64,000 bases of DNA, taken from the NCBI RefSeq assembly GCF_026210795.1, contig NC_089443.1:3286001-3350000 (forward strand), in the 5' to 3' direction. The translations under genes and the position numbers were made by a program. This document shows, one piece after another, positions 1 to 64,000 of the stretch. Every line of letters starts with the position of its first letter. The stretch's first letter is position 1. The notes under the pieces were generated by a model, which was not told the DNA's origin, ran no database searches, and was given only the letters and a program-made list of their open reading frames with translations. This DNA comes from Rhizophagus irregularis (Eukaryota > Glomeromycota > Glomeromycetes > Glomerales > Glomeraceae).

Positions 1-1170
1 GAATTAGAATTAGCACATATTGTTTTTGTAGATAATAATAATTTGGTGGATGAAGATGAAGATAAAGAATTAATGTCAATATATGATGATGAAGAAAAAT
101 GAAATAATAAAGATATTATTAATGAAGATAATATTAATGTAGATTTAATAATTCAAAGAGCAGCACTTGAAGTTTCTCGATTAGCAAAAATTGCTCAAAA
201 TGGAAGTATCGAAGGTTTAGAAAATACTGATGATGAAAATGATGATGATGATAGTATTGATGATGGAGATTATGATGATTCCGATAAAGAAAATGATGAA
301 ATTTCTTATAGCGAAACATCAAATCAAATGACAGTAAAGGAAATTCAATATATATTATCAAATAATCATTCTTCTCCTAATAATATAAATAATGATAATT
401 CACAGGTGCCGGAGGATACTTTATTTGATGCAAATGGAAATTTAATATTTTCAAGTGCAATTAAGATTAGACAGTCTCACAATGCATTTTCACGGGCAGA
501 AAGAATATGTGGACTTAGAAATAAGAGCATTGATATGAGTGAAAATTCAATTGAAATAATCGAAAAAAATGCTGCTAATGATCTTGTCTGAGTTTTGCAA
601 GAAAGTGATGAATTTGCAGTAAATAAACCTCGATTTAACAGATGGGATATGAGAAAAAGAGCATCGGATATTAGAATTCCAAAAAATATGCCAGGTATTT
701 TACAATTATTTGCATTTTTATTATATAATTTAATGTTAATAACTTAAATATTATTTATTTTGTTAATAGTTCGTGAAATAGAATTAGCAAATGTAACAGA
801 GAATCACCCTTTAGAAGATAAAAATTTTATTATTATCCTTTCTGATAATAAGTTGTGTCTTGGCAAAGTAATAGCTAAATATCAAAAAATTGGAGAACGT
901 CATGCTCATATTAATGTAGGAGTAGATTCTATTGATAATCTTTCGTATATATTAATTCATTTATATATACACTTATATGGAGGAATGTTTACTCGGCAGT
1001 CACGTATTGGGGGTACTTATTTACACATATCTCCTATAAAGAAATAGTATATCATTTAGGCCAATTAGATCATATTGCAAATGAGATATCTGATATATTA
1101 ACAATATCTGGTGAAGCATATAATATATTTCACTTTTTTAAAAAAGATACCATCTTTCAAAAATTGCTAT
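1..1170 (+). pseudogene. Broken acidic hypothetical gene, 5' end outside window
   Basis: One frame runs from base 1 to a splice donor at 695. Its middle is a strongly acidic low-complexity stretch (D/E/N), followed by a basic patch containing RFNRWDMRKRASDIRIP. A 75-nt intron (695-769, GT...AG) joins it in frame to a second exon whose product begins VREIELANV. Two in-frame TGA codons (100-102, 589-591) interrupt exon 1. In exon 2 the frame is lost near 1,040, where the reading continues two bases out of phase (KEIVYHLGQLDH). The intron is intact and coding-type sequence persists on both sides of each break, so this is a recently decayed multi-exon gene. It looks like one of the expanded lineage-specific families of mycorrhizal fungi, but I do not recognise a domain and assign no function. 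Confidence 0.5.
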
Positions 1171-1179
1171 GTATTTACA

Positions 1180-1674
1180 AATAATTACACTAATTTTTTT
1201 ACATTAGTAATAAATCTAATTCACTTTTAACATTTATAAATACTTTTAAAATATCATATAAAAATTTTAAGGTCACTAGAAATTTAAAGTAAAATTTAAT
1301 ATAATTTTAAAATGTTACTCTATATATAAGGTAAAATTATGAGACAAAAGGGGTTGGTAAAATTACTAGTAAATTTGAAATTTTGTGAGAAGACCTCTAT
1401 TAGAAGTAAGCGGGATCCTGTTAAACATATGATCAAATTGGATCAGCCTTATTTGTTAATTTTAAAGCATACTTTTAATTAAATAAAATCAATTTCCTTT
1501 ATTAATTGAAAGTTACTTATTTAAATTTATTAATTTAAAATATATTAATTGTATAGTTATTTTAAGCTTTTATATAAAAAATATTTTAAATTCAAAATTC
1601 TTGCCAAAATCATTAAAGTTATAATTTATTTATAATTATTCTTTAAAAATCTTATAAAATATCATTTATAATTA
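1180..1674. other. AT-rich non-coding stretch
   Basis: About 500 bases of AT-rich sequence after the broken gene. I see no credible reading frame, hairpin or repeat in it. Confidence 0.5.
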
Positions 1675-2712
1675 TGGGTGTTAGTTTATAGTAATCTGAT
1701 TGCTATAGCAATTCTAAACAACTTTAATTTATTTTCATTAAAAATTCATAACATTTTAATTTGCAAAAAGTTTTTTGATTTTATGCAATAAAATAATAAT
1801 ATATATTGTAAAATTTATATTTTATTTTTAATAGAACTAGTAATTTTGATATACAAAAAAAATCATGACAACAATAGGATAAAAAACAAAATCAAGATAA
1901 AGAACAAAATCCATAAAAAAAGTTGAAGAATTAAATGATAATAAAATCCATGATATTGAAAAGTAAAACTTGTAAAGTTAAAGAATGACAAAGTAAAAAA
2001 AATATAGTTAGTAAAAAATAATGAAAACAAGAACTTAAAAAATAAAAATAAAAAAAATATAAAAAAATACTTTACACAAAAAAAACCTATAATAAGGCTA
2101 AAGAATAAAACTCCGTCATAAAGTAAATTAAAAAATAAAATAAAAATAAGCTCTGTACACTGGTAAAAAAATGGTCTATCCTACACATATCCTACACATA
2201 TCTTACATATATCAGGTACTCAAAATGTAGAAAATCATACACAAATAATACACATATCATACACATATCGGGTATTTATATATATAGTATACCTATCAGG
2301 TACCTGATATATGTATGATATATATATTAGTACCCGATATGTGTATGATATGTGTATTATTTATGTATGATTTTCTACATTTTGAGTACCCAATATGTGT
2401 AAGATATGTGTAGGATAAATCATTTTTTTACTAGTGGTAAGTAAAGTTAAAAGTAAAATGTATTATATAATGTTAAAAAAAGAATGGTATAGAAAGTCAG
2501 TAAAAATAAATTAAAAAACAAAAACAAAAAAAAAATGTATCTTAATTGTAAAAGAAAAATCCAAAAACCTAAAAAAAAAAAAAATAGCAAAAAAAAATGA
2601 AAAAATATATCAAAAAAAAAAATGAAAAAAAGAAAAATAAATATTGGATATACTGAAATAGCTGACATAATTGTAAATATTAGTTAACCAATCAAATTTA
2701 TTATATAATAGG
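1675..2712 (+). repeat. Dispersed A-rich repeat, copy 1
   Basis: This stretch matches 42,745-43,445 over most of its length. Both share the start GTTAGTTTATAG, the block AGAACTAGTAATTTTGATAT, a long purine-rich body and the end TTGTAAATATTAGTTAA. Copy 1 is longer because a 279-bp MITE (2,158-2,436) sits inside it; the flanks re-join to the uninterrupted second copy. I see no terminal inverted repeat. The A/G-rich body could be a degraded lysine/asparagine-rich reading frame, but every frame is broken. Confidence 0.6.
2158..2436. mobile_element. CACTA-like foldback MITE with 3-bp target duplication
   Basis: The element starts CACTGGTAAAAAAATG and ends with its imperfect reverse complement. 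Most of the length folds back on itself through repeated (TA)CACATATC/GATATGTG blocks. It is flanked by GTA at 2,155-2,157 and 2,437-2,439, a 3-bp duplication. The CACTR start and 2-3 bp duplication are typical of CACTA/EnSpm elements. It has no coding capacity. Its insertion site inside the dispersed repeat is confirmed by the empty sister copy near 43,100. Confidence 0.75.
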
Positions 2713-3112
2713 CCATTTAATAAAGATGTAATATGTAATTATTTTTAGAAGGTTGTAAGGTTGCAACTATTACAACATACATACAACACTTTTGTTGTAA
2801 TTACAACACAATATTATAATTGTTATATAGTATTATAATTACTATTAGTATTGTAATTATTATATAGTATTGTAATTATTTCCAATTATACAAATATGTA
2901 TTATAATATATTAATTATTTATTTTTATGATGATATTTGTTCTATAAAAACTTATTTTTGTAATTTTTATTTTTCAAAAAGAAAATTTTTGAACAATCGT
3001 AAGTGTTGTAATATTACAACACTTTAACTTTAAAAGTAGTAATAGGTTGCGACCCTTACTATTACAACACAAGGTAGTAATTATCAATTACATACTACAT
3101 CTTTAGGCCATT
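2711..3112. mobile_element. Putative inverted-repeat element
   Basis: GGCCATTTAATAAAGATGTA near 2,713 is matched in inverted orientation by TACATCTTTAGGCCAT near 3,095-3,113. Inner blocks (GGTTGCAACTATTACAACA and a counterpart near 3,047-3,066) are also inverted. The middle is rich in TTGTAA/TTACAA. This looks like an old MITE lying directly against the piggyBac-like element; no target duplication is clear. Confidence 0.4.
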
Positions 3113-3412
3113 ATTTATTTATTATCTCTTAAACAGTAATGCAGGCAAATTTGCCTGCAATTTTATTTTAAAAAAAATCATCATTAGTAAAGTTTTTTAA
3201 TTTTACTCGAAACGTCATATAATTTTGCAGGTATAATGATCAATATGATGATCATCAAATATATGGTTAGTTATGTGGCTAAACATTAAATTTTAACCAG
3301 AAATTGGCCTGCAAAACAGACAAAACAAACATCAGAATTTAAACCCTGAAATTTTAATATTTCGCATTTTTTCTCACACTTTCAACTTTTTATTTCTTTT
3401 TTTATTTTTATT

Positions 3413-5760
3413 ATGGAATCTAATGAAGAGTGATATAAATATATTGTTGAACTTTTAAGAAACGTTTTACAACCAAATATTGATAATGAATGGAATAATA
3501 TAGATAATAATAATATTGAAGAAATTGAAGAAATTGAAGAAAAAAATATTAGAGGCAGAAGAAGAGGTAGAGGTAGAGGTAAAGACAGAGGCAGAGGCAC
3601 GGGTAGTAGTAGTGGTAGTAGTAGAGGAATAGACCATAACAATGAAGAAGAACAGATTATACAACTTCCAGTTCCACCTTTTTTTAATATTCTACATGCA
3701 TCACTTTAAACCTTTACATGAATTTATGGTAAATTTACCCATGACTACCAATTTAATTTTCCAACATCCTATTCCATTTTTAGTCTCTTTTTTTCTTTAG
3801 AACAAATAAAAATAATTGTTAAAAATACCAATACATATGCTTACATAAAGAATGGAAGAGAAGGGCGTAAATGGAAAAAGTTAACAATAAGGGAATTTAG
3901 AATATGGTTAGCAATAGTAATATATGCTGGTATTTTAAATTATCCAGTATTCGAAATTATTGGAACAAGGATAGTAGATTTTCTGAACACAAAATTACAA
4001 ATTTCATGTCACTACTCCAATTTGAACAGATAATTCAATTTAATTTTATGGTATTTTATTAAGGATAAATCTAATTGTAACAGCCTGTTACGCGTCTTAT
4101 TTGTAACAACCCCAATTTTATCCAATTAAAATTTAAGATTAGGCGTAATGTAAACAAAAACAAAAGATCAGTCGTGTAACTAAGACAAAAGAATTTTTTA
4201 AAAAATTTCAAGAAACTGCTTATAACTTAAAATTTTGTCTATGAAACTGTCTTAAATACATTAAGTAAAAGTTTTCCAAATTAAATTTTGCATATAAAAA
4301 TTTTATTTGTGAAACACATATTAAATTTATTATTAAAAAAAAATAAAAAAAGGATGTTACAAATAAGATATGTAACAGGCTGTTACAACTTACAAATACA
4401 TTTTTTCTTTTATTAAATTCATTTTGCTAATTTAAAATTATGATTATTAATAACATTAGATTAAACGTTACATGCATATTTCAGATTATACAACCCCTCC
4501 CATGTTTTAGTATTCCAAATTAGATCCTTTAACAATTTATATTTGAACAGTTTCCAAATCAATTTGTATTCCATCATCAAATTTATTAGTTGATGAGATG
4601 ATATCATGATAACAAGATTTTCTGGAAGGAGTGCTTATACTATAAGAATTAAAAATAAACCCATGCCAGAAGGCTATAAAATTCTTTTTTTCTGTGATAC
4701 TGGATATACATACATTTTCATTTTTACATCCAAAATTCAAAATCAACCTGAAATTCAGTAAACACCAACTTTAAGTAAAATAGGAAGTGAAGTATATTAT
4801 CTTGTTTCCTAATTACCAAAAAACAAATCATTCAATATTTACATAGATAACTATTTTTCTAGTGTTAAGCTTTTTAAATATTTATTACATGAAAAAAAAA
4901 TTGGAGCATATGGGACTGTTCGTAAAAATAGTGCTAATTTTCCTCAAATTTTTAAAGTAAATGAAAAGTTGAACTGAAATACCCTTTCTGAAGTAGTTGT
5001 TGATGATGTATTGGCTATTTTATAAATGGATAATAGTCCAGTAACTATGCTTTCAACTATTCATCAAATTAATGGAGATGAAAATCGAATTGCAAAAGTG
5101 TGTCGTCGACCTCGAGAAACAAGTACTAATGCAATTAAAGTTTGAGCAATTTTTGAAAGTACAAGTAAAAAATCTTTACCTATTCCTGTTGTAATTGATG
5201 ATTATAACCACTTCATGGATGGGGTGGATATTACAGATCAACTGTGAGAGTATTATGGTACTCAATTAGCAGTACAAAGAACTTGGATGCCATTGTTTTT
5301 TTGGCTCTTAGATAGTGCAATTATTAATTCATATTTAATACTGAAAAAGAGCAATGCAAATGTTTCTTATAAGGAGTTTAGAACAAAATTAGTGTGGGAT
5401 TTAATTAAAGCAGAACTGGAAGAAGAAGAACAACATATACATACACGAAGTCAAGTTGATGAATTAACAAATCAATTTAAATTTATTCAAATTGATTCTT
5501 TCAAAAAGCAACAATATGTTACAGTAAGTTTTGAACTTTCATTAGTTAGATTATCACCTGATGGTCATTTGCCCAAATGGAGAGAAACAAGAAGTAGTTG
5601 TATATGGGGCAAATATTTAGCAAAAAAAAATCAAGAGAAAACATCAAAAAATCTATCTCAATCACAATTATATTGTGTTAAATGTAATTTAGTTTTATGT
5701 TGCAATAAGAAAAGAAGTTGTTTTAAGGATTATCATACTCAAAAAGAAAATGACAATTAA
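3413..5760 (+). pseudogene. PiggyBac-like transposase, decayed and split by a MITE
   Basis: The start ATG at 3,413 opens an acidic N-terminus, then an RGR/GR-rich basic stretch. The catalytic-region remnants are out of frame between 3,700 and 4,070. A 312-bp MITE interrupts at 4,076. The C-terminal half is readable from about 4,810: YGTVRKNSANFPQ, DDYNHFMDGVDITDQL, then a 157-codon open stretch (5,287-5,760) with QRTWMPLFFWLLDSAIINSY, the usual piggyBac C-terminal core. A cysteine-rich tail (YCVKCNLVLCCNKKRSC) matches the family's terminal zinc finger. Premature stops at 3,431, 4,975, 5,143 and 5,245 are TGA; one near 5,022 is TAA. The gene cannot make active transposase. Confidence 0.85.
4076..4387. 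mobile_element. MITE with ~36-bp terminal inverted repeats
   Basis: The left end TGTAACAGCCTGTTAC is mirrored by GTAACAGGCTGTTACA on the right, and the inner block TCTTATTTGTAACA by TGTTACAAATAAGA. The element is 312 bp and non-coding. It sits inside the piggyBac-like transposase gene. No clear target duplication was found, so the superfamily is left open. Confidence 0.7.
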
Positions 5761-5952
5761 TAAATTTTTTTATATTTTAAAATCAGCTTAAACTCATTTG
5801 CACTTTTTTTATTAATTTTTCAAAAATTATTCATTTTTTAGAGTCCTATGTAAGATCAAAATCCTACTTTTAAATTGCAAAAGCTCAAATAATAAATGTT
5901 ATTCTTTCTGACTAATTTTACATATTGTATTATGATATCATATAGCTATAAT

Positions 5953-6592
5953 AGGACCCCAGACATCACATATATAACTCACATTTAAGTTTTAGCAAAT
6001 TCAATCAAAATTAGGTTAAACTCATAATTTTAGATAGAGCAAATTGATTGAAAATTAATTAATAGTCATAATTATGAGTTTTAGCATATTGTATTGATTT
6101 TACAAAGTCATATTTTATATTTGAGCAAATTGGTACTTTTTTTTAAATTTAACTTATCCTTTTTTTTAACTTTATAAATAATATTTTTAAAAATATTAGT
6201 TTTGGAGTCCGGGTTATATTTTGGCCAAAATTAAGTATAATTCCGACCAATATTAAGTATAATGCATGCCAAAAACCGTCCGTTTAGTTTCGCAACATTT
6301 TATTTTTTAATAATTATTTATTTAATTTATTATTTTTATTAATTATTATTTTATCTATAATCTACATATTTTAATTATAAAAATTGGCAGTTTAATTTAT
6401 ATTAATCATTTATTTTTTTATTGATAATAAAAGAAAAAATTATTAACTCATATTTTGAGTTTTAGCAAATTAGTATAGATTTGAAATATGATAATTTGAT
6501 TTTTAGCAAATTAGGTTTATTTTAGCAGGAGCAAAAAGTACTTAAATTTATACAGATCAGTTATGAGTTATATATGTGATGTCTGGAGTCCT
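5953..6592. mobile_element. MITE with AGGACYCCAGACATCAC ends
   Basis: The ends share about 29 bp in inverted orientation: AGGACCCCAGACATCACATA on the left and the reverse of AGGACTCCAGACATCACATA on the right, each continuing into TATAACTCA. Inside, the phrase GAGTTTTAGCAAATT and its variants recurs several times, like subterminal transposase-binding repeats. A related single end occurs near 43,553. Non-coding. Confidence 0.65.
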
Positions 6593-7145
6593 GTTACAAT
6601 TAAATCCTGATGAATGCGTTGAAATTAATTGCAAAAAGTTTTAAGATCACAGTTGTTATTAAAAATGCTAACTTTTTAACTAATAATTAATTTTAATTTT
6701 CAAACATATCTGATATAATCAAAAAATAATAATTATCATCATATAATATGTCATTTAAACTATTAGGGAAAAAAAAAATTTGTTATAATAGCTTTATTTT
6801 TTAAAAAATTAAATGAGAACTGAATTTTCGTTAAAATTGCAGGCAAATTTGCCTGCAACTGCTTACCGTTTAAGGAATAAATTATTATATTTTTAATATA
6901 AGTTTTTTTAAATATTTTATTAATAAAATTAGTATTACAAATTTATAAAATGAGTTATCAAATTAATCCAGATTTAAATCAAATATAATTTAATAATCTT
7001 TTCAAATCAATATGATAAGTTAAATCATAAATTAATTATCCCTTAAACGGTAATACAGACAAATTTGCCTGCAATTTTTTAAAATAAATTACAGTTAACT
7101 CTCTTTATAGTCATACATTTGGGACAGTCCATATTTGGTGATTAT

Positions 7146-8908
7146 GAGCAAACAGTCTTATGACTTTATCTTTTATTATATATTTAAACGAAAAGTACAA
7201 TAAACAAATCGAACAATATTACAAACAAGAAATATAAAATAAACATAAAAAATAAAAAGAACTAGCTTCACGATTCATACAAGTAAAGAAATCTAAACAA
7301 AATAAAATTAAGCGAAGAAACTAAACTATTACAGAAACGCATACCCCAACTTTACCCGAAGGCCAGTGTAAGTCAACTATCCAGAATGCCCTAAGATCCA
7401 GTCCGATACCAAAAAGAAATCCTAAGTAGAGGCTGAACTGTTAAGTGGCGCTAAAAATCCAAGTGCGAGATTCAAGATCTACCACGGATTATAGAAGAGG
7501 AGACCCAAGAAACCCAGGAATCCAAGGAAATTATCGCCAAAGAAGGTGTCAAAGAAACAGGAGAAGTTTTATGGGAAGAATGAGAAATAACAGACAGTCC
7601 GAAAGTGGACAATTTCATCTTTTTAGTGATGCCTTGAGCTGATTCCCAATGATGAAAGAAAATGGAACGGCACAACCAGATTTGAACATAAAGGTCAAAT
7701 TGAAAGTCGTGTAAAGGTGATTCTAAAATAGACCATATGGTAAATGGTGAAAAATAATTCCCAAGAAATCCTGTAAGGAATATTGGTATAAGTTCACGAG
7801 CGAGTCGTAGGCAGGAGGATGAAGGAGGGTCGCAATCCCAACAGTCAATAGCCGCGAAATCAGCAGCAAAGGAATCCGGTAAAGGCTTTAAAGATGCCGT
7901 GGAAATGAATTTATCAAGATAACCAGTCCGAAGAGCCAGTAGAAGTTTTTTAAAAGTAATAAAAGGGCTGAATTCGGGTAAAATATAAGGGCAAGTCCAC
8001 AAGTGGTCTAAAGTTTCAGGAAAGGAATTGCACTGAGGACAAAGCCAACCCAGATCATAGAGATGAGGCTTTCATCTCTGAAGAGTCGTGAGCGTTGGAA
8101 GCATATCTAATAATAGCTTGATACGGAAAGCACAAAATTCGGAACGACCATTCTGATGAGAAATGAATCATGTTTTGTTATTAAGACAAAATTTAGTACA
8201 AGCCCAGTCGGTATCAGAAATAGAAAAATTAGGATGGAATCTTGGTAATATAGCAAGAGCTAAAAGACTCTTAGCGTCAAAGATATCACTGATAAATTTC
8301 CGGATATTCATATCCACAGGTAAAGAATTAAATTGTAAAATGCAAGGAGCCAAAAGTTCAGACAACAATCGAGAAGAAAGATACGAGTCTGTATGAGCAG
8401 CTTTGGCTAAGGTATCCACATGATTATTCAAAGGGTCATTAGCATGAGCAGGAATTTTGGTCAAAGTAACAACCAGATTTTTCTGTAAGATAATACTTCG
8501 CACAGAGGACCATAAAAGGTGGTTGGATTCTTTAAGCATCTTAGGAACAAAAGGAGTATCCATGTACGAGGACCATAAGGAGATTAAGTGTGCACAATCA
8601 GTGGCGACAGTAATCCTGGAATTCCGAGGGAGGGAGTCCAGTCCATGTAATAAAGCAAAAACTTCTGATCGTAAAGTAGAAGGAAAAATAGAAGAAATGG
8701 TATTATAATGAGATTCAAGAATAAAGTCATCAGAATTTATAGCAGTCCATGCGTAAACCATCGAAGGTATCGAATGACTAGAAGGAGGAAGGAAGAAACC
8801 ATCAATATACAATGTAGACACTGTAGAAGGAAGTTGGATATCAGAAATCCTAAGCACTTGAGTGTTCATAAGAACAGGTCGAACTGGAGCAAAAAGATGA
8901 AACAGTAA
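7146..8908 (-). mobile_element. 5'-truncated RNase H LINE, minus strand
   Basis: A perfect 15-bp target duplication, ATATTTGGTGATTAT, lies at 7,131-7,145 and 8,909-8,923. Read on the minus strand, the copy starts inside the RNase H region and ends with a 3' untranslated part matching that of the full LINE: GCATACCCCAACTTTACCCG in inverse, and the terminal GATAAAGTCATAAGACTG. Truncation at the 5' end is usual for target-primed reverse transcription. Protein identity to the full LINE is only moderate, so it is another subfamily rather than a deletion of its neighbour. Confidence 0.9.
7472..8869 (-). pseudogene. LINE ORF2 C-terminus (RNase H plus zinc-finger tail), broken
   Basis: Open stretches at 8,869-8,168 and 8,002-7,472 line up with residues about 1,110-1,580 of the intact LINE ORF2. 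RNase H landmarks are visible: STLYIDGFF, LRSEVFALLHGL, TVATDCAHLISLW and NNHVDTLAKAAH, so the catalytic Asp/Glu/Asp/Asp positions survive. A CPQC...HLWTC finger follows. Two TGA stops between the stretches break the frame (one after NNKT, one in LQR-KPHLY). The 5' parts (endonuclease, reverse transcriptase) are missing by truncation. Confidence 0.85.
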
Positions 8909-9675
8909 ATATTTGGTGATTATAAAAAGATGTGACTATATAAAAAATTTCTTATATTAGTATATCATAATTCCGGCCAAAAATTAACATAATTTTGGCC
9001 AAAATTATACTTAAAACTTTATTGTATCATAACTCCTCCAATATTAATCGTAGAGAGATGATCTTACCGCCATTCGATTCGTCTTGATGAGATGGTTCTA
9101 ATGGTATAAAATACATCGAAATCCAATCACTAGATTAATTTCCGAAATTAAAAAAATATTAATGGTTTTTGTGTAATAACTCTGCCAATATTGATCCTAG
9201 AGAGACGATCTTACTACCATTCAATTCGTCTTGATGCGACAAATCTAATGGTATAAAATACATCGAAATCCAATCACTAGATCAATTTTTCTGAAATTAA
9301 AAAATATTAAATAGTTTTTAAGTAGTAACTCCGTCAATATTGATCACAGAGAGATGAACTTACCACCATTCGATTGGTCTTGATGAGGCGATTCCAACAA
9401 GCTATTAATCGTCTTTTTACAATCACTAGGTACCGAGATATTTAGCAAAATGTTAAATGGCGCAGTAAACGTAAATCAAGGAATATAATAATGCCGATGC
9501 TTAACATTTTGTTGAATAACCTATCAGCCAGTGATCATAAAAGGATAAAACAAAACTCTCTCCCGTTCTGCTCACTTGACAATATTTACGAAAAAATAAA
9601 AAATTTTTTCGGAGTTTTTTATTACTTTTTCTTTATAATTTCTTTATTTTAGATAACTACTACGACACTTTACAA

Positions 9676-11700
9676 ATGGGTAAAGATAACAAAAAGAAAA
9701 ATAACCAGTCTAACAAAGATACTACATCTAAACGTCCTGCCTCTAGCTCTCCAACTGGCAACGTTTCTGGTCAAGGTTCCTCTATGTCTGGCCCTTCGAA
9801 CACTCCACCTTCGACCACCTCTACTAATAAACGTACTGACAGCCGTCCGAAGACTACGAGAAACCTCTGTCCCCATTGCAATTGCCGATAAACCTTCTCA
9901 CGCCTCCTGGCCCCGTCGAGACAACTTCCGCCGTATACCTTCTCAACCCTGATACCTCCTCTCGACGCTTCTCAGCACGCACCTGCTAACAACAACGATA
10001 AAGGCAAAAGCCCTGAAATTACTCACCCGCAGTCTCTTTCCAACCGAACGTGCTGCTACCTCCGGACGCCCCAAGCTGCAGTACAATCTCAACCTACACT
10101 TTTCTACGCGCCGGCCGCTCCTAATGATGTCGATGGCTTTTGGAATCACCTTCGCTTCGAACCGCGACGCGTGCGACGCGGTTGATCGACAACTTTCCTT
10201 GTTCTCCTTCTTATGGTAGGTCGTGCCACGTGTAGGTGGATCCGAACGATTTGAAGAGGATCGTCGTCGCTTCCGAAAAAAAGATGATGTGACGCAGCCA
10301 CAGCTTCCTGATGGATTCTTTGTTTGGCTTGCATTTTCCAAATGCTAACGAGCCCCCAGGCTATTAAAGCAGATGAACGCGCGCGTCTTTCTACCAGGTG
10401 GTTAGTTCCTGCAAACATCCCGCTTTTATAACTGACGCTCTTTGCGTGGTACCTTTTCCCGTTACGGCACATTATTGTTCGCTGCCATACCCGTTTATCT
10501 AAACTTTATCGTACTGCATACATTACCTTTGAATCTACTGGTGCTTTACAGAACCTCGACTCTACCGGGCGTCCTTTGTGGAGGACATTGTTTGCGAATT
10601 TGCCCCGCTTCTTTCTCTCCTGACCAACGTGCTGAAAGACGCGCTTATGTTGCTTTACTTGCCGGTCTTCCACGTAGTACTATAGCGGCCGATCTTGCTG
10701 AAATTGCCAATGAAATTTCCGCTAAATCTATCAATGTTCCCTTCTCTATGAATTCCTACAATCCCAAACCTTACGCCTATTGCCATTTTGCCTCGAAACG
10801 GCTATGGAAAATGCTAAATCTATTTCACGTGCCTCAAGAAAGTTGGCCTTACCTGGCATTCTCCGGATGAAGTCACTTCTCTTTGTCATCGATGTGGTCG
10901 CCCTAATTGTAACCCTGATCGATGTGGTTCTTCATCTAGACCTAATCGCCCTCCTCGCCCTTGGCAATCTAATGATAAATTACGTGCTTTATATAACAAG
11001 CATCTACCTCCTTCTCATCCTGCTAAACGACATAACCGTTTTGCCCGCCCTGATTACAATAATGATGGACAAAGCCGTACCAATGCTTCTCGCCATCGTT
11101 CTAAATCCAGAACTAATAACCGACAACAATCTCGTTCTCGTTCTCAACGCCGACCATGGAATCGCGATAATCTCAATAATAATAATAACGATCAACGTCG
11201 TCGCATTCCCTGATGAAAAGGAACTTGATCACTACGCTGATGGCATGGATGTTACATACCCTGCTCCTCCTACTGTGCTTACTGATTGGAAATCTATTGG
11301 TGCTGCTCTTGAAAAAGTAGTTGAAGAATTAGCCCTTCTTACCACACAATTTGCTACCATAAACAGCCGCATCACTAATTTGGAATCTGCTATGGCTGCT
11401 CGTGCTCCTATTCCTGGCCCTTTTGTCACTAAACCTCCTTCCTACATCCCTTCCTCTATGCAAGGATGGGATGATACAGTGAATCGAAATGATAATAATA
11501 TCCTCGTTGATGTTAATTCTCCTCCTTTGCAATCAACAAGTGGTTTTTCGCCGATTCCTCATTTTGCTCCCATTCCACCTTCCAACGTCGCTCCTTCCTC
11601 CCCTATTGATATGGAACAGCGTCTCTCCTCTCTTTCTGATACTGTTGCCTCTTTGGCTGGCTCGATTAAAGAAGGAATCCAACAAACAACCTCATCTTAG
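9676..11700 (+). pseudogene. LINE ORF1 (gag-like, CCHC knuckle), frameshifted
   Basis: The likely start ATG at 9,676 opens a basic, S/T/P-rich N-terminus (MGKDNKKKNNQSNKDTTS) that stops at 9,889. Coding-like sequence continues in other frames: 10,442-10,870, then about 10,855-11,212, then 11,214-11,700. The third piece contains CHRCGRPNCNPDRC, a compact zinc-knuckle-like motif, followed by an R/N/Q/S-rich nucleic-acid-binding tail. The last piece holds a heptad-like helix (LEKVVEELALLTTQFATI) and a second one near its end. At least three frame changes separate the parts, so this copy lacks a functional ORF1 unless the sequence has indel errors. The hydrophobic reading over the knuckle region is a wrong-frame artefact. 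Confidence 0.7.
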
Positions 11701-11778
11701 CTCGGCAACAAGGCCAAGCTAATCAATAATTGTTCTCTTTTTCCCACTTCTTTATTACCGATTTATCAGTGTGTAATA

Positions 11779-12514
11779 ATGATGGACAACAATAAACATA
11801 ATTTTTCCCCTCACCCCTCTCCCCTTATTAAATTTGGTCAATTAAATGTTAATGGTTTATGTTCCCCGGTTCGACAACAACATTTGCTTAATTTTTTTCT
11901 CCACTCCTCTTTTGGTGCTTTATCTATTAATGATACGCGTCTTTCCCCTTCAAATGCTAAATTTATTTTCAAAAATGAACACTCCCAACATCACTTTAAG
12001 TCCTATTGGGCTTGTTCATCTTCTTCTTCTCGCCCTCATGATGGTGTTGGCATTTTGTTACGTAATCCCCTTCATAAACATGTTCAAACGATTGATCCTT
12101 GGAACGGTCGACTTCTTAAATTAGACTTGTTCTTTCATCAAACTAAAATTTCTATTATTTCTGTATATTATCCACCTTCTGGTTCTGTTCATCAATCTAT
12201 TTGCAATGATCTTATTGCCAAACTTCTTTCTTGGCTCGATTATGCCCGAGCCAATAATTATTTTGTAGTTATTCTTGGCGACTTCAATGTTGATGCAATC
12301 GCTCATTCTAATTATTCACCTAATCATTTTAAGCTTCTTCGCTTGCTTTCTTCTCGGTTTTTTACCGATCATCAAGCTCATTCCTCTACAAATGGTCCTT
12401 GATCCCACTTTCTTTCATGATAATGGATCTTCTAGACTGGATTATATTTGGTCTTCACCTGGTTTTCCTGCCTGCCTCTTTTTCGCAAGTGGTTACTTGC
12501 CCGGATCTCCTTGA
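11779..12514 (+). pseudogene. LINE endonuclease domain, frameshifted from RT
   Basis: From ATG 11,779 the reading shows endonuclease/exonuclease/phosphatase landmarks: FGQLNVNGL (metal-site Asn), SINDTRL (in place of the usual ET/DTHL), VYYPPSG and VILGDFNVD. It stops at 12,400. The C-terminal landmark NGSSRLDYIW lies one frame over (12,410-12,510), and DHKVLS, carrying the conserved DH pair, lies in the third frame, which is that of the reverse transcriptase. Two frame changes within about 100 bases thus separate endonuclease from RT. In an intact element this would be the N-terminus of one ORF2 of roughly 1,800 residues. Confidence 0.8.
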
Positions 12515-15500
12515 TCGTCCTTTTACAGATCACAAAGTTCTTTCAACTGTTTTTGATTTCAGTTCTTGCCTGGCTATTTTGGCTAAATCTCGTCTTAAAC
12601 AAAAAAAAGAAATGCGTACTATTTTCTCTTACGCTTCCACTTCAGTTGAACAATGGAATAATTTTACCTCTGAAGTAGATGATTCTCTTGGAGTTTATTT
12701 AGATAGACAATATCGCCCTAATTTTGATTTCTCCTCTCTTTCTCTTGATCGTATGTGGCATGCATTGAAAGCTGCCATAATTAGTGCTGCTATTGAAACT
12801 TTACCCTTTCAAAAAGTCTCCAACACACACCGACATTCGTACTCTCCTGAATTAGCTAAACTTATCGCTATTAACAAGTTTTTAGATCGATTTTTATATC
12901 GCCTTACTACTCGTCGTTCTACTCGGCCTACTCAGATTGCGCAAATGACTGCCGCTTTGCCCTCCCATCTTGAAAATCTTGCATCCTTACTTCCTGATTA
13001 CTCAGTTCCTACTTATTCTACAACCCCTGCATCTGTATTTAAATCGTTTTTACGATCACAGAAGACTTTAGTTTCTGCCTTTTTATCTACTAAATTCGCC
13101 CAACATCTTACGGACTCAGTGGAATATTATACTGCACTACGTGACGAACACTTTTCGAACTCGCTCGGCACCTTTATCGATTCTGCCTTATCAGTAGAAA
13201 AACGTTCAATTGTTCTTGACCGTGTTCTGGTCGTTTTGGACTCAACTCCTACTTTATTAACGGATCCTTCGGATATTAAACATGCGGCTGTTTCTCATTT
13301 TCAATCAATTGTTTCTCCTCCGTTGGTCCACTATTCTTCCATCACTTCATTTTCCGCCCGATGGCAACAAGCTTACACTCCTTTTACAAATGTGTCTGCT
13401 TCATTATATGATCCTGTTTTGGCGCCCATTTCCCTACAAGAATGGTCTGCTGTGATTTCCTCCATGCCAAATAACAAAGCTTCCGGCCCTTCAAAAATTT
13501 CTTATGAGATGATTAAACATCTGTCCGGTGAAGCCTTGGATTTCTCTCTTTTACTGGCCAATACCTGTCTTTCTCGCGGTGATATTCCTGCTGACTGGCG
13601 TGAAGCTGTGGTTTATCCTATTCCTAAACCTCACGAATTTGATGCTCAACTCAAGAACACTCGACCTATTACTCTTCTGGAAACAGTTCGAAAATGTGTA
13701 GTTAAGGTCGTCACGAATCGTCTTTCCAACATCCTTGCATATAATAAAATTCTTCAAGGTGGTAATTTTGCTGGTTTACCTGGTGGCTCTACTGATGTCC
13801 CTATCAAAATGCTGGATGCGATTATTCATCAACATAAACATGACTCTACTGATGATCAGGAACTATGGATCGTTTCTCAAGATATCTCTAAAGCTTTTGA
13901 TTCTATGGATTTAAATATGCTTAAATTAGCTTTAAATAGGTTACACATCCCTGCACTTTTAGTGCGATTTATTTTAAATCTTTTTACACGACGAAATAAT
14001 AAGATAATTACTTGTCATGGCGATACAGCTGCTTATAGAGTACGTGTTGGTATCGATCAAGGAGAAATCATTTCCCCTCTTCTTTGGGTTATTTATTTGG
14101 ATCCCTTACTCACTGTTTTGAATCAAGAAGCACGAGATCCTTTTATTTTAAAATCTTCAGCTCTTCTAAATTATTCTCCACTTGAATTTGAACAACATTC
14201 CTTACCAATTTCACATTTAACGTTTATGGATGATTCTACACTTATTGCCTCTTCAAAGTCCGGAATAGAAGATCGTCTTTCTATTACTGCTGAATTTTAT
14301 ACTTTAAATAATGTTCAAGCCAATTCAGCAAAATATGTTCTTCTTTCATCCTCTTCGCCTTCTTCGGAGATTACTTTTGAACTTTCACCTTCCCTTTTAA
14401 TTTCCGATATATCTCTTTCCCTTTCTTCTTTACCTCTTAAAACTTCATTTCGTTTTTTAGGAGTTTGGTTTTCTTTGTCCGCCTCTTCTGATTTTGTTCT
14501 GAAACAAGCGCGCTCCATGGTTAAAGATATGGCTGCTCTCTTGGGACCGAAGAAATTATTAGCACAACATGTGGCCTATCTCTATAATGCTGTCCTTCTT
14601 CCGCGATTGGAATTTCGTCTTCAAACTACCCTTTTCTCTGAAAGTACTATTCAATCAATAGTCAAGCCTATGTTTTCAGTACTTCGAAGAAAAGCTGGTC
14701 TTGCTGCGACTACCCCGTTGGCCTTATTATTTCTCAAACTTCCATTTTCGCTTCAGAATGCTTTTTATCGATTCCTTTCTTCCCATATCGCATCTTGGCA
14801 AAAAATTTTCACTCATCCTGATTTTACAGATTTTGCCCTTTATGCTATTTCCTATCTTCAAGGATACTTGGGTGCTGAAAGTTGCCCGACTACTATTAAC
14901 CTAGAACCATGGTCGCATATTGTTTCTTTACGAACGCATACCTTGTTTAATTCGCTTTTGTTTTCTTCGCGTTTGAACATCACGTGGTCTTTCTCCTTCC
15001 GGCCTCCGAGGCGCGATCTACAACCTGCTTTACCACTCCGATCTATTCTACCACATTCCATTTTTCAAACAAGTTGGAAACTTTGGAAAAACTTGAATAT
15101 ATTTGTGCTTGCTCAATTGGTTTCTCCTTGTGGACGTTATCTTACGAATTGGCCCGACCTTCGTTATCTCGGCATCGTTGGTCGTAAAGGACGGATTCCT
15201 AATTGGTTTACTTTTATTAATAATAATTTTCTTTCTTCTTCCTCTTCTACTTTACTTTTATCTTCATATTTTATTAATTCTTCTTTTACTTTAGCTTCTC
15301 CTTGTTTATTAGATCATACTGTTAAAGATTATTCTTTTTATCCTCAATGGGCTATTAATCTTGACTCTGCTACTCAAACTTTATCTGTTGGTCGTGTGTG
15401 TATCACTTATAAGAAACAAAACTCGGCTATTATGTCTCATTGGCTTCCTGTTTCTACTGTGGCTGATGAACGATCTTATAACCCTTGTCCTGGTTGTGCG

Positions 15501-17165
15501 GTTAACATTCCTGCCTTATCCAAGAAATCTGCCATTAAACAGCGCTGTAACAGCGAAAAGTGTTTTTTCAATGTTACCCTATCAGAAACTGTGGGCTACC
15601 CTACCAGAAATGCCAAAGTTTTCGCGGCTTATCTTCCCATTACTCTATCTACTTCATGGAGTTATGCGACTTCCTTGGCTCTTGTTCATTTTTCAAACGC
15701 TTCTCCCGCTCTTTCTCCTCTCTTTAAGGATAGAATCGATAGAATTGAAGATACTATTTTACCACTTTCGGTGCAATCTTTGTACACAGATGGTTCGTTC
15801 CATCCTGCCAATGATTCTTCGCCTTCTTCCATGACTTCTGCTTGGATTGCTCTTGATGATGATGGACTTGTTCTGGAATCTTCTTCCATGCATCTCCCTT
15901 CTTACTTTCCTTCCGCTTTGCGCTCTGAAATTTCTGCTGTCCTATTAGGATTGAATGCTCTTTTCCGTGATTCATCAATCTCTATTTATACTGATTGTAG
16001 TCAGTTAATTTCACTATGGACACGGTTTGTTGATGCTCCTTTCTCACCGAAGTTGCTCCGAGAACCTAATCATCTTCTTTGGCTTTCTATTCGACAACTT
16101 ATCATGGATCGTAATCTTAATGTCGAATTGATTAAAGTCCCTGCTCATGGCGATGATATCTACAATATACAAGCGGATTCTTTGGCAAAAGATGCTCGTT
16201 CGTCTTTAAAACCCACTACTCTACTTTCAACATTTTGTTATGCTCCATGCGTGTTGACTTTTAACTCCTTGCCAATTGACGTGAATATTCGACATTTTCT
16301 CCGCTCTATTGCTGATGCTCGTGCTCTTTTATCTTTCTGTTCACTTGCGCGTTTTACTGCTCTTGGTGCTCCTTCACTTTTTGATTGGGCTGGTATTTAT
16401 TTTTGCCTTTCACAAATTAAAGGTTTTGCTTCGCATAAGAATGGTCGTCCTGAATTTTGGATCTTCCGTATCAAACTTCTTTTGGATATGTTACCTACCT
16501 TAACTACTCTTCAACAACGCAAGCCTTATTTATATTCTCCCGATTGGCTTTGTCCGCAGTGTAATTCTGCTCCTGAAGATTTGAATCATCTTTGGACTTG
16601 CCCTTATATTCTTCCAGAGCTTAATCCATGTTTAACACATCGTTCTGAAGTCATTAAATTTAGAGATTCTTGTTTATCTTCTTTCCTATCTTTGAAATCT
16701 TTGGATATTTCTTTTCAAACCGAATTTTCTGCTTTGGATTGCTGGAACTATGATGCTCCTTCTTCATCCTGTCTTTGGCTTACTCGAGGATTGTTGCCTG
16801 CGCATTTAACGGCATTTTTGAATCAATTCTTTCCTCTCTCTGTTATATACAAGACTATTTCTCCCCTTCTTAATGACTTCCAAGTCGAATTATATGGTGA
16901 AATTTGGCTGTGTCGGAATGTTCTTTTCCATGCTTGGGAGGAGTCGCAGGGTATCTCGGCTGCTTCCAAATTACGTGGCCCATCTACAAATTCTTTCCCT
17001 AATACTACTTCTCCACAACAACACAACTCTTCTTTGGCGTCAGTTTCTCAGGATTCCTGGATTTCTTGGATATCCTCTTCTATAATTCGGGGTGGATCTT
17101 GGATCTCGCACTTGGATTTTCTGCGCCGCTTAACAGTTCAACCTCTTAGGATCTCTTTCTGGTAA
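12399..17165 (+). CDS. LINE ORF2: reverse transcriptase - RNase H - zinc finger
   Basis: The open frame is 1,588 codons; the nominal ATG lies inside the endonuclease tail and is not a native start. The RT core spans about residues 330-700: NKASGPSKISYEMIK, RPITLLETVRK, QDISKAFDS (Asp495), GIDQGEIISPLLW and FMDDS (Asp611/Asp612, with Met in place of the usual Ala before DD). RNase H follows at about 1,125-1,270 with Asp1131 (YTDGS), Glu1177 (RSEISA), Asp1199 (YTDCS) and Asp1260 (QADSLAK). A CPQC...HLWTC finger begins at Cys1385. An extra cysteine-rich knot (about 1,028-1,055) precedes RNase H. All catalytic residues are present, so this half could still act if expressed. Its role is to copy the LINE RNA into DNA at a nicked target. 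Confidence 0.9.
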   Translation: MIPLSFMIMDLLDWIIFGLHLVFLPASFSQVVTCPDLLDRPFTDHKVLSTVFDFSSCLAILAKSRLKQKKEMRTIFSYASTSVEQWNNFTSEVDDSLGVYLDRQYRPNFDFSSLSLDRMWHALKAAIISAAIETLPFQKVSNTHRHSYSPELAKLIAINKFLDRFLYRLTTRRSTRPTQIAQMTAALPSHLENLASLLPDYSVPTYSTTPASVFKSFLRSQKTLVSAFLSTKFAQHLTDSVEYYTALRDEHFSNSLGTFIDSALSVEKRSIVLDRVLVVLDSTPTLLTDPSDIKHAAVSHFQSIVSPPLVHYSSITSFSARWQQAYTPFTNVSASLYDPVLAPISLQEWSAVISSMPNNKASGPSKISYEMIKHLSGEALDFSLLLANTCLSRGDIPADWREAVVYPIPKPHEFDAQLKNTRPITLLETVRKCVVKVVTNRLSNILAYNKILQGGNFAGLPGGSTDVPIKMLDAIIHQHKHDSTDDQELWIVSQDISKAFDSMDLNMLKLALNRLHIPALLVRFILNLFTRRNNKIITCHGDTAAYRVRVGIDQGEIISPLLWVIYLDPLLTVLNQEARDPFILKSSALLNYSPLEFEQHSLPISHLTFMDDSTLIASSKSGIEDRLSITAEFYTLNNVQANSAKYVLLSSSSPSSEITFELSPSLLISDISLSLSSLPLKTSFRFLGVWFSLSASSDFVLKQARSMVKDMAALLGPKKLLAQHVAYLYNAVLLPRLEFRLQTTLFSESTIQSIVKPMFSVLRRKAGLAATTPLALLFLKLPFSLQNAFYRFLSSHIASWQKIFTHPDFTDFALYAISYLQGYLGAESCPTTINLEPWSHIVSLRTHTLFNSLLFSSRLNITWSFSFRPPRRDLQPALPLRSILPHSIFQTSWKLWKNLNIFVLAQLVSPCGRYLTNWPDLRYLGIVGRKGRIPNWFTFINNNFLSSSSSTLLLSSYFINSSFTLASPCLLDHTVKDYSFYPQWAINLDSATQTLSVGRVCITYKKQNSAIMSHWLPVSTVADERSYNPCPGCAVNIPALSKKSAIKQRCNSEKCFFNVTLSETVGYPTRNAKVFAAYLPITLSTSWSYATSLALVHFSNASPALSPLFKDRIDRIEDTILPLSVQSLYTDGSFHPANDSSPSSMTSAWIALDDDGLVLESSSMHLPSYFPSALRSEISAVLLGLNALFRDSSISIYTDCSQLISLWTRFVDAPFSPKLLREPNHLLWLSIRQLIMDRNLNVELIKVPAHGDDIYNIQADSLAKDARSSLKPTTLLSTFCYAPCVLTFNSLPIDVNIRHFLRSIADARALLSFCSLARFTALGAPSLFDWAGIYFCLSQIKGFASHKNGRPEFWIFRIKLLLDMLPTLTTLQQRKPYLYSPDWLCPQCNSAPEDLNHLWTCPYILPELNPCLTHRSEVIKFRDSCLSSFLSLKSLDISFQTEFSALDCWNYDAPSSSCLWLTRGLLPAHLTAFLNQFFPLSVIYKTISPLLNDFQVELYGEIWLCRNVLFHAWEESQGISAASKLRGPSTNSFPNTTSPQQHNSSLASVSQDSWISWISSSIIRGGSWISHLDFLRRLTVQPLRISFW

Positions 17166-17418
17166 CGGACTGGATTTTTGGATGTTGGATAGTTGACTCA
17201 CACTGGCCTTCGGGTAAAGTTGGGGTATGCGATTCTGTAATAGTTCAGTTTTTCTTTGCTTTAATTTTATTTTAGTTTAGATTTCTTTACTTGTATGAGT
17301 CGTGAAGCTACTCTTTTTATTTTTTATTAGTTTATTTTCTTATTTTTGTAATATTGTTCGATTATTTTTCGAAGTTCAAAATATAAATAAAAGATAAAGT
17401 CATAAGACTGTTTGCACA
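17166..17418 (+). other. LINE 3' untranslated region
   Basis: The 250 bases after ORF2 are conserved with the truncated copy (7,146-7,400 inverted), including ACTGGCCTTCGGGTAAAGTT and the terminal GATAAAGTCATAAGACTG. Conservation between two otherwise diverged subfamilies suggests this is the RNA end recognised by the reverse transcriptase. Confidence 0.65.
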
Positions 17419-18421
17419 ATAAAAGGATAAAACTACCACCATTCGATTCGTCTCAGTAAGACGATTCTAACAAGCTATGGTACATCTTTGTACGATTATT
17501 AGATGCCAAGTTATTTAATATATTCTTTATATAACTGTGATTATAAACGGTTCTTTTTAATATAAGATTTTTGAGGATAGGTGTGATAGTGACTATAGAT
17601 AGATTGTGACTATATAGGATAGATTTTAATAATAAAGTGTTTTGAACATTCAACTGGTGTGACTATATAGTAGAATGTGACTATAACGGGAGTGACTATA
17701 AAGGGAGTTGACTGTATATCCAAATACAAACTTTGTCAATATGATTTAGATTATCCTATAATTCTGCAGTTATATTGATCTACATTCTTAGCATCAATTG
17801 TATAGTTCGATATGTGGCTAATCACCAAAATTAGACACAAATTAACCTTGAAAAAATAACATCAGAAATTTTATATAATAAATTAATTTTCTTTACCATA
17901 ATATTCTGCTTCATTACAAAGCATTTTAATATACTTATTTATTTTTATTATGAAACTTCAAATCCTAATGAACAAAATAGAGATGATAAAATTTAACTTT
18001 ATGCATTTTTTTACAAGTTCACAAAAATAATTCTTTTTTTAGGGTTCTATGTAAAGTCAAATTGCCAGTTCTAAACATTAAAAATCATAATAATAAAAGT
18101 TGTTCCTCATAGCAAAATTTATATATTCTATTAAGCTTTATTATAACCATAATTAAATTTCAATGAGATCGTCAAAGTTGAATGCAAAAATTTTTTGTCA
18201 TCTAAAAAATACAACTTTTGACCAATAGTTAATCTTCAATTTTATAATATGAAATTAACAAATAATAATTTTTGTCATATAAATTAAGATTTAAGCTCTT
18301 TGCAAAAAAAAAATTTTATTAAAATAACTTCGTTTTTCATAAAATTAGATGAAAACTGAATTTTTGATAAAATTGCAGGCAAATTTGCCTGCAGTGTCTT
18401 ACTGTTTAAGGGATAAATTAA

Positions 18422-20718
18422 ATCAAATCTGAATATAAATTAATATTTAACTTAATTTAAGTTAATTTGGATCAAGTAATTTATCCTTTTCAAAAAGATA
18501 GTTATTGTAAGTTAAAAATTTAATTACTATATATATTTATTACTGAATTAGATAAGAAATATTCAGAATTCTACAACTTTTTACATTCTTAAAAGTCTAC
18601 TAAATTACTATTTCAATAAAAAATAAAAATAAAATAAGTAAAATAAAAAATAAAAATAACTAACCTTTTACAACTTCTAATATTTCTAGAAGTCCTTTAA
18701 AATCACTATTTTAAAAGAAGAAAAAAATAAGAATAAAGTAAATAATAAAAGTTCATCAAAATCATTATTTTAAAAGAAACTATTTTTAAAAAAATAAAAA
18801 TAAAGTAAAAAAATAAAAAAAAAAGAAATATATTAAATTTCTATACTTTTTGTTAAGGTTGTCTGCCTAAACCTCTCCAAAATTCTACGTTTAGTTTTTC
18901 CAAAATTTTACAATAGTTTTATTATAGTTTCGGCAAGGTTTTAGCAGTTTCAGCATTTATAATAGGTTTCATCAGGTTTCACTTTTCTCTAGAATTTTGC
19001 CAACTTTTTAATAAGACTTTTATATACTGTAGTTTTAGCAAAGTTTCACCATTTCAGCATTTTGCAAAACCCCCTAGTTTTTCCAGCAACCTTACTTTTT
19101 GTATTCTTAAAAATCTAAATCTAATCCATTTTTAATAAAAATATTAATATTAATTATTTTAATTAATTATAACTCTATTGCTATATATATTTTAATAAGT
19201 TGCAATCTATTCAATGTACAAAAAGTTTTTAGAAAAATTCTGGAAATCTTCTAAAAAATACTGAAATCTGCAGTAAAATGTCCAAAATTATTTAAGATTT
19301 AAAAAATTTTACCAGATTTTTCAAAAATCTTTTGAAAAATCTGGCAAATTTTGAATAGATTTTATATATAGAATCTATTACAATTTATACTTTTTGTATT
19401 AAACATTATGATTAATATCTTTAATTCTTAAAAAAATTTAAAAAAAATAAGATTAAATAATTAAATTTGATTATTTTATTTTAATTAATTTAAGATATTT
19501 TTTTTTATTTAACTGATTTTAAGTTAATTTTTTTTCAAAAAAAAAATTTTATAATATATATTTGATTACTATTTAACTATATAAATTACCTTTTAATTAA
19601 CTCAATTAATTTATTTAATATATTAAATAAAAAATTATTGGGTCCCGTAATCACCAGACATTGAAGATAGGGCCTTTATGGCTAACATGACCCATTACTA
19701 AATGAAGTCTACCTACAGAGTCAAACGATCACTCGACAGTGCACATGTGGGGTACTACCGGTATGACGAGTGGTTTGTAGTTTAATTATATTAGAGTAGT
19801 TATTAGGAAATTTTACTTTGTATATATTTTTTTTATTTTTTTACTTTAATAAAACTGCAAATGCGCTGTGGAAAAAAAATAAAAATAAAAATAAAAAATA
19901 AAAAATTATAAAATTATTATAAATCACTAGAAGTAATTTTATTAGTATTTTAAAATTGCTTGCCTAAATAGCTAAATCTCTCCAAATTTTATGATTAGTT
20001 TTTCTAAAATTTTAATATAATTTTATTATAGTTTCAGTAAAGTTTTAGTAGTTTTAGTATTTATAATAAGTTTTATCAGAATCCTACCTACTATTAAAAT
20101 AGGTCACCCTATGGTTTAAAGTAAAGTTTACATATAAAACTTTTTAAAGATTTTATTACAGTATAAAAGAAAATTTTATGTTATATTGTTATAATTTTTT
20201 TTCTTTTTAGTTAATTAACCAATAGAATTTAAGCAAATTCCAAGATAAGATTTTATATGAAAGTAAAATTTCTATCAGTAATATAACTTAGTAAGTAATA
20301 AATGGGATCTTATTTTATTAAATTTCATTTTTTCTAGAATTTTGCTAACTTTTAATAAGACTTTTATATAGTTTTAGCAAAGTTTTGCTATTTCAGTATT
20401 TGCTAATTTGTTAAAATCCTTTAATATTTCTAGCAATTTTACTAGTATCATATAATTTTTTAATAATATACAATTTGTCATACTTTCCTTAATTTCATCT
20501 TTACTATGTATTTTAAAAAAAAATTTTAATATAAGAAATCCTATTTATTATTTTTATAATTTTAGGCAAATTTTATAATTTTACTAAAATTTTCTTTTTA
20601 AATATTTGAGTAATATTATAATCCAAAAAAGGCAATTTTTTTTTTTATCAAAAATGGAAAAATACATTATATAAAATTTTAAAAAAGGAAATTTTTATAT
20701 TATATTTATATGGTATAC
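18422..20718. repeat. AT-rich intergenic zone with two diverged copies of a repeat
   Basis: There is no credible gene. Two diverged copies of one repeat are visible at 18,865-19,090 and about 19,955-20,450. Shared phrases include CTCTCCAAAATTCTACG (and its variant), TTTATTATAGTTTC, TCTAGAATTTTGC and TTAATAAGACTTTTATATA. The second copy is split by about 245 bp (near 20,080-20,325). The remainder is A/T low complexity. Confidence 0.5.
19643..19790. other. GC-richer island in AT-rich DNA
   Basis: About 150 bases from GGGTCCCGTAATCACC to GAGTGGTTTGTAG stand out by normal base composition between AT-only flanks. I found no tRNA A/B boxes, 5S signature or open frame. A fossil of an RNA-derived SINE or of another element is possible. 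Confidence 0.3.
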
Positions 20719-20771
20719 AGACCCTTACATTAATTTACCGGATTTCATGAAATTTACTTACTAGTAATATA
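20719..20771 (+). repeat. Left terminal inverted repeat, first part
   Basis: The first ~50 bases of the giant element match the right end at 36,095-36,146 in inverted orientation with few differences. The repeat resumes after the inserted MITE (21,152 onward: CATCAGGAATTTAAACACGG against CATCTGCAAATTGAATACGG). Confidence 0.75.
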
Positions 20772-20773
20772 TA

Positions 20774-21151
20774 GTAAAATTGATGATTTTTATGCTGTAT
20801 AAAAGTTTATGAATTTTTAATAAAATTCAGCCAGAATTTTTTTTTTAAAAAGCCAATCAATTATAATTATTAAATATTAAAACAAAAAAGAAAAATTTTT
20901 AAAATATAAAAAAATTTTCTCATTGCAAAGTATAAGCAATAATTTTTCTATATGTTTTTTTCATTTTTACATATAAAATTATTTCGTCTATTACTTTACA
21001 AATAAATATTTCTTTGCATTTTAAAATAGAATATTTCTGATTACTATATTTTTAAAAACTATAATCAATTGGCTTTCAAATAAAAAAAATTTGGCCAAAT
21101 TTTATTGCGAACTCATAAATTTTTATGCAACTCAAAAATCATCAATTTTAC
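20774..21151. mobile_element. TA-duplicating MITE inside the left terminal repeat
   Basis: The 378-bp foldback element has ends GTAAAATTGATGATTTTT and the reverse complement AAAAATCATCAATTTTAC. TA is present on both sides (20,772-20,773; 21,152-21,153). The inverted repeat reaches about 90 bp with small differences. The empty site is seen at the right end of the giant element. Probable Tc1/mariner-class MITE. Confidence 0.8.
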
Positions 21152-21284
21152 TACATCAGGAATTTAAACACGGCATAATGTTCCGTAAGTTTACGGATTT
21201 TTGTAAAATTACGTACATTTACGGCATAATGTTCCGTAGATTTATGGATTTCTGTAAATCTACGTAATTTTACGATCGAAATAT

Positions 21285-22995
21285 TCTGAAATAATACGGG
21301 ATCGTAAATGTTCCGAAGTATTATGATCGAAATATTCCGAAATAATACGTGATCGTAAATTTGATCGTTACGGATTCGGAAAATATTCCGTAATAATACG
21401 TGATCGCAAATGTTTCGAAACATTACGATCGAAATATTCCATAATAATACGTGATCATAAATGTTTTGAAATATTACGATCGAAATATTCCATAATAATA
21501 CGTGATCGTAAATGTTCTGAAGCATTACGATCGAAATATTCCATAATAATACGTGATCGTAAATGTTCCGAAGCATTACGGTCAAAATATTCCATAATAA
21601 TACGTGATCGCAAATGTTTCGAAACATTACGATCGAAATATTCCGTAATAATACGTGATCGTAAATGTTTCGAAACATTACGATCGAAATATTCTGTAAT
21701 AATACGTGATCGTAAATGTTCTGAAGCATTATGATTGAAATATTCCATAATAATACGTGATCGTAAATATTCCGAAGCATTACGGTCAAAATATTCCGTA
21801 ATAATACGTGATCGCAAATGTTTCAAAACATTACGATCGAAATATTCCGTAATAATACGTGATCGTAAATGTTTCGAAACATTACGATTGAAATATTCCA
21901 TAATAATATGTGATCATAAATGTTCCGAAGCATTACGATCAAAATATTCTGTAATAATACGTGATCGTAAATGTTCCGAAGCATTACAATTGAAATATTC
22001 CGTAATAATACGTGATCGAAAATGTTCTGAAGCATTACGATCGAAATATTCCGTAATAATATGATATCGCAATTGTTCCGAAGCATTACGATCAAAATAT
22101 TCCGTAATAATACGTGATCAAAATGTTCCGAAGCATTACGATCAAAATATTCCATAATAATATGTGATCGCAAATGTTTCGAAACATTACGATCGAAATA
22201 TTCCATAATAATACATGATCGTAAATGTTTCGAAATATTACGATCAAAATATTTCGTAATAATACGTGATCATAAATGTTCCAAAGCATTACGATCGAAA
22301 TATTCCGTAATAATACGTGATCGTAAATGTTCTGAAGCATTACGATCGAAATATTCCGTAATAATACGTGATTGAAAATGTTCCGAAGCATTACAATCGA
22401 AATATTCCATAATAATATGATATCGCAATTGTTCCGAAGCATTACAATTGAAATATTCTGTAATAATACGTGATCGAAAATGTTCCGAAGCATTACGATT
22501 AAAATATTCCGTAGAATTACGATATCGCAATTGTTCGAAGCATTACGATCGAAATATTCCGTAATAATACGTGATCGTAAATGTTTCGAAGCATTACGGT
22601 CAAAATATTCCGTAATAATATGTGATCGTAAATATTAGCCCTGTTCATTTCCGGTCGGGTACATTTTTCGGTCGGATTTTGTTGTACAAAAATTATCCAA
22701 TAAAATTTTATATTTTCGATCGCAAATTGAACTGCTTTAGATTGAAATTTAGTTCAAACTCCTTGTATTTCCTGTAACTGATTTTGTTAGGATTAAAAAG
22801 GAAATTATAACTTATGTCTTTTTCTTAAATATCACGTAAACAGAAATTATCTAATTTTGGTTGGTTGTTTTTGGTATTCAAAACGGGCTAAAAGTTCAGA
22901 AAATGGTTGCGTTGTACACCGAAAAATGCAATCGACCGGAAATGAACAGGGCTATTTTGAAGCGTTACGGTCGAAATATTCTGTAATAAATTCAA
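21285..22995. repeat. 51-bp satellite array, left subterminal
   Basis: About 27 tandem units of 51 bp, each built from CGAAATATTCCGTAATAATA, CGTGATCGTAAATG and TTCCGAAGCATTACGAT with scattered changes. Because 51 is a multiple of 3, long apparent reading frames appear on both strands (a 17-residue repeat such as EYFDRNVSKHLRSRIIT). They have no independent start or codon signature and are not genes. The array is interrupted by a MITE at 22,637-22,953 and resumes briefly after it. It lies immediately inside the left terminal repeat. Confidence 0.9.
22637..22953. mobile_element. MITE inserted in the satellite array
   Basis: The 317-bp element starts AGCCCTGTTCATTTCCGGTC and ends with the inverse, GACCGGAAATGAACAGGGCT. 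A second inverted block contains CCGAAAAATG. ATT occurs on both sides (22,634-22,636; 22,954-22,956), and the 51-bp satellite resumes after it. A 3-bp duplication suits PIF/Harbinger or CACTA derivatives; the class is not resolved. Confidence 0.75.
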
Positions 22996-23253
22996 TAACT
23001 TATATTACGCTACGTAACTTATCTCATCTGGTAATTCAAGTTTCTAAAATAATCATTCTTATTTATTACAATTGTAATATTTCACATTTACACAAAATAA
23101 AGTGGCCAACTACATAATGATCAAATATATTTTACCCGAACATGTATTTATTTATTGACTTGAAAATTATCTCCTTTATTAAAATAAATGGGATATTAAA
23201 ATATATGGGGGGATATTAAAATATAAAAAATATATGCGTAGTCAATTATTATT

Positions 23254-24606
23254 TTATTTTTTATATTGTTTTTTTAATCGCCTCATTCTTTCTTTTGTCT
23301 CTTCATCCGTACTACTTATATAAATTCTTCCGCCTTCCTCCTCGTCTTCTTCTCTTATCTCGTTTTCTTCCTCTTCTTGTAATACTTCTTCTGCTTCGTC
23401 AGCTACTTCTTCTGCTTCATCAACTTCTGCTGCTTCATCAACTCCTTTGTTTGTCTCTTCAGCTTCTTGGGAAGCTTCTATTTCGTCATTATCGGAATAT
23501 GAATAATTATCCTTACTTGTAATTTTTTTCTAAGAAGTAAAACAAAATTAGTTTTTAAATATTACTATTTATTCAAATTTCTAATGCTTACCAAATTCTT
23601 CGTTAAAACGGGTTTTATGACAGATTCTGTAACCTGAATATGTAAATTTTTCGGATTTAAAATAATTTCACAAATACTTATTGCATATGCAATTTGCATA
23701 TTAGATAATTGATTTTTGCCTTTAAGTATTTGGAGGATTCTCGACATATATGTCTCCAGATCCGGATTCTTGATTTTTTTGAATAAATTACCGTAACAAT
23801 TTTTCACGGCTGGGCTCCCTTTCCATTTTCTTATTTCGCTTTCTATTAATGCCGTGTTTACGGCAGTGATTGTGGGAAGGTTAAATTCTTTAAAAACGAC
23901 ATACATTATGTCTTTCACTTTAGAAGCTAAAGAACCCCGGGCACTACGATGTTTAACTAGAAGTTAAAGAAAAGATTTTAAATTTAAATTTCAATAAATT
24001 AATGTAAAATCGTAATTTCTCAAAACTTACGGGAGAAGCAATGTTTTTTTCATAAAATATAATCCATTTATCATATCTTTTAAACCGTTTAATAAAATCA
24101 TCGTAGTTTTCATTCATATAATTATTAGTGAACTCTCAAAGTTCATCGGGGGTAGGATATATTGAAGCTTCAAGTAACTTTTTAGCAACTTCTTTGATTA
24201 TTTTCTATAATCAAGAATATAATGATTTAATGAGGAATTACTACTAAATGTTCAACCATGATTTACGTAAATATTTGTATTTTTGGGTCTTACCTTTATA
24301 TATTCTTCATCCCCTTGATTACTATCATTATTTTTATCGACTGATTCTTCTACTTAAATAATTATATCCAGTTTGGATAAAATTTTTGTATTCTGGCGCA
24401 ATATTTTCGTTAAAACTTCTTTATAACAGTAGAATATAAATAATATAAATAATAATATATTAGTAATAATTATTTTTATTTTTCAAAAATATATAATTTA
24501 ACCGACCATTAATTAATTCATCAGAAGATTCGTCGGTTTTACTCCGTTTCGTACATGCTCGACTGTTTCAGTGTTTTTTTTTTTATTATTATTATTTTTG
24601 TCCATG
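23254..24606 (-). pseudogene. Transposon accessory gene, left copy (unknown family)
   Basis: Read on the minus strand from a possible ATG at 24,606, several exons with GT-AG borders can be followed. They are a coiled-coil-like stretch (LTKILRQNTKILSKLD), a segment ending YDKWIIFYEKNIASP, a core exon with RSARGSLASKVKDIMYVVF and RKWKGSPAVKNCYGNLFKK, then IAYAISICEIILNP. A last exon encodes a long acidic tail (E/D/A) ending at 23,254. The right copy (30,789-32,926) has the same order and at least two of the same splice positions. A TAA near 24,370 and a TGA at 24,136-24,138 interrupt it, and the N-terminal exon does not join cleanly, so it is probably defective. I do not recognise the family. 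Its pairing with the transposase suggests a DNA-binding or regulatory role like CACTA TnpA, which is inference only. Confidence 0.55.
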
Positions 24607-24649
24607 ATTGAAAAAATGAAAAAAAGAGAAATTTAACGGATAGAAGAGA

Positions 24650-25400
24650 AGAAAGGAGTTTAACGGATGAATTGAGAGAGAAAAGAAAGGGGTTGGTTAA
24701 TGGATAAAGGAGAGTTTGAAGGATGCCTGTGAAACAATAGCATGAGTTTTTTTTCTGTTAGTGGACTTGCATTGCGTTGCAAAATTTTTTTTTTTTTTTG
24801 AAAGGATTTGTTAAGGGGTGTGAAAAAGAAATAGAAAAGACATGAACTTGCATATATTTCTAAAAAAAAAAAAATCTGGGAACGTTTGCAGATCAGTAGA
24901 AGAAAAAAGGTATAAAAAAAAAAAAATCTGGGAACATTTGCAAATCCAGTAGAAGAAAAAAGGCATGAAATGAAAATGAGCAAGACGCTCGAGAGACTAA
25001 ATCTGCAGACAAAAAAGATGAGGACCAAGCCTAAACGGATAGATTGAAAGGGGTTGGTTAATGGATAAAGGAGAGTTTGAAGGATGCCTGTGAAATAATA
25101 GCATGAGTTTTTTTCTGTTAGTGGACTCGCATTGCGTTGCAAATTTTTTTTTTGAAAAGGATTTTGTTAAGGGGTGTGAAAAAGAAAATAGAAAAGACAT
25201 GAACTTGCATATATTTCTAAAAAAAAAAAAAAAAATCTGGGAACATTTGCAAATCCAGTAGAAGAAAAAAGGCATGAAATGAAAAATGAGCAAGACGCTC
25301 GAGAGACTAAATCTGCAGACAAAAAAGATGAGGACCAAGCCTACAGAAGATGAACAGAAACAATGCATATTTATATATTTTATTGTTTGTAAATCTTTCT
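24650..25400. repeat. Tandem duplication, two ~365-bp units
   Basis: 24,660-25,030 and 25,040-25,345 share, in order, GGGGTTGGTTAATGGATAAA, GAGAGTTTGAAGGATGCCTG, GACTTGCATTGCGTTGC (or its variant), a long A/T run, CTGGGAACATTTGCAAATCC and CGCTCGAGAGACTAAATCTG. An extra partial CTGGGAACGTTTGC block sits in unit 1. Antisense open frames here come from poly-T runs and are not considered genes. Confidence 0.8.
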
Positions 25401-25479
25401 ATATACTGTTGTTTGTTAAAAAAAATTATTTGATCATTATGCGTAATGATCGACTACACAACAAGTTTAATTTCATGCA

Positions 25480-25850
25480 AAGCCTATATATTTCTAGATC
25501 GCAATAAATATAAGGTTTTCGTTACATTTACAACAAAGTTAATAGATAAATGACAATCTTTCATGCAAAGCCCTACAATATTTCTAGATCCGAATATTTC
25601 GCAATAAATATTCAAATTTTATAAGATTTTCGTTTACATTAAAGTTAATAGATAAATGACAATCTTTCATGCAAAGCCTACAATATTTCTAGATCCGAAA
25701 TATTTCGCAATAAATATTCAAATTTTATAAGGTTTTCGTTTACATTTACAACAAAGTAATAGATAAATGATAATCTTTCATGCAAAGCCCTACTATATTT
25801 CTAGATCTGAAATATCTCGCAATAAATATTCAGATTTTATAAAATAATAA
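25480..25850. repeat. Tandem repeat, ~110-bp unit, about four copies
   Basis: The phrases ATGCAAAGCC(C)TA, ATATTTCTAGATC, CGCAATAAATATTCAAATTT, TATAAG(A/G)TTTTCG and AATAGATAAATGACAATC recur in the same order about every 95-115 bases, with drift. It lies between the left accessory gene and the transposase gene. Confidence 0.75.
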
Positions 25851-26435
25851 GCTGTGCATGATTATAACGAAATTTTTCTAAGCTTATTAATTGATAAATA
25901 TATAGAAAAATGCTTGTGGTCTTTTGATGCACAACTATTGACCGAAAAAATGTATAACCAACCAGATCACAGTTACAATTGAGCACAATTTTTGATTGAT
26001 CGGGTTGGTTATATATCCATAATAGCTTATGTTTATTATATTTATTATAAAATTAAAATCGATCAGAAGAAAACCAATTTTTGTAGATCTGATTAACCGG
26101 CTTATGTTTCCATTAACATGATCTGATCTATAGAGTTTCAAAAATAGGATTTTAGAGATTTTGGCTTATATTAGGCGAGGCTTGTTTCAAATTTGAAATA
26201 TAGCTTCGCCCGAAACTCACTTTATGATTATCGAAATACGCCACTTTTCGTAGAAAAATTTAAAAAGAGGTAAACTTTTCACAATGATCTACGCCTGAGC
26301 TGGATCATGTTGTGGCTAATTATTTTTCGGCTAACTACACCATTATGCAAACATTTATAAATTGACATAAATGAGCAAATAATTTTTTAATTAATTTGTA
26401 AAGTTTAAATTCAAGTAAATAAAATACTCTTAAAA
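25851..26435. other. Leader region of the transposase gene
   Basis: There is no gene. An imperfect inverted repeat (TATAACCAACCAGATCA near 25,950 against TGATCGGGTTGGTTATA near 26,000) and a CTTCGCC-containing stretch near 26,200 stand out. Probable promoter/leader of the gene starting at 26,436. Confidence 0.35.
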
Positions 26436-29432
26436 ATGTCATATAAATGCCCTTTTTGTCTAAGGTACTTCAGCACAAGGTCTGCATACACTCAACATAA
26501 GAATTTTTGTACTCCGCCTAATAACGATAGTAGCGATAGTGAAGAATTAGAAGAATTTGAACATAAAACTAATAATCATGATATCGAGGTAAAGAAAATA
26601 GGAAATTATAAAATTTTTTGAATTTCTTTTTTAACATAATTAATTTTATAGATGGTCCGTGAAGATTCATGTGAAGATCTTTCTGATAATAAAAGTACAG
26701 ACTCGGAAATAAATAATCAGAGTTTTCAAAGTATGATGTCAATTTCAGAGGTTGGTGAAATTGATCAAAATATAGAAGAAATAGACCACGATGAAAATGA
26801 AAATGTCTTTGAAAATATCTTGGAAGATTCTGATTCAGAATTGAATGAAGAAGAATTCAAACCAGAAATTAATGTTAATTACCCAAGTGAAGCATATGGT
26901 GATTTAATGGCATTAGTTACGAAACATAAACTTAACAATGCGACAGAAAATGCTATAATTAAATTCTTTAATAAACATGCAAATTTAGATAAATCACTTC
27001 TTCCAAGATCTATTGAACAAGGCCGCAAATATATGGATAATATGAAACTACCAAATTTAAATTATACTAAAACTAGTATAATGAATTATAATAATAATGA
27101 GTATTTTCTTTATCATCAGTCTTTAATAAACTGTATAAAAAATATTTTGTCAATTTCGGACATATCACAAAATTTTGCGTTAACTTTTGAGAAAGTTGAG
27201 GTAATTATTTTATACTTTCGTATGAAATATACAACTTAATATTATAGGATATTTACTAATCTTCATATAAACTTAAAGCATAATGCGAAAGGAGTTTAGC
27301 GAACAAAATACTGGGAGATGCAAATAAAATGCGGAAAAATCCCCGCCACCTGGTGCCAGCAGGCTTTTATCTTTAATATTATATTCTGACGCTACAAATG
27401 TTCGACACACTATAAAAAAGTCAACTCCATCCCATTTACTTGTCTATTGGTAATATTAAAAATTGGAGGCGTAATAAGAAAGATGCAAAGCAATTATTAG
27501 CGTATCTGCCGATCTTAAAATCTAATAATATTACTGAAAGGAAGTCTGAAACATTTAAGATTGCTGTTCGCGAATGCTTCCATAAATCTTTGGAATTGTT
27601 ACTAGACCCTTTATTAAAATTAAATAAAAATGGCATTGATCTATTTTTAAATAACGAAATGATTTGGTTTTATCCTAGAGTTTCAGGCTATAATATCTGA
27701 CTGGCCGGAAGCTGCAACGTACTGTCTTACATACAAATCACCAATGTCGAAACATCCTTGTCATTTTTGTCTAGTCACAAGAGACAATCTTGCTGATCTT
27801 AATTTACAAATTGATGATATAACACCACGAACTCATGTTAATATGCAGCAGTATTTTAATCAAAACTCGGGAAATTCTGTTTGCATTGAAAATATATCTA
27901 ATTTTTTTTGGAATCTGCCGTAAGTTTACATAATATTTGTTAGGCATCCAGCCATTTCGCCAAATCACGTAAGCATTACAAGCATTACACTAACATGAGT
28001 TTATTTTTATTAATTTATATTAAGTAATATAAATATCTATCAAGCCACAGTGCCTGATAGAATGCATCATCTCGATTTAGGCCTCTTTCATTATCAAATC
28101 GATTATACGAAAAAACTTTTAGGGGCGCAATGTGGCAAAACTTTAGTTGATGAAGTAAATCATCGATTAGCCGCAATACCAAGATTTTCCGGTTTGAAGA
28201 TCTTTACAAATGGCATACAATCAATATCCAGATTAACAGCTAATGAGTATCGCAATCTAATGAAAGTAATGGTTTTTGTAGTGGACAATTTGTTTGTAAA
28301 TAATGAGGATGATGAAAATTTTGTAAAGAATGAAGATCTGGCAAAACTTTACAAAGCTTGGAATGAAATGTATGCAATTAGTCGATATGAAAATTTCAAA
28401 GAAAGTGATTTGGCCAAATTTAGGGTATGTACTACATAATTATTATAAAACAACGCTGTCCACTAATACTTAAAATTATAATTTCAGGAATCTATAAACA
28501 ATTGGTCTCAAATGTTCATAAAAATTCTCCAATGTATGTTCCCCTCGGAGTTAAAATTACCAAAACTGCATTTGTGGGCATATCATATAATTGATTCGAT
28601 TTGATCATTTGGTGCAGTTAATGGATACACTACGGAGACTTACGAAAGCCTTCACAAAGAATACGTTAAGAATCCCTACCGATTAAGTAATAAAAAAAAT
28701 ATTGAAGTTCAAATAATGAAAATAGCAAGTATTATTTATATAAAATACACAATACTATGTTAAATTTCTAAAAAAAATTAATTTTTATAGATTCGGCGAC
28801 AATCAATAACAAATATAACCCATCGATTACCAAATTCAGCTACTATCCCTCGTATATTTAAATTTACAGCAATACTTTTCAAATTTCTATTAAAAGATGC
28901 CCATGATTTTTTTGTAGAACAGGCTAATATAGACCACAAAATGAGATCTGGATTTGACAATTTTTTGGAATGTTTAAATCTGTATATGGATCACGAAAGT
29001 ATTGCAAATGAAAGCTACAAGTGACAATATACAGATCAGTTATAATAGAAAATGGTGCAATAATGCGTCTTACTAACAGTTATTATGGCGAGCCTTGGTA
29101 TAGTAATGTGTCTGTTCGTATGAATTCTGATGAATTATTTGATTACGCTTCTGATCAAGGCATTTGTTACGGGCAGGTAATTTTTTAATTGATTTGATAC
29201 TACATATTTATATAATATTGCTAATTTAAAAATGATTTTTTAAATTAAGGTTTTATTAATAGCGAAAATAGAACTTAAGAATCAAAATATTCCATTAAAT
29301 CTCGCATTAATTCAGTGGTATGACTTCAAATTTCAAAATCAACCACATCTTTATGGGTGTCCCTTACTAGAAATTACGGAAATCTATAACTTTATTCGAT
29401 ATAGAAGCAATACAAATATATCGTACATATAG
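26436..29432 (+). pseudogene. Plavaka/CACTA-like transposase with N-terminal C2H2 finger, decayed
   Basis: Exon 1 (26,436-26,588) encodes a C2H2 finger, CPFCLRYFSTRSAYTQHKNFC. A 63-nt intron leads to an acidic exon 2 (26,652-27,200) ending in YLYHQSLINC-type helices typical of fungal Plavaka proteins. The third part (27,248-27,900) is frameshifted with several stops, but IGNIKNWRRNKKDAKQ and KHPCHFCLV are readable. After an intron comes MPDRMHHLDLGLFHYQ and GLKIFTNGIQSISRLTANEY (to 28,421), the clearest family signature. Later exons carry LHLWAYHIIDSI, GYTTETYESLHKEYVKNPYR and ITNITHRLP, with TGA stops at 28,602-28,604 and 29,022-29,024. The reading ends at TAG 29,430. The family would catalyse cut-and-paste transposition at the element's ends; this copy is dead as written. 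Confidence 0.75.
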
Positions 29433-29559
29433 TATCCGGTTTAATAAAACAAATGAATATTTTGTAAATAAATACATATTTTAATAAAGTTTATTATATT
29501 TAACGACAGCGATACTAATATCTTGTATAACGTTACTGATCTAAAATATGACTATTACT

Positions 29560-30780
29560 TTTCCTTTTTTGATAAGGTAAGTTTTATGGATTTCCGTAAA
29601 GTTACGGTTGAATGCGTAAATTGTTCCATTTTTATTGGTTAGACTGTTCATGTCTGATCGGTTACACCAACTAATAAATTCGTGATCAAAAAATGCTGAT
29701 CAAACAACCCCTGACTAATATATAATGAGTTGGAATTTTATTTCACTCAGGAGTGGTATCATTAGATTTTTTATAATGTGTATGCATGCTTATGTTTTCA
29801 AAATTATATAAATTTTTTATCGTACAAAGAAAAACTTTAATGTTTATTGTTTCCATGTAAGATACGACTGACATAATTATTACTACTAAGTATGCAAAGG
29901 TTTCTGCAGTTCCTGCGAATTCTACTTTAATGACTTGTACGAAAAATTGCTTAGTTTAGTATAATGAGTAAGTATCGAAATAAAGCGAATTTCTATCCAT
30001 AATAATAAAACATGTTCACGTGTTTATGTTTTATTTCCATATATGATATAACAATGATATAATTATTAAATATTCGAAGGTTCAAGGTTCCTGCGGATTC
30101 TACTTTAATGACTTGTCAAAAAATTGCTTGGTTTAGTATAATGAGTAAGTATCGAAATCATGCGGTTCTATCCATAATAATAACAAGGAAAAAACTCATG
30201 TTCACGCGTAATTATTTATTTCCATATAAAGTGATATAATTATTGAATATTCGAAGGTTTTACTGCGTTACTGCTTTAATGACTGGTAGCCTGGTTTAGA
30301 ATAATGAGTAAGTAATCGAAATTATCGCTATGTTCGCGTGCGTGTTTTTATTTCCTCAACTGACATAATTATTACTAAGAAAGTTTTTTTGCTTGGTTTA
30401 GAATAATGAGTAATTATGCGAATTGTACGAAAAAATTTCCTGGTTTAGAATAATGAGTAATTATGCGAATTGTACGAAAAAATTTCCTGGTTTAGAATAA
30501 TGAGTAATTATGCAATTTATCTTTATGTTCACGCGCATTTGTTTTTATTTCCTTGACTGACATAATTATTACTAAGAAAGTTTCTGCGGTTCTGCTTAAT
30601 GACTGGTACGAAAATTTGCATGATGTAATTATTGAGTATTCGAAAGTTTCTGTTAATGACTGGTACGAAAAATTGCTTGATTTGGTTTAAAGAGTTTTTT
30701 TTTTTCATAAATAATGGTCAATTTTTTTTCTTCAGAAATATTTTTTTTTCTTAAATTGTAAGAAATCCCATTTTTCAAAA
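29560..30780. repeat. Degenerate repeats between transposase and right accessory gene
   Basis: The phrase TTGCTTGGTTTAGAATAATG followed by AGTAATTATGCGAA and GTACGAAAAA recurs at least seven times. At 30,421-30,515 two copies repeat exactly with a 47-bp period. Other recurring words are TTTCTGCGGTTCTGC, AATGACTGG and ACATAATTATTACTAAG. No gene is present. Confidence 0.7.
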
Positions 30781-30788
30781 GTATCATT

Positions 30789-32926
30789 ATGGAATCAGGA
30801 AATAAATTGAGAGAATCCTCTCGTAAGAAAATTGAGGAATTGCTAATCGGGGAATCACAAGCGCAGTGATAGAAGCTGAAGCCGAAGCAGAAACAACAAC
30901 AGTAAAACCAACATCAACACCAGCGAAACCATCAATGACGAAGTTAACGTTCTTCAGACTAAGAGATGGCTTCTTGTAAATTCAAAAATTGAAGGTATTC
31001 GCAAATATTTAAGAAATTAATAAAATTATCTTGTAATTAATATTTATTGTAATTATGGTACAGTCAACTCCCTCTATAGTCACTCCCGTTATAGTCACAT
31101 TCTACTATATAGTCACACCAGTTGAATGTTCAAAACACTTTATTATTAAAATCTATCCTATATAGTCACAATCTATCTATAGTCACTATCACACCTATCC
31201 TCAAAAATCTTATATTAAAAAGAACTGTTTATAATCACAGTTATATAAAGAATATATTAAATAACTTGGCATCTAATAATCGTACAAAGATGTATCATAG
31301 CTTGTTAGAATCGTCTCACTGAGACGAATCGAATGGTGGTAGTTTTATCCTTTTCCGATCACTGGCTGACGAGTTATTCAACAAAATGTTAAACATCGGC
31401 ATTATAATATTTCTTGATTTACGTTTACTGCGCCATTTAACATTTTGCTAAATTTCTCGGTACCTAGTGATTGTAAAAAGACGATTTATAGCTCGTTGGA
31501 ATCGCCTCATCGAGACGAATCGAATGGTGGTAAGCTCATCTCTCTGTGATCAATATTGACGGAGTTATTACTTAAAAACCATTTAATATTTTTTAATTTC
31601 GGAAATTGATCTAGTGATTGGATTTCGATGTATCTTATACCATTAGATTCGTCTCATCAAGACGAATCGAATGGTAGTAAGATCGTCTTTCTAGGATCAA
31701 TATTGACAGAGTTATTACACAAAAACCATTAATATTTTTTAATTTCGGAAATTAATCTAGTGATTGGATTTCGACGTATTTCATACCATTAGAACCGTCT
31801 CATCAAGACGAATCGAATGGCGGTAAGATCATCTCTCTACGATTAATATTGGCGAAGTTACGATACAATAAATTTTTAAGTATAATTCTGGCTAAAATTA
31901 TGTTAATTTTTGGCCGGAATTATGATATACAAATATAAGAAATTTTTTATATAGTCACATCTCTTTATAATCACCAAATATGGACTGTCCCAAATGTGTG
32001 ACTATAAAGAGAGTTGACTGTAGATCGATTAACAAAGATTGAAAATAAAATCAATACTTTAAGTAAAGAAATACACGAGTTTAAATCCGAATTAAAAAAT
32101 TTACTTTCTGATAAAATAAATTTGTCATCAAGCGTTAAAGAATCATTCATAGTGGTAGGAATATCTTTGAAATATTTAATTTTATTATTTATTTACGTTC
32201 TAATTATTTTGATTGAAGGATATTTAGTACTGAACCATGAGAGTTTTTTCTCTAATTTTACTGAAGACGATTGGATCACGTATTACAACGAGAATATACA
32301 TAAACAAGTAAGTCCTTATTCGATAACAAAATGTTTAATAAAATAAAATAAAATATTAAGTATTAACTTTCTTTGTAAAGTTAACAAAACAAGTACGGTC
32401 CGTAAGAGGAACATTGTCCTCGAAATCAAGGGAGGCTATTTTTTCTATATTCGGATCCTGTTTACCACCTATAAACACAAATGCCAGGCCGTCTGAAGTA
32501 GCAAAGTGGGAGAGAAAACCCGAAGTTAAAGATTGTTTTGAAGGCCTGTTCAAAAAAATGAATCCTAAGGACAAAAATTCTTCGATTGTTTTAGCAAGCG
32601 TTATTGACAGAAGTCCTCCAAAATGACCATTCTAATGCAGCTTGCATATGTTCTTGTGATCTGCTCAACAATTTTAAACCCAAATCATGACGAAATAAGG
32701 TGTAAAAAGAATATCATGAAACAAAAAGTTAAAAAATTTTTAGTAAGTTTGTAATTTTGTAGTAGCATTTAATAAAATATCATTTCGCTGGCTAATCATA
32801 TTATTCTTTAAAGAAAAAAATAACAAAAATAGTCAACGGGGTATAAGATATTCCGATTTTGAAGATAATAGCTATGAGGAAGAAGAAAGCGGAAATGAAA
32901 CTGAAGATGAAGATGATGATGTATAA
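30789..32926 (+). pseudogene. Transposon accessory gene, right copy, split by a MITE
   Basis: ATG at 30,789 opens MESGNKLRESSRKKIEEL and soon meets TGA. The next part is cut by the pogo-like MITE (31,061-32,020). After it come LTKIENKINTLSKEIHEF, a segment ending DDWITYYNENIHKQ at a splice donor, RGTLSSKSREAIFSIFG with KWERKPEVKDCFEGLFKK, then, after a frameshift, MQLAYVLVICSTILNP and KKFL at another donor. The final exon gives an acidic tail ending at TAA 32,924-32,926. Order, splice donors and residues parallel the left copy (23,254-24,606), which points the other way. A hydrophobic stretch (YLILLFIYVLIILI) is present here but was not seen in the left copy. Confidence 0.55.
31061..32020 (+). 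mobile_element. Pogo/Tigger-like MITE, intact 960-bp copy
   Basis: The ends CAGTCAACTCCCTCTATAGTC and, reversed, CAGTCAACTCTCTTTATAGTC sit between TA dinucleotides (31,059-31,060; 32,021-32,022). The interior contains four spaced near-palindromes of the type GATTCGTCTCATCAAGACGA (about 31,310, 31,500, 31,645 and 31,795). It is the sister of the split copy at 7,092-17,714. It inserted inside the right accessory gene. Confidence 0.88.
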
Positions 32927-33559
32927 TAAGGTGAATTTTATTGTATGCGTAAGATATTTTTTTATTGGTGTGGCGAGGACTGGTGAATTTTATGTTTTTG
33001 CGATTAATTTGTATATAAAATTTATTAATTTGAGTTTTTCTCATTTGGCTGATAACTGTTAAACAAATAAAAGAATTTTTATCCATGAAACACAAAATTA
33101 TTTTGAATTTGATCGCACAAAATTTATCAATTTTGTTAAAATTCATTTTTTTGTTCCTCTTTTGCAATATTTGGAAAGTTAAATTTATTTCTATCAAGTC
33201 TGATGCCGAGTACCGACCATAAGAAATTATAAATTTGTGAAAAGTGTTACAAATTAACCTCTAGTTATTTGTTATATTATTTATATAGTATATATTATCA
33301 ACACGTCATGCATATTTCTCTTAATTTTATATTTATCACGCAAGAATTTTTTTTTAATAGTCGAGGCAGAATTAATTTAGACTCTACCAAAATCATATAA
33401 TTTGACTCACAGATTACGAATTAATTTTATAAATCTAGTAAATTTGATAAATTAACCTATTATGGCATATACATATGTTCTACGCGATCATCTAAAAATA
33501 GCTAAACACGAATTAAATAAATAAACTTAATATTCTCTATACGCTCTATTTTGCAAGGA

Positions 33560-35095
33560 CCGCTCATTGTACATTTGCGTAGCAGAAGACTAGCAGAAGT
33601 ATCATGGAAAGTATTTATATATATTCATAGGCTTTATGAATATTTATAATATTAATAAATTATACGTGAAAAAGCTTTGCAACAGCTGCTGGAAAAATGA
33701 ACGCGTACTTTCAATATAGTAGAAGTATGGAAGTTATTTATATTTCATAATTTCATTAATATTCGTAGGTTTACGACTATTTCATAATATTAATAATTGT
33801 TCATGGAAAGTTTTGCGTACAATATAATGGTAAAGGTATGGAAAGTATTTATACTCCATAATTTAACTATTTTATACAATATTAATAATTATAACTGTTG
33901 GTCTAACTTTTGAACTTATAAAGTAAAAATAAAATTAACGCGTGCTCTCAATGTAGTAGTGTAGAAGGAATGGAAGGTATTTGTACTTTGTAATTTCGTT
34001 AATGTGTTTACGTCTTTTTTATAAAAAATATTAATAATCACGCATAATGAACTGTTGGTTTAACTTTTTGAACTTGTAGAAATAAAGTTAACGCGTGCTC
34101 TCAACGTAATAGTGTAAAAGAGATGGAAGGTATGTATTCCTTAATTTTGTTAATGTTCGTAGGTTTACGACTTTTTAATAATAATCACAACTGTTGGTCC
34201 AACTTTTTGAACTTGTAATTGTTTGTTTGACGTAGTAGTGTAGAAGGAATGGAAGGTATGTACTTCACGATTTCGTTAATGTTCGTATGTTTACGTCTTT
34301 TTTATAAAAAATATTAATAATCACGCATATTGAAACTGTTAGTTTAACTTTTGAACTTATAGAAATAAAGTTAACGCGTGCTCTTAACGTAATAGTGTAG
34401 AAGGGATAGAAGGTATGTATTCCTTAATTTCGTTAATGTTCGTATGTTTACGACTTTTTAATAATAATCACAACTGTTTGGTCCAACTTTTTGAACTTGT
34501 AATGTTTGTTTGATGTAGAGATGAATTTAACGCTCTCAACGTAGTAGTGTAGAAGGAATGGAAGGTATGTATTTCACGATTTCGTTAATGTTCGTATGTT
34601 TACGTCTTTTTTATAAAAAATATTAATAATCACGCATATTGAAACTGTTGGTTTAACCTTTTGAACTTGTAGAAATAAAGTTAACGCGTGCTCCTAACGT
34701 AATAGTGTAGAAGGGATGGAAGGTATGTATTCCTTAATTTCGTTAATGTTCGTATGTTTACGACTTTTTAATAATAATCGCAACTGTTTGGTCCAACTTT
34801 TTGAACTTGTAATGTTTGTTTGATGTAGAGATGAATTTAACGCATGTTTTCAACGTAATAGTGTAGAAGAGAGTGGAAGGTATGTACCTCACAATTTCGT
34901 TAATGTTCGTAAGTTTACTTTTTTTTTTATAAAAAATATTAATAATCACGCATAATGATAACTGTTGGTCTAATTTTTGATCTTGTAATATTCGTTGATG
35001 CAGAAATGAATTTAACGCATGCTATCAACGTAGCAGTGTAAAAGGACTGAAGGTATGTACTTCATAATTTCGTTAATGTTCGTATGACTTTATTA
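33560..35095. repeat. Higher-order tandem array, right side of giant element
   Basis: The half-unit (~150 bp) contains AACTGTTGGTTTAACTTTTT, GAACTTGTA, TTAACGCGTGCTCTCAACGT, AGTGTAGAAGGAATGGAAGG and TTCGTTAATGTTCGTATG. Two alternating half-unit types give a higher-order period of about 310 bp (for example GTAGTAGTGTAGAAGGAATG at 34,229 and again about 313 bp later). Near the left edge the copies become short and diverged. Confidence 0.85.
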
Positions 35096-35479
35096 CAATT
35101 ATGTTTATAGGTTAAGTTTTAATAACAATTTGTTTTTACAACACATCCTTTTGATATTAACAAATAATGTTATCCAAATGACTTTTATTTTATAATATCA
35201 GATATAGCAAAATATTAATCACAGATGAAATAGAAGTGAAGTTGAAAAATAAAAAGTCAAAGAACGAAAGTCAAATAAATGAAGATGAGCGACAAATAAG
35301 ATTAAAAAAATTCTATTGACGAGATTGAACGCAATATTATGATAGTTTTAAATACAAATTATTTATTGTAGCTATATTTTGAATAAAAATACAAAAATTA
35401 CATAAATTTATAAAATATTACGTGTAAGTTACAGTGAAAAATGTTATTTTGTAATTACGTATATTAATCACTTGAATTT

Positions 35480-36094
35480 GTGAAAAAAGTTCGCGAAATA
35501 ATAATATTTTGGAAAAGTTTCGAAATATTGTACCGTAAACTGCGAAATTCGCGATGTAAAATTACGAAATGTTATACTTTCGGAAAAGTTTCGAAATATT
35601 ATACCGTAAACCTACGAAATTACGCGATGTAAAATTATGAAATATTATACCGCGAAAAGTTTTGAAATATTATACCGTAAACCCTACGAAATCTTATGAC
35701 GTAAAATTACGAAATATTACATTTTCAAAAAGTTTCGAAATATTACACAAAATAAATATATGAAAATCCTACGACGTAAAATTACGAAATATTACACTTT
35801 AGTTTCGAAATATTGCATGCTTCTGAAAATCCCAACGTAAAATTATGAAATATTACACTTTCGAAAAGTTTCGAAATATTGCACCGTAAATCTAAGAAAT
35901 TCTACGATGTAAAATTTACATACATGGCAATATTACACTGTAATTCTATGAAATATTATGCGTAAACTTACGAAATATTGCGTTGAAATTACGAAATATT
36001 ACTGTTGCGTAATTTTTTGAAGGTCATGTAAATTTACGGAGTATTTCGCAGGCGTAAATTTTCATAATATTACGCCGTATTCAATTTGCAGATG
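35480..36094. repeat. Right subterminal tandem array (~65-75 bp unit)
   Basis: Variants of CGAAATATTATACCGTAAAC, CTACGAAATTACG, GATGTAAAATTACGAAAT and ACTTTCGAAAAGTTT recur about eight times directly inside the right terminal repeat. The word CGAAATATT is shared with the 51-bp array next to the left end, as expected for subterminal protein-binding sites of one element. Confidence 0.8.
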
Positions 36095-36146
36095 TATATA
36101 TTACCAAGTAAATTTCATGAAATCCAGTAAATTAATGTAGGGGTCT
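36095..36146 (-). repeat. Right terminal inverted repeat of the giant element
   Basis: Read on the minus strand: AGACCCCTACATTAATTTAC, TGGATTTCATGAAATTTACT, then TGGTAATATATACATC. It matches the left end base by base apart from a handful of changes. The same similarity continues inward to CGGCGTAAT. Confidence 0.75.
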
Positions 36147-36425
36147 ATATAAACTTAATATCAATAAAGCATATATAAATCATTAAAAAAAAAAAAATTA
36201 TTTTTATTTTAAAAATTTTTAAAATTATTAAATAATATTGTTAAATATACTGTATTTATATTATATTTGTTATATTCTAAATCTAAGAAAATTTGGTAAA
36301 ATTTAGTAATTGATTTTTGATATTTATTTATATTTTATTATTATTACTTAAAAAAGTAAAATTTTTTTTTGATTTTTTAATAAAAATTTATTATAGTTTT
36401 AATAGAATCCTAAATATTTATAATA

Positions 36426-36597
36426 CAGTCAAACCTTGATATAGCGAACCCTTGATATAGTGAATTTTTCAGACAACTATAATAAATTTCCCCTTGTTAT
36501 AACAAATTAACCAATTAAATCTCTTAAAATCTTCACTATAGCCTTATAGCGAAGTTGAGGTCTAGAACCTAGAGTTCGTTATAATAAGGGTTGACTG
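36426..36597. mobile_element. Short Tigger-like MITE
   Basis: The 172-bp element starts CAGTCAAACCTTGATATAGC and ends TATAATAAGGGTTGACTG, flanked by TA (36,424-36,425; 36,598-36,599). The (TATAGCGAA) phrase is repeated inside and inverted. The CAGTCAAACC...TATAGCGAAC style is typical of Tigger/pogo MITEs in many eukaryotes. Confidence 0.85.
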
Positions 36598-36599
36598 TA

Positions 36600-38440
36600 C
36601 AATTTATTATAATTTGATTTTAATAAAAAAAATAAATTTAAAAATTTAAAAATTAATTTTTGCAATTATTTTATCATCTAATAATCCAATTCAACTGATT
36701 ATTTTTTAAATTATAGCTATTAATAAATTTTATAAAATAAAAAAAGTTTATTTAAAATAATTACAAAAAATTAAAAGAATAAAAAGTATTAATTTTAGTT
36801 AAATTAATTATAAATTATATATTAATTATCTGAAATTTTATTTTAACAAATTTTACCTTTTTAATATTTTATTAATTTATAAAATTTCTTAAATACTGAT
36901 CAAAGATTTTCTGATGTAATTTATTATACAGATCATTTTGATTTTCCTTTTTTTTAAATGTCATTATTTTTTCTTTATTTTTAAAGATTTTTTTTTTTAA
37001 TAAGTATTAGTAAATTGAATTTTTTGGATTTTAAATTAATAGATATTAATAAATTTCAGTTTTTAAATTACTTTTTAAATAAATTTCAAAGTATTTTACT
37101 TTAAAACTTTTAAATTTTATTTTTTATTATTATTTTTTAGTTTTTTAATTTTTGCAAGTATTGGTAATTATTTAAATAGTAAAATCAAATAAATTATTTC
37201 AAAAATTTTTTTTTTATTTTGTTTAATTTTTTAGGTTAATTTAAATAAAATATTATGACTATAAATTTAAACATAATTTTAACTGAAATTATATTAATTT
37301 ATATGTAAAATCAATTACAATTGTTTATAATATATTATAAATAAATTATTTTATAAGAATAAAATATTAAAATGAAATAAAGAATTCACAATTAAATTGG
37401 ATTATATACTAAAAAATTTGCTTTTTTTGATTTGTACTTTTTTCTAATACTAATTATATTCATTAGAATATTAAATTAGACAGACAATTTTTTAGTAACA
37501 TAGAAAGTATAAAATAATAAGATATTACTATAATTAGAACAACTTATTTTTAGTTTTTTAGCCACTATATAAACGGTATTTTAATTTTTTTAGTAATACA
37601 TTTTAGTAAAAGTTTGGAATTTCGTTATCTAAAATCTCAGATCATTAATATTATAAAAACCCAAAAACAGGAAGTCACCGGACCTACCCGAGTCTAATAG
37701 TTATCGTTACCATATTGTACTTGTATTTTTGTTGATAACTTTATATTAATATTATTAATTAGGAAATTGTTATAACACTAATAAGCACTATTGATATATC
37801 CACCACATTCGAAAATCTACAGATATTTGCCGGTTGATGACTTGATGCACATTAGTTATCTGATGTCATTTTTGACTGGCGAATGTTAAACGCCAAACAT
37901 CTCGAACTCCTAATTTTATAACAAGATTAAAATTAGTATTGTTCAAAAAAATAATTCAACCACTTAAAAACATTTACATTTTTATGTGGAACATAGATAA
38001 GCTGTTTACTGATTTTCCTTCTTAGGATAAATGGAACTTAAATTTCACATTTTTCTCACATTAATTTATAAGAGTCAATGAACCATGAGTAATAATTATA
38101 AGGAATATCACCATATTTTTGTGTAAATTACGAATTGTTTTTGTTTTTTATGATGGCCCCCTTTTTTGTTGAGGAATTCTAAGAATTACACAACGGCGTC
38201 ATATTTTTTTTTGTTACTATTGTTTTCTTATTTTAGTGTGACCTATAAAAATTTTTATAAACTCTTTCAAAAAAAAATCTTTTTTTTCCTCGTCCTTACT
38301 ATAGGGAACATTTCTTTCATTCATATTTGCTTAATTAATGATTCCAAATTTTTTTGAGTGAATTCTTATGTTTCATTCATTCATCTAATTTTAAGGATTT
38401 TATTTTATATTGTATATATATATATATCAACTAACATAAA
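36600..38440. other. AT-rich intergenic region upstream of the antiporter gene
   Basis: There is no gene and no clear element. Most of the stretch is A/T homopolymer-rich; 37,660-37,720 and 37,795-37,915 have more balanced composition but no recognisable signal. A (TA)n run at 38,413-38,427 lies just before the antiporter start codon. Confidence 0.5.
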
Positions 38441-41400
38441 ATGGTTGCTACAGAACAAGGTGGTGTCCTTTCTGGCGCAGTACCGACTCATTATAATGAA
38501 AATGATCCTATAACTTTATTTATAATACAAGTAATTTCTTATTTTTAATATTAATAAATTCATTGTTTCTTACATTATTTTTTGTGACTAATCGGATTAA
38601 TTTTCATTAAAGGTTATTTTGATCATATTTTTTACACGTATTCTCCATTTTGGTTTGTCGCGCTTTCGACAACCACGTGTTATTTCAGAAATTATTGGTG
38701 GTATTATCCTTGGACCATCAGTACTTGGACGCATACCTGGATTTAATGATGCAATTTTTCCAAAAGCGTCTAGAGCCAACTTAAATTTACTTTCTACGTT
38801 GGGTTTAATTTTGTATTTATTCATCGTTGGTGTTGAATTGAACCCAAAAGCCTTGATAAAGAATGCAAGAGTAGCATTGACTATTTCTGCCGCGGGTATT
38901 GCGTTACCTTTTGCCTTGGGTATTGGCGTTGGTTATGGATTATATCATGCGATGGGTAATGATAGTCAAACAACTTTCTCCAGTTTTATACTTTTCATTG
39001 GTGTAGCAATGTCGATCACGGTAAGATGAGTTCAATTAAATATTTATTAATCCACACACACTTAAATTGATAGGTATTTTATTATTCATAATAGGCATTT
39101 CCAGTACTTGCACGTATTTTATCGGAACTTCAACTTCTTAGAACACCAGTTGGATCTACTGCTCTTACTGCGGGTGTTGGTGATGACGTAGCTGCATGGG
39201 TTTTATTGGCTTTAGTAGTCACCATCGTTAATGCTTCTAATTCACTAATCGCTTTATATGTCTTCCTTCTGGCAATTGCTTGGACATTAATAGTTATATT
39301 TGTTATACGTCCTATCTTGTTAAAACTCATTGTTAAGACTGGTAGTAATGATAACGGACCTACTGTAATGATGGTGGTTATTACTTTATCCATCGTGTTA
39401 ATATCTGCATTTGTTACAAATGTTATTGGCGTGCACGCAATTTTTGGAGGGTTCTTAGTTGGTGTTATTATTCCACATGAAGGTGGTTTCGCTGTGGGTA
39501 TAACAGAAAAGATTGAAGATTTGGTCAATGTTCTGTTTTTGCCAATTGTAAGTATAATTTATTCTATTACAAAATTTTTTAACGTGTTAATTAATTAATT
39601 AATAATATTTTTTATTTAGTATTTTGCTTTGTCTGGAATAAAAACTCAAATTGGTCTCTTGAATGATGGGGCATCCTGGGGGTGGGTCATTTTGGTGATT
39701 ATTGTTGCAATGGTTGGCAAGATAACAGGCGCTACACTTGCGGCCAGATTAAACAAATTGGCTTGGAGAGAGTCCCTGACAATAGGTGTTTTTATGAGTT
39801 GTAAAGGGTACGTACAAATTATGACAATGGAAAATTACATTATTTAAACAATACTGATTTTGATTTTCTTTTATATTCTTATATAAAGTCTTGTTGAGTT
39901 GATCGTACTCAACCTTGGATATGACGCAGGAGTTATTAATGGTAAAATATTTGTGATCATGGTTGCCATGTAAGCATAGATTTTTCATATTTTTAGTTTT
40001 TTTTCTAGGAAAACAAAATATTAATTTGTTTATATAATTGTTTCTTTAAGGGCATTGGTTACTACAATCTTAACTACTCCTTTAGCAACGTGGTTATATC
40101 CACATGAATACCAAAGGAAAATGGAACTTAAACGTATCGGTCATTTGGAACCAGAAGGAACTGGCGATCGTACTGATGAGATCTCAACAAAAAAGAATAG
40201 ATTGTTAATTGTTCTTAATAAGGTTGAATATCTTCCGCCAATGATGATGCTCGTACAATTATTGCAACCACTATCAGCCATTGTAAGAAAACAAGTTGAA
40301 GAAAAGGGAGAAAATGAAAAAACAGCTACTGTCCAAACTCAACCGAATGCATCAATTACTGTCCATGTGTTACGACTCATTGAATTAACTCAACGTATTT
40401 CTACTGTAATGAAGATCAGTGAAACTGAAGAAACATTGCATGATCCGATCATGAATCTTTTCAGATCATTTGGACAATTGAATTTTGTTAAAGTCAAAGC
40501 AAACCTTGCTGTTGTTGCACAACAAGACTTTGCACAGCACGTTGCCGAAAGGGCTGAAGATACTGATGCTAATTTAGTAATAGTTCCTTGGGGTGGCGCA
40601 GGTTCGGTTATTGATGATCAGTCAAATCCATTTGTTGGACCAAGAGAAAAGAAAGAAACAAGTCCACAAGTCGCGTCTTTCACTCAAGAGGTCTTCTCTG
40701 AAGTAACTAACAGAGCAAATGTTGGTGTCTTTGTAGATCGTGGTCTTGGTGTTTCCTCTTTAAATCAGAAGGAAAGTAGTATTACTAGCATATCAGTTCG
40801 CGTTTTCTTACCATTCTTCGGTGGCATTGATGATCGTGAGGCATTGACTTTTGTCATTCAATTACTTGACCATCCAAATGTGTCAGTTGATGTTCTTAGA
40901 ATCATTAAATCTTCTGAGCCTACCGAACATGATACTATATTAAAAAACAATACACTTATGACTGAGACCGGAGATAAAATACCAGAAGATTCTGAAGATG
41001 TTCAACGTCCTCCACTTGCACACAAAATATCTTCAGCATCTGCTCACATTTTACATTCGAATGACGAACGCAAAGCATCTGATGATGCCGATGAAGAGTT
41101 ATTAAAACAAGTTTTAAAGTCACGTACGGGTGTTGTAGCATCAAATGCTCGAATAAATTATACGGAGATATCGTCATCTACACCTCTACAAACAGCAGTT
41201 AACCGTGCCAAAGATATAGTCAGTCGTAAGGATTTAATTGTGGTTGGACGTGGACGTAATGATGTTACTTTTAGTCATAAAGCAGAATCCTTGGATATAC
41301 TCAAAAATTTGGGAGATTATGGTAGTGATACACGTAAATCATTAGGTGATATAGCACAAGCATTTTTATCTGGTGGTACTGCAGCAAGTATTTTAGTTTT

Positions 41401-41446
41401 GCAAGCAAAGAAAAATACGAATTCAAAATTAAAAGAAATTGCTTAA
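38441..41446 (+). CDS. KHA1: K+/H+ antiporter, CPA2 family (Kha1-like)
   Basis: Six exons join in frame: 38,441-38,530, 38,613-39,020, 39,095-39,547, 39,620-39,807, 39,889-39,969 and 40,051-41,446, giving 871 residues, close to yeast Kha1. All introns are GT-AG and 72-82 nt. The first half has about 12 hydrophobic segments, with ISEIIGGIILGPSVLG near the N-terminus, SELQLLRTPVGSTALTAG and the ion-site acidic pair Asp196-Asp197 in GVGDDVAAW. HAIFGGFLVGVIIP and ISCKG-type turns also match CPA2 exchangers. The C-terminal ~430 residues are soluble, probably with two nucleotide-binding-like (USP-type) lobes. It should exchange K+ for H+ across an endomembrane (Golgi/endosome in yeast, by family knowledge). 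No disruption is seen. Confidence 0.93.
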
Positions 41447-42744
41447 TATATTTAGTTTTATTATTTTGTTATATATTATTTGATTAAGCAAGATGTATAC
41501 AGGGCGTGAGGAGTATTATTATAGGTGGATTTGCAGCATCTAATAGTATTTATATCTTATATATTGTAATTTTATCTTTTTTAAATGTAAACTTTTTTTG
41601 TATGATTTAGTATTTGATTAGTAGAACGGAACAACTTTATTGCGTTGAATGCTAATCTCATCATTAAAAAAAAAATCTTATTGAGTATTTCGTTTGAGAC
41701 TTTTCGAGTAAACTATTTGAACAACTTACAGCACGTATCGAAATTGTTGTAGTAACAAAATGCTATGTGGTTTAAAATCTAATATTATTACCATTGTTTT
41801 ATGAATTTAATATTAATCATATTTTTAATGCTATTACAAAAAAAAAATTTAATTGTTAATAACTTTTTTCCATAAATAAAATTGCTAAATAAAACATATT
41901 GCATATTGTATATTATTCAAATAATAATAATTTTTAATATTTTTTTTTGTCAATCTACACATTTATCCACTACCAAAATCATTAATAAAAATTTTTTTTT
42001 TTTAATGTACGAGGATTTAATTACATCAAAACACCCACTCAACCTGCAAATTGTATACATTAGATTAAATATATTTCTTGGTTTTTTCTGGTTTTTCTGA
42101 ACTTTAAGTATTAAAGCAATTTTTATAAAATATTTTTAAATTTTGGGTTTTTTTCCCTTCGGGAAAAAACCCCTAACGTTCCCCCCCTGGAGCGTGTCAC
42201 TCATTAATATTAATTATTTTAACTATTTCCCGGCTATCTATATGAGGCCGGGAAATAAGTAAACGAAGTTCCCAGTCATTTATAAACTCAGCTAATCACT
42301 CATCACTAAAAAATAAGCTAAAAGCTTTTAGACCAAATTCTTTTATATACAATTTTTTTGAATACTTGCCAGAATTAGAGGTGATTTTCACTTTTATCAC
42401 ATGATTTTATTTATTATACTAAAGTTTAAAAAAGAAAAACTAATAATTTATTAATAAAAAGTATTTAAAAAAAGTTTTTTTATTTAAATGTATACTAAAA
42501 ATACAATTAATTATACAATTTAAATATAATTTGTAATAAACAATATATTGTAAAGTAAAATAAATATTTTATATTACAAAAATATATATAAAATTCTTTT
42601 TAGTACTGATAAGATAAAAGTGTATATTCAGATATAAATCAATGTTTTAAATCAATAAATTGATTATATTCAAAGTTTTTTAATTAGTATTATTTATTTA
42701 TTCTGTATTAAATTAACACTATTAATTTTCTTTACAAGTATTAT
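41447..42744. other. Intergenic region with two hairpins
   Basis: There is no gene. Two stem-loops stand out: GGGTTTTTTTCCC/GGGAAAAAACCC with a tiny TTC loop (42,145-42,172), and ATTTCCCGGC/GCCGGGAAAT with a 12-base loop (42,225-42,256). The C-run CCCCCCCTGGAGCG between them is unusual in this AT-rich DNA. Elsewhere the region is low complexity. Confidence 0.55.
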
Positions 42745-43445
42745 ACTTAAAAGATGTTAGTTTATAGCGATTCTGTTGTCATGGTGAATGTTGCCATGGT
42801 GACTCTAATCACATGACTTTATACTATATTTTGATTGGACAACTTTTTATTTTCGTTAAAAATTCACAACACTTTAATTTGCAAAAAGTTTTGATTTTAC
42901 ACAATAAAATAATGATATACTGTATGGCTAAAATCATTTAATTAAAGTTTATTAATAGAGAAATATTGTAAAGTTTATATTTTATTTTTAATAGAACTAG
43001 TAATTTTGATATATAAAAAAAAATGATAATAACAGAGTAAAAAACAAAATCAAGATGAAAAACAAAACCCATAAAGAAAGTTAAAAAACAAAATAAAAAC
43101 AAAACCTGTGAAGTTAAAAGTAAAATGCATCAAGAAAAAGGAGATAAAGAACAGCATAGAGAGTTAATAAAGAACAAATTAAAAAAACAAAAGCAGAAAA
43201 AAAAAGATGTACTTTGATTGTAAAACTGGAAGAACTTAAAGACTTAAAAAAAAAGAAAAAACAAAAAATAGCAAGAAAGAATGAAAAAACCTATCAAAAA
43301 AAAAAATAAAAATAAAATCAAAAAAAGAGAAAGGAAATAAACCGAAAAAAAAATCAAAAAATAAAACAAGTAAAATGAAAATAAAGAAACTAAAGACTAA
43401 CGTAATTGTAAATATTAGTTAATCAATCAAATTTGATCACATAAT
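42745..43445 (+). repeat. Dispersed A-rich repeat, copy 2
   Basis: This copy is similar to 1,675-2,712 from GTTAGTTTATAGCGATTC through AGAACTAGTAATTTTGATAT to TTGTAAATATTAGTTAATC. It lacks the CACTA-like MITE of copy 1 and so serves as the empty-site control. Confidence 0.6.
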
Positions 43446-43552
43446 TTAAGGTCGTACTGATGATATAGGTTACCAATAACATTTTCCTTTATACTTTATA
43501 AAATTAATATATAGATAAAATTATTATTATTTTTTTTTTTTAATGATCTATA

Positions 43553-43600
43553 TAGGACCCCGGACATCTCTTATAGAACTCACAACTGACTTTTTGCCAA
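43553..43600. repeat. Solitary MITE end
   Basis: AGGACCCCGGACATCTCTTA followed by TAGAACTCACAACT resembles the terminal repeat of the MITE at 5,953-6,592. No opposite end was found downstream before 44,074, so this looks like a truncated copy. Confidence 0.4.
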
Positions 43601-44073
43601 AAAAAGACCCAATTTGCTCTTTTTTTATTTTCCGTTTTTTGTGATTATCTCAGTATTCAGTGATCTGATTCATGTGGATTTTTTTTATTTTGTAGAGCTC
43701 GATGAGAGTTACGAAACAAAAAAAGTTCGTACAAATTGAACCACTGGATGCTGATATAGCTAATATAGTTGTGGAAATACTAACGTATTTATTGTATTAT
43801 TGTAAAAAAGATTTCATTGATAAATAAAATTATTTAACTTTCTTTTATTGTATGTTTATTATTTGGTTAGAATATTAAATTTAAATAAAAGGACTAATTT
43901 TATTTTTATAATTATATCTAATAAAAAAAAAGAATAGAAAACTACTTATAAACTACTTTATACATAAGTACAATACTCAATAATAATCAATCCATAAATA
44001 TTGTGTGTATATATATATATATATTTTAATTTCTTTTATATCATTAAATAAACGGAACATTCTTAAATGGCAA

Positions 44074-45646
44074 TTAAGAATTTTGCTCATGTTTAGATCC
44101 ATTATCTTGTGAATCTCGCATACGTTTAAATCCACTATCTTGCCTTCTATTCCATAATCGGAAAGATAAGAAGGAAAATGCAACAAGAATAATAAATAGA
44201 TAAATATAATGTATATAATAATAGACCATATCGGCTCCATAAAGTTTGAGTCCAAGTGGAATTTGAAAAGCAGCCAATACAACTAAAGCTCTTCCAAACC
44301 ACCTAGAAAAAAAAAATTGCAATAAGTAATTTAAATAATTTAAATGAAAATTTTAAAAATTTAGGATCAAAAACTTACCAATGAAGTTGAGTCCACCATG
44401 GAATATGAACGCGTTTTGGATCGTACAAATGATGATGGATTGCACCAATTGCTAGTTGTACAAAGAATCCAAGGAAAAGCACGAATCCAACGATCTTTAA
44501 GGGAAGGAAATAAGTTGTTAGGAAAATATCACAATGAGTAACTAATTAAGTAGTTTTGTATTCACCTTGTGAGGATCATCAAATTTAAGATTTCCGGCAG
44601 CAGCGAAAGATAGAGCGCTACCAGCCAACATAACAGGAAGTGAGAGAAAGGCTTGAATGCCAACATGTAATTTGAACCATGTTGTTGGAAGAAAATTTCT
44701 CGCAAATCGTGCGATGAATACTGCACCAGGAATGATAATAAGCCAGGCGGAAAACATCAAAGCAGCTATATTTAAATGAACAATTAAATTAGTAGCTGGT
44801 GACCTAATTGTCATAATATACCAAATTACATACCGATACTTACCGTGAGCAACTATCAATTTATCATAGTGTGACAATTCGCTGCCTCCTTCCGCAAGGT
44901 TTAATATAATATTACCTCTGTAATCATGACGTGGTAAATAAGCATCGATATCTTTATCTTCCGGATTTAATGTACCATATGCATATGCAAAGTTTTGTTT
45001 ATTTTTAATTCTACTGCCCTTAACTTTAAGGGGACGAGTGAATTCTACAATAAATTTATTATTTTCATTAATTTTACTGGTATCCATATTAAGTTTGAGA
45101 TCAGATTGTTGATCAGTTGCCATTGGCTGAGTTCCTTCTTCTCCTATACGCTGTGAAAGTGTTATACTGCCATCACTATTAGCCCAAGCGACCTTTACAA
45201 AATAAGCATATTAATGATTCAATTTAGAAACAAAATTATAAACAGCAGGCTATCGTTGTCACTACTTACCATCAAATATCCGTCCATATTATGACCAATA
45301 CCTAAACCAAGCCAACTACAATTTAAGAAACAATTAATTAATAAAATTGAACGAATTCTTTTAATTAATTCTTCTGAGATAATTACCCGGCCGTATTAGG
45401 AGCCTCTAAACGGAAATGTACAAGAGTTTCATTACTTTGTGGAAGTGTAATTGTAAAACAATACCCTACTTCGTCAATACAATGACTAGTTAAACTATAA
45501 GCAACTATTTAAATAAAAAATATATAAATTAGCTTGTTCCAAATTTTCAGAATGTCTCACTGCAGTCAACATCAAAATATACCTTGAACTAGAGTAAAGT
45601 ATAAGAAAAGTGTGCACCATATATTTCTTTTCGAGTATATGGTCAT
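44074..45646 (-). CDS. DOMON - cytochrome b561 membrane protein
   Basis: Seven exons on the minus strand join in frame: 45,646-45,583, 45,504-45,387, 45,315-45,270, 45,192-44,844, 44,766-44,576, 44,494-44,379 and 44,302-44,074 (370 residues). The start MTIYSKRNIWCTLFLYFTLV is a signal peptide. Residues ~25-190 form a DOMON-type beta domain (CFTITLPQSNETLVHF, LGIGHNMDGYLM, VAWANSDGSITL). Residues ~190-350 are the b561 core, with haem-ligand-type histidines in AHAALMFSAWLI, FKLHVGIQ, AIGAIHHHLYD and LHWWFGRALVV. The tail is short, charged and cytosolic. Such proteins move electrons across a membrane, often for ferric or copper reduction or to serve a lytic oxidase; the partner here is unknown. 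The start was chosen because only it joins a signal peptide in frame to exon 2. Confidence 0.88.
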
Positions 45647-46197
45647 TTTTGAAATTATTAAAGTACTTCCAAAGATTAATTATTAAAAAAAAAATAATAT
45701 ACAAACTCGTCAATAGCAAAAGGAAATATATTTTTTTTTTTGAAAGAAAAAAATTAGTCGTTAAAAAGAAAAGCACAAAATGATATGAAAACCTATCAAT
45801 GTAATACCGGGTTCCATTTTTTTTTTACTATTTTTACTCAAATTGTTCAATGTTTACAAATGAATAAATTAAGTGTAATCTTTGTTACCATATGAAGTTG
45901 AGGAAAATACGTTTGAAATCTATTTTTAGAGAGTAAAAAAAAAGTATAATGATTATACAATATCAGTAACCTATCACTAATTAAGCTAAGTCAAAAGCGA
46001 TTTTGCGGACCGCAGAAACCTTTTGTATCACTATTTTTAAGGTATCCGGAAATGAAATAACCCCGTTTCTATTTATCAGTGTTATAGATCATAAATAAGC
46101 TTATTACTTTATTATACAAGTCTATTTTAATAAAATAAAATTACAATTTTTAACTATCTAATAGTTTTTTTTATTAAATTTAAAAAAAAAAATTATT

Positions 46198-47049
46198 TCA
46201 ATTTTTAAATTCCTCTACTATCAGGCCATTTACAAGTGTCCCTCCAGATTCTTCAATATCAAAATGGTTTCCAATAGCAGATTTAGGACCAGATAATTTA
46301 ATTTCATTCCATGTGAAACTGAATAAAGAAGCCTGACCAATAAATAAAGGATTAACCCGTCCAGTACAATCATATAAAATGGTACCATCACCACCTTTAA
46401 TAGTAAACTTATAATTTCCATTTATCCTATTAAGTATTGCACCTATATGTCCTGTAACTACAGTATTTCCATTAGGTGGCTGATATAATGATATTAACCC
46501 TTTAACTTCTGGTCTACCTACTGTTGTGGTGCTAGGAGAACTTGAGAAAAGAACATATGCAAGTATTGTTGCATTGTTTTCCCCTCCCGGAGTTGTTCCA
46601 ACAGGAGGAGATGTTGAAGGCGTTCCTCCTTCTGGAGGCGATGCACCTCCTTTTGGAGGTGATGTTGAAGGGGCTCCTCCTTCCGGAGGGGATGCACCTC
46701 CTTTTGGAGGTGATGTCGATGGAGCTCCAGGGGCTCCTCCTTCCGGAGGCGATGTTCCTCCTTCTGGGGGCGAAACTGAAGTAGCTGCTGGACTTGATGG
46801 AGGGCTCCCTCCTTCCGGTGACGATGCTGGAGGGGCTCCCCCTTCCGAAGGCTTTGATGATTTTGTATCTGTTGGTTTGGGAGTTGCTTCGTCTCCACTT
46901 TTAGTAGTTTTTGTACTACTGCCACTGTCAACACTTCCATCAGTGCCTTTACTTTTTTTTGGGCCTGAATTTGTCGCACAAACAGATACAAAATTCAATA
47001 AAATTATAATGATTAATAAAATTCCATAAAATGATTTGTATTTATCCAT
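46198..47049 (-). CDS. Secreted proline/glycine-repeat protein with C-terminal beta domain
   Basis: Single exon, 283 residues. The signal peptide is SFYGILLIIIILLNFVSVCA, then a Ser/Thr/Lys-rich linker. A low-complexity repeat region (residues ~70-155) is built of SPPEGG, SPPKGG, APSTS and GGTPS units. The C-terminal ~120 residues look folded: VKGLISLYQPPNGNTVVTG, GAILNRINGNYKFTIKGG and DCTGRVNPLFIG. The alternation of beta strands and the V-x-G-x-I pattern recall Cu/Zn superoxide-dismutase-like secreted fungal proteins, but the metal-binding histidines are not in place. No GPI signal is obvious. It could be a cell-surface, matrix or symbiosis-secreted protein; this is inference. The long opposite-strand frame over the repeats is a by-product of the GC-rich repeat. 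Confidence 0.75.
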   Translation of the reverse strand: MDKYKSFYGILLIIIILLNFVSVCATNSGPKKSKGTDGSVDSGSSTKTTKSGDEATPKPTDTKSSKPSEGGAPPASSPEGGSPPSSPAATSVSPPEGGTSPPEGGAPGAPSTSPPKGGASPPEGGAPSTSPPKGGASPPEGGTPSTSPPVGTTPGGENNATILAYVLFSSSPSTTTVGRPEVKGLISLYQPPNGNTVVTGHIGAILNRINGNYKFTIKGGDGTILYDCTGRVNPLFIGQASLFSFTWNEIKLSGPKSAIGNHFDIEESGGTLVNGLIVEEFKN

Positions 47050-47642
47050 CGCTAAAATAACTCTAAATTAATTTTCTATATAATAATTTCAATTTCGCTC
47101 AAATTTTATATCATTGCAAATTAGTAAAAAAAATATATATATATATTTTTTAAAAAAAATAATTTCGAATAAAATTGCCAGAGAAAATCGTTTTTTTTTC
47201 GAGTTTGTTTTTCAAAAACTCAAAAAAAAAGAATTTTGTCAAAAACAGCCTCTTATTTATAATTATAAGAAAACACCTAAACTAAATCCTTTGTCTCACC
47301 AGGCCTACCAAATTAGCCGTATGCGGCTAAGAAGTAAAATTTACGTCAATTGCAAAACGTATGCGGTGTTTCTTCCCACTGCAGTTAATCAGTTCCATTT
47401 TTTATTTTATTGGCTCATTCAACTAACAATGTTACAATATTCGGATCTGCACAAGAAAACCCCATTTTTTAACGATCTTAAATTAGGCAAAATTAACAAA
47501 TTAATAAGGAATCCGAATTGTAATTTATTATTTATCAAAATGTAACGAAAAATGAGAATCATATTTATAAAACTATTTATATTATTCAAAAATTTACAAT
47601 TAAATACAGAAGAAACTTTATTAAATAATACAGTATATTAAC

Positions 47643-50279
47643 TTAGTCATTGAATTTAATACTTCTTGATAATTTAGTTTTGATACCGGTTATCTCACCA
47701 CCATAAGGTCCCTCTTGTCGAACCACAATTCTTTTAATACTTTTGATCTTTTTCTTGGCCTTCTCATATTTATTACGATGCTTAACACGCGGATTGCGTT
47801 GCTCTTTCTTTCGATGTGGAGTAAGACCTTTATTCTTAAGAATCTCATAATTGATCTGCCGTTTAGAACCATCTGGAAGCATCTCTTCTTCATAGACGGT
47901 TCTGTGGAAATAAATAAATAACTTAAGAAATATTACTTTATAATAATTCGAATTAAGAAACAAAAAAGCAACAACTCTTACTCATCATTTTTACTATTTT
48001 TTATCAACTGTTCATGTTCAAATTCCTTTTCCTTTTTAGCTTTTTTAGTCTTTCGTACGGATAAATAGAGTTCATCATCACCTCCAGTTTCAATATCTTT
48101 TGCTATCTTATTATCGTCTTCATTCCAATCCAAATTATCCAAGTCATCACCGTCATTCTGACTGTTCACTGATTTGATTACACTCTTATCCTTATCCTTA
48201 TAAGGTATATCAGTATCACCACCAAGACGTATTGCCTTTTCACGCTTAGCTAAATTCTGTCATTTAAGTTAAGTTAATTATTAGTCAATGAAATGATAAT
48301 ATCTATTTTCCAAACGTGATAATAACCTGATCAATCTTTGCAACATGATGTCGCAATGATTTTCTATTTTGAGCCTTATCTTCGGCGTCCACATCATCTA
48401 ATGCATCTAAATCTCCCATATCCAGATCCTCCTAAATTTCAAAAAAAAAATAGAAAAAAAATTAAGAATAATCTCTTTAAGGGAAATATAGATTAGACAA
48501 TACCCGTATTCGCTTATTCTTCTTCACGTTCTTGAAGCTCACAAATTCCGGTTCAATAAATGTATCTGCCATATTTGATAAATTAATATCCCTCTCATCA
48601 CTTCTAATATACCCATTTTGAAGTTTCGTCTTTTTTGATTTCTCACTATTTTCTTCGTCTAATTTTTTCTTACGCTTGGATTTTATCGATTCATTTTTTT
48701 CCTTTTTTTTAATTTTAACTTTCTCAAATTTCGAATTAGTTTGTATCTGTGATGGCAGCTCATTGATTATTTCTCCAACTCCTATTTCTACGTAATATTA
48801 AAAGAATTAATGCATTTTACATTTATTAATAATAAATATATAAAAATTCTTTTAAAAAACCTTTCTCTACTTTCTCACTCTTATCAGTATGCTCGTCTGT
48901 CTCTAATCTATCAACAAATTGTTTAATTATATCTTTCATTTTACTTTCTAATGTCTCTAATTTGTCCAAGGTTGTTCTAAGGTCTACAAGCGTGTCAATC
49001 ACTGGATGCATTCGTAAGTGGCGAGTTCCGGACGATTTTAGGAAAAAATAGAAAGAAATGTTGGTCAGATAATTCAACAATGTATGATATTTTATAGACA
49101 AAAATTTCATTGCCGGATCATATTTAATGTTTCTCTTCTTGGCTCTGATTAAAAAATAAAACAAAACAAAACAAAACTTAAATTATTTACTCAAATTACC
49201 ACAATAATCATAAATTATTCTTACTTCTCCAATATAGGCGCTAATGTGTCCTTAAGTGTTGAGAGTTGTTCTTTAAATTCACTTAATAATTCAATTAGTT
49301 CAGGTGAACCATCCTGTAATATTTCTACAATCTCGGTTCGGGAAAGATTAGAATAATGATCTTGGTTTTTCGGTTGTGTTTCACTATCACTTTTTGGGGG
49401 TAAAAATGTCAATATCAAAAGTTTGACATAATCGAATCAGTAGTAACTTTTGCAAAAAAAATCAAAAGATATTTACTCTTTTTCGAAAGATACTTTTTGC
49501 ACCTCTTGATTAAGTCTTTCCATAAGTTTTTTCTCATGTTCTTTATCCTAAATTAATCAAAAAAAAGAAAGGATAAATTTTTATTTTAAAAATTAAGATT
49601 TATTCAATATATAAAAATTGAGTTACCATATCCATCGCTGAAATAGATCCAACTCCAAGCAAATTATCATCATCAAAGAAATCTTCTTCGGACATTTTAC
49701 TAATCTTTTTCTTTTGTAATCTCAATGCTTCCTCCTCCTCTTCTTTTGCTTCGTCGAAATCTGATAACTCATCAGCATCATAATATGTCTTTTTGTGATT
49801 ACCCCAGGTTTGTGAATCAAATTCATCAAAATCATTATCAGCATCCGAAGACATTAAATCATCTTCTTGATTCTCTCCTTGGCTCTCATCTTCTTCGGAT
49901 AAAGTACCGCCAGTCTGCAAAGCAAATACTTCTTCTTCAGATGATTCGGTTTCGTCTATTATATACAAAAATGAATAAATGAAATAAATTATAAAACTAA
50001 ATAGATTATAAAATAAAATTTACCTTGCTTTTGACTATAATTATTGTCTAATAAAATTTTTCCTCTTTCCTCATAATCTATTTAATTGATTTTTATTAAT
50101 AAATAGTATTGTATTTAACAAAAATTTCGGTAGAATAAATTACATTCATCTTCGGAATCATGCTCAATATCATCCCATGAATTTATGGCTTTTATTCTGC
50201 CAGCTTGGTTGTCATATTTATCGTTTCCAGTTTCAACTTGAATTGAAGGCTTATAAAAAGTTTTTTTCTTTCTACCCAT
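47643..50279 (-). CDS. SAS10: Sas10/Utp3, small-subunit processome protein
   Basis: Ten exons on the minus strand: 50,279-50,144, 50,078-50,024, 49,955-49,627, 49,547-49,478, 49,389-49,225, 49,144-48,861, 48,787-48,504, 48,431-48,327, 48,256-47,982 and 47,901-47,643. The start MGRKKKTFYKPS is basic; the N-terminal third is highly acidic. The middle holds the Sas10/Utp3 helical domain (LLSEFKEQLSTLKDTLAPIL, LLNYLTNISFYFFLKSSG, HPVIDTLVDLRTTLDKLE). The C-terminus is the Sas10 signature: RQINYEILKNKGLTPHRKKE, RNPRVKHRNKYEKAKKK. It works in early 18S rRNA processing in the nucleolus. Exon 2 (55 nt) reads YYEERGKILLDNN and then hits TAG; one base too many shifts the frame relative to exon 3. Skipping exon 2 would stay in frame. 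Confidence 0.88.
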
Positions 50280-51049
<770 letters not shown>

Positions 51050-51587
51050 TTACATCAATTGTATAATGGTGATCAACGAAATGATAAACGAAGTCTAAAT
51101 TTTTAATTCAAGCTCAAATATAATTAAATATAGTTCTATTTGTTATTTGTTAATCTTTATTTCTTGACTGTTTATTATCAAATTAAGCCGTTCCAAATTA
51201 ATTTTTAGTTTAACGCCCTCCCCCCCAATTTTGCATATGTTCACATATGTCTTTTAATATGTTTAAAATGTTGTTTGTTTAAATTATCCCCCTCAAATTT
51301 TGAGCCAGAAAGGACGTTAAACTAATTAAACTAATTAGAATGGGCTTTACTAAATGTTTGCTAGAATAAAATATAAAATTGGATTCTCCGAAAAATGGCT
51401 AACTCCAATTAGTTAAAAATTTCATGTCATAATGACGTTGATCAAATATTGAAATTGATTAACTGAATTTATAAAAGGACACATTTTTCTTTTCTACCTA
51501 ATTAAAAATTATAAAATTATTATTTTTTTTTAACTAACAGTAATATAATAAATTATCAGAGATCAACCCAGAGTTATAGCATTAATC
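51050..51587. other. Intergenic region
   Basis: There is no gene. A C-run (CCCTCCCCCCCAATT near 51,219) and a nearby CATATGTTCACATATG inverted repeat are the only local features seen. Confidence 0.5.
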
Positions 51588-54334
51588 ATGACTTCTCAAC
51601 AAAATTTGGCAATTCAATCAAATTCATCAAAAATAGAGAATACAATTGAGGGAAGTGATAAGAGCAATATGATCAATATGATCACCATTGATGTAAGCAA
51701 TGGTAACAAATCAAATCAAAAACGTGTTTTAACGACGCAAGAAATAAGCAAGTCTTTTCGAATAATGGCTTATCGTAAATCTAAAAGACAAATTAGAGGT
51801 CGATATCGGAGACGATCATATACAAGAATATTTTGGTTTATAATGTTCATGTTGGTATTCTTATCACTGATCGGAGCTGGAATTGGTGGTTCATTAAGTA
51901 AGTTAATTTACCATTAATAAAATGATATTTGTTATTTTGTTTCACACAAAATACTAAAACCATTGTAGGAAGTGTTGGTACGCGGGAAAGATGGCCAGAA
52001 TTCGTGACTTTTATTATATCATTTACGATAATCATGTATGTTTATTATAAGGTTAGTGGGTCTCTTAATATTATTATGTAAGGATCGTAATTTGATAATT
52101 CTAGTCATATTTTGATGTTTTAATTTATAGATAACTGAGATCGTAAGATGGTGCTTCTATTGGTAAGTATTCCTTATATTATATTGAATTCTCGTATAAT
52201 AAATTATATAAATAATTCTTTCGTTAATAGGTTAGCGATTGCTACCATAATTCTTTTGATTATAAACAAAGGTTCACTTGTATCTGAAGACAAAGGTTTT
52301 GCGTCAACGCCCGAAGCACGCATTTTGATAATAGTTCTTGGTGCTGTTGAATGCTTGACATTATTTATTTGGATCATTGTTCGATATGTTTATCCACGCA
52401 TTGTCAAGAATGCTAAGTGGTTAGATACAATATGGTGGTGGAGAATAAAGCAAGAAAGTAATGTACATATTCATGATATTCATGGAAGAGATGCTGTTGG
52501 ATGTTTCAGATATTTAGCTTGGGAAAGTTATAGTCTCTGGTTCAGGCATGGAGCTGTGACTTATATTGGTGAAGTTAATGCTAATGGGCGACCTCATGGA
52601 CGTGGTGAATGGGTTGATGATTCATTTGATGGAGAATGTTTAAAAGGTAAATTATTACAGCAATATCTTTCGCATTATTAAATTTATTCTAGCATTTTAA
52701 ATAATATTTTTATTTCTTCTAGGTGTCTGGGACGGTAAAGTAAAAGAAAAATATAATAATTACACATAATATACCTTTGTATTAAAGTATTTCTACTTGA
52801 TAATATTAGATGGAGTACCTGTTGGACCCTTTCAGTCGAGAGGTTCAGGCACAGGAGACGCGTTTCACGCAGTTCGAGTTGGATTTGTAAAAAATAGTCA
52901 TACTCCATGGAATGAACAGAGACTTTTTCCTAGACCCTATCAAAACGGATTAGATATAGCAGTTGCTTCTGTTGAGTGCTCTGTTTCTGGCAAATATCTA
53001 AAAAATCTTCCAAAATCCACGTTGATTTTATCACCAAGATCACGGGAATCAAGAGATGAAGAAACAAACAAACCGATAATCGAAAATTGTTTGAAGAATT
53101 TAATGACATTTACTTCTATGGAACCTGATTTTGATGTTGAGGATGCGACACAATCATCAGTATTCATTAGAGCGGAGAATGACGGATTTGCAATCACTGG
53201 ATTTTATCCTATTAGCACAAAGACTTCACGTGACGAAGTAATTGTAAAAAGAGTTCCTAAAAAAAACGATAGTGTACATTCTGAAATTGAATACACTCTT
53301 GAAGTAAACGGGTGGAGACCATCTGTCACATCTTCATCGTCTAATTCATCAGGATGTTTCAGAAGCTCAATGGTAGTGTTTTTCGTGTTTTTTTATAAAT
53401 ATTTAAAATAATTCGATTAAATTCCATACTTTCATTAGGAATGTATCATTTTCATACATGGATTCAACTGTCCGCCTAAATATGCTACGGAAACACTAGG
53501 ACAATTTCTTGCGCTGGGCGACTTTCCTAGTTACATAAAACCATTTGTATTCTCACCACCTAGTGCGAATTCTTTATGGTATTTTGGAGTCAAAAAGCAA
53601 GCATCTTCTGAACAAGCGATTAATGGTAATAATCCTTTATTATGATATTTATGATATACAATAAACAATTATGTTTTTCCTGTTCTAACTCATATAGTAA
53701 TTATTTAGATTTTAGGTTATTTTTACAAGATCTTCGAGATGCAGGATTTTGCGCTGTACATATATTAAGTCATTCAATGGGTGGTATGTTAACACTTCAG
53801 TATGCAAAGGCGTTTGAAGGAATATTTCAAGTAAGAAATTCCTTGGACAAAGATACGAGGGACACTAATATTTATTCAGAGAATGAAGGTACATTAATGA
53901 AGCTTTCGACGGTTACTCTACTTAATCCTGATGCACCTTTAAAACAATTTATTAGCCAAGGTTATGCTAGACTAAATAGGTATTGTGATAATATTACAAT
54001 ATATTCAAATGCAAGAGATTTCCCATTGAAAATAGGAGAAATAATTTGGCGTGAAGAATGCTTAGGAAGACAAACAAAAGATTTGCATCATGACGGAAAA
54101 TTAATGAATGTTGATTTAATTGATACAACGCAATTGGACGTTAACATACATAAGGTTAGGCATAATTTTTTTAATTTGAATAGATTGTTGGTTGATGACT
54201 TACGGGATATCATAGTGATTAAAAGAAGAGCAAAAGAAAGAAGATCAAGACTGAGTAGAAAAGGTAGAGGTGTTGGATTGGAGGGGATTGTTTATACTTT
54301 CTTGGTTGCTCCAAGTTATGTCGTTAACAAATGA
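51588..54334 (+). CDS. Membrane-anchored alpha/beta hydrolase (DUF900-like) with MORN-like segment
   Basis: Eight exons join in frame: 51,588-51,897, 51,969-52,051, 52,131-52,162, 52,231-52,646, 52,723-52,734, 52,810-53,372, 53,439-53,625 and 53,709-54,334 (742 residues). The N-terminus is basic, then four hydrophobic segments follow (e.g. FWFIMFMLVFLSLIGAG and ILIIVLGAVECLTLFIWIIV). A MORN-like stretch reads YIGEVNANGRPHGRGEWVDD and GVWDDGVPVGPF, the latter assembled across a 12-nt microexon. The hydrolase domain starts with ECIIFIHGFNCPP (oxyanion HG at 479-480) and has the nucleophile elbow SHSMGG (Ser557); a late Asp and His (e.g. HNFFNLNRLLVDDL) can complete the triad. Substrate unknown. 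It stops with TGA, showing that TGA terminates host genes here. Confidence 0.82.
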
Positions 54335-54564
54335 TATTTTCGCGACAAAAGAAAAAATAAATAAACTTACCAGATTTGCCCGATAACTTTTACAGATTTT
54401 GTCATTGTATCCACAAATTTCTAAGAATCTTGACTGAAATAAGCAAAATAAGAGCTTTTTTTTTTTATAAAATATATAATGTATTAAACCCAGTTTGCCG
54501 GTATTTTACGAAGAGGAACTCTTAAAAACATTATTAACTTTATTAATATTTACAGATCCAAAAA

Positions 54565-55752
54565 TTATTCCCAAAATATATTATTTGTATAAATTGATTC
54601 TAAAAATTTTCGCTCAGTTATATCTTTGGAAAGAGTAGTTCTAGTACCAGCGTACTTTAAGATCATATCAACTTGCCTTTTGGATAACCCTCTTTCTTCA
54701 CCAAATTTATTAAATATTTGTATCCAAACTTCGGGAGGAACTTTCATTAAAACGTTACTATTAAGATTATTTAGTAATAAAATTCTCGCTTTACTTACTA
54801 ATTCAATCATACTGGCTGTAGTGGGGGAATCAAATAAACGATTTTGTTGAAGATTTTTTACAATTCTTGAAAATATTTGGTTCTTCCTTTCATCTAAAGG
54901 AATTTGAGATTTTTGAAGATTAAAATTTGATGATGAGTTTCGTAATTGTAAACCTTTAGTATTAAAATAAATACAAGTTAATTTCGTATTATATAATAAA
55001 GCTCTATCTAATTTTTCTAAAAATTTTAAAGAAACTTCAGAATTTTGTTGAGCCAAATCAATAGATTTCAAAGTCTGGTTTATCATTAATAGGTCGGCCA
55101 TGGCACATAAACCTTCGTCCCCAAAATCATTGTTATCCAACGTTAAATTTTTTACGGATCGATTTTTCTTTAACGCCTCGATAATAAATAGAATACCACT
55201 ATCATCAATCATAGTATTACCTAAAATTAATTCAACAATAGTACTATTATTATTTTCGATTAATTTTGCAATTGATTTTGATCCTACTTGGTTAAATCTT
55301 AAAGCAATTTTTCTAACAGGGCAACTAAATTCTAAAATTTGATCAATCATGATATCAATATCTCGTTGATTTAACATTCTTCTTGAAAGAGTTATATCAA
55401 TAACTTTACATTCTTCCGGTTTGTGTCCAACTTCGTAACAGATTGAACAAATTGTTGGTAATTTAAATCTGTAAACTGAACCAGGATTTTTTATTGTATC
55501 TCCTGAGATTAAATATTCATTACGACGACGGGATAAATGAACTAATAAATCCTTTAATGAATCAAGTTTAGAAAATCCTTCGTAACGAAAAGTAAATCTT
55601 CCACTGTGTCTAAAATATTGTAGATATGAAATCGTTTGCCACGGCAATAATGATGTTAGAAGTTGTCCATTTAAAGTTGAATTGTGAAGTGTTATGGGAT
55701 ATTCTTTGGATTTTGCTGTCGTCGATGATAATGGAGCCATAAAATTTTGCAA
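54565..55752 (-). CDS. Zinc-knuckle plus leucine-rich-repeat (RNI-like) protein
   Basis: Single exon of 395 residues. The N-terminal ~95 residues resemble a small alpha/beta fold (YLQYFRHSGRFTFRYEGFSK). Next is a perfect CX2CX4HX4C zinc knuckle, CSICYEVGHKPEEC (about residues 102-115), of the type that binds single-stranded nucleic acid. Residues ~130-270 are ribonuclease-inhibitor-type leucine-rich repeats: IVELILGNTMIDDSG, VKNLTLDNNDFGDEGLCAMA, LKSIDLAQQN. The C-terminal part is helical, with VLMKVPPEVWIQIFNKFGEE, a pattern close to an F-box. A knuckle combined with LRRs is uncommon; function unknown. No intron or disruption is seen. Confidence 0.8.
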   Translation of the reverse strand: MQNFMAPLSSTTAKSKEYPITLHNSTLNGQLLTSLLPWQTISYLQYFRHSGRFTFRYEGFSKLDSLKDLLVHLSRRRNEYLISGDTIKNPGSVYRFKLPTICSICYEVGHKPEECKVIDITLSRRMLNQRDIDIMIDQILEFSCPVRKIALRFNQVGSKSIAKLIENNNSTIVELILGNTMIDDSGILFIIEALKKNRSVKNLTLDNNDFGDEGLCAMADLLMINQTLKSIDLAQQNSEVSLKFLEKLDRALLYNTKLTCIYFNTKGLQLRNSSSNFNLQKSQIPLDERKNQIFSRIVKNLQQNRLFDSPTTASMIELVSKARILLLNNLNSNVLMKVPPEVWIQIFNKFGEERGLSKRQVDMILKYAGTRTTLSKDITERKFLESIYTNNIFWE

Positions 55753-56564
55753 TTAAAAAATAATTTGATAATCATCTTATACGAATTATTTAAATATAAT
55801 GTAATTGGGGCTGAGGAGGCTAACCGAGATAAAATTTGTTAAATATACCCATTATGTCTTTATCTATTAATTTAAATAAAAATTTAAAAAATTTAATAAT
55901 AAATTCTATTCTCATTTGCACATTTGCAACAATAACTGCTTGAATTCTGAGATATGCTATTGATTGATTTTTTTTCTAGATAACTAAATATCCTTAATTT
56001 ACTGTTTTAAATTTTAAACTATGCAAACTTACACAAACTTTAAAAATTTACATAATATTCACATTTGCATAATTTTCATTATTATTCCATTATAAGGATG
56101 CATAGTGATTGGATTTTCATAATTTTAGATTCATTACATTTGTCTCATTGAGAGGATTTGAATGATAATAATCTTGCATTTATGGTATCGATATTTGGCA
56201 CGTAATTTCACTTTAAAATGTTTAGATATTAAGTTTAGATGTCCGTCCCTGATTGGATTTTCATAATTTTTAGCTCATTAGATTCGTCTCATTGAGACGA
56301 TTCAGATGGTGATGATCTGATTAATATTGATCGAATTATGGTATTTTTTAATCTTCTAAATTTTTTGTTGTGCAAATTGTAAAATTTATGTAATAAATAG
56401 GTTTATATCTCCAAAAAATTTTGAAATGATATAAAGCAATTGAAGCATGAAAGTTTATTTATTGTTATTTTATTATTAGTACAAAATTATATGTTTCTTA
56501 TATTACATCAACATGTGATGATCTGCATAATTTTGGTCGCCAGATAATAATGTAATCATTAATA
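55753..56564. other. Intergenic region with pogo-MITE-derived fragments
   Basis: There is no gene. At 56,105-56,200 and 56,250-56,345 two diverged copies of GATTGGATTTTCATAATTTT followed by the near-palindrome TTCGTCTCATTGAGACGA (second copy) match the interior of the pogo-like MITEs. Terminal repeats are missing, so these are relics. Confidence 0.5.
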
Positions 56565-58747
56565 TTAATGAAAAATTTTACCCAAATAAATAGAAGCTGC
56601 AAATTTTAATCCCGTATGAAGTAAAGGAATAAAGGATTGAATGATTTGTACCCAAACTTCCTTTTTTTGTTTGATTTTTTTAAGCTCATCTTTCAATGAT
56701 TCAATCTCCTTTTCTTTTTCGCTATTGAGTAAAGCTAATGCTACTTCACGGTCATAATTAGCTCGTTCTAATACATCAATATTTGTAATTTTTTGTTTTT
56801 CAGTATTTTCATCTTTCTCTCTGATTTTGTTTAAAAGATGTCTTTTTATTTCCTCGTGCTCTACTTGCATTTTTTCCATTTTAAATTTCGTTTCTTTTTC
56901 ATTTGCGGAAAATTCCAAGTATTTTTGTTCAGATTCTTGCACTGATTTGATCTGTTCGGCCAATTCATTTTTGAGAATTCCAATTGATTTTAACGTTGCG
57001 ATTGCATCTTGATACTCGTCGGACTTAATCTTTGCCATCACCCTTTCTGTTTCAGGGCAATCCTCAATTAGAGTATCTATCACTTCTCTCTCAAAAATTG
57101 CAATCGCATCATCAAATTCTTCTTGATCCTTTCAAAATTTATTGCAACAAGTTAGAATTCTATATGGTTTTTTTTAAAAAGAAAAAAAAGAAAAAAAAGG
57201 ATAAATTATATTTACTTTAAAGAAATTTTCAGCAGAGAGACGTACTTTCACATTATTTTCCCACAATTTTTTAGCTAATTCCATGTTATATTCATATAAA
57301 GCTTCAGAATTTGATTTGCGAAATTTTTCAAATTGCTCATTAATCGAGTTATTTAATTCATTTTCATACTGCCTTATCTGTATACTATCTCCTATAATTC
57401 TCTTGAAAAATTCTTTTTCAACTTGACTAAAAATTTCCATATGAATTTCGTTAAAAGCTTTCCAATTAAATACATCAACATGTAAGCTATCATCACTTCT
57501 TTCTTTATCCTTATTTAATTTCTTATTCATATTTAAAGTATACATCTGGACACACTCCTTAATAGATCTTTGTGCAACGTATTCAACAACAGAATCATAT
57601 TCACTTGGGATTGATAATTGCATAATTGAAGTATCGTTTAATTTTTCGACGCAATCCTGAAGAAATTTTGTAAATGATACTCCTGTCATAGTGCAGGATC
57701 CAATATATTTTGGTGTTGATGTAGATAAAACGTTGTTAACTGCATGAGTCACTTCAGTAACAAATTCTGGTTGTAAACTTGCTGTCGGTAATTTATCCAA
57801 TATTTGCAATTGATTCCGATCTGCCATCGGGATCTATGATATACGAAAAAAATTTATTTAAAACGAACACAAGGCAAACTTCAATATTTATGTGTGCATG
57901 ATACGCTACCGGAATCCCAAACACATCGAAATCCGAGAAATATTTCTTAACTCCTTCAGTAGCTAAATAATAATTAAAATAAATTAATTCACGTAAAATC
58001 ATGAAACTTTTTTCTTTAATTCTCTTTTCTAATACACGCACCTTGTTCATTCACAGAGTTTAATCTGTCTAAAAAGTAATCCTTAAAATCATCAGGATTT
58101 TTTAACATGAAGTCTCGTAATAGTACGACCAATTTAGGTAAAAACTTATAATCTGGAGGGGGCACAATAAATTTTGTTAAATCAGTCATCAAAAATAATT
58201 TTCCTATATCATCTTTACCAACAACACCATTTAAATTATAAATAAACGTTGACGAAATTGCTAAACATAATACAAATAATTTAGTTGCCCATTGTTGATT
58301 TTGTTTTGGGTCATCAATTCCTTCACAATCTAATACAATCATTCTTTTTCCTTGATAATCAAATGGTTTACTCCACATATAGATTCCTTGTGTACACCTA
58401 TCGACTGTTGAACCCAACATAAATCCATCATGTCTACCGTGTAACACATTGGCGAACCATGATTTCCCTCTACGATACGATCCAACTATTCAAATATAAT
58501 ATGAACGTTTGTTTAACAGTGTTAGTAACCTAAATTGTGTATAATACAATAATTATAAGCATATCTCACCGACGGAAATAATTGCAACGGGTCCATCAAT
58601 TCCTCTAATGATATCTAAAGCTTCTTCATTGAAAATAATTTCTCCGAATTCATTACGATCTTTTTCATTTTCGACGTAATTTAAAAGTTGAATCGGGATT
58701 CCCTCGCGAAATGGAATTCCTTCTCCAAATACATTTTCACATTCCAT
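56565..58747 (-). CDS. Guanylate-binding-protein-like large GTPase
   Basis: Five exons on the minus strand join in frame: 58,747-58,570, 58,485-58,042, 57,962-57,910, 57,833-57,216 and 57,128-56,565 (618 residues). The P-loop is GSYRRGKSW (61-69), the G3 motif DCEG (112-115), and the GBP/atlastin-type guanine motif is the RD in VVLLRDF (183-184). The middle is a helical GBP-C-like domain. Residues ~430-590 are Glu/Lys-rich coiled coil (KMEKMQVEHEEIKRHLLNKI). The end VQIIQSFIPLLHTGLKFAAS is a possible membrane-associating helix. In animals GBPs act in cell-autonomous immunity and membrane attack; in fungi the role is unknown. The exon 3/4 junction is the least certain. Confidence 0.83.
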
Positions 58748-61700
58748 GTTTATAATAAAAGTATAAAAAAAATAGATACAATATATACAATATTTACAAT
58801 TTATAGTTTAACAATTTGTGAAAAAAGAGCGTTTGCAGAAAAACCACTATTCTCCAACAATCAAATAAATTCCATAAATTCCATTAATTGTTAACAATAA
58901 CCATTTCCCATTTCCAATGAGGCTGAGAATAGCAACCAAAATTACACAAAAATTACAGGGGTTCTTTAAAGATTTCAAATTACATAACATTTATTCTTTG
59001 GATGAAATTTCGAAACTTGCTTTTTTCAAGCGTGAGACTTATTGATTTTTGGCTATGAGTAATGACCGATGCACAAATGGTTGGATATTTTTATCAAGTA
59101 TATTAATGTATTTGTTATCTACAAATTATTGAAAAAACTCTGGTTGGTTATTTTACTATATAAGTAATTAAAGCTTTTTTATTCTCGTGTATAAAATTAT
59201 AGTAAAAAGAAAGAATTTAATTGGCTGATTTATTATAACGAAGCTCTAATATTAATGATTTTTTTTTTTTGGTGATTTAAAGTTATTTTAAACTATTTAT
59301 GATTTTAATATATAATATATAATATATAATATATAATATATATTATATATTATAATTATTAGTATATTATAATTATTAAATAAAAGGATAAAAATATCAG
59401 TTAATAGATAGAAGGGTAAAATATTGGTCATTCAGCCATTTTATAAAAGTAACCTATTTAATAGATTTAATAACTGTATTATATCTTACTTAAGATTATG
59501 CTTAATTTTAACATTTTATTTATAAGATTGGATTATATCTTCTGTCTTTATTATACAGCAGTATATATTATATATGCTACTCAAATTATTTTAAATTTTT
59601 ATAAGGCTAACTGTATATATGTATTTATAGAATTTATATAAATAAAAGATATAAGATAATAAATAAAAATAATGTTACAACTAGATCTTACTAATTGCAA
59701 CTTGCAACTTGCAACTCATAACTCTAAGTTTTATTATACAGCTGTAATTTTGCAATTATTTGAAAAACAGTTAAGATGCCAACTTTAATAATAATAAATA
59801 GTTTATTAAAAGTTATACTAGAATCCCAAATAATACTAATACAACTCATAAATAAACTTTAAATACTAAAGTAAAAATACATTTTATGGCATAACTCTAT
59901 CAATATTAAGGCTAAAATGCAGTTTTATTATTATTAGAATTTTCTTATTAAGTTAAATCAAATAATATAAATTTTATTAAAATTTATTCTAAAGTTGCTA
60001 GGCTAAACTTATTTTAGAATTTGACAAAAGTCTAAACTTTTATTAGAATAGTTTAAACTATTGAGTATTGACAAAACATTTTGACATTGTCTAAACTTAA
60101 TAATTTTCTAAACTTTTCAACATATCTATTACTATAATTTTAATATAGTTTTAACAGTTATTATACTTTTAATTACTATTAAATAATGTAATTTAATATA
60201 TATTAAATTAAAATTAAAATTAATATTTTTTATTAAATGTAATTAAGATCTTATATAAATTGATATTTTGATATCAAATTTAATTATATATTTAAACTTG
60301 CTATTTGCTAAATTATATAAACTATATAATTTAACTTTTATTTGCTAAACTATATTAAATTATATACTAATATAAATATGTCTAAATTTAATAAAATTTC
60401 AATATTTGCTAAACTTTTTACAGTTTCACATTTTTTTAACTTTTTGGCAAAATAGTTTAAACAGTTTCAATTTGACAATTGTTTAAACTGCTAAGTTTTG
60501 TATAACAACTTAAATCTACTCACTAATTGTATTAAAAATAGAGGTATGTAAAATAACAAATTTTTGAAAATATCTCTGTAATACACAACTTTTGAAAATT
60601 TTAATATAAACACTAAGCAAACTCAAATGTAAGTTGTATCAGTATTGTTTAAGATTCTATTATATTAACTGTTTAATATTATATATAGTATACTAGTATT
60701 TCTCCTAAAGTATATTACTTTATAAAATCTGGGTATTTATTGAATACTTTTATTTAGTATTTTCTTAATTTTATAAACTTAATTCTAGTAAAATATTAGG
60801 TATTATATACAATAAATTAAACTACTGTCTTAATACTTCAGATATTATACAAAAAATCTGATTCAAAAATTAAATAATACTTAAGGGTATTTTATTAAAA
60901 TTATATTTTATATATCTTGTTTATATTTTGTACATTTGTAGTTTTCTTTACTTTTCTAATAAATGTATAGTATTATAAAAAAAAAAAAATTTAAAATCTT
61001 ATATTAAAAAAAATTTAAAATTATTAATTTTTTTATTAAAAAATAATGAAATCATTTTTTGTTAAAAATATAGTAATATTTTATAAATGCAACTAATTAT
61101 ATATATGTATTTAAAAAAAATAGTATATATTAAAGAATAGTTAATAGAAAAATAATTAATTAAAAATCTTTCAGAACTTTTAATTCAAAGTTTTTTTTTA
61201 TTTATTTAAATTCAAAATACTTTTAATATATTTTAAATTAATAAAAATCAATATATTTTACAAATTATTTAATATCTAATATAAATTTATTTATTTTTAA
61301 AAAAATTAATAATTGGTCAATAATTATATAAATGTATTTATAGAGAATATTTCAATATACCTAAAATTTAGAACCATTTACATATATAAAAATATAAAGG
61401 ACACTTAATTTTAAATTTCAAGTTGGGATTAAGCTATTAAATACATATAAAGAAAATGTGCACTTATAGTTTTATAGTAAAGTATTTTTTGAAATATTTT
61501 ATATTTATATAAAATGATATTGCTATTAATGATTATTACTATTTAATTTTATCCAAAAATTAAAATTTAAAATACTGGTTTATAATAATTTTAGCTAAAA
61601 TTAAAAAATACTATTCATAAAAATTTAACTTAAATAATAAATATATTAACTAGTAATATTAACTATAACAAAATTTTGAAATTTTTATTTTAGTAAAATA

Positions 61701-62999
61701 AAAATATTAAAAAAATTAAAATTTTGCATTTTTTTAAAAAAAATTATCTGAAAACAGCCTTTAGATAACTGTTTATTAATATGAGTAATTAATTATTTAT
61801 TTAATATTTATAAAATTTAAAAAATCAGACTGGTAAAAATTACCAGAAATATTTTAACAAATTTTTTATAACAATAATTTTATTTAATATTAAATTTTAA
61901 ATTTGTAAATTGTAATATATTAATTTTTTATAATTTAAAATTAATATATATTTTATAAAAAATAAAATCAAATTAGTATTATAGTAGTAAAAATTTAATT
62001 TTAAATTTCTAAAGCAAAAATAAAACTAAAAAATTAATTGTATAAAATAATTTATTTTAATAACTGATAATACTTAAACTATATTAAAATATGGTGACTA
62101 GAAAATAATATATTTGTAATTATTTTCTTATGTATATTAAAAATACCAAAAGACCATTTAAATTTATTTATCATAATATTTTAGTAAAAATAAATTGAAT
62201 TTAAAATTTTATTTTTTTAATTCTATTTACTATTATATAATCCATACAGTAAATTAAATAGAAATGTAATTAATATAGGCATCATGAACATTTGCACAAA
62301 AATTAGCTAATTCTGGCACCATATAATTAAATTTGATTATGGAATAAGTTTATTGAATTTGTTTGCAGAAATTATTGCTTCCTTTTTTTGGAACCATATG
62401 GGTAGTATGGTACAATATTAATTAATAAACCCGTAGTACTTTTACACCCATTTACTGAACTTTGATCAATAAGCATCCTCAGTTATTAGGCCGTAATTGA
62501 TTTTTGGGCAGAATGATGTGCCATATTCGAACAACTTTCAAGGAAATTTCCAAATATGTATTTCCTTTAAAATCAATATTGACGAATAATTTGTAAGTTT
62601 TTAACTTATCGTGGTATAAAAGTCATCAAAGAATTTTACGGGTACATTATATTAGCTTTTTTTATCTTAAACTATAAGGAAATTTTAGGATTATCACAAG
62701 AATGTGATTTAACTGGTTCTCTTTCTTGCCAAAGATAGTTGTTGTTTTAATAAAGTCTTAATAAATATTCGAAAAAAAGTAAGTGTTATTCTTACATAAT
62801 CAGTGATTAACGTAATTGTATACGATGATTTATATAAATTAGGGCAATCTCAGCCGGTTGAATCTCGATTTTATGAATTAAAAACGTACAAAAAATATTT
62901 ATCATTACAAAATAGTGTGGGAAATCAAAAAAAAAAATCTTTTTCTTTTTTTTTTAAAAAAAAAATCTTTAATCATTTCTTTTTCGAAATTTGTAAAAA
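58748..62999. other. AT-rich gene desert
   Basis: About 4.2 kb has no credible gene. Most is A/T low complexity, with an (ATATAAT)n/(TATA)n microsatellite at about 59,300-59,350 and recurring TTTGCTAAACT/AGTTTAAAC phrases near 60,050-60,500. Composition normalises only near 62,270-62,720, the probable upstream region of the next gene. Confidence 0.6.
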
Positions 63000-64000
63000 A
63001 TGAGCGAATTATCAGGTAATTTAAAATTGAGTCAAAATATTAAAGTTGTGGAGTTAACTAATAAAATATTTTGTTATTTTTTTTTTGTTGATAAATTCTA
63101 GTCCCTCCGATGATGTATTCTTTACAATTAAATGAATTTGGACCTCCATCTAATCTAAAATATGTTGAAGTGAAATCTCCTCAACTTTGTTCTCCATATC
63201 AAGTAATTGTAAAAGTGATAGCGGCTGGTGTTAACCCTATTGAATATAAACTTAGAAGTGGAAATTTTCCAATAGTTAATGTTTTGTTGAAATTTCCTGC
63301 TGTTTTAGGGTCTGATTTTTCTGTAAATATTTTTAATTTTCTTTAAATGAATTTTTGTTAATAAAGAAAAAATTTTCTTATTCTATAAATTTATTAAGGG
63401 AGTAATTCTTGCAAAAGGAGATAAAGTAACAGAATTTAAAATTGGAGATGAAGTTTTTGGTAAAACTAAAAATATATTTAGTGGATTAGGAACTTATGCG
63501 CAGTATGTATATAATTCGTTAAAAAAAATTTTTAGTTTGTTATATTCATTTATTTTATTTTTTTTTCCTCAGATTTGTGTTGGTTAATGTTAAAAGTGAT
63601 GCCATCCTAAAGAAACCTGCTTCAATTACTCATCAAGAAGCCGCAGGAATTGGTATGGCTAGTTTAACAGCATGGAGTGGATTAATTTCTTTTGGCAATT
63701 TAAAAATTGATGAAGAGGCCAAAAAACTTCATCAAAAAGTTTTAGTAATTGGTGCCTCAGGAGGTAAAGATTAAATTAATTATGAGTGATCAATTATTTC
63801 ATCCCTCTCATAAGTATTTCTTCCCTGTTTACACCCATCAGTTCTATACTCTTTAGTTTTGTTTACTTACATTTCATATATTAATCTTTCTTTTTCTTTT
63901 TTTCTTTTTTTTATAAAAAAAGGAGTTGGAACTTTCGCGGTTCAAATTGCAAAAATTATCAATAATGCACATGTAACAGCAATTTGTTCAGGTAAAAATG
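63000..64000 (+). CDS. MDR-family quinone oxidoreductase / zinc-type ADH-like, partial
   Basis: Exon 1 is only 16 nt (63,000-63,015, MSELS plus one base), followed by 63,102-63,322, 63,399-63,502, 63,573-63,763 and 63,923 to the window end; all join in frame. The product shows LKYVEVKSPQLCSPYQVIVK, AAGVNPIEYKLRSGNFP and FPAVLGSDFSGVI, then GDEVFGKT, GTYAQ and ITHQEAAGIGMASLTAWSGL. The Rossmann glycine motif VLVIGASGGVGTFAVQIAK is assembled across the last intron. This order is typical of NAD(P)H-dependent quinone oxidoreductases (reticulon-4-interacting-protein-1/zeta-crystallin type). No catalytic zinc cysteines are seen, so quinone or enone reduction is likelier than alcohol oxidation. The C-terminal half lies beyond the window. 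Confidence 0.88.

Follow-up and report, generated by a model that had tools for sequence, protein, structure and literature searches.

VANDAL transposons are a Mutator-like group, and VANC proteins strip methylation from the VANDAL elements of Arabidopsis. In maize En/Spm, TnpA binds subterminal arrays and brings the ends together or regulates the element. Several systems described in the available parts of the literature resemble the Plavaka family reported here. PlavakaB elements (Kojima 2025, PMC12730594) share with it a Plavaka transposase, CATC..GATG ends and 2-bp duplications. The available text of that account treats TET/JBP cargo, while accessory genes A and B, arrays of B genes and CpG-dense arrays are features of the present family, as are a size of 14.9-31.8 kb and a right end that reads CATCTG, not CATCA. 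The 'Plavaka giant repeats' of Amoebidium are tandem clusters of repetitive genes, up to 50 kb long, next to a Plavaka transposase and highly methylated; the clustered genes are intron-poor and many code for tyrosine recombinases (PMC11244446), whereas here one intron-bearing family occurs in fixed order, with ends and duplications defined. Plant En/Spm and Tgmt* CACTA elements are likewise large (Tgmt*, 20.5 kb), with subterminal repeats, a transposase and a second DNA-binding protein (PMC2613891), a part for which A and B are candidates only. They differ in having CACTA ends and a 3-bp duplication. A mosaic transcript of the transposase gene yields the second protein of Tgmt*, whereas the candidates in the present family come from separate genes. 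The likeness is one of layout. VANDAL/VANC likewise belongs to a host that methylates its DNA, and combines a non-transposase protein with non-coding tandem arrays (PMC10398659). Its transposase is Mutator-like instead of Plavaka, and anti-silencing by A and B is putative. Large En/Spm elements of Chondrus crispus (Kojima 2013, cited in PMC6431247) are comparable in size (16-20 kb, 4-5 ORFs). In the host fungus, Plavaka elements are prevalent, and at the last survey they were absent from public repeat databases (PMC11075540).

The window, a stretch of 64,000 nt from Rhizophagus irregularis, contains a larger Plavaka element inserted into a ~480-bp MITE with duplication of TA. The parts that define the insertion are:

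20714..21153, no strand: left part of the MITE (insertion target), with its own inverted end and a 109-nt inverted interior; from six other end pairs and alignment of copies
36095..36151, no strand: right part of the MITE, the other inverted end; from the inverted pair and alignment of copies
21152..21153, no strand: left copy of the TA target duplication; joined flanks minus one TA align with MITE copies
36095..36096, no strand: right copy of the TA target duplication; from the joined-flank alignment
21154..36094, plus strand: whole Plavaka element, 14,941 bp; from homology limits in seven other copies and 13 oriented end pairs
21154..21196, plus strand: left inverted end, beginning CATCAGGAATTTAAACACGG; from alignment of copies and end search
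36052..36094, minus strand: right inverted end, beginning CATCTGCAAATTGAATACGG; from alignment of copies and end search

The initial annotation had taken 50-bp inverted repeats as the termini of a 15.4-kb element at 20719-36146. The inverted pair itself is present (53 nt, 89% complementary, 20714-20766 / 36099-36151) and flanks the gene block, as that reading requires, but it belongs to the MITE. In the genome the 50-bp ends recur as six short pairs spanning only 420-479 bp and as unpaired matches, and they have no match at the other 12 CATC end pairs. They occur only as independent short repeats, an outcome that the initial annotation itself had named as contradicting it. In 7/7 copies examined, homology stops inside the claimed span, with left limits at window positions 21136-21153 and right limits at 36094-36102 (alignments of at least 60 bp; matches wholly within 21170-22640 left out); the common ends 21154 and 36094 were set by eye from the alignment. 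When the flanks of the window copy are joined and one TA is dropped, the alignment is gap-free at the junction for 8 of the 11 MITE copies aligned (14 loci compared; L023, L027 and L029 excluded for low score). Related MITE copies are the empty site for the window element. The 50-bp repeats were therefore rejected as its terminal inverted repeats, and an element spanning 20719-36146 has practically no chance of being correct. The 'nested MITE' placed within the terminal repeat (109-nt arms) is the inner part of the target MITE and no later insertion. Convincing inverted ends that flank a gene block may thus be those of the target, not of the element.

Our preferred explanation, which we hold to be somewhat probable, is a defective PlavakaB-type copy in a MITE, whose transposase would cut at the CATC ends and whose A and B proteins would bind the subterminal arrays. 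Array-bound A and B may pair the two ends or have a regulatory role, by analogy with TnpA of maize En/Spm. Binding to the arrays is the most likely role of A and B, which would either aid transposition (TnpA-like) or counter silencing (VANC-like).

A genome search with the true ends gave 13 correctly oriented pairs (14.9-31.8 kb). Accessory gene A (minus strand), the Plavaka transposase and then one to four homologous B genes follow in this order in 12/13 pairs, and 2-bp duplications flank 12/13 (TA 7, TT 3, GA 1, AA 1), with TA for the window copy (21154-36094). Copies with the same gene order and a short target duplication were the checks that the initial annotation had proposed, and together with the empty site they uphold its view of the gene block as one element, though not its termini or length. 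Chance assembly of unrelated repeats was rejected on the 13 oriented pairs, 12 of which agree in gene order. Unpaired end matches number six on the left and seven on the right, and C18 has no matching duplication; both observations count against the preferred explanation. Size and accessory gene set had been called unusual; large size and one to four B genes are the rule in the family, and the window copy has the smallest span among the 13 pairs. Over the gene A region, eight copies differ by 0.7-2.7%. The ends, duplications and gene plan being defined, the family can be annotated and its insertions dated.

The window copy is a defective element. Its transposase gene is placed as follows:

26436..29429, plus strand: Plavaka transposase gene, limits approximate; defective (several frame-breaking indels, stops); from the PF18759 match

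The proposed Plavaka-like transposase was borne out by PF18759 (52.7 bits, cut-off 26.3, E 4.9e-14); the transposase exon of copy C7b reaches 99.5 bits against the same cut-off. The inverted ends are imperfect. They agree with the PlavakaB termini CATCA..TGATG on the left (CATCAG), though the fifth base deviates on the right (CATCTG); in one family 2 element both ends read CATCAGG. PlavakaB duplications are 2-3 bp, and here they are 2 bp in 12/13 pairs. As judged from termini and target duplication, the element fits a cut-and-paste DNA transposon of the Plavaka group, specifically PlavakaB. The earlier CACTA label does not apply: strict CACTA/EnSpm elements have CACTA or CAC..GTG ends and a 3-bp duplication, and here CATC..GATG ends accompany 2 bp. 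Nor is the transposase of VANDAL type, since it is Plavaka.

Tandem arrays beside both ends, as initially annotated, were confirmed:

21170..22633, plus strand: left subterminal array, ~29 units of 51 bp (2.1 + 26.8)
35494..36001, no strand: right subterminal array with a unit of 71 bp (other copies, 73-74 bp)

Arrays lie at the same subterminal place in the eight copies examined, the left one with 10.8-36.8 units. They are the CpG-densest parts of the element, with observed/expected ratios of 3.47 (21154-22635) and 3.31 (35490-36094) versus 0.88 and 0.94 in the flanks. In the left arrays of eight copies, transitions were found at 13.2% of CpG sites versus 4.3% of other sites, and made up 302/319 changes at CpG sites versus 327/568 elsewhere (array limits approximate; about half of the C1 stretch aligned). 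Methylated DNA is expected to decay by CpG transitions. The CpG excess is absent in C14 and small in C7a, which counts against the preferred explanation. Binding of A and B would be blocked if cytosines of the CpG-rich arrays were methylated. The word said to be shared by both arrays does recur far above chance (CGAAATATT, 15 times left and 9 times right; shuffle means 0.1 and 0.06), but otherwise the arrays share 25 distinct 9-mers against a mean of 28 in shuffles, which weakens the word as evidence for one common site. The left and right units of the window are also not significantly alike (25/300 shuffles), and so these comparisons give no support to one protein binding both arrays and count against the preferred explanation. 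The array units have a recurring core close to the palindrome CGAAATATTTCG. The exact palindrome is in 0/4 consensus units, which counts against the preferred explanation. From this core and a coiled coil in the proteins one might guess that A and B bind as dimers.

The two homologous accessory genes in opposite orientation were confirmed:

23254..24605, minus strand: accessory gene A, exon limits approximate; defective (33-bp deletion with in-frame stop)
30789..32926, plus strand: accessory gene B, class d; interrupted and frameshifted

The A protein has a coiled-coil-like stretch, a basic core and an acidic tail (net charge -20), and the same layout is ascribed to B, with a strongly basic core. 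Net charges of the A and B cores are +10 to +13 in this genome. Pfam and PDB searches with A and B recognised no DNA-binding domain, which counts against the preferred explanation: Pfam scans gave sub-cut-off matches only (best E 0.18 for a B core, 0.027 for a coiled-coil piece) and the best PDB sequence match had E 0.46. Two structure models of A/B, built from 2 and 3 sequences, were too poor for use (mean pLDDT 43.3 and 42.5). A scan of viral contigs for relatives gave 39 pattern matches, zero confirmed. A published account of these genes was not found in the Plavaka literature searched, as covered by the available parts of PMC12730594, PMC11075540, PMC9674265, PMC8290104 and PMC11244446.

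Gene A lies divergently beside a transposase in 90 of 112 A-type matches versus a random mean of 0.73. The 112 rows were picked by hand (from 150 rows, 38 for B and 4 for second fragments were taken out and 4 from a further set added), one split transposase fragment was removed, and the control used equal 4.6-Mb contigs. The pN/pS of the A exon (0.27, 8 copies) indicates that the gene is under constraint. B genes fall into four classes (a-d) in fixed order, with different members missing between elements (24 B sequences, 9 elements; third B of C5 left out for an alignment gap). Between classes, pN/pS is 0.44-0.93, i.e. little constraint, which counts against the preferred explanation; within classes it is 0.18 (c), 0.55 (d) and 1.28 (b), and undefined for a with zero synonymous changes. 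Selection on B genes is ambiguous from these ratios. The plan of array, A, transposase and B recurs on a soil contig from another organism, where the A and B cores have net charges of +11 and +6. B groups with B across the two organisms (ultrafast bootstrap 100), and the ~50-bp array unit is related across families and the soil contig (0/300 shuffles reach the family 1 left-soil or family 2-soil match). In family 2, the single element covered in full has A and no detectable B.

The same layout might serve anti-silencing in the first place, with A and B binding the CpG-dense arrays and stripping methylation like VANC, and several B paralogues broadening or diversifying the targeting. This is possible, though on the unlikely side. 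VANDAL elements with VANC likewise combine an array with a dedicated gene other than the transposase (PMC10398659), transposable elements of the host are generally highly CG-methylated (PMC8647823, as far as the available text extends), and the arrays, CpG-densest in the element, decay by CpG transitions as methylated DNA would. A TnpA-like role also explains this layout, and the two roles are compatible. VANC targets diverge rapidly (PMC10398659, available parts), whereas the array unit here is still recognisable between organisms. Divergence between B classes, highest in two short stretches of coding sequence (up to 0.22), would suit diversified targeting, but synonymous divergence is likewise raised in the variable exon and one noncoding window upstream reaches 0.15 (intron windows mostly below 0.03, up to 0.07 versus class d), a pattern suggestive of gene conversion no less than of selection. 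Should the CpG-dense arrays be recognised by A and B, the family would offer a compact system in which to ask how a transposon evades silencing in a methylating symbiotic fungus.

It is quite improbable that A and B are passengers or host-directed genes (e.g. repressors or silencing decoys) with no array role, and the arrays recombination by-products. The varying number of B genes (1-4 per element), damage to several of them, the weak constraint between classes and the lack of detectable B in the family 2 element would fit such genes. The constraint on A, its divergent position beside the transposase, the constant place of the arrays and the recurrence of A-transposase-B in another organism, B with B, argue against it. 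A further-reaching reading gives Plavaka elements of this kind a self-targeting system, with an origin separate from those of VANC and TET/JBP cargo. An ancient pair of related helpers (A and an amplified B series) would recognise CpG-dense arrays, built of a ~50-bp unit that is conserved and near-palindromic, and undo host methylation, the B array being a bank of specificities. We regard this reading as doubtful and speculative.

The window copy also contains further repeats and insertions:

31060..32020, no strand: 961-bp mariner-like insertion within B; inverted ends read by eye
25509..25842, no strand: three 106-bp repeats between the divergent A and transposase genes
29909..30517, no strand: 177-bp and 47-bp repeats in front of B; both C7b B genes have matching DNA upstream
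33867..35100, no strand: 157/310-bp higher-order array near the right end
22636..22954, no strand: 319-bp nested MITE with 37-nt inverted ends

The mariner-like insertion is absent in 5/5 other copies with fetched DNA spanning the site and has no match in other copies. The 319-bp MITE is full length in 6/7 other copies and partial in C5, and thus travels with the element.

The 15.4-kb CACTA/Plavaka-like element that the initial annotation had placed at 20719-36146 with inverted ends of 50 bp could not be upheld in that form. An inverted pair does exist (53 nt, 89% complementary), but it belongs to a MITE and not to the element. The left and right 60 bp were searched against the window's own genome (146.7 Mb, 32 contigs), which gave 21 and 13 matches, respectively. 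Pairs outside the window, at six sites, span 420-479 bp, and the remaining matches were single. Seven large relatives were fetched for comparison, one in full and six as their two ends. Homology with the window begins at 21145-21153 in six of these seven and at 21136 in the other, and it stops at 36094-36102 in all of them. The copies have a common left end, CATCAGGAATTTAAACACGG, and a common right end, CATCTGCAAATTGAATACGG on the opposite strand, with single-base changes in some. Because the homology limits and common ends fall there, the element is assigned to 21154-36094. The span 20719-36146 was rejected, its ends being those of the MITE and homology with the relatives stopping inside it.

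Features of the window copy
20714-20766 and 36099-36151: arms of the inverted pair
21154-36094: whole element, 14,941 bp, with ends common among copies
21170-21274: 2.1 copies preceding the left array
21270-22633: left array, 51-bp units, 26.8 copies
22636-22954: nested 319-bp MITE
23254-24605, minus: gene A
30789-32926, plus: gene B
31060-32020: insertion of 961 bp inside gene B
about 33951 to 34987: higher-order array, 157/310-bp
35494-35916: right array, 71-bp units

The window flanks were joined minus one TA and compared with 14 MITE loci, 11 of which aligned. The DNA on both sides of the element is a single MITE of ~480 bp, the insertion target, because the joined flanks align gap-free across the junction in 8 of the 11; L020 and L024 are without the junction stretch, and L021 has five additional bases there. 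The MITE described initially as nested in the terminal repeat is the interior of the target MITE. Members of the target MITE family (L016-L021; window 20714-21153 and 36095-36151) end in inverted repeats of ~50 bp and have an inverted interior of 109 nt; there are six paired copies and diverged single matches. L016 carries identical 9 bases at either side; no clear duplication was seen in the other copies.

In the same genome, the true left end was found at 19 distinct places and the right end at 20; together they form 13 pairs in correct orientation. Duplications of 2 bp flank 12 of these (TA 7, TT 3, GA 1, AA 1); the C18 pair has no target duplication at its ends. Among the matches listed (the best 150 of 258, 215 and 246 for A, transposase and B, respectively), 12 of the 13 pairs hold A, transposase and one or more B genes in a common order, with one to four B copies per element. 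The C2 copy at 5.11 Mb (G000:C2:5111256-5128870, both ends) has a B match only, with no A or transposase among the matches listed, and may be a large non-autonomous derivative. Six left and seven right end places are unpaired; some adjoin A, transposase or B matches, and these may be truncated copies.

End pairs by contig, with length and B classes in order along the element
C15 (window): 14,941 bp; d only
C7 at 3.69 Mb (C7a): 23,816 bp; abcd
C7 at 4.11 Mb (C7b): 17,161 bp; cd
C1: 19,291 bp; bcd
C32: 20,686 bp; acd
C18: 20,423 bp; bcd
C14: 22,754 bp; abcd
C5: 23,333 bp; b, c and a third by position
C27: 21,734 bp; ad
C2 at 0.88 Mb: 23,927 bp
C2 at 5.11 Mb: 17,615 bp
C6: 23,702 bp
C7 at 5.20 Mb: 31,797 bp

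The family is young, since gene A regions differ pairwise by just 0.7-2.7% (eight copies). The nested 319-bp MITE travels with the element, because it is present in the other copies (complete in six of seven, partial in C5). An imperfect direct duplication of ~300 bp between A and transposase (24685-25343) also occurs in other copies.

Assignment of the transposase to Plavaka was borne out: the Pfam Plavaka profile hits the exon at 27416-27700 with 52.7 bits (E 4.9e-14) against a cut-off of 26.3, and the equivalent exon of C7b reaches 99.5 bits. The first transposase exon of C7b resembles a C2H2 finger, but remains under the Pfam cut-offs. Judged by its sequence against C7b as reference, the window copy is dead. 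Gene A has a 33-bp deletion with an in-frame stop, the transposase region several stops and several indels of lengths not divisible by three, and gene B indels and the nested insertion, which is missing from the five other copies with fetched DNA across the site. Within this mariner-like insertion is a 146-bp satellite that recurs as its reverse complement in a separate array at 9029-9394; pieces of its type lie on both sides of the MITE in L018 and adjoin the MITE in L017.

Homology of the two accessory genes, as initially proposed, was confirmed (cores 37% identical in a two-sequence alignment). A tree of 24 B cores from nine elements resolved four classes, a-d (local supports 0.86-0.99); the third B of C5 was left out and placed by position only. 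Their order is a-b-c-d in every case, with members missing, and the simplest reading is an ancestral four-gene array thinned through deletion. By simple counts, the A exon has a pN/pS of 0.27 across eight copies, and comparisons between B classes give 0.44-0.93; inside classes the values scatter (c 0.18, d 0.55, b 1.28, a undefined). Two coding windows show the highest divergence between B classes, at most 0.22; one noncoding window upstream reaches 0.15, and most intron windows stay under 0.03, with a maximum of 0.07 versus class d. Gene conversion accounts for this divergence as well as diversifying selection does, because synonymous sites of the variable exon are raised as well.

Tandem arrays are indeed present beside both ends. 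CpG observed/expected is 3.47 in the left and 3.31 in the right array, versus 0.88 and 0.94 in the flanks. Across the left arrays of eight copies, transitions occur at 13.2% of CpG sites versus 4.3% of other sites, and they account for 302 of the 319 changes found in CpG versus 327 of 568 elsewhere. The excess is small in C7a (6.8% versus 4.0%) and absent from the C14 left array (8.2% versus 8.7%). Such a pattern would be that left by deamination of methylated CpG; R. irregularis transposable elements are reported to be generally highly CG-methylated (PMC8647823). Repeat number differs among copies (10.8 to 36.8) and array place is constant.

The gene plan extends beyond this family. Among the matches listed, 92 of 112 A-type matches have a transposase match within 15 kb and 90 of the 92 are divergent (median distance 3.7 kb), against a mean of 0.73 and a maximum of 4 under random placement. 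Many of these matches come from a second family that is more abundant and has a transposase about 70% identical. One such element on C5 (11.4 kb, CATCAGG at both ends, GA each side) carries a 50-bp array of its own at the end that lies downstream of its transposase; a B gene was looked for in it and none found. A scan of prokaryote genomes yielded one contig, VBAQ01000091.1, filed as a Bacteroidetes bin (one of 29 pattern matches). Its A lies on the minus strand, its transposase exon (69% identical) and B on the plus strand, split into exon-like frames, and the contig starts within a 50-bp array (6.4 units, CpG observed/expected 3.26). The contig is probably eukaryotic and misbinned, contaminating the prokaryote collection. 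In the tree its B joins the B sequences (ultrafast bootstrap 100) and its A sits on the A side (support for the exact position just 61); the A/B duplication therefore predates the split of the R. irregularis and VBAQ01000091.1 elements.

Consensus array units were compared using 300 shuffles, with the second family and this soil contig represented by one element each. No shuffle reached the match of the large family's left unit with soil, of the second family with soil, or of the large family's right unit with the second family; two reached left with second family, one right with soil, and 25 left with right. By these comparisons the units are akin across families and organisms. The recurring core is near the palindrome CGAAATATTTCG, the exact form of which occurs in none of the four units. 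General 9-mer sharing between the window's left and right arrays was not above shuffles, which speaks against one site shared by the two ends of the window element.

The data show an element with two ends, whose transposase belongs to a known group; helper A is conserved and divergently placed, the B series is related to it, and CpG-dense arrays lie within both ends. We propose that A and B would bind the subterminal arrays. In R. irregularis the cores of both proteins are strongly basic (net +10 to +13), the A tail is acidic (-20), and both have coiled-coil-like stretches, judged by eye; Pfam families, a PDB sequence search and structure models (too poor) gave no support for a DNA-binding fold. 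By analogy, a role like that of En/Spm TnpA, a second protein on subterminal repeats required for transposition (PMC2613891), seems the more likely. Anti-silencing through the arrays, for which VANC is the model (PMC10398659), is possible and ranks below it; the two are not mutually exclusive.

R. irregularis is reported to be rich in Plavaka (PMC11075540), and PlavakaB has CATCA..TGATG ends and 2-3 bp duplications (Kojima 2025, PMC12730594). Neither the size nor the gene arrays are new by themselves, because tandem gene clusters of up to 50 kb are reported to adjoin a Plavaka transposase in Amoebidium (PMC11244446). In those portions of the Plavaka and related literature that were searched, we found no description of the A-transposase-B plan, the ordered B classes or the CpG-dense arrays. 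Five further copies of equal score (G000:C7:89217, C1:1548175, C1:3383218, C4:4923096 and C21:1278165) encode a more B-like protein in a 148-aa frame, with no transposase within 15 kb among the matches listed. They possibly represent another recent element family with a B relative.
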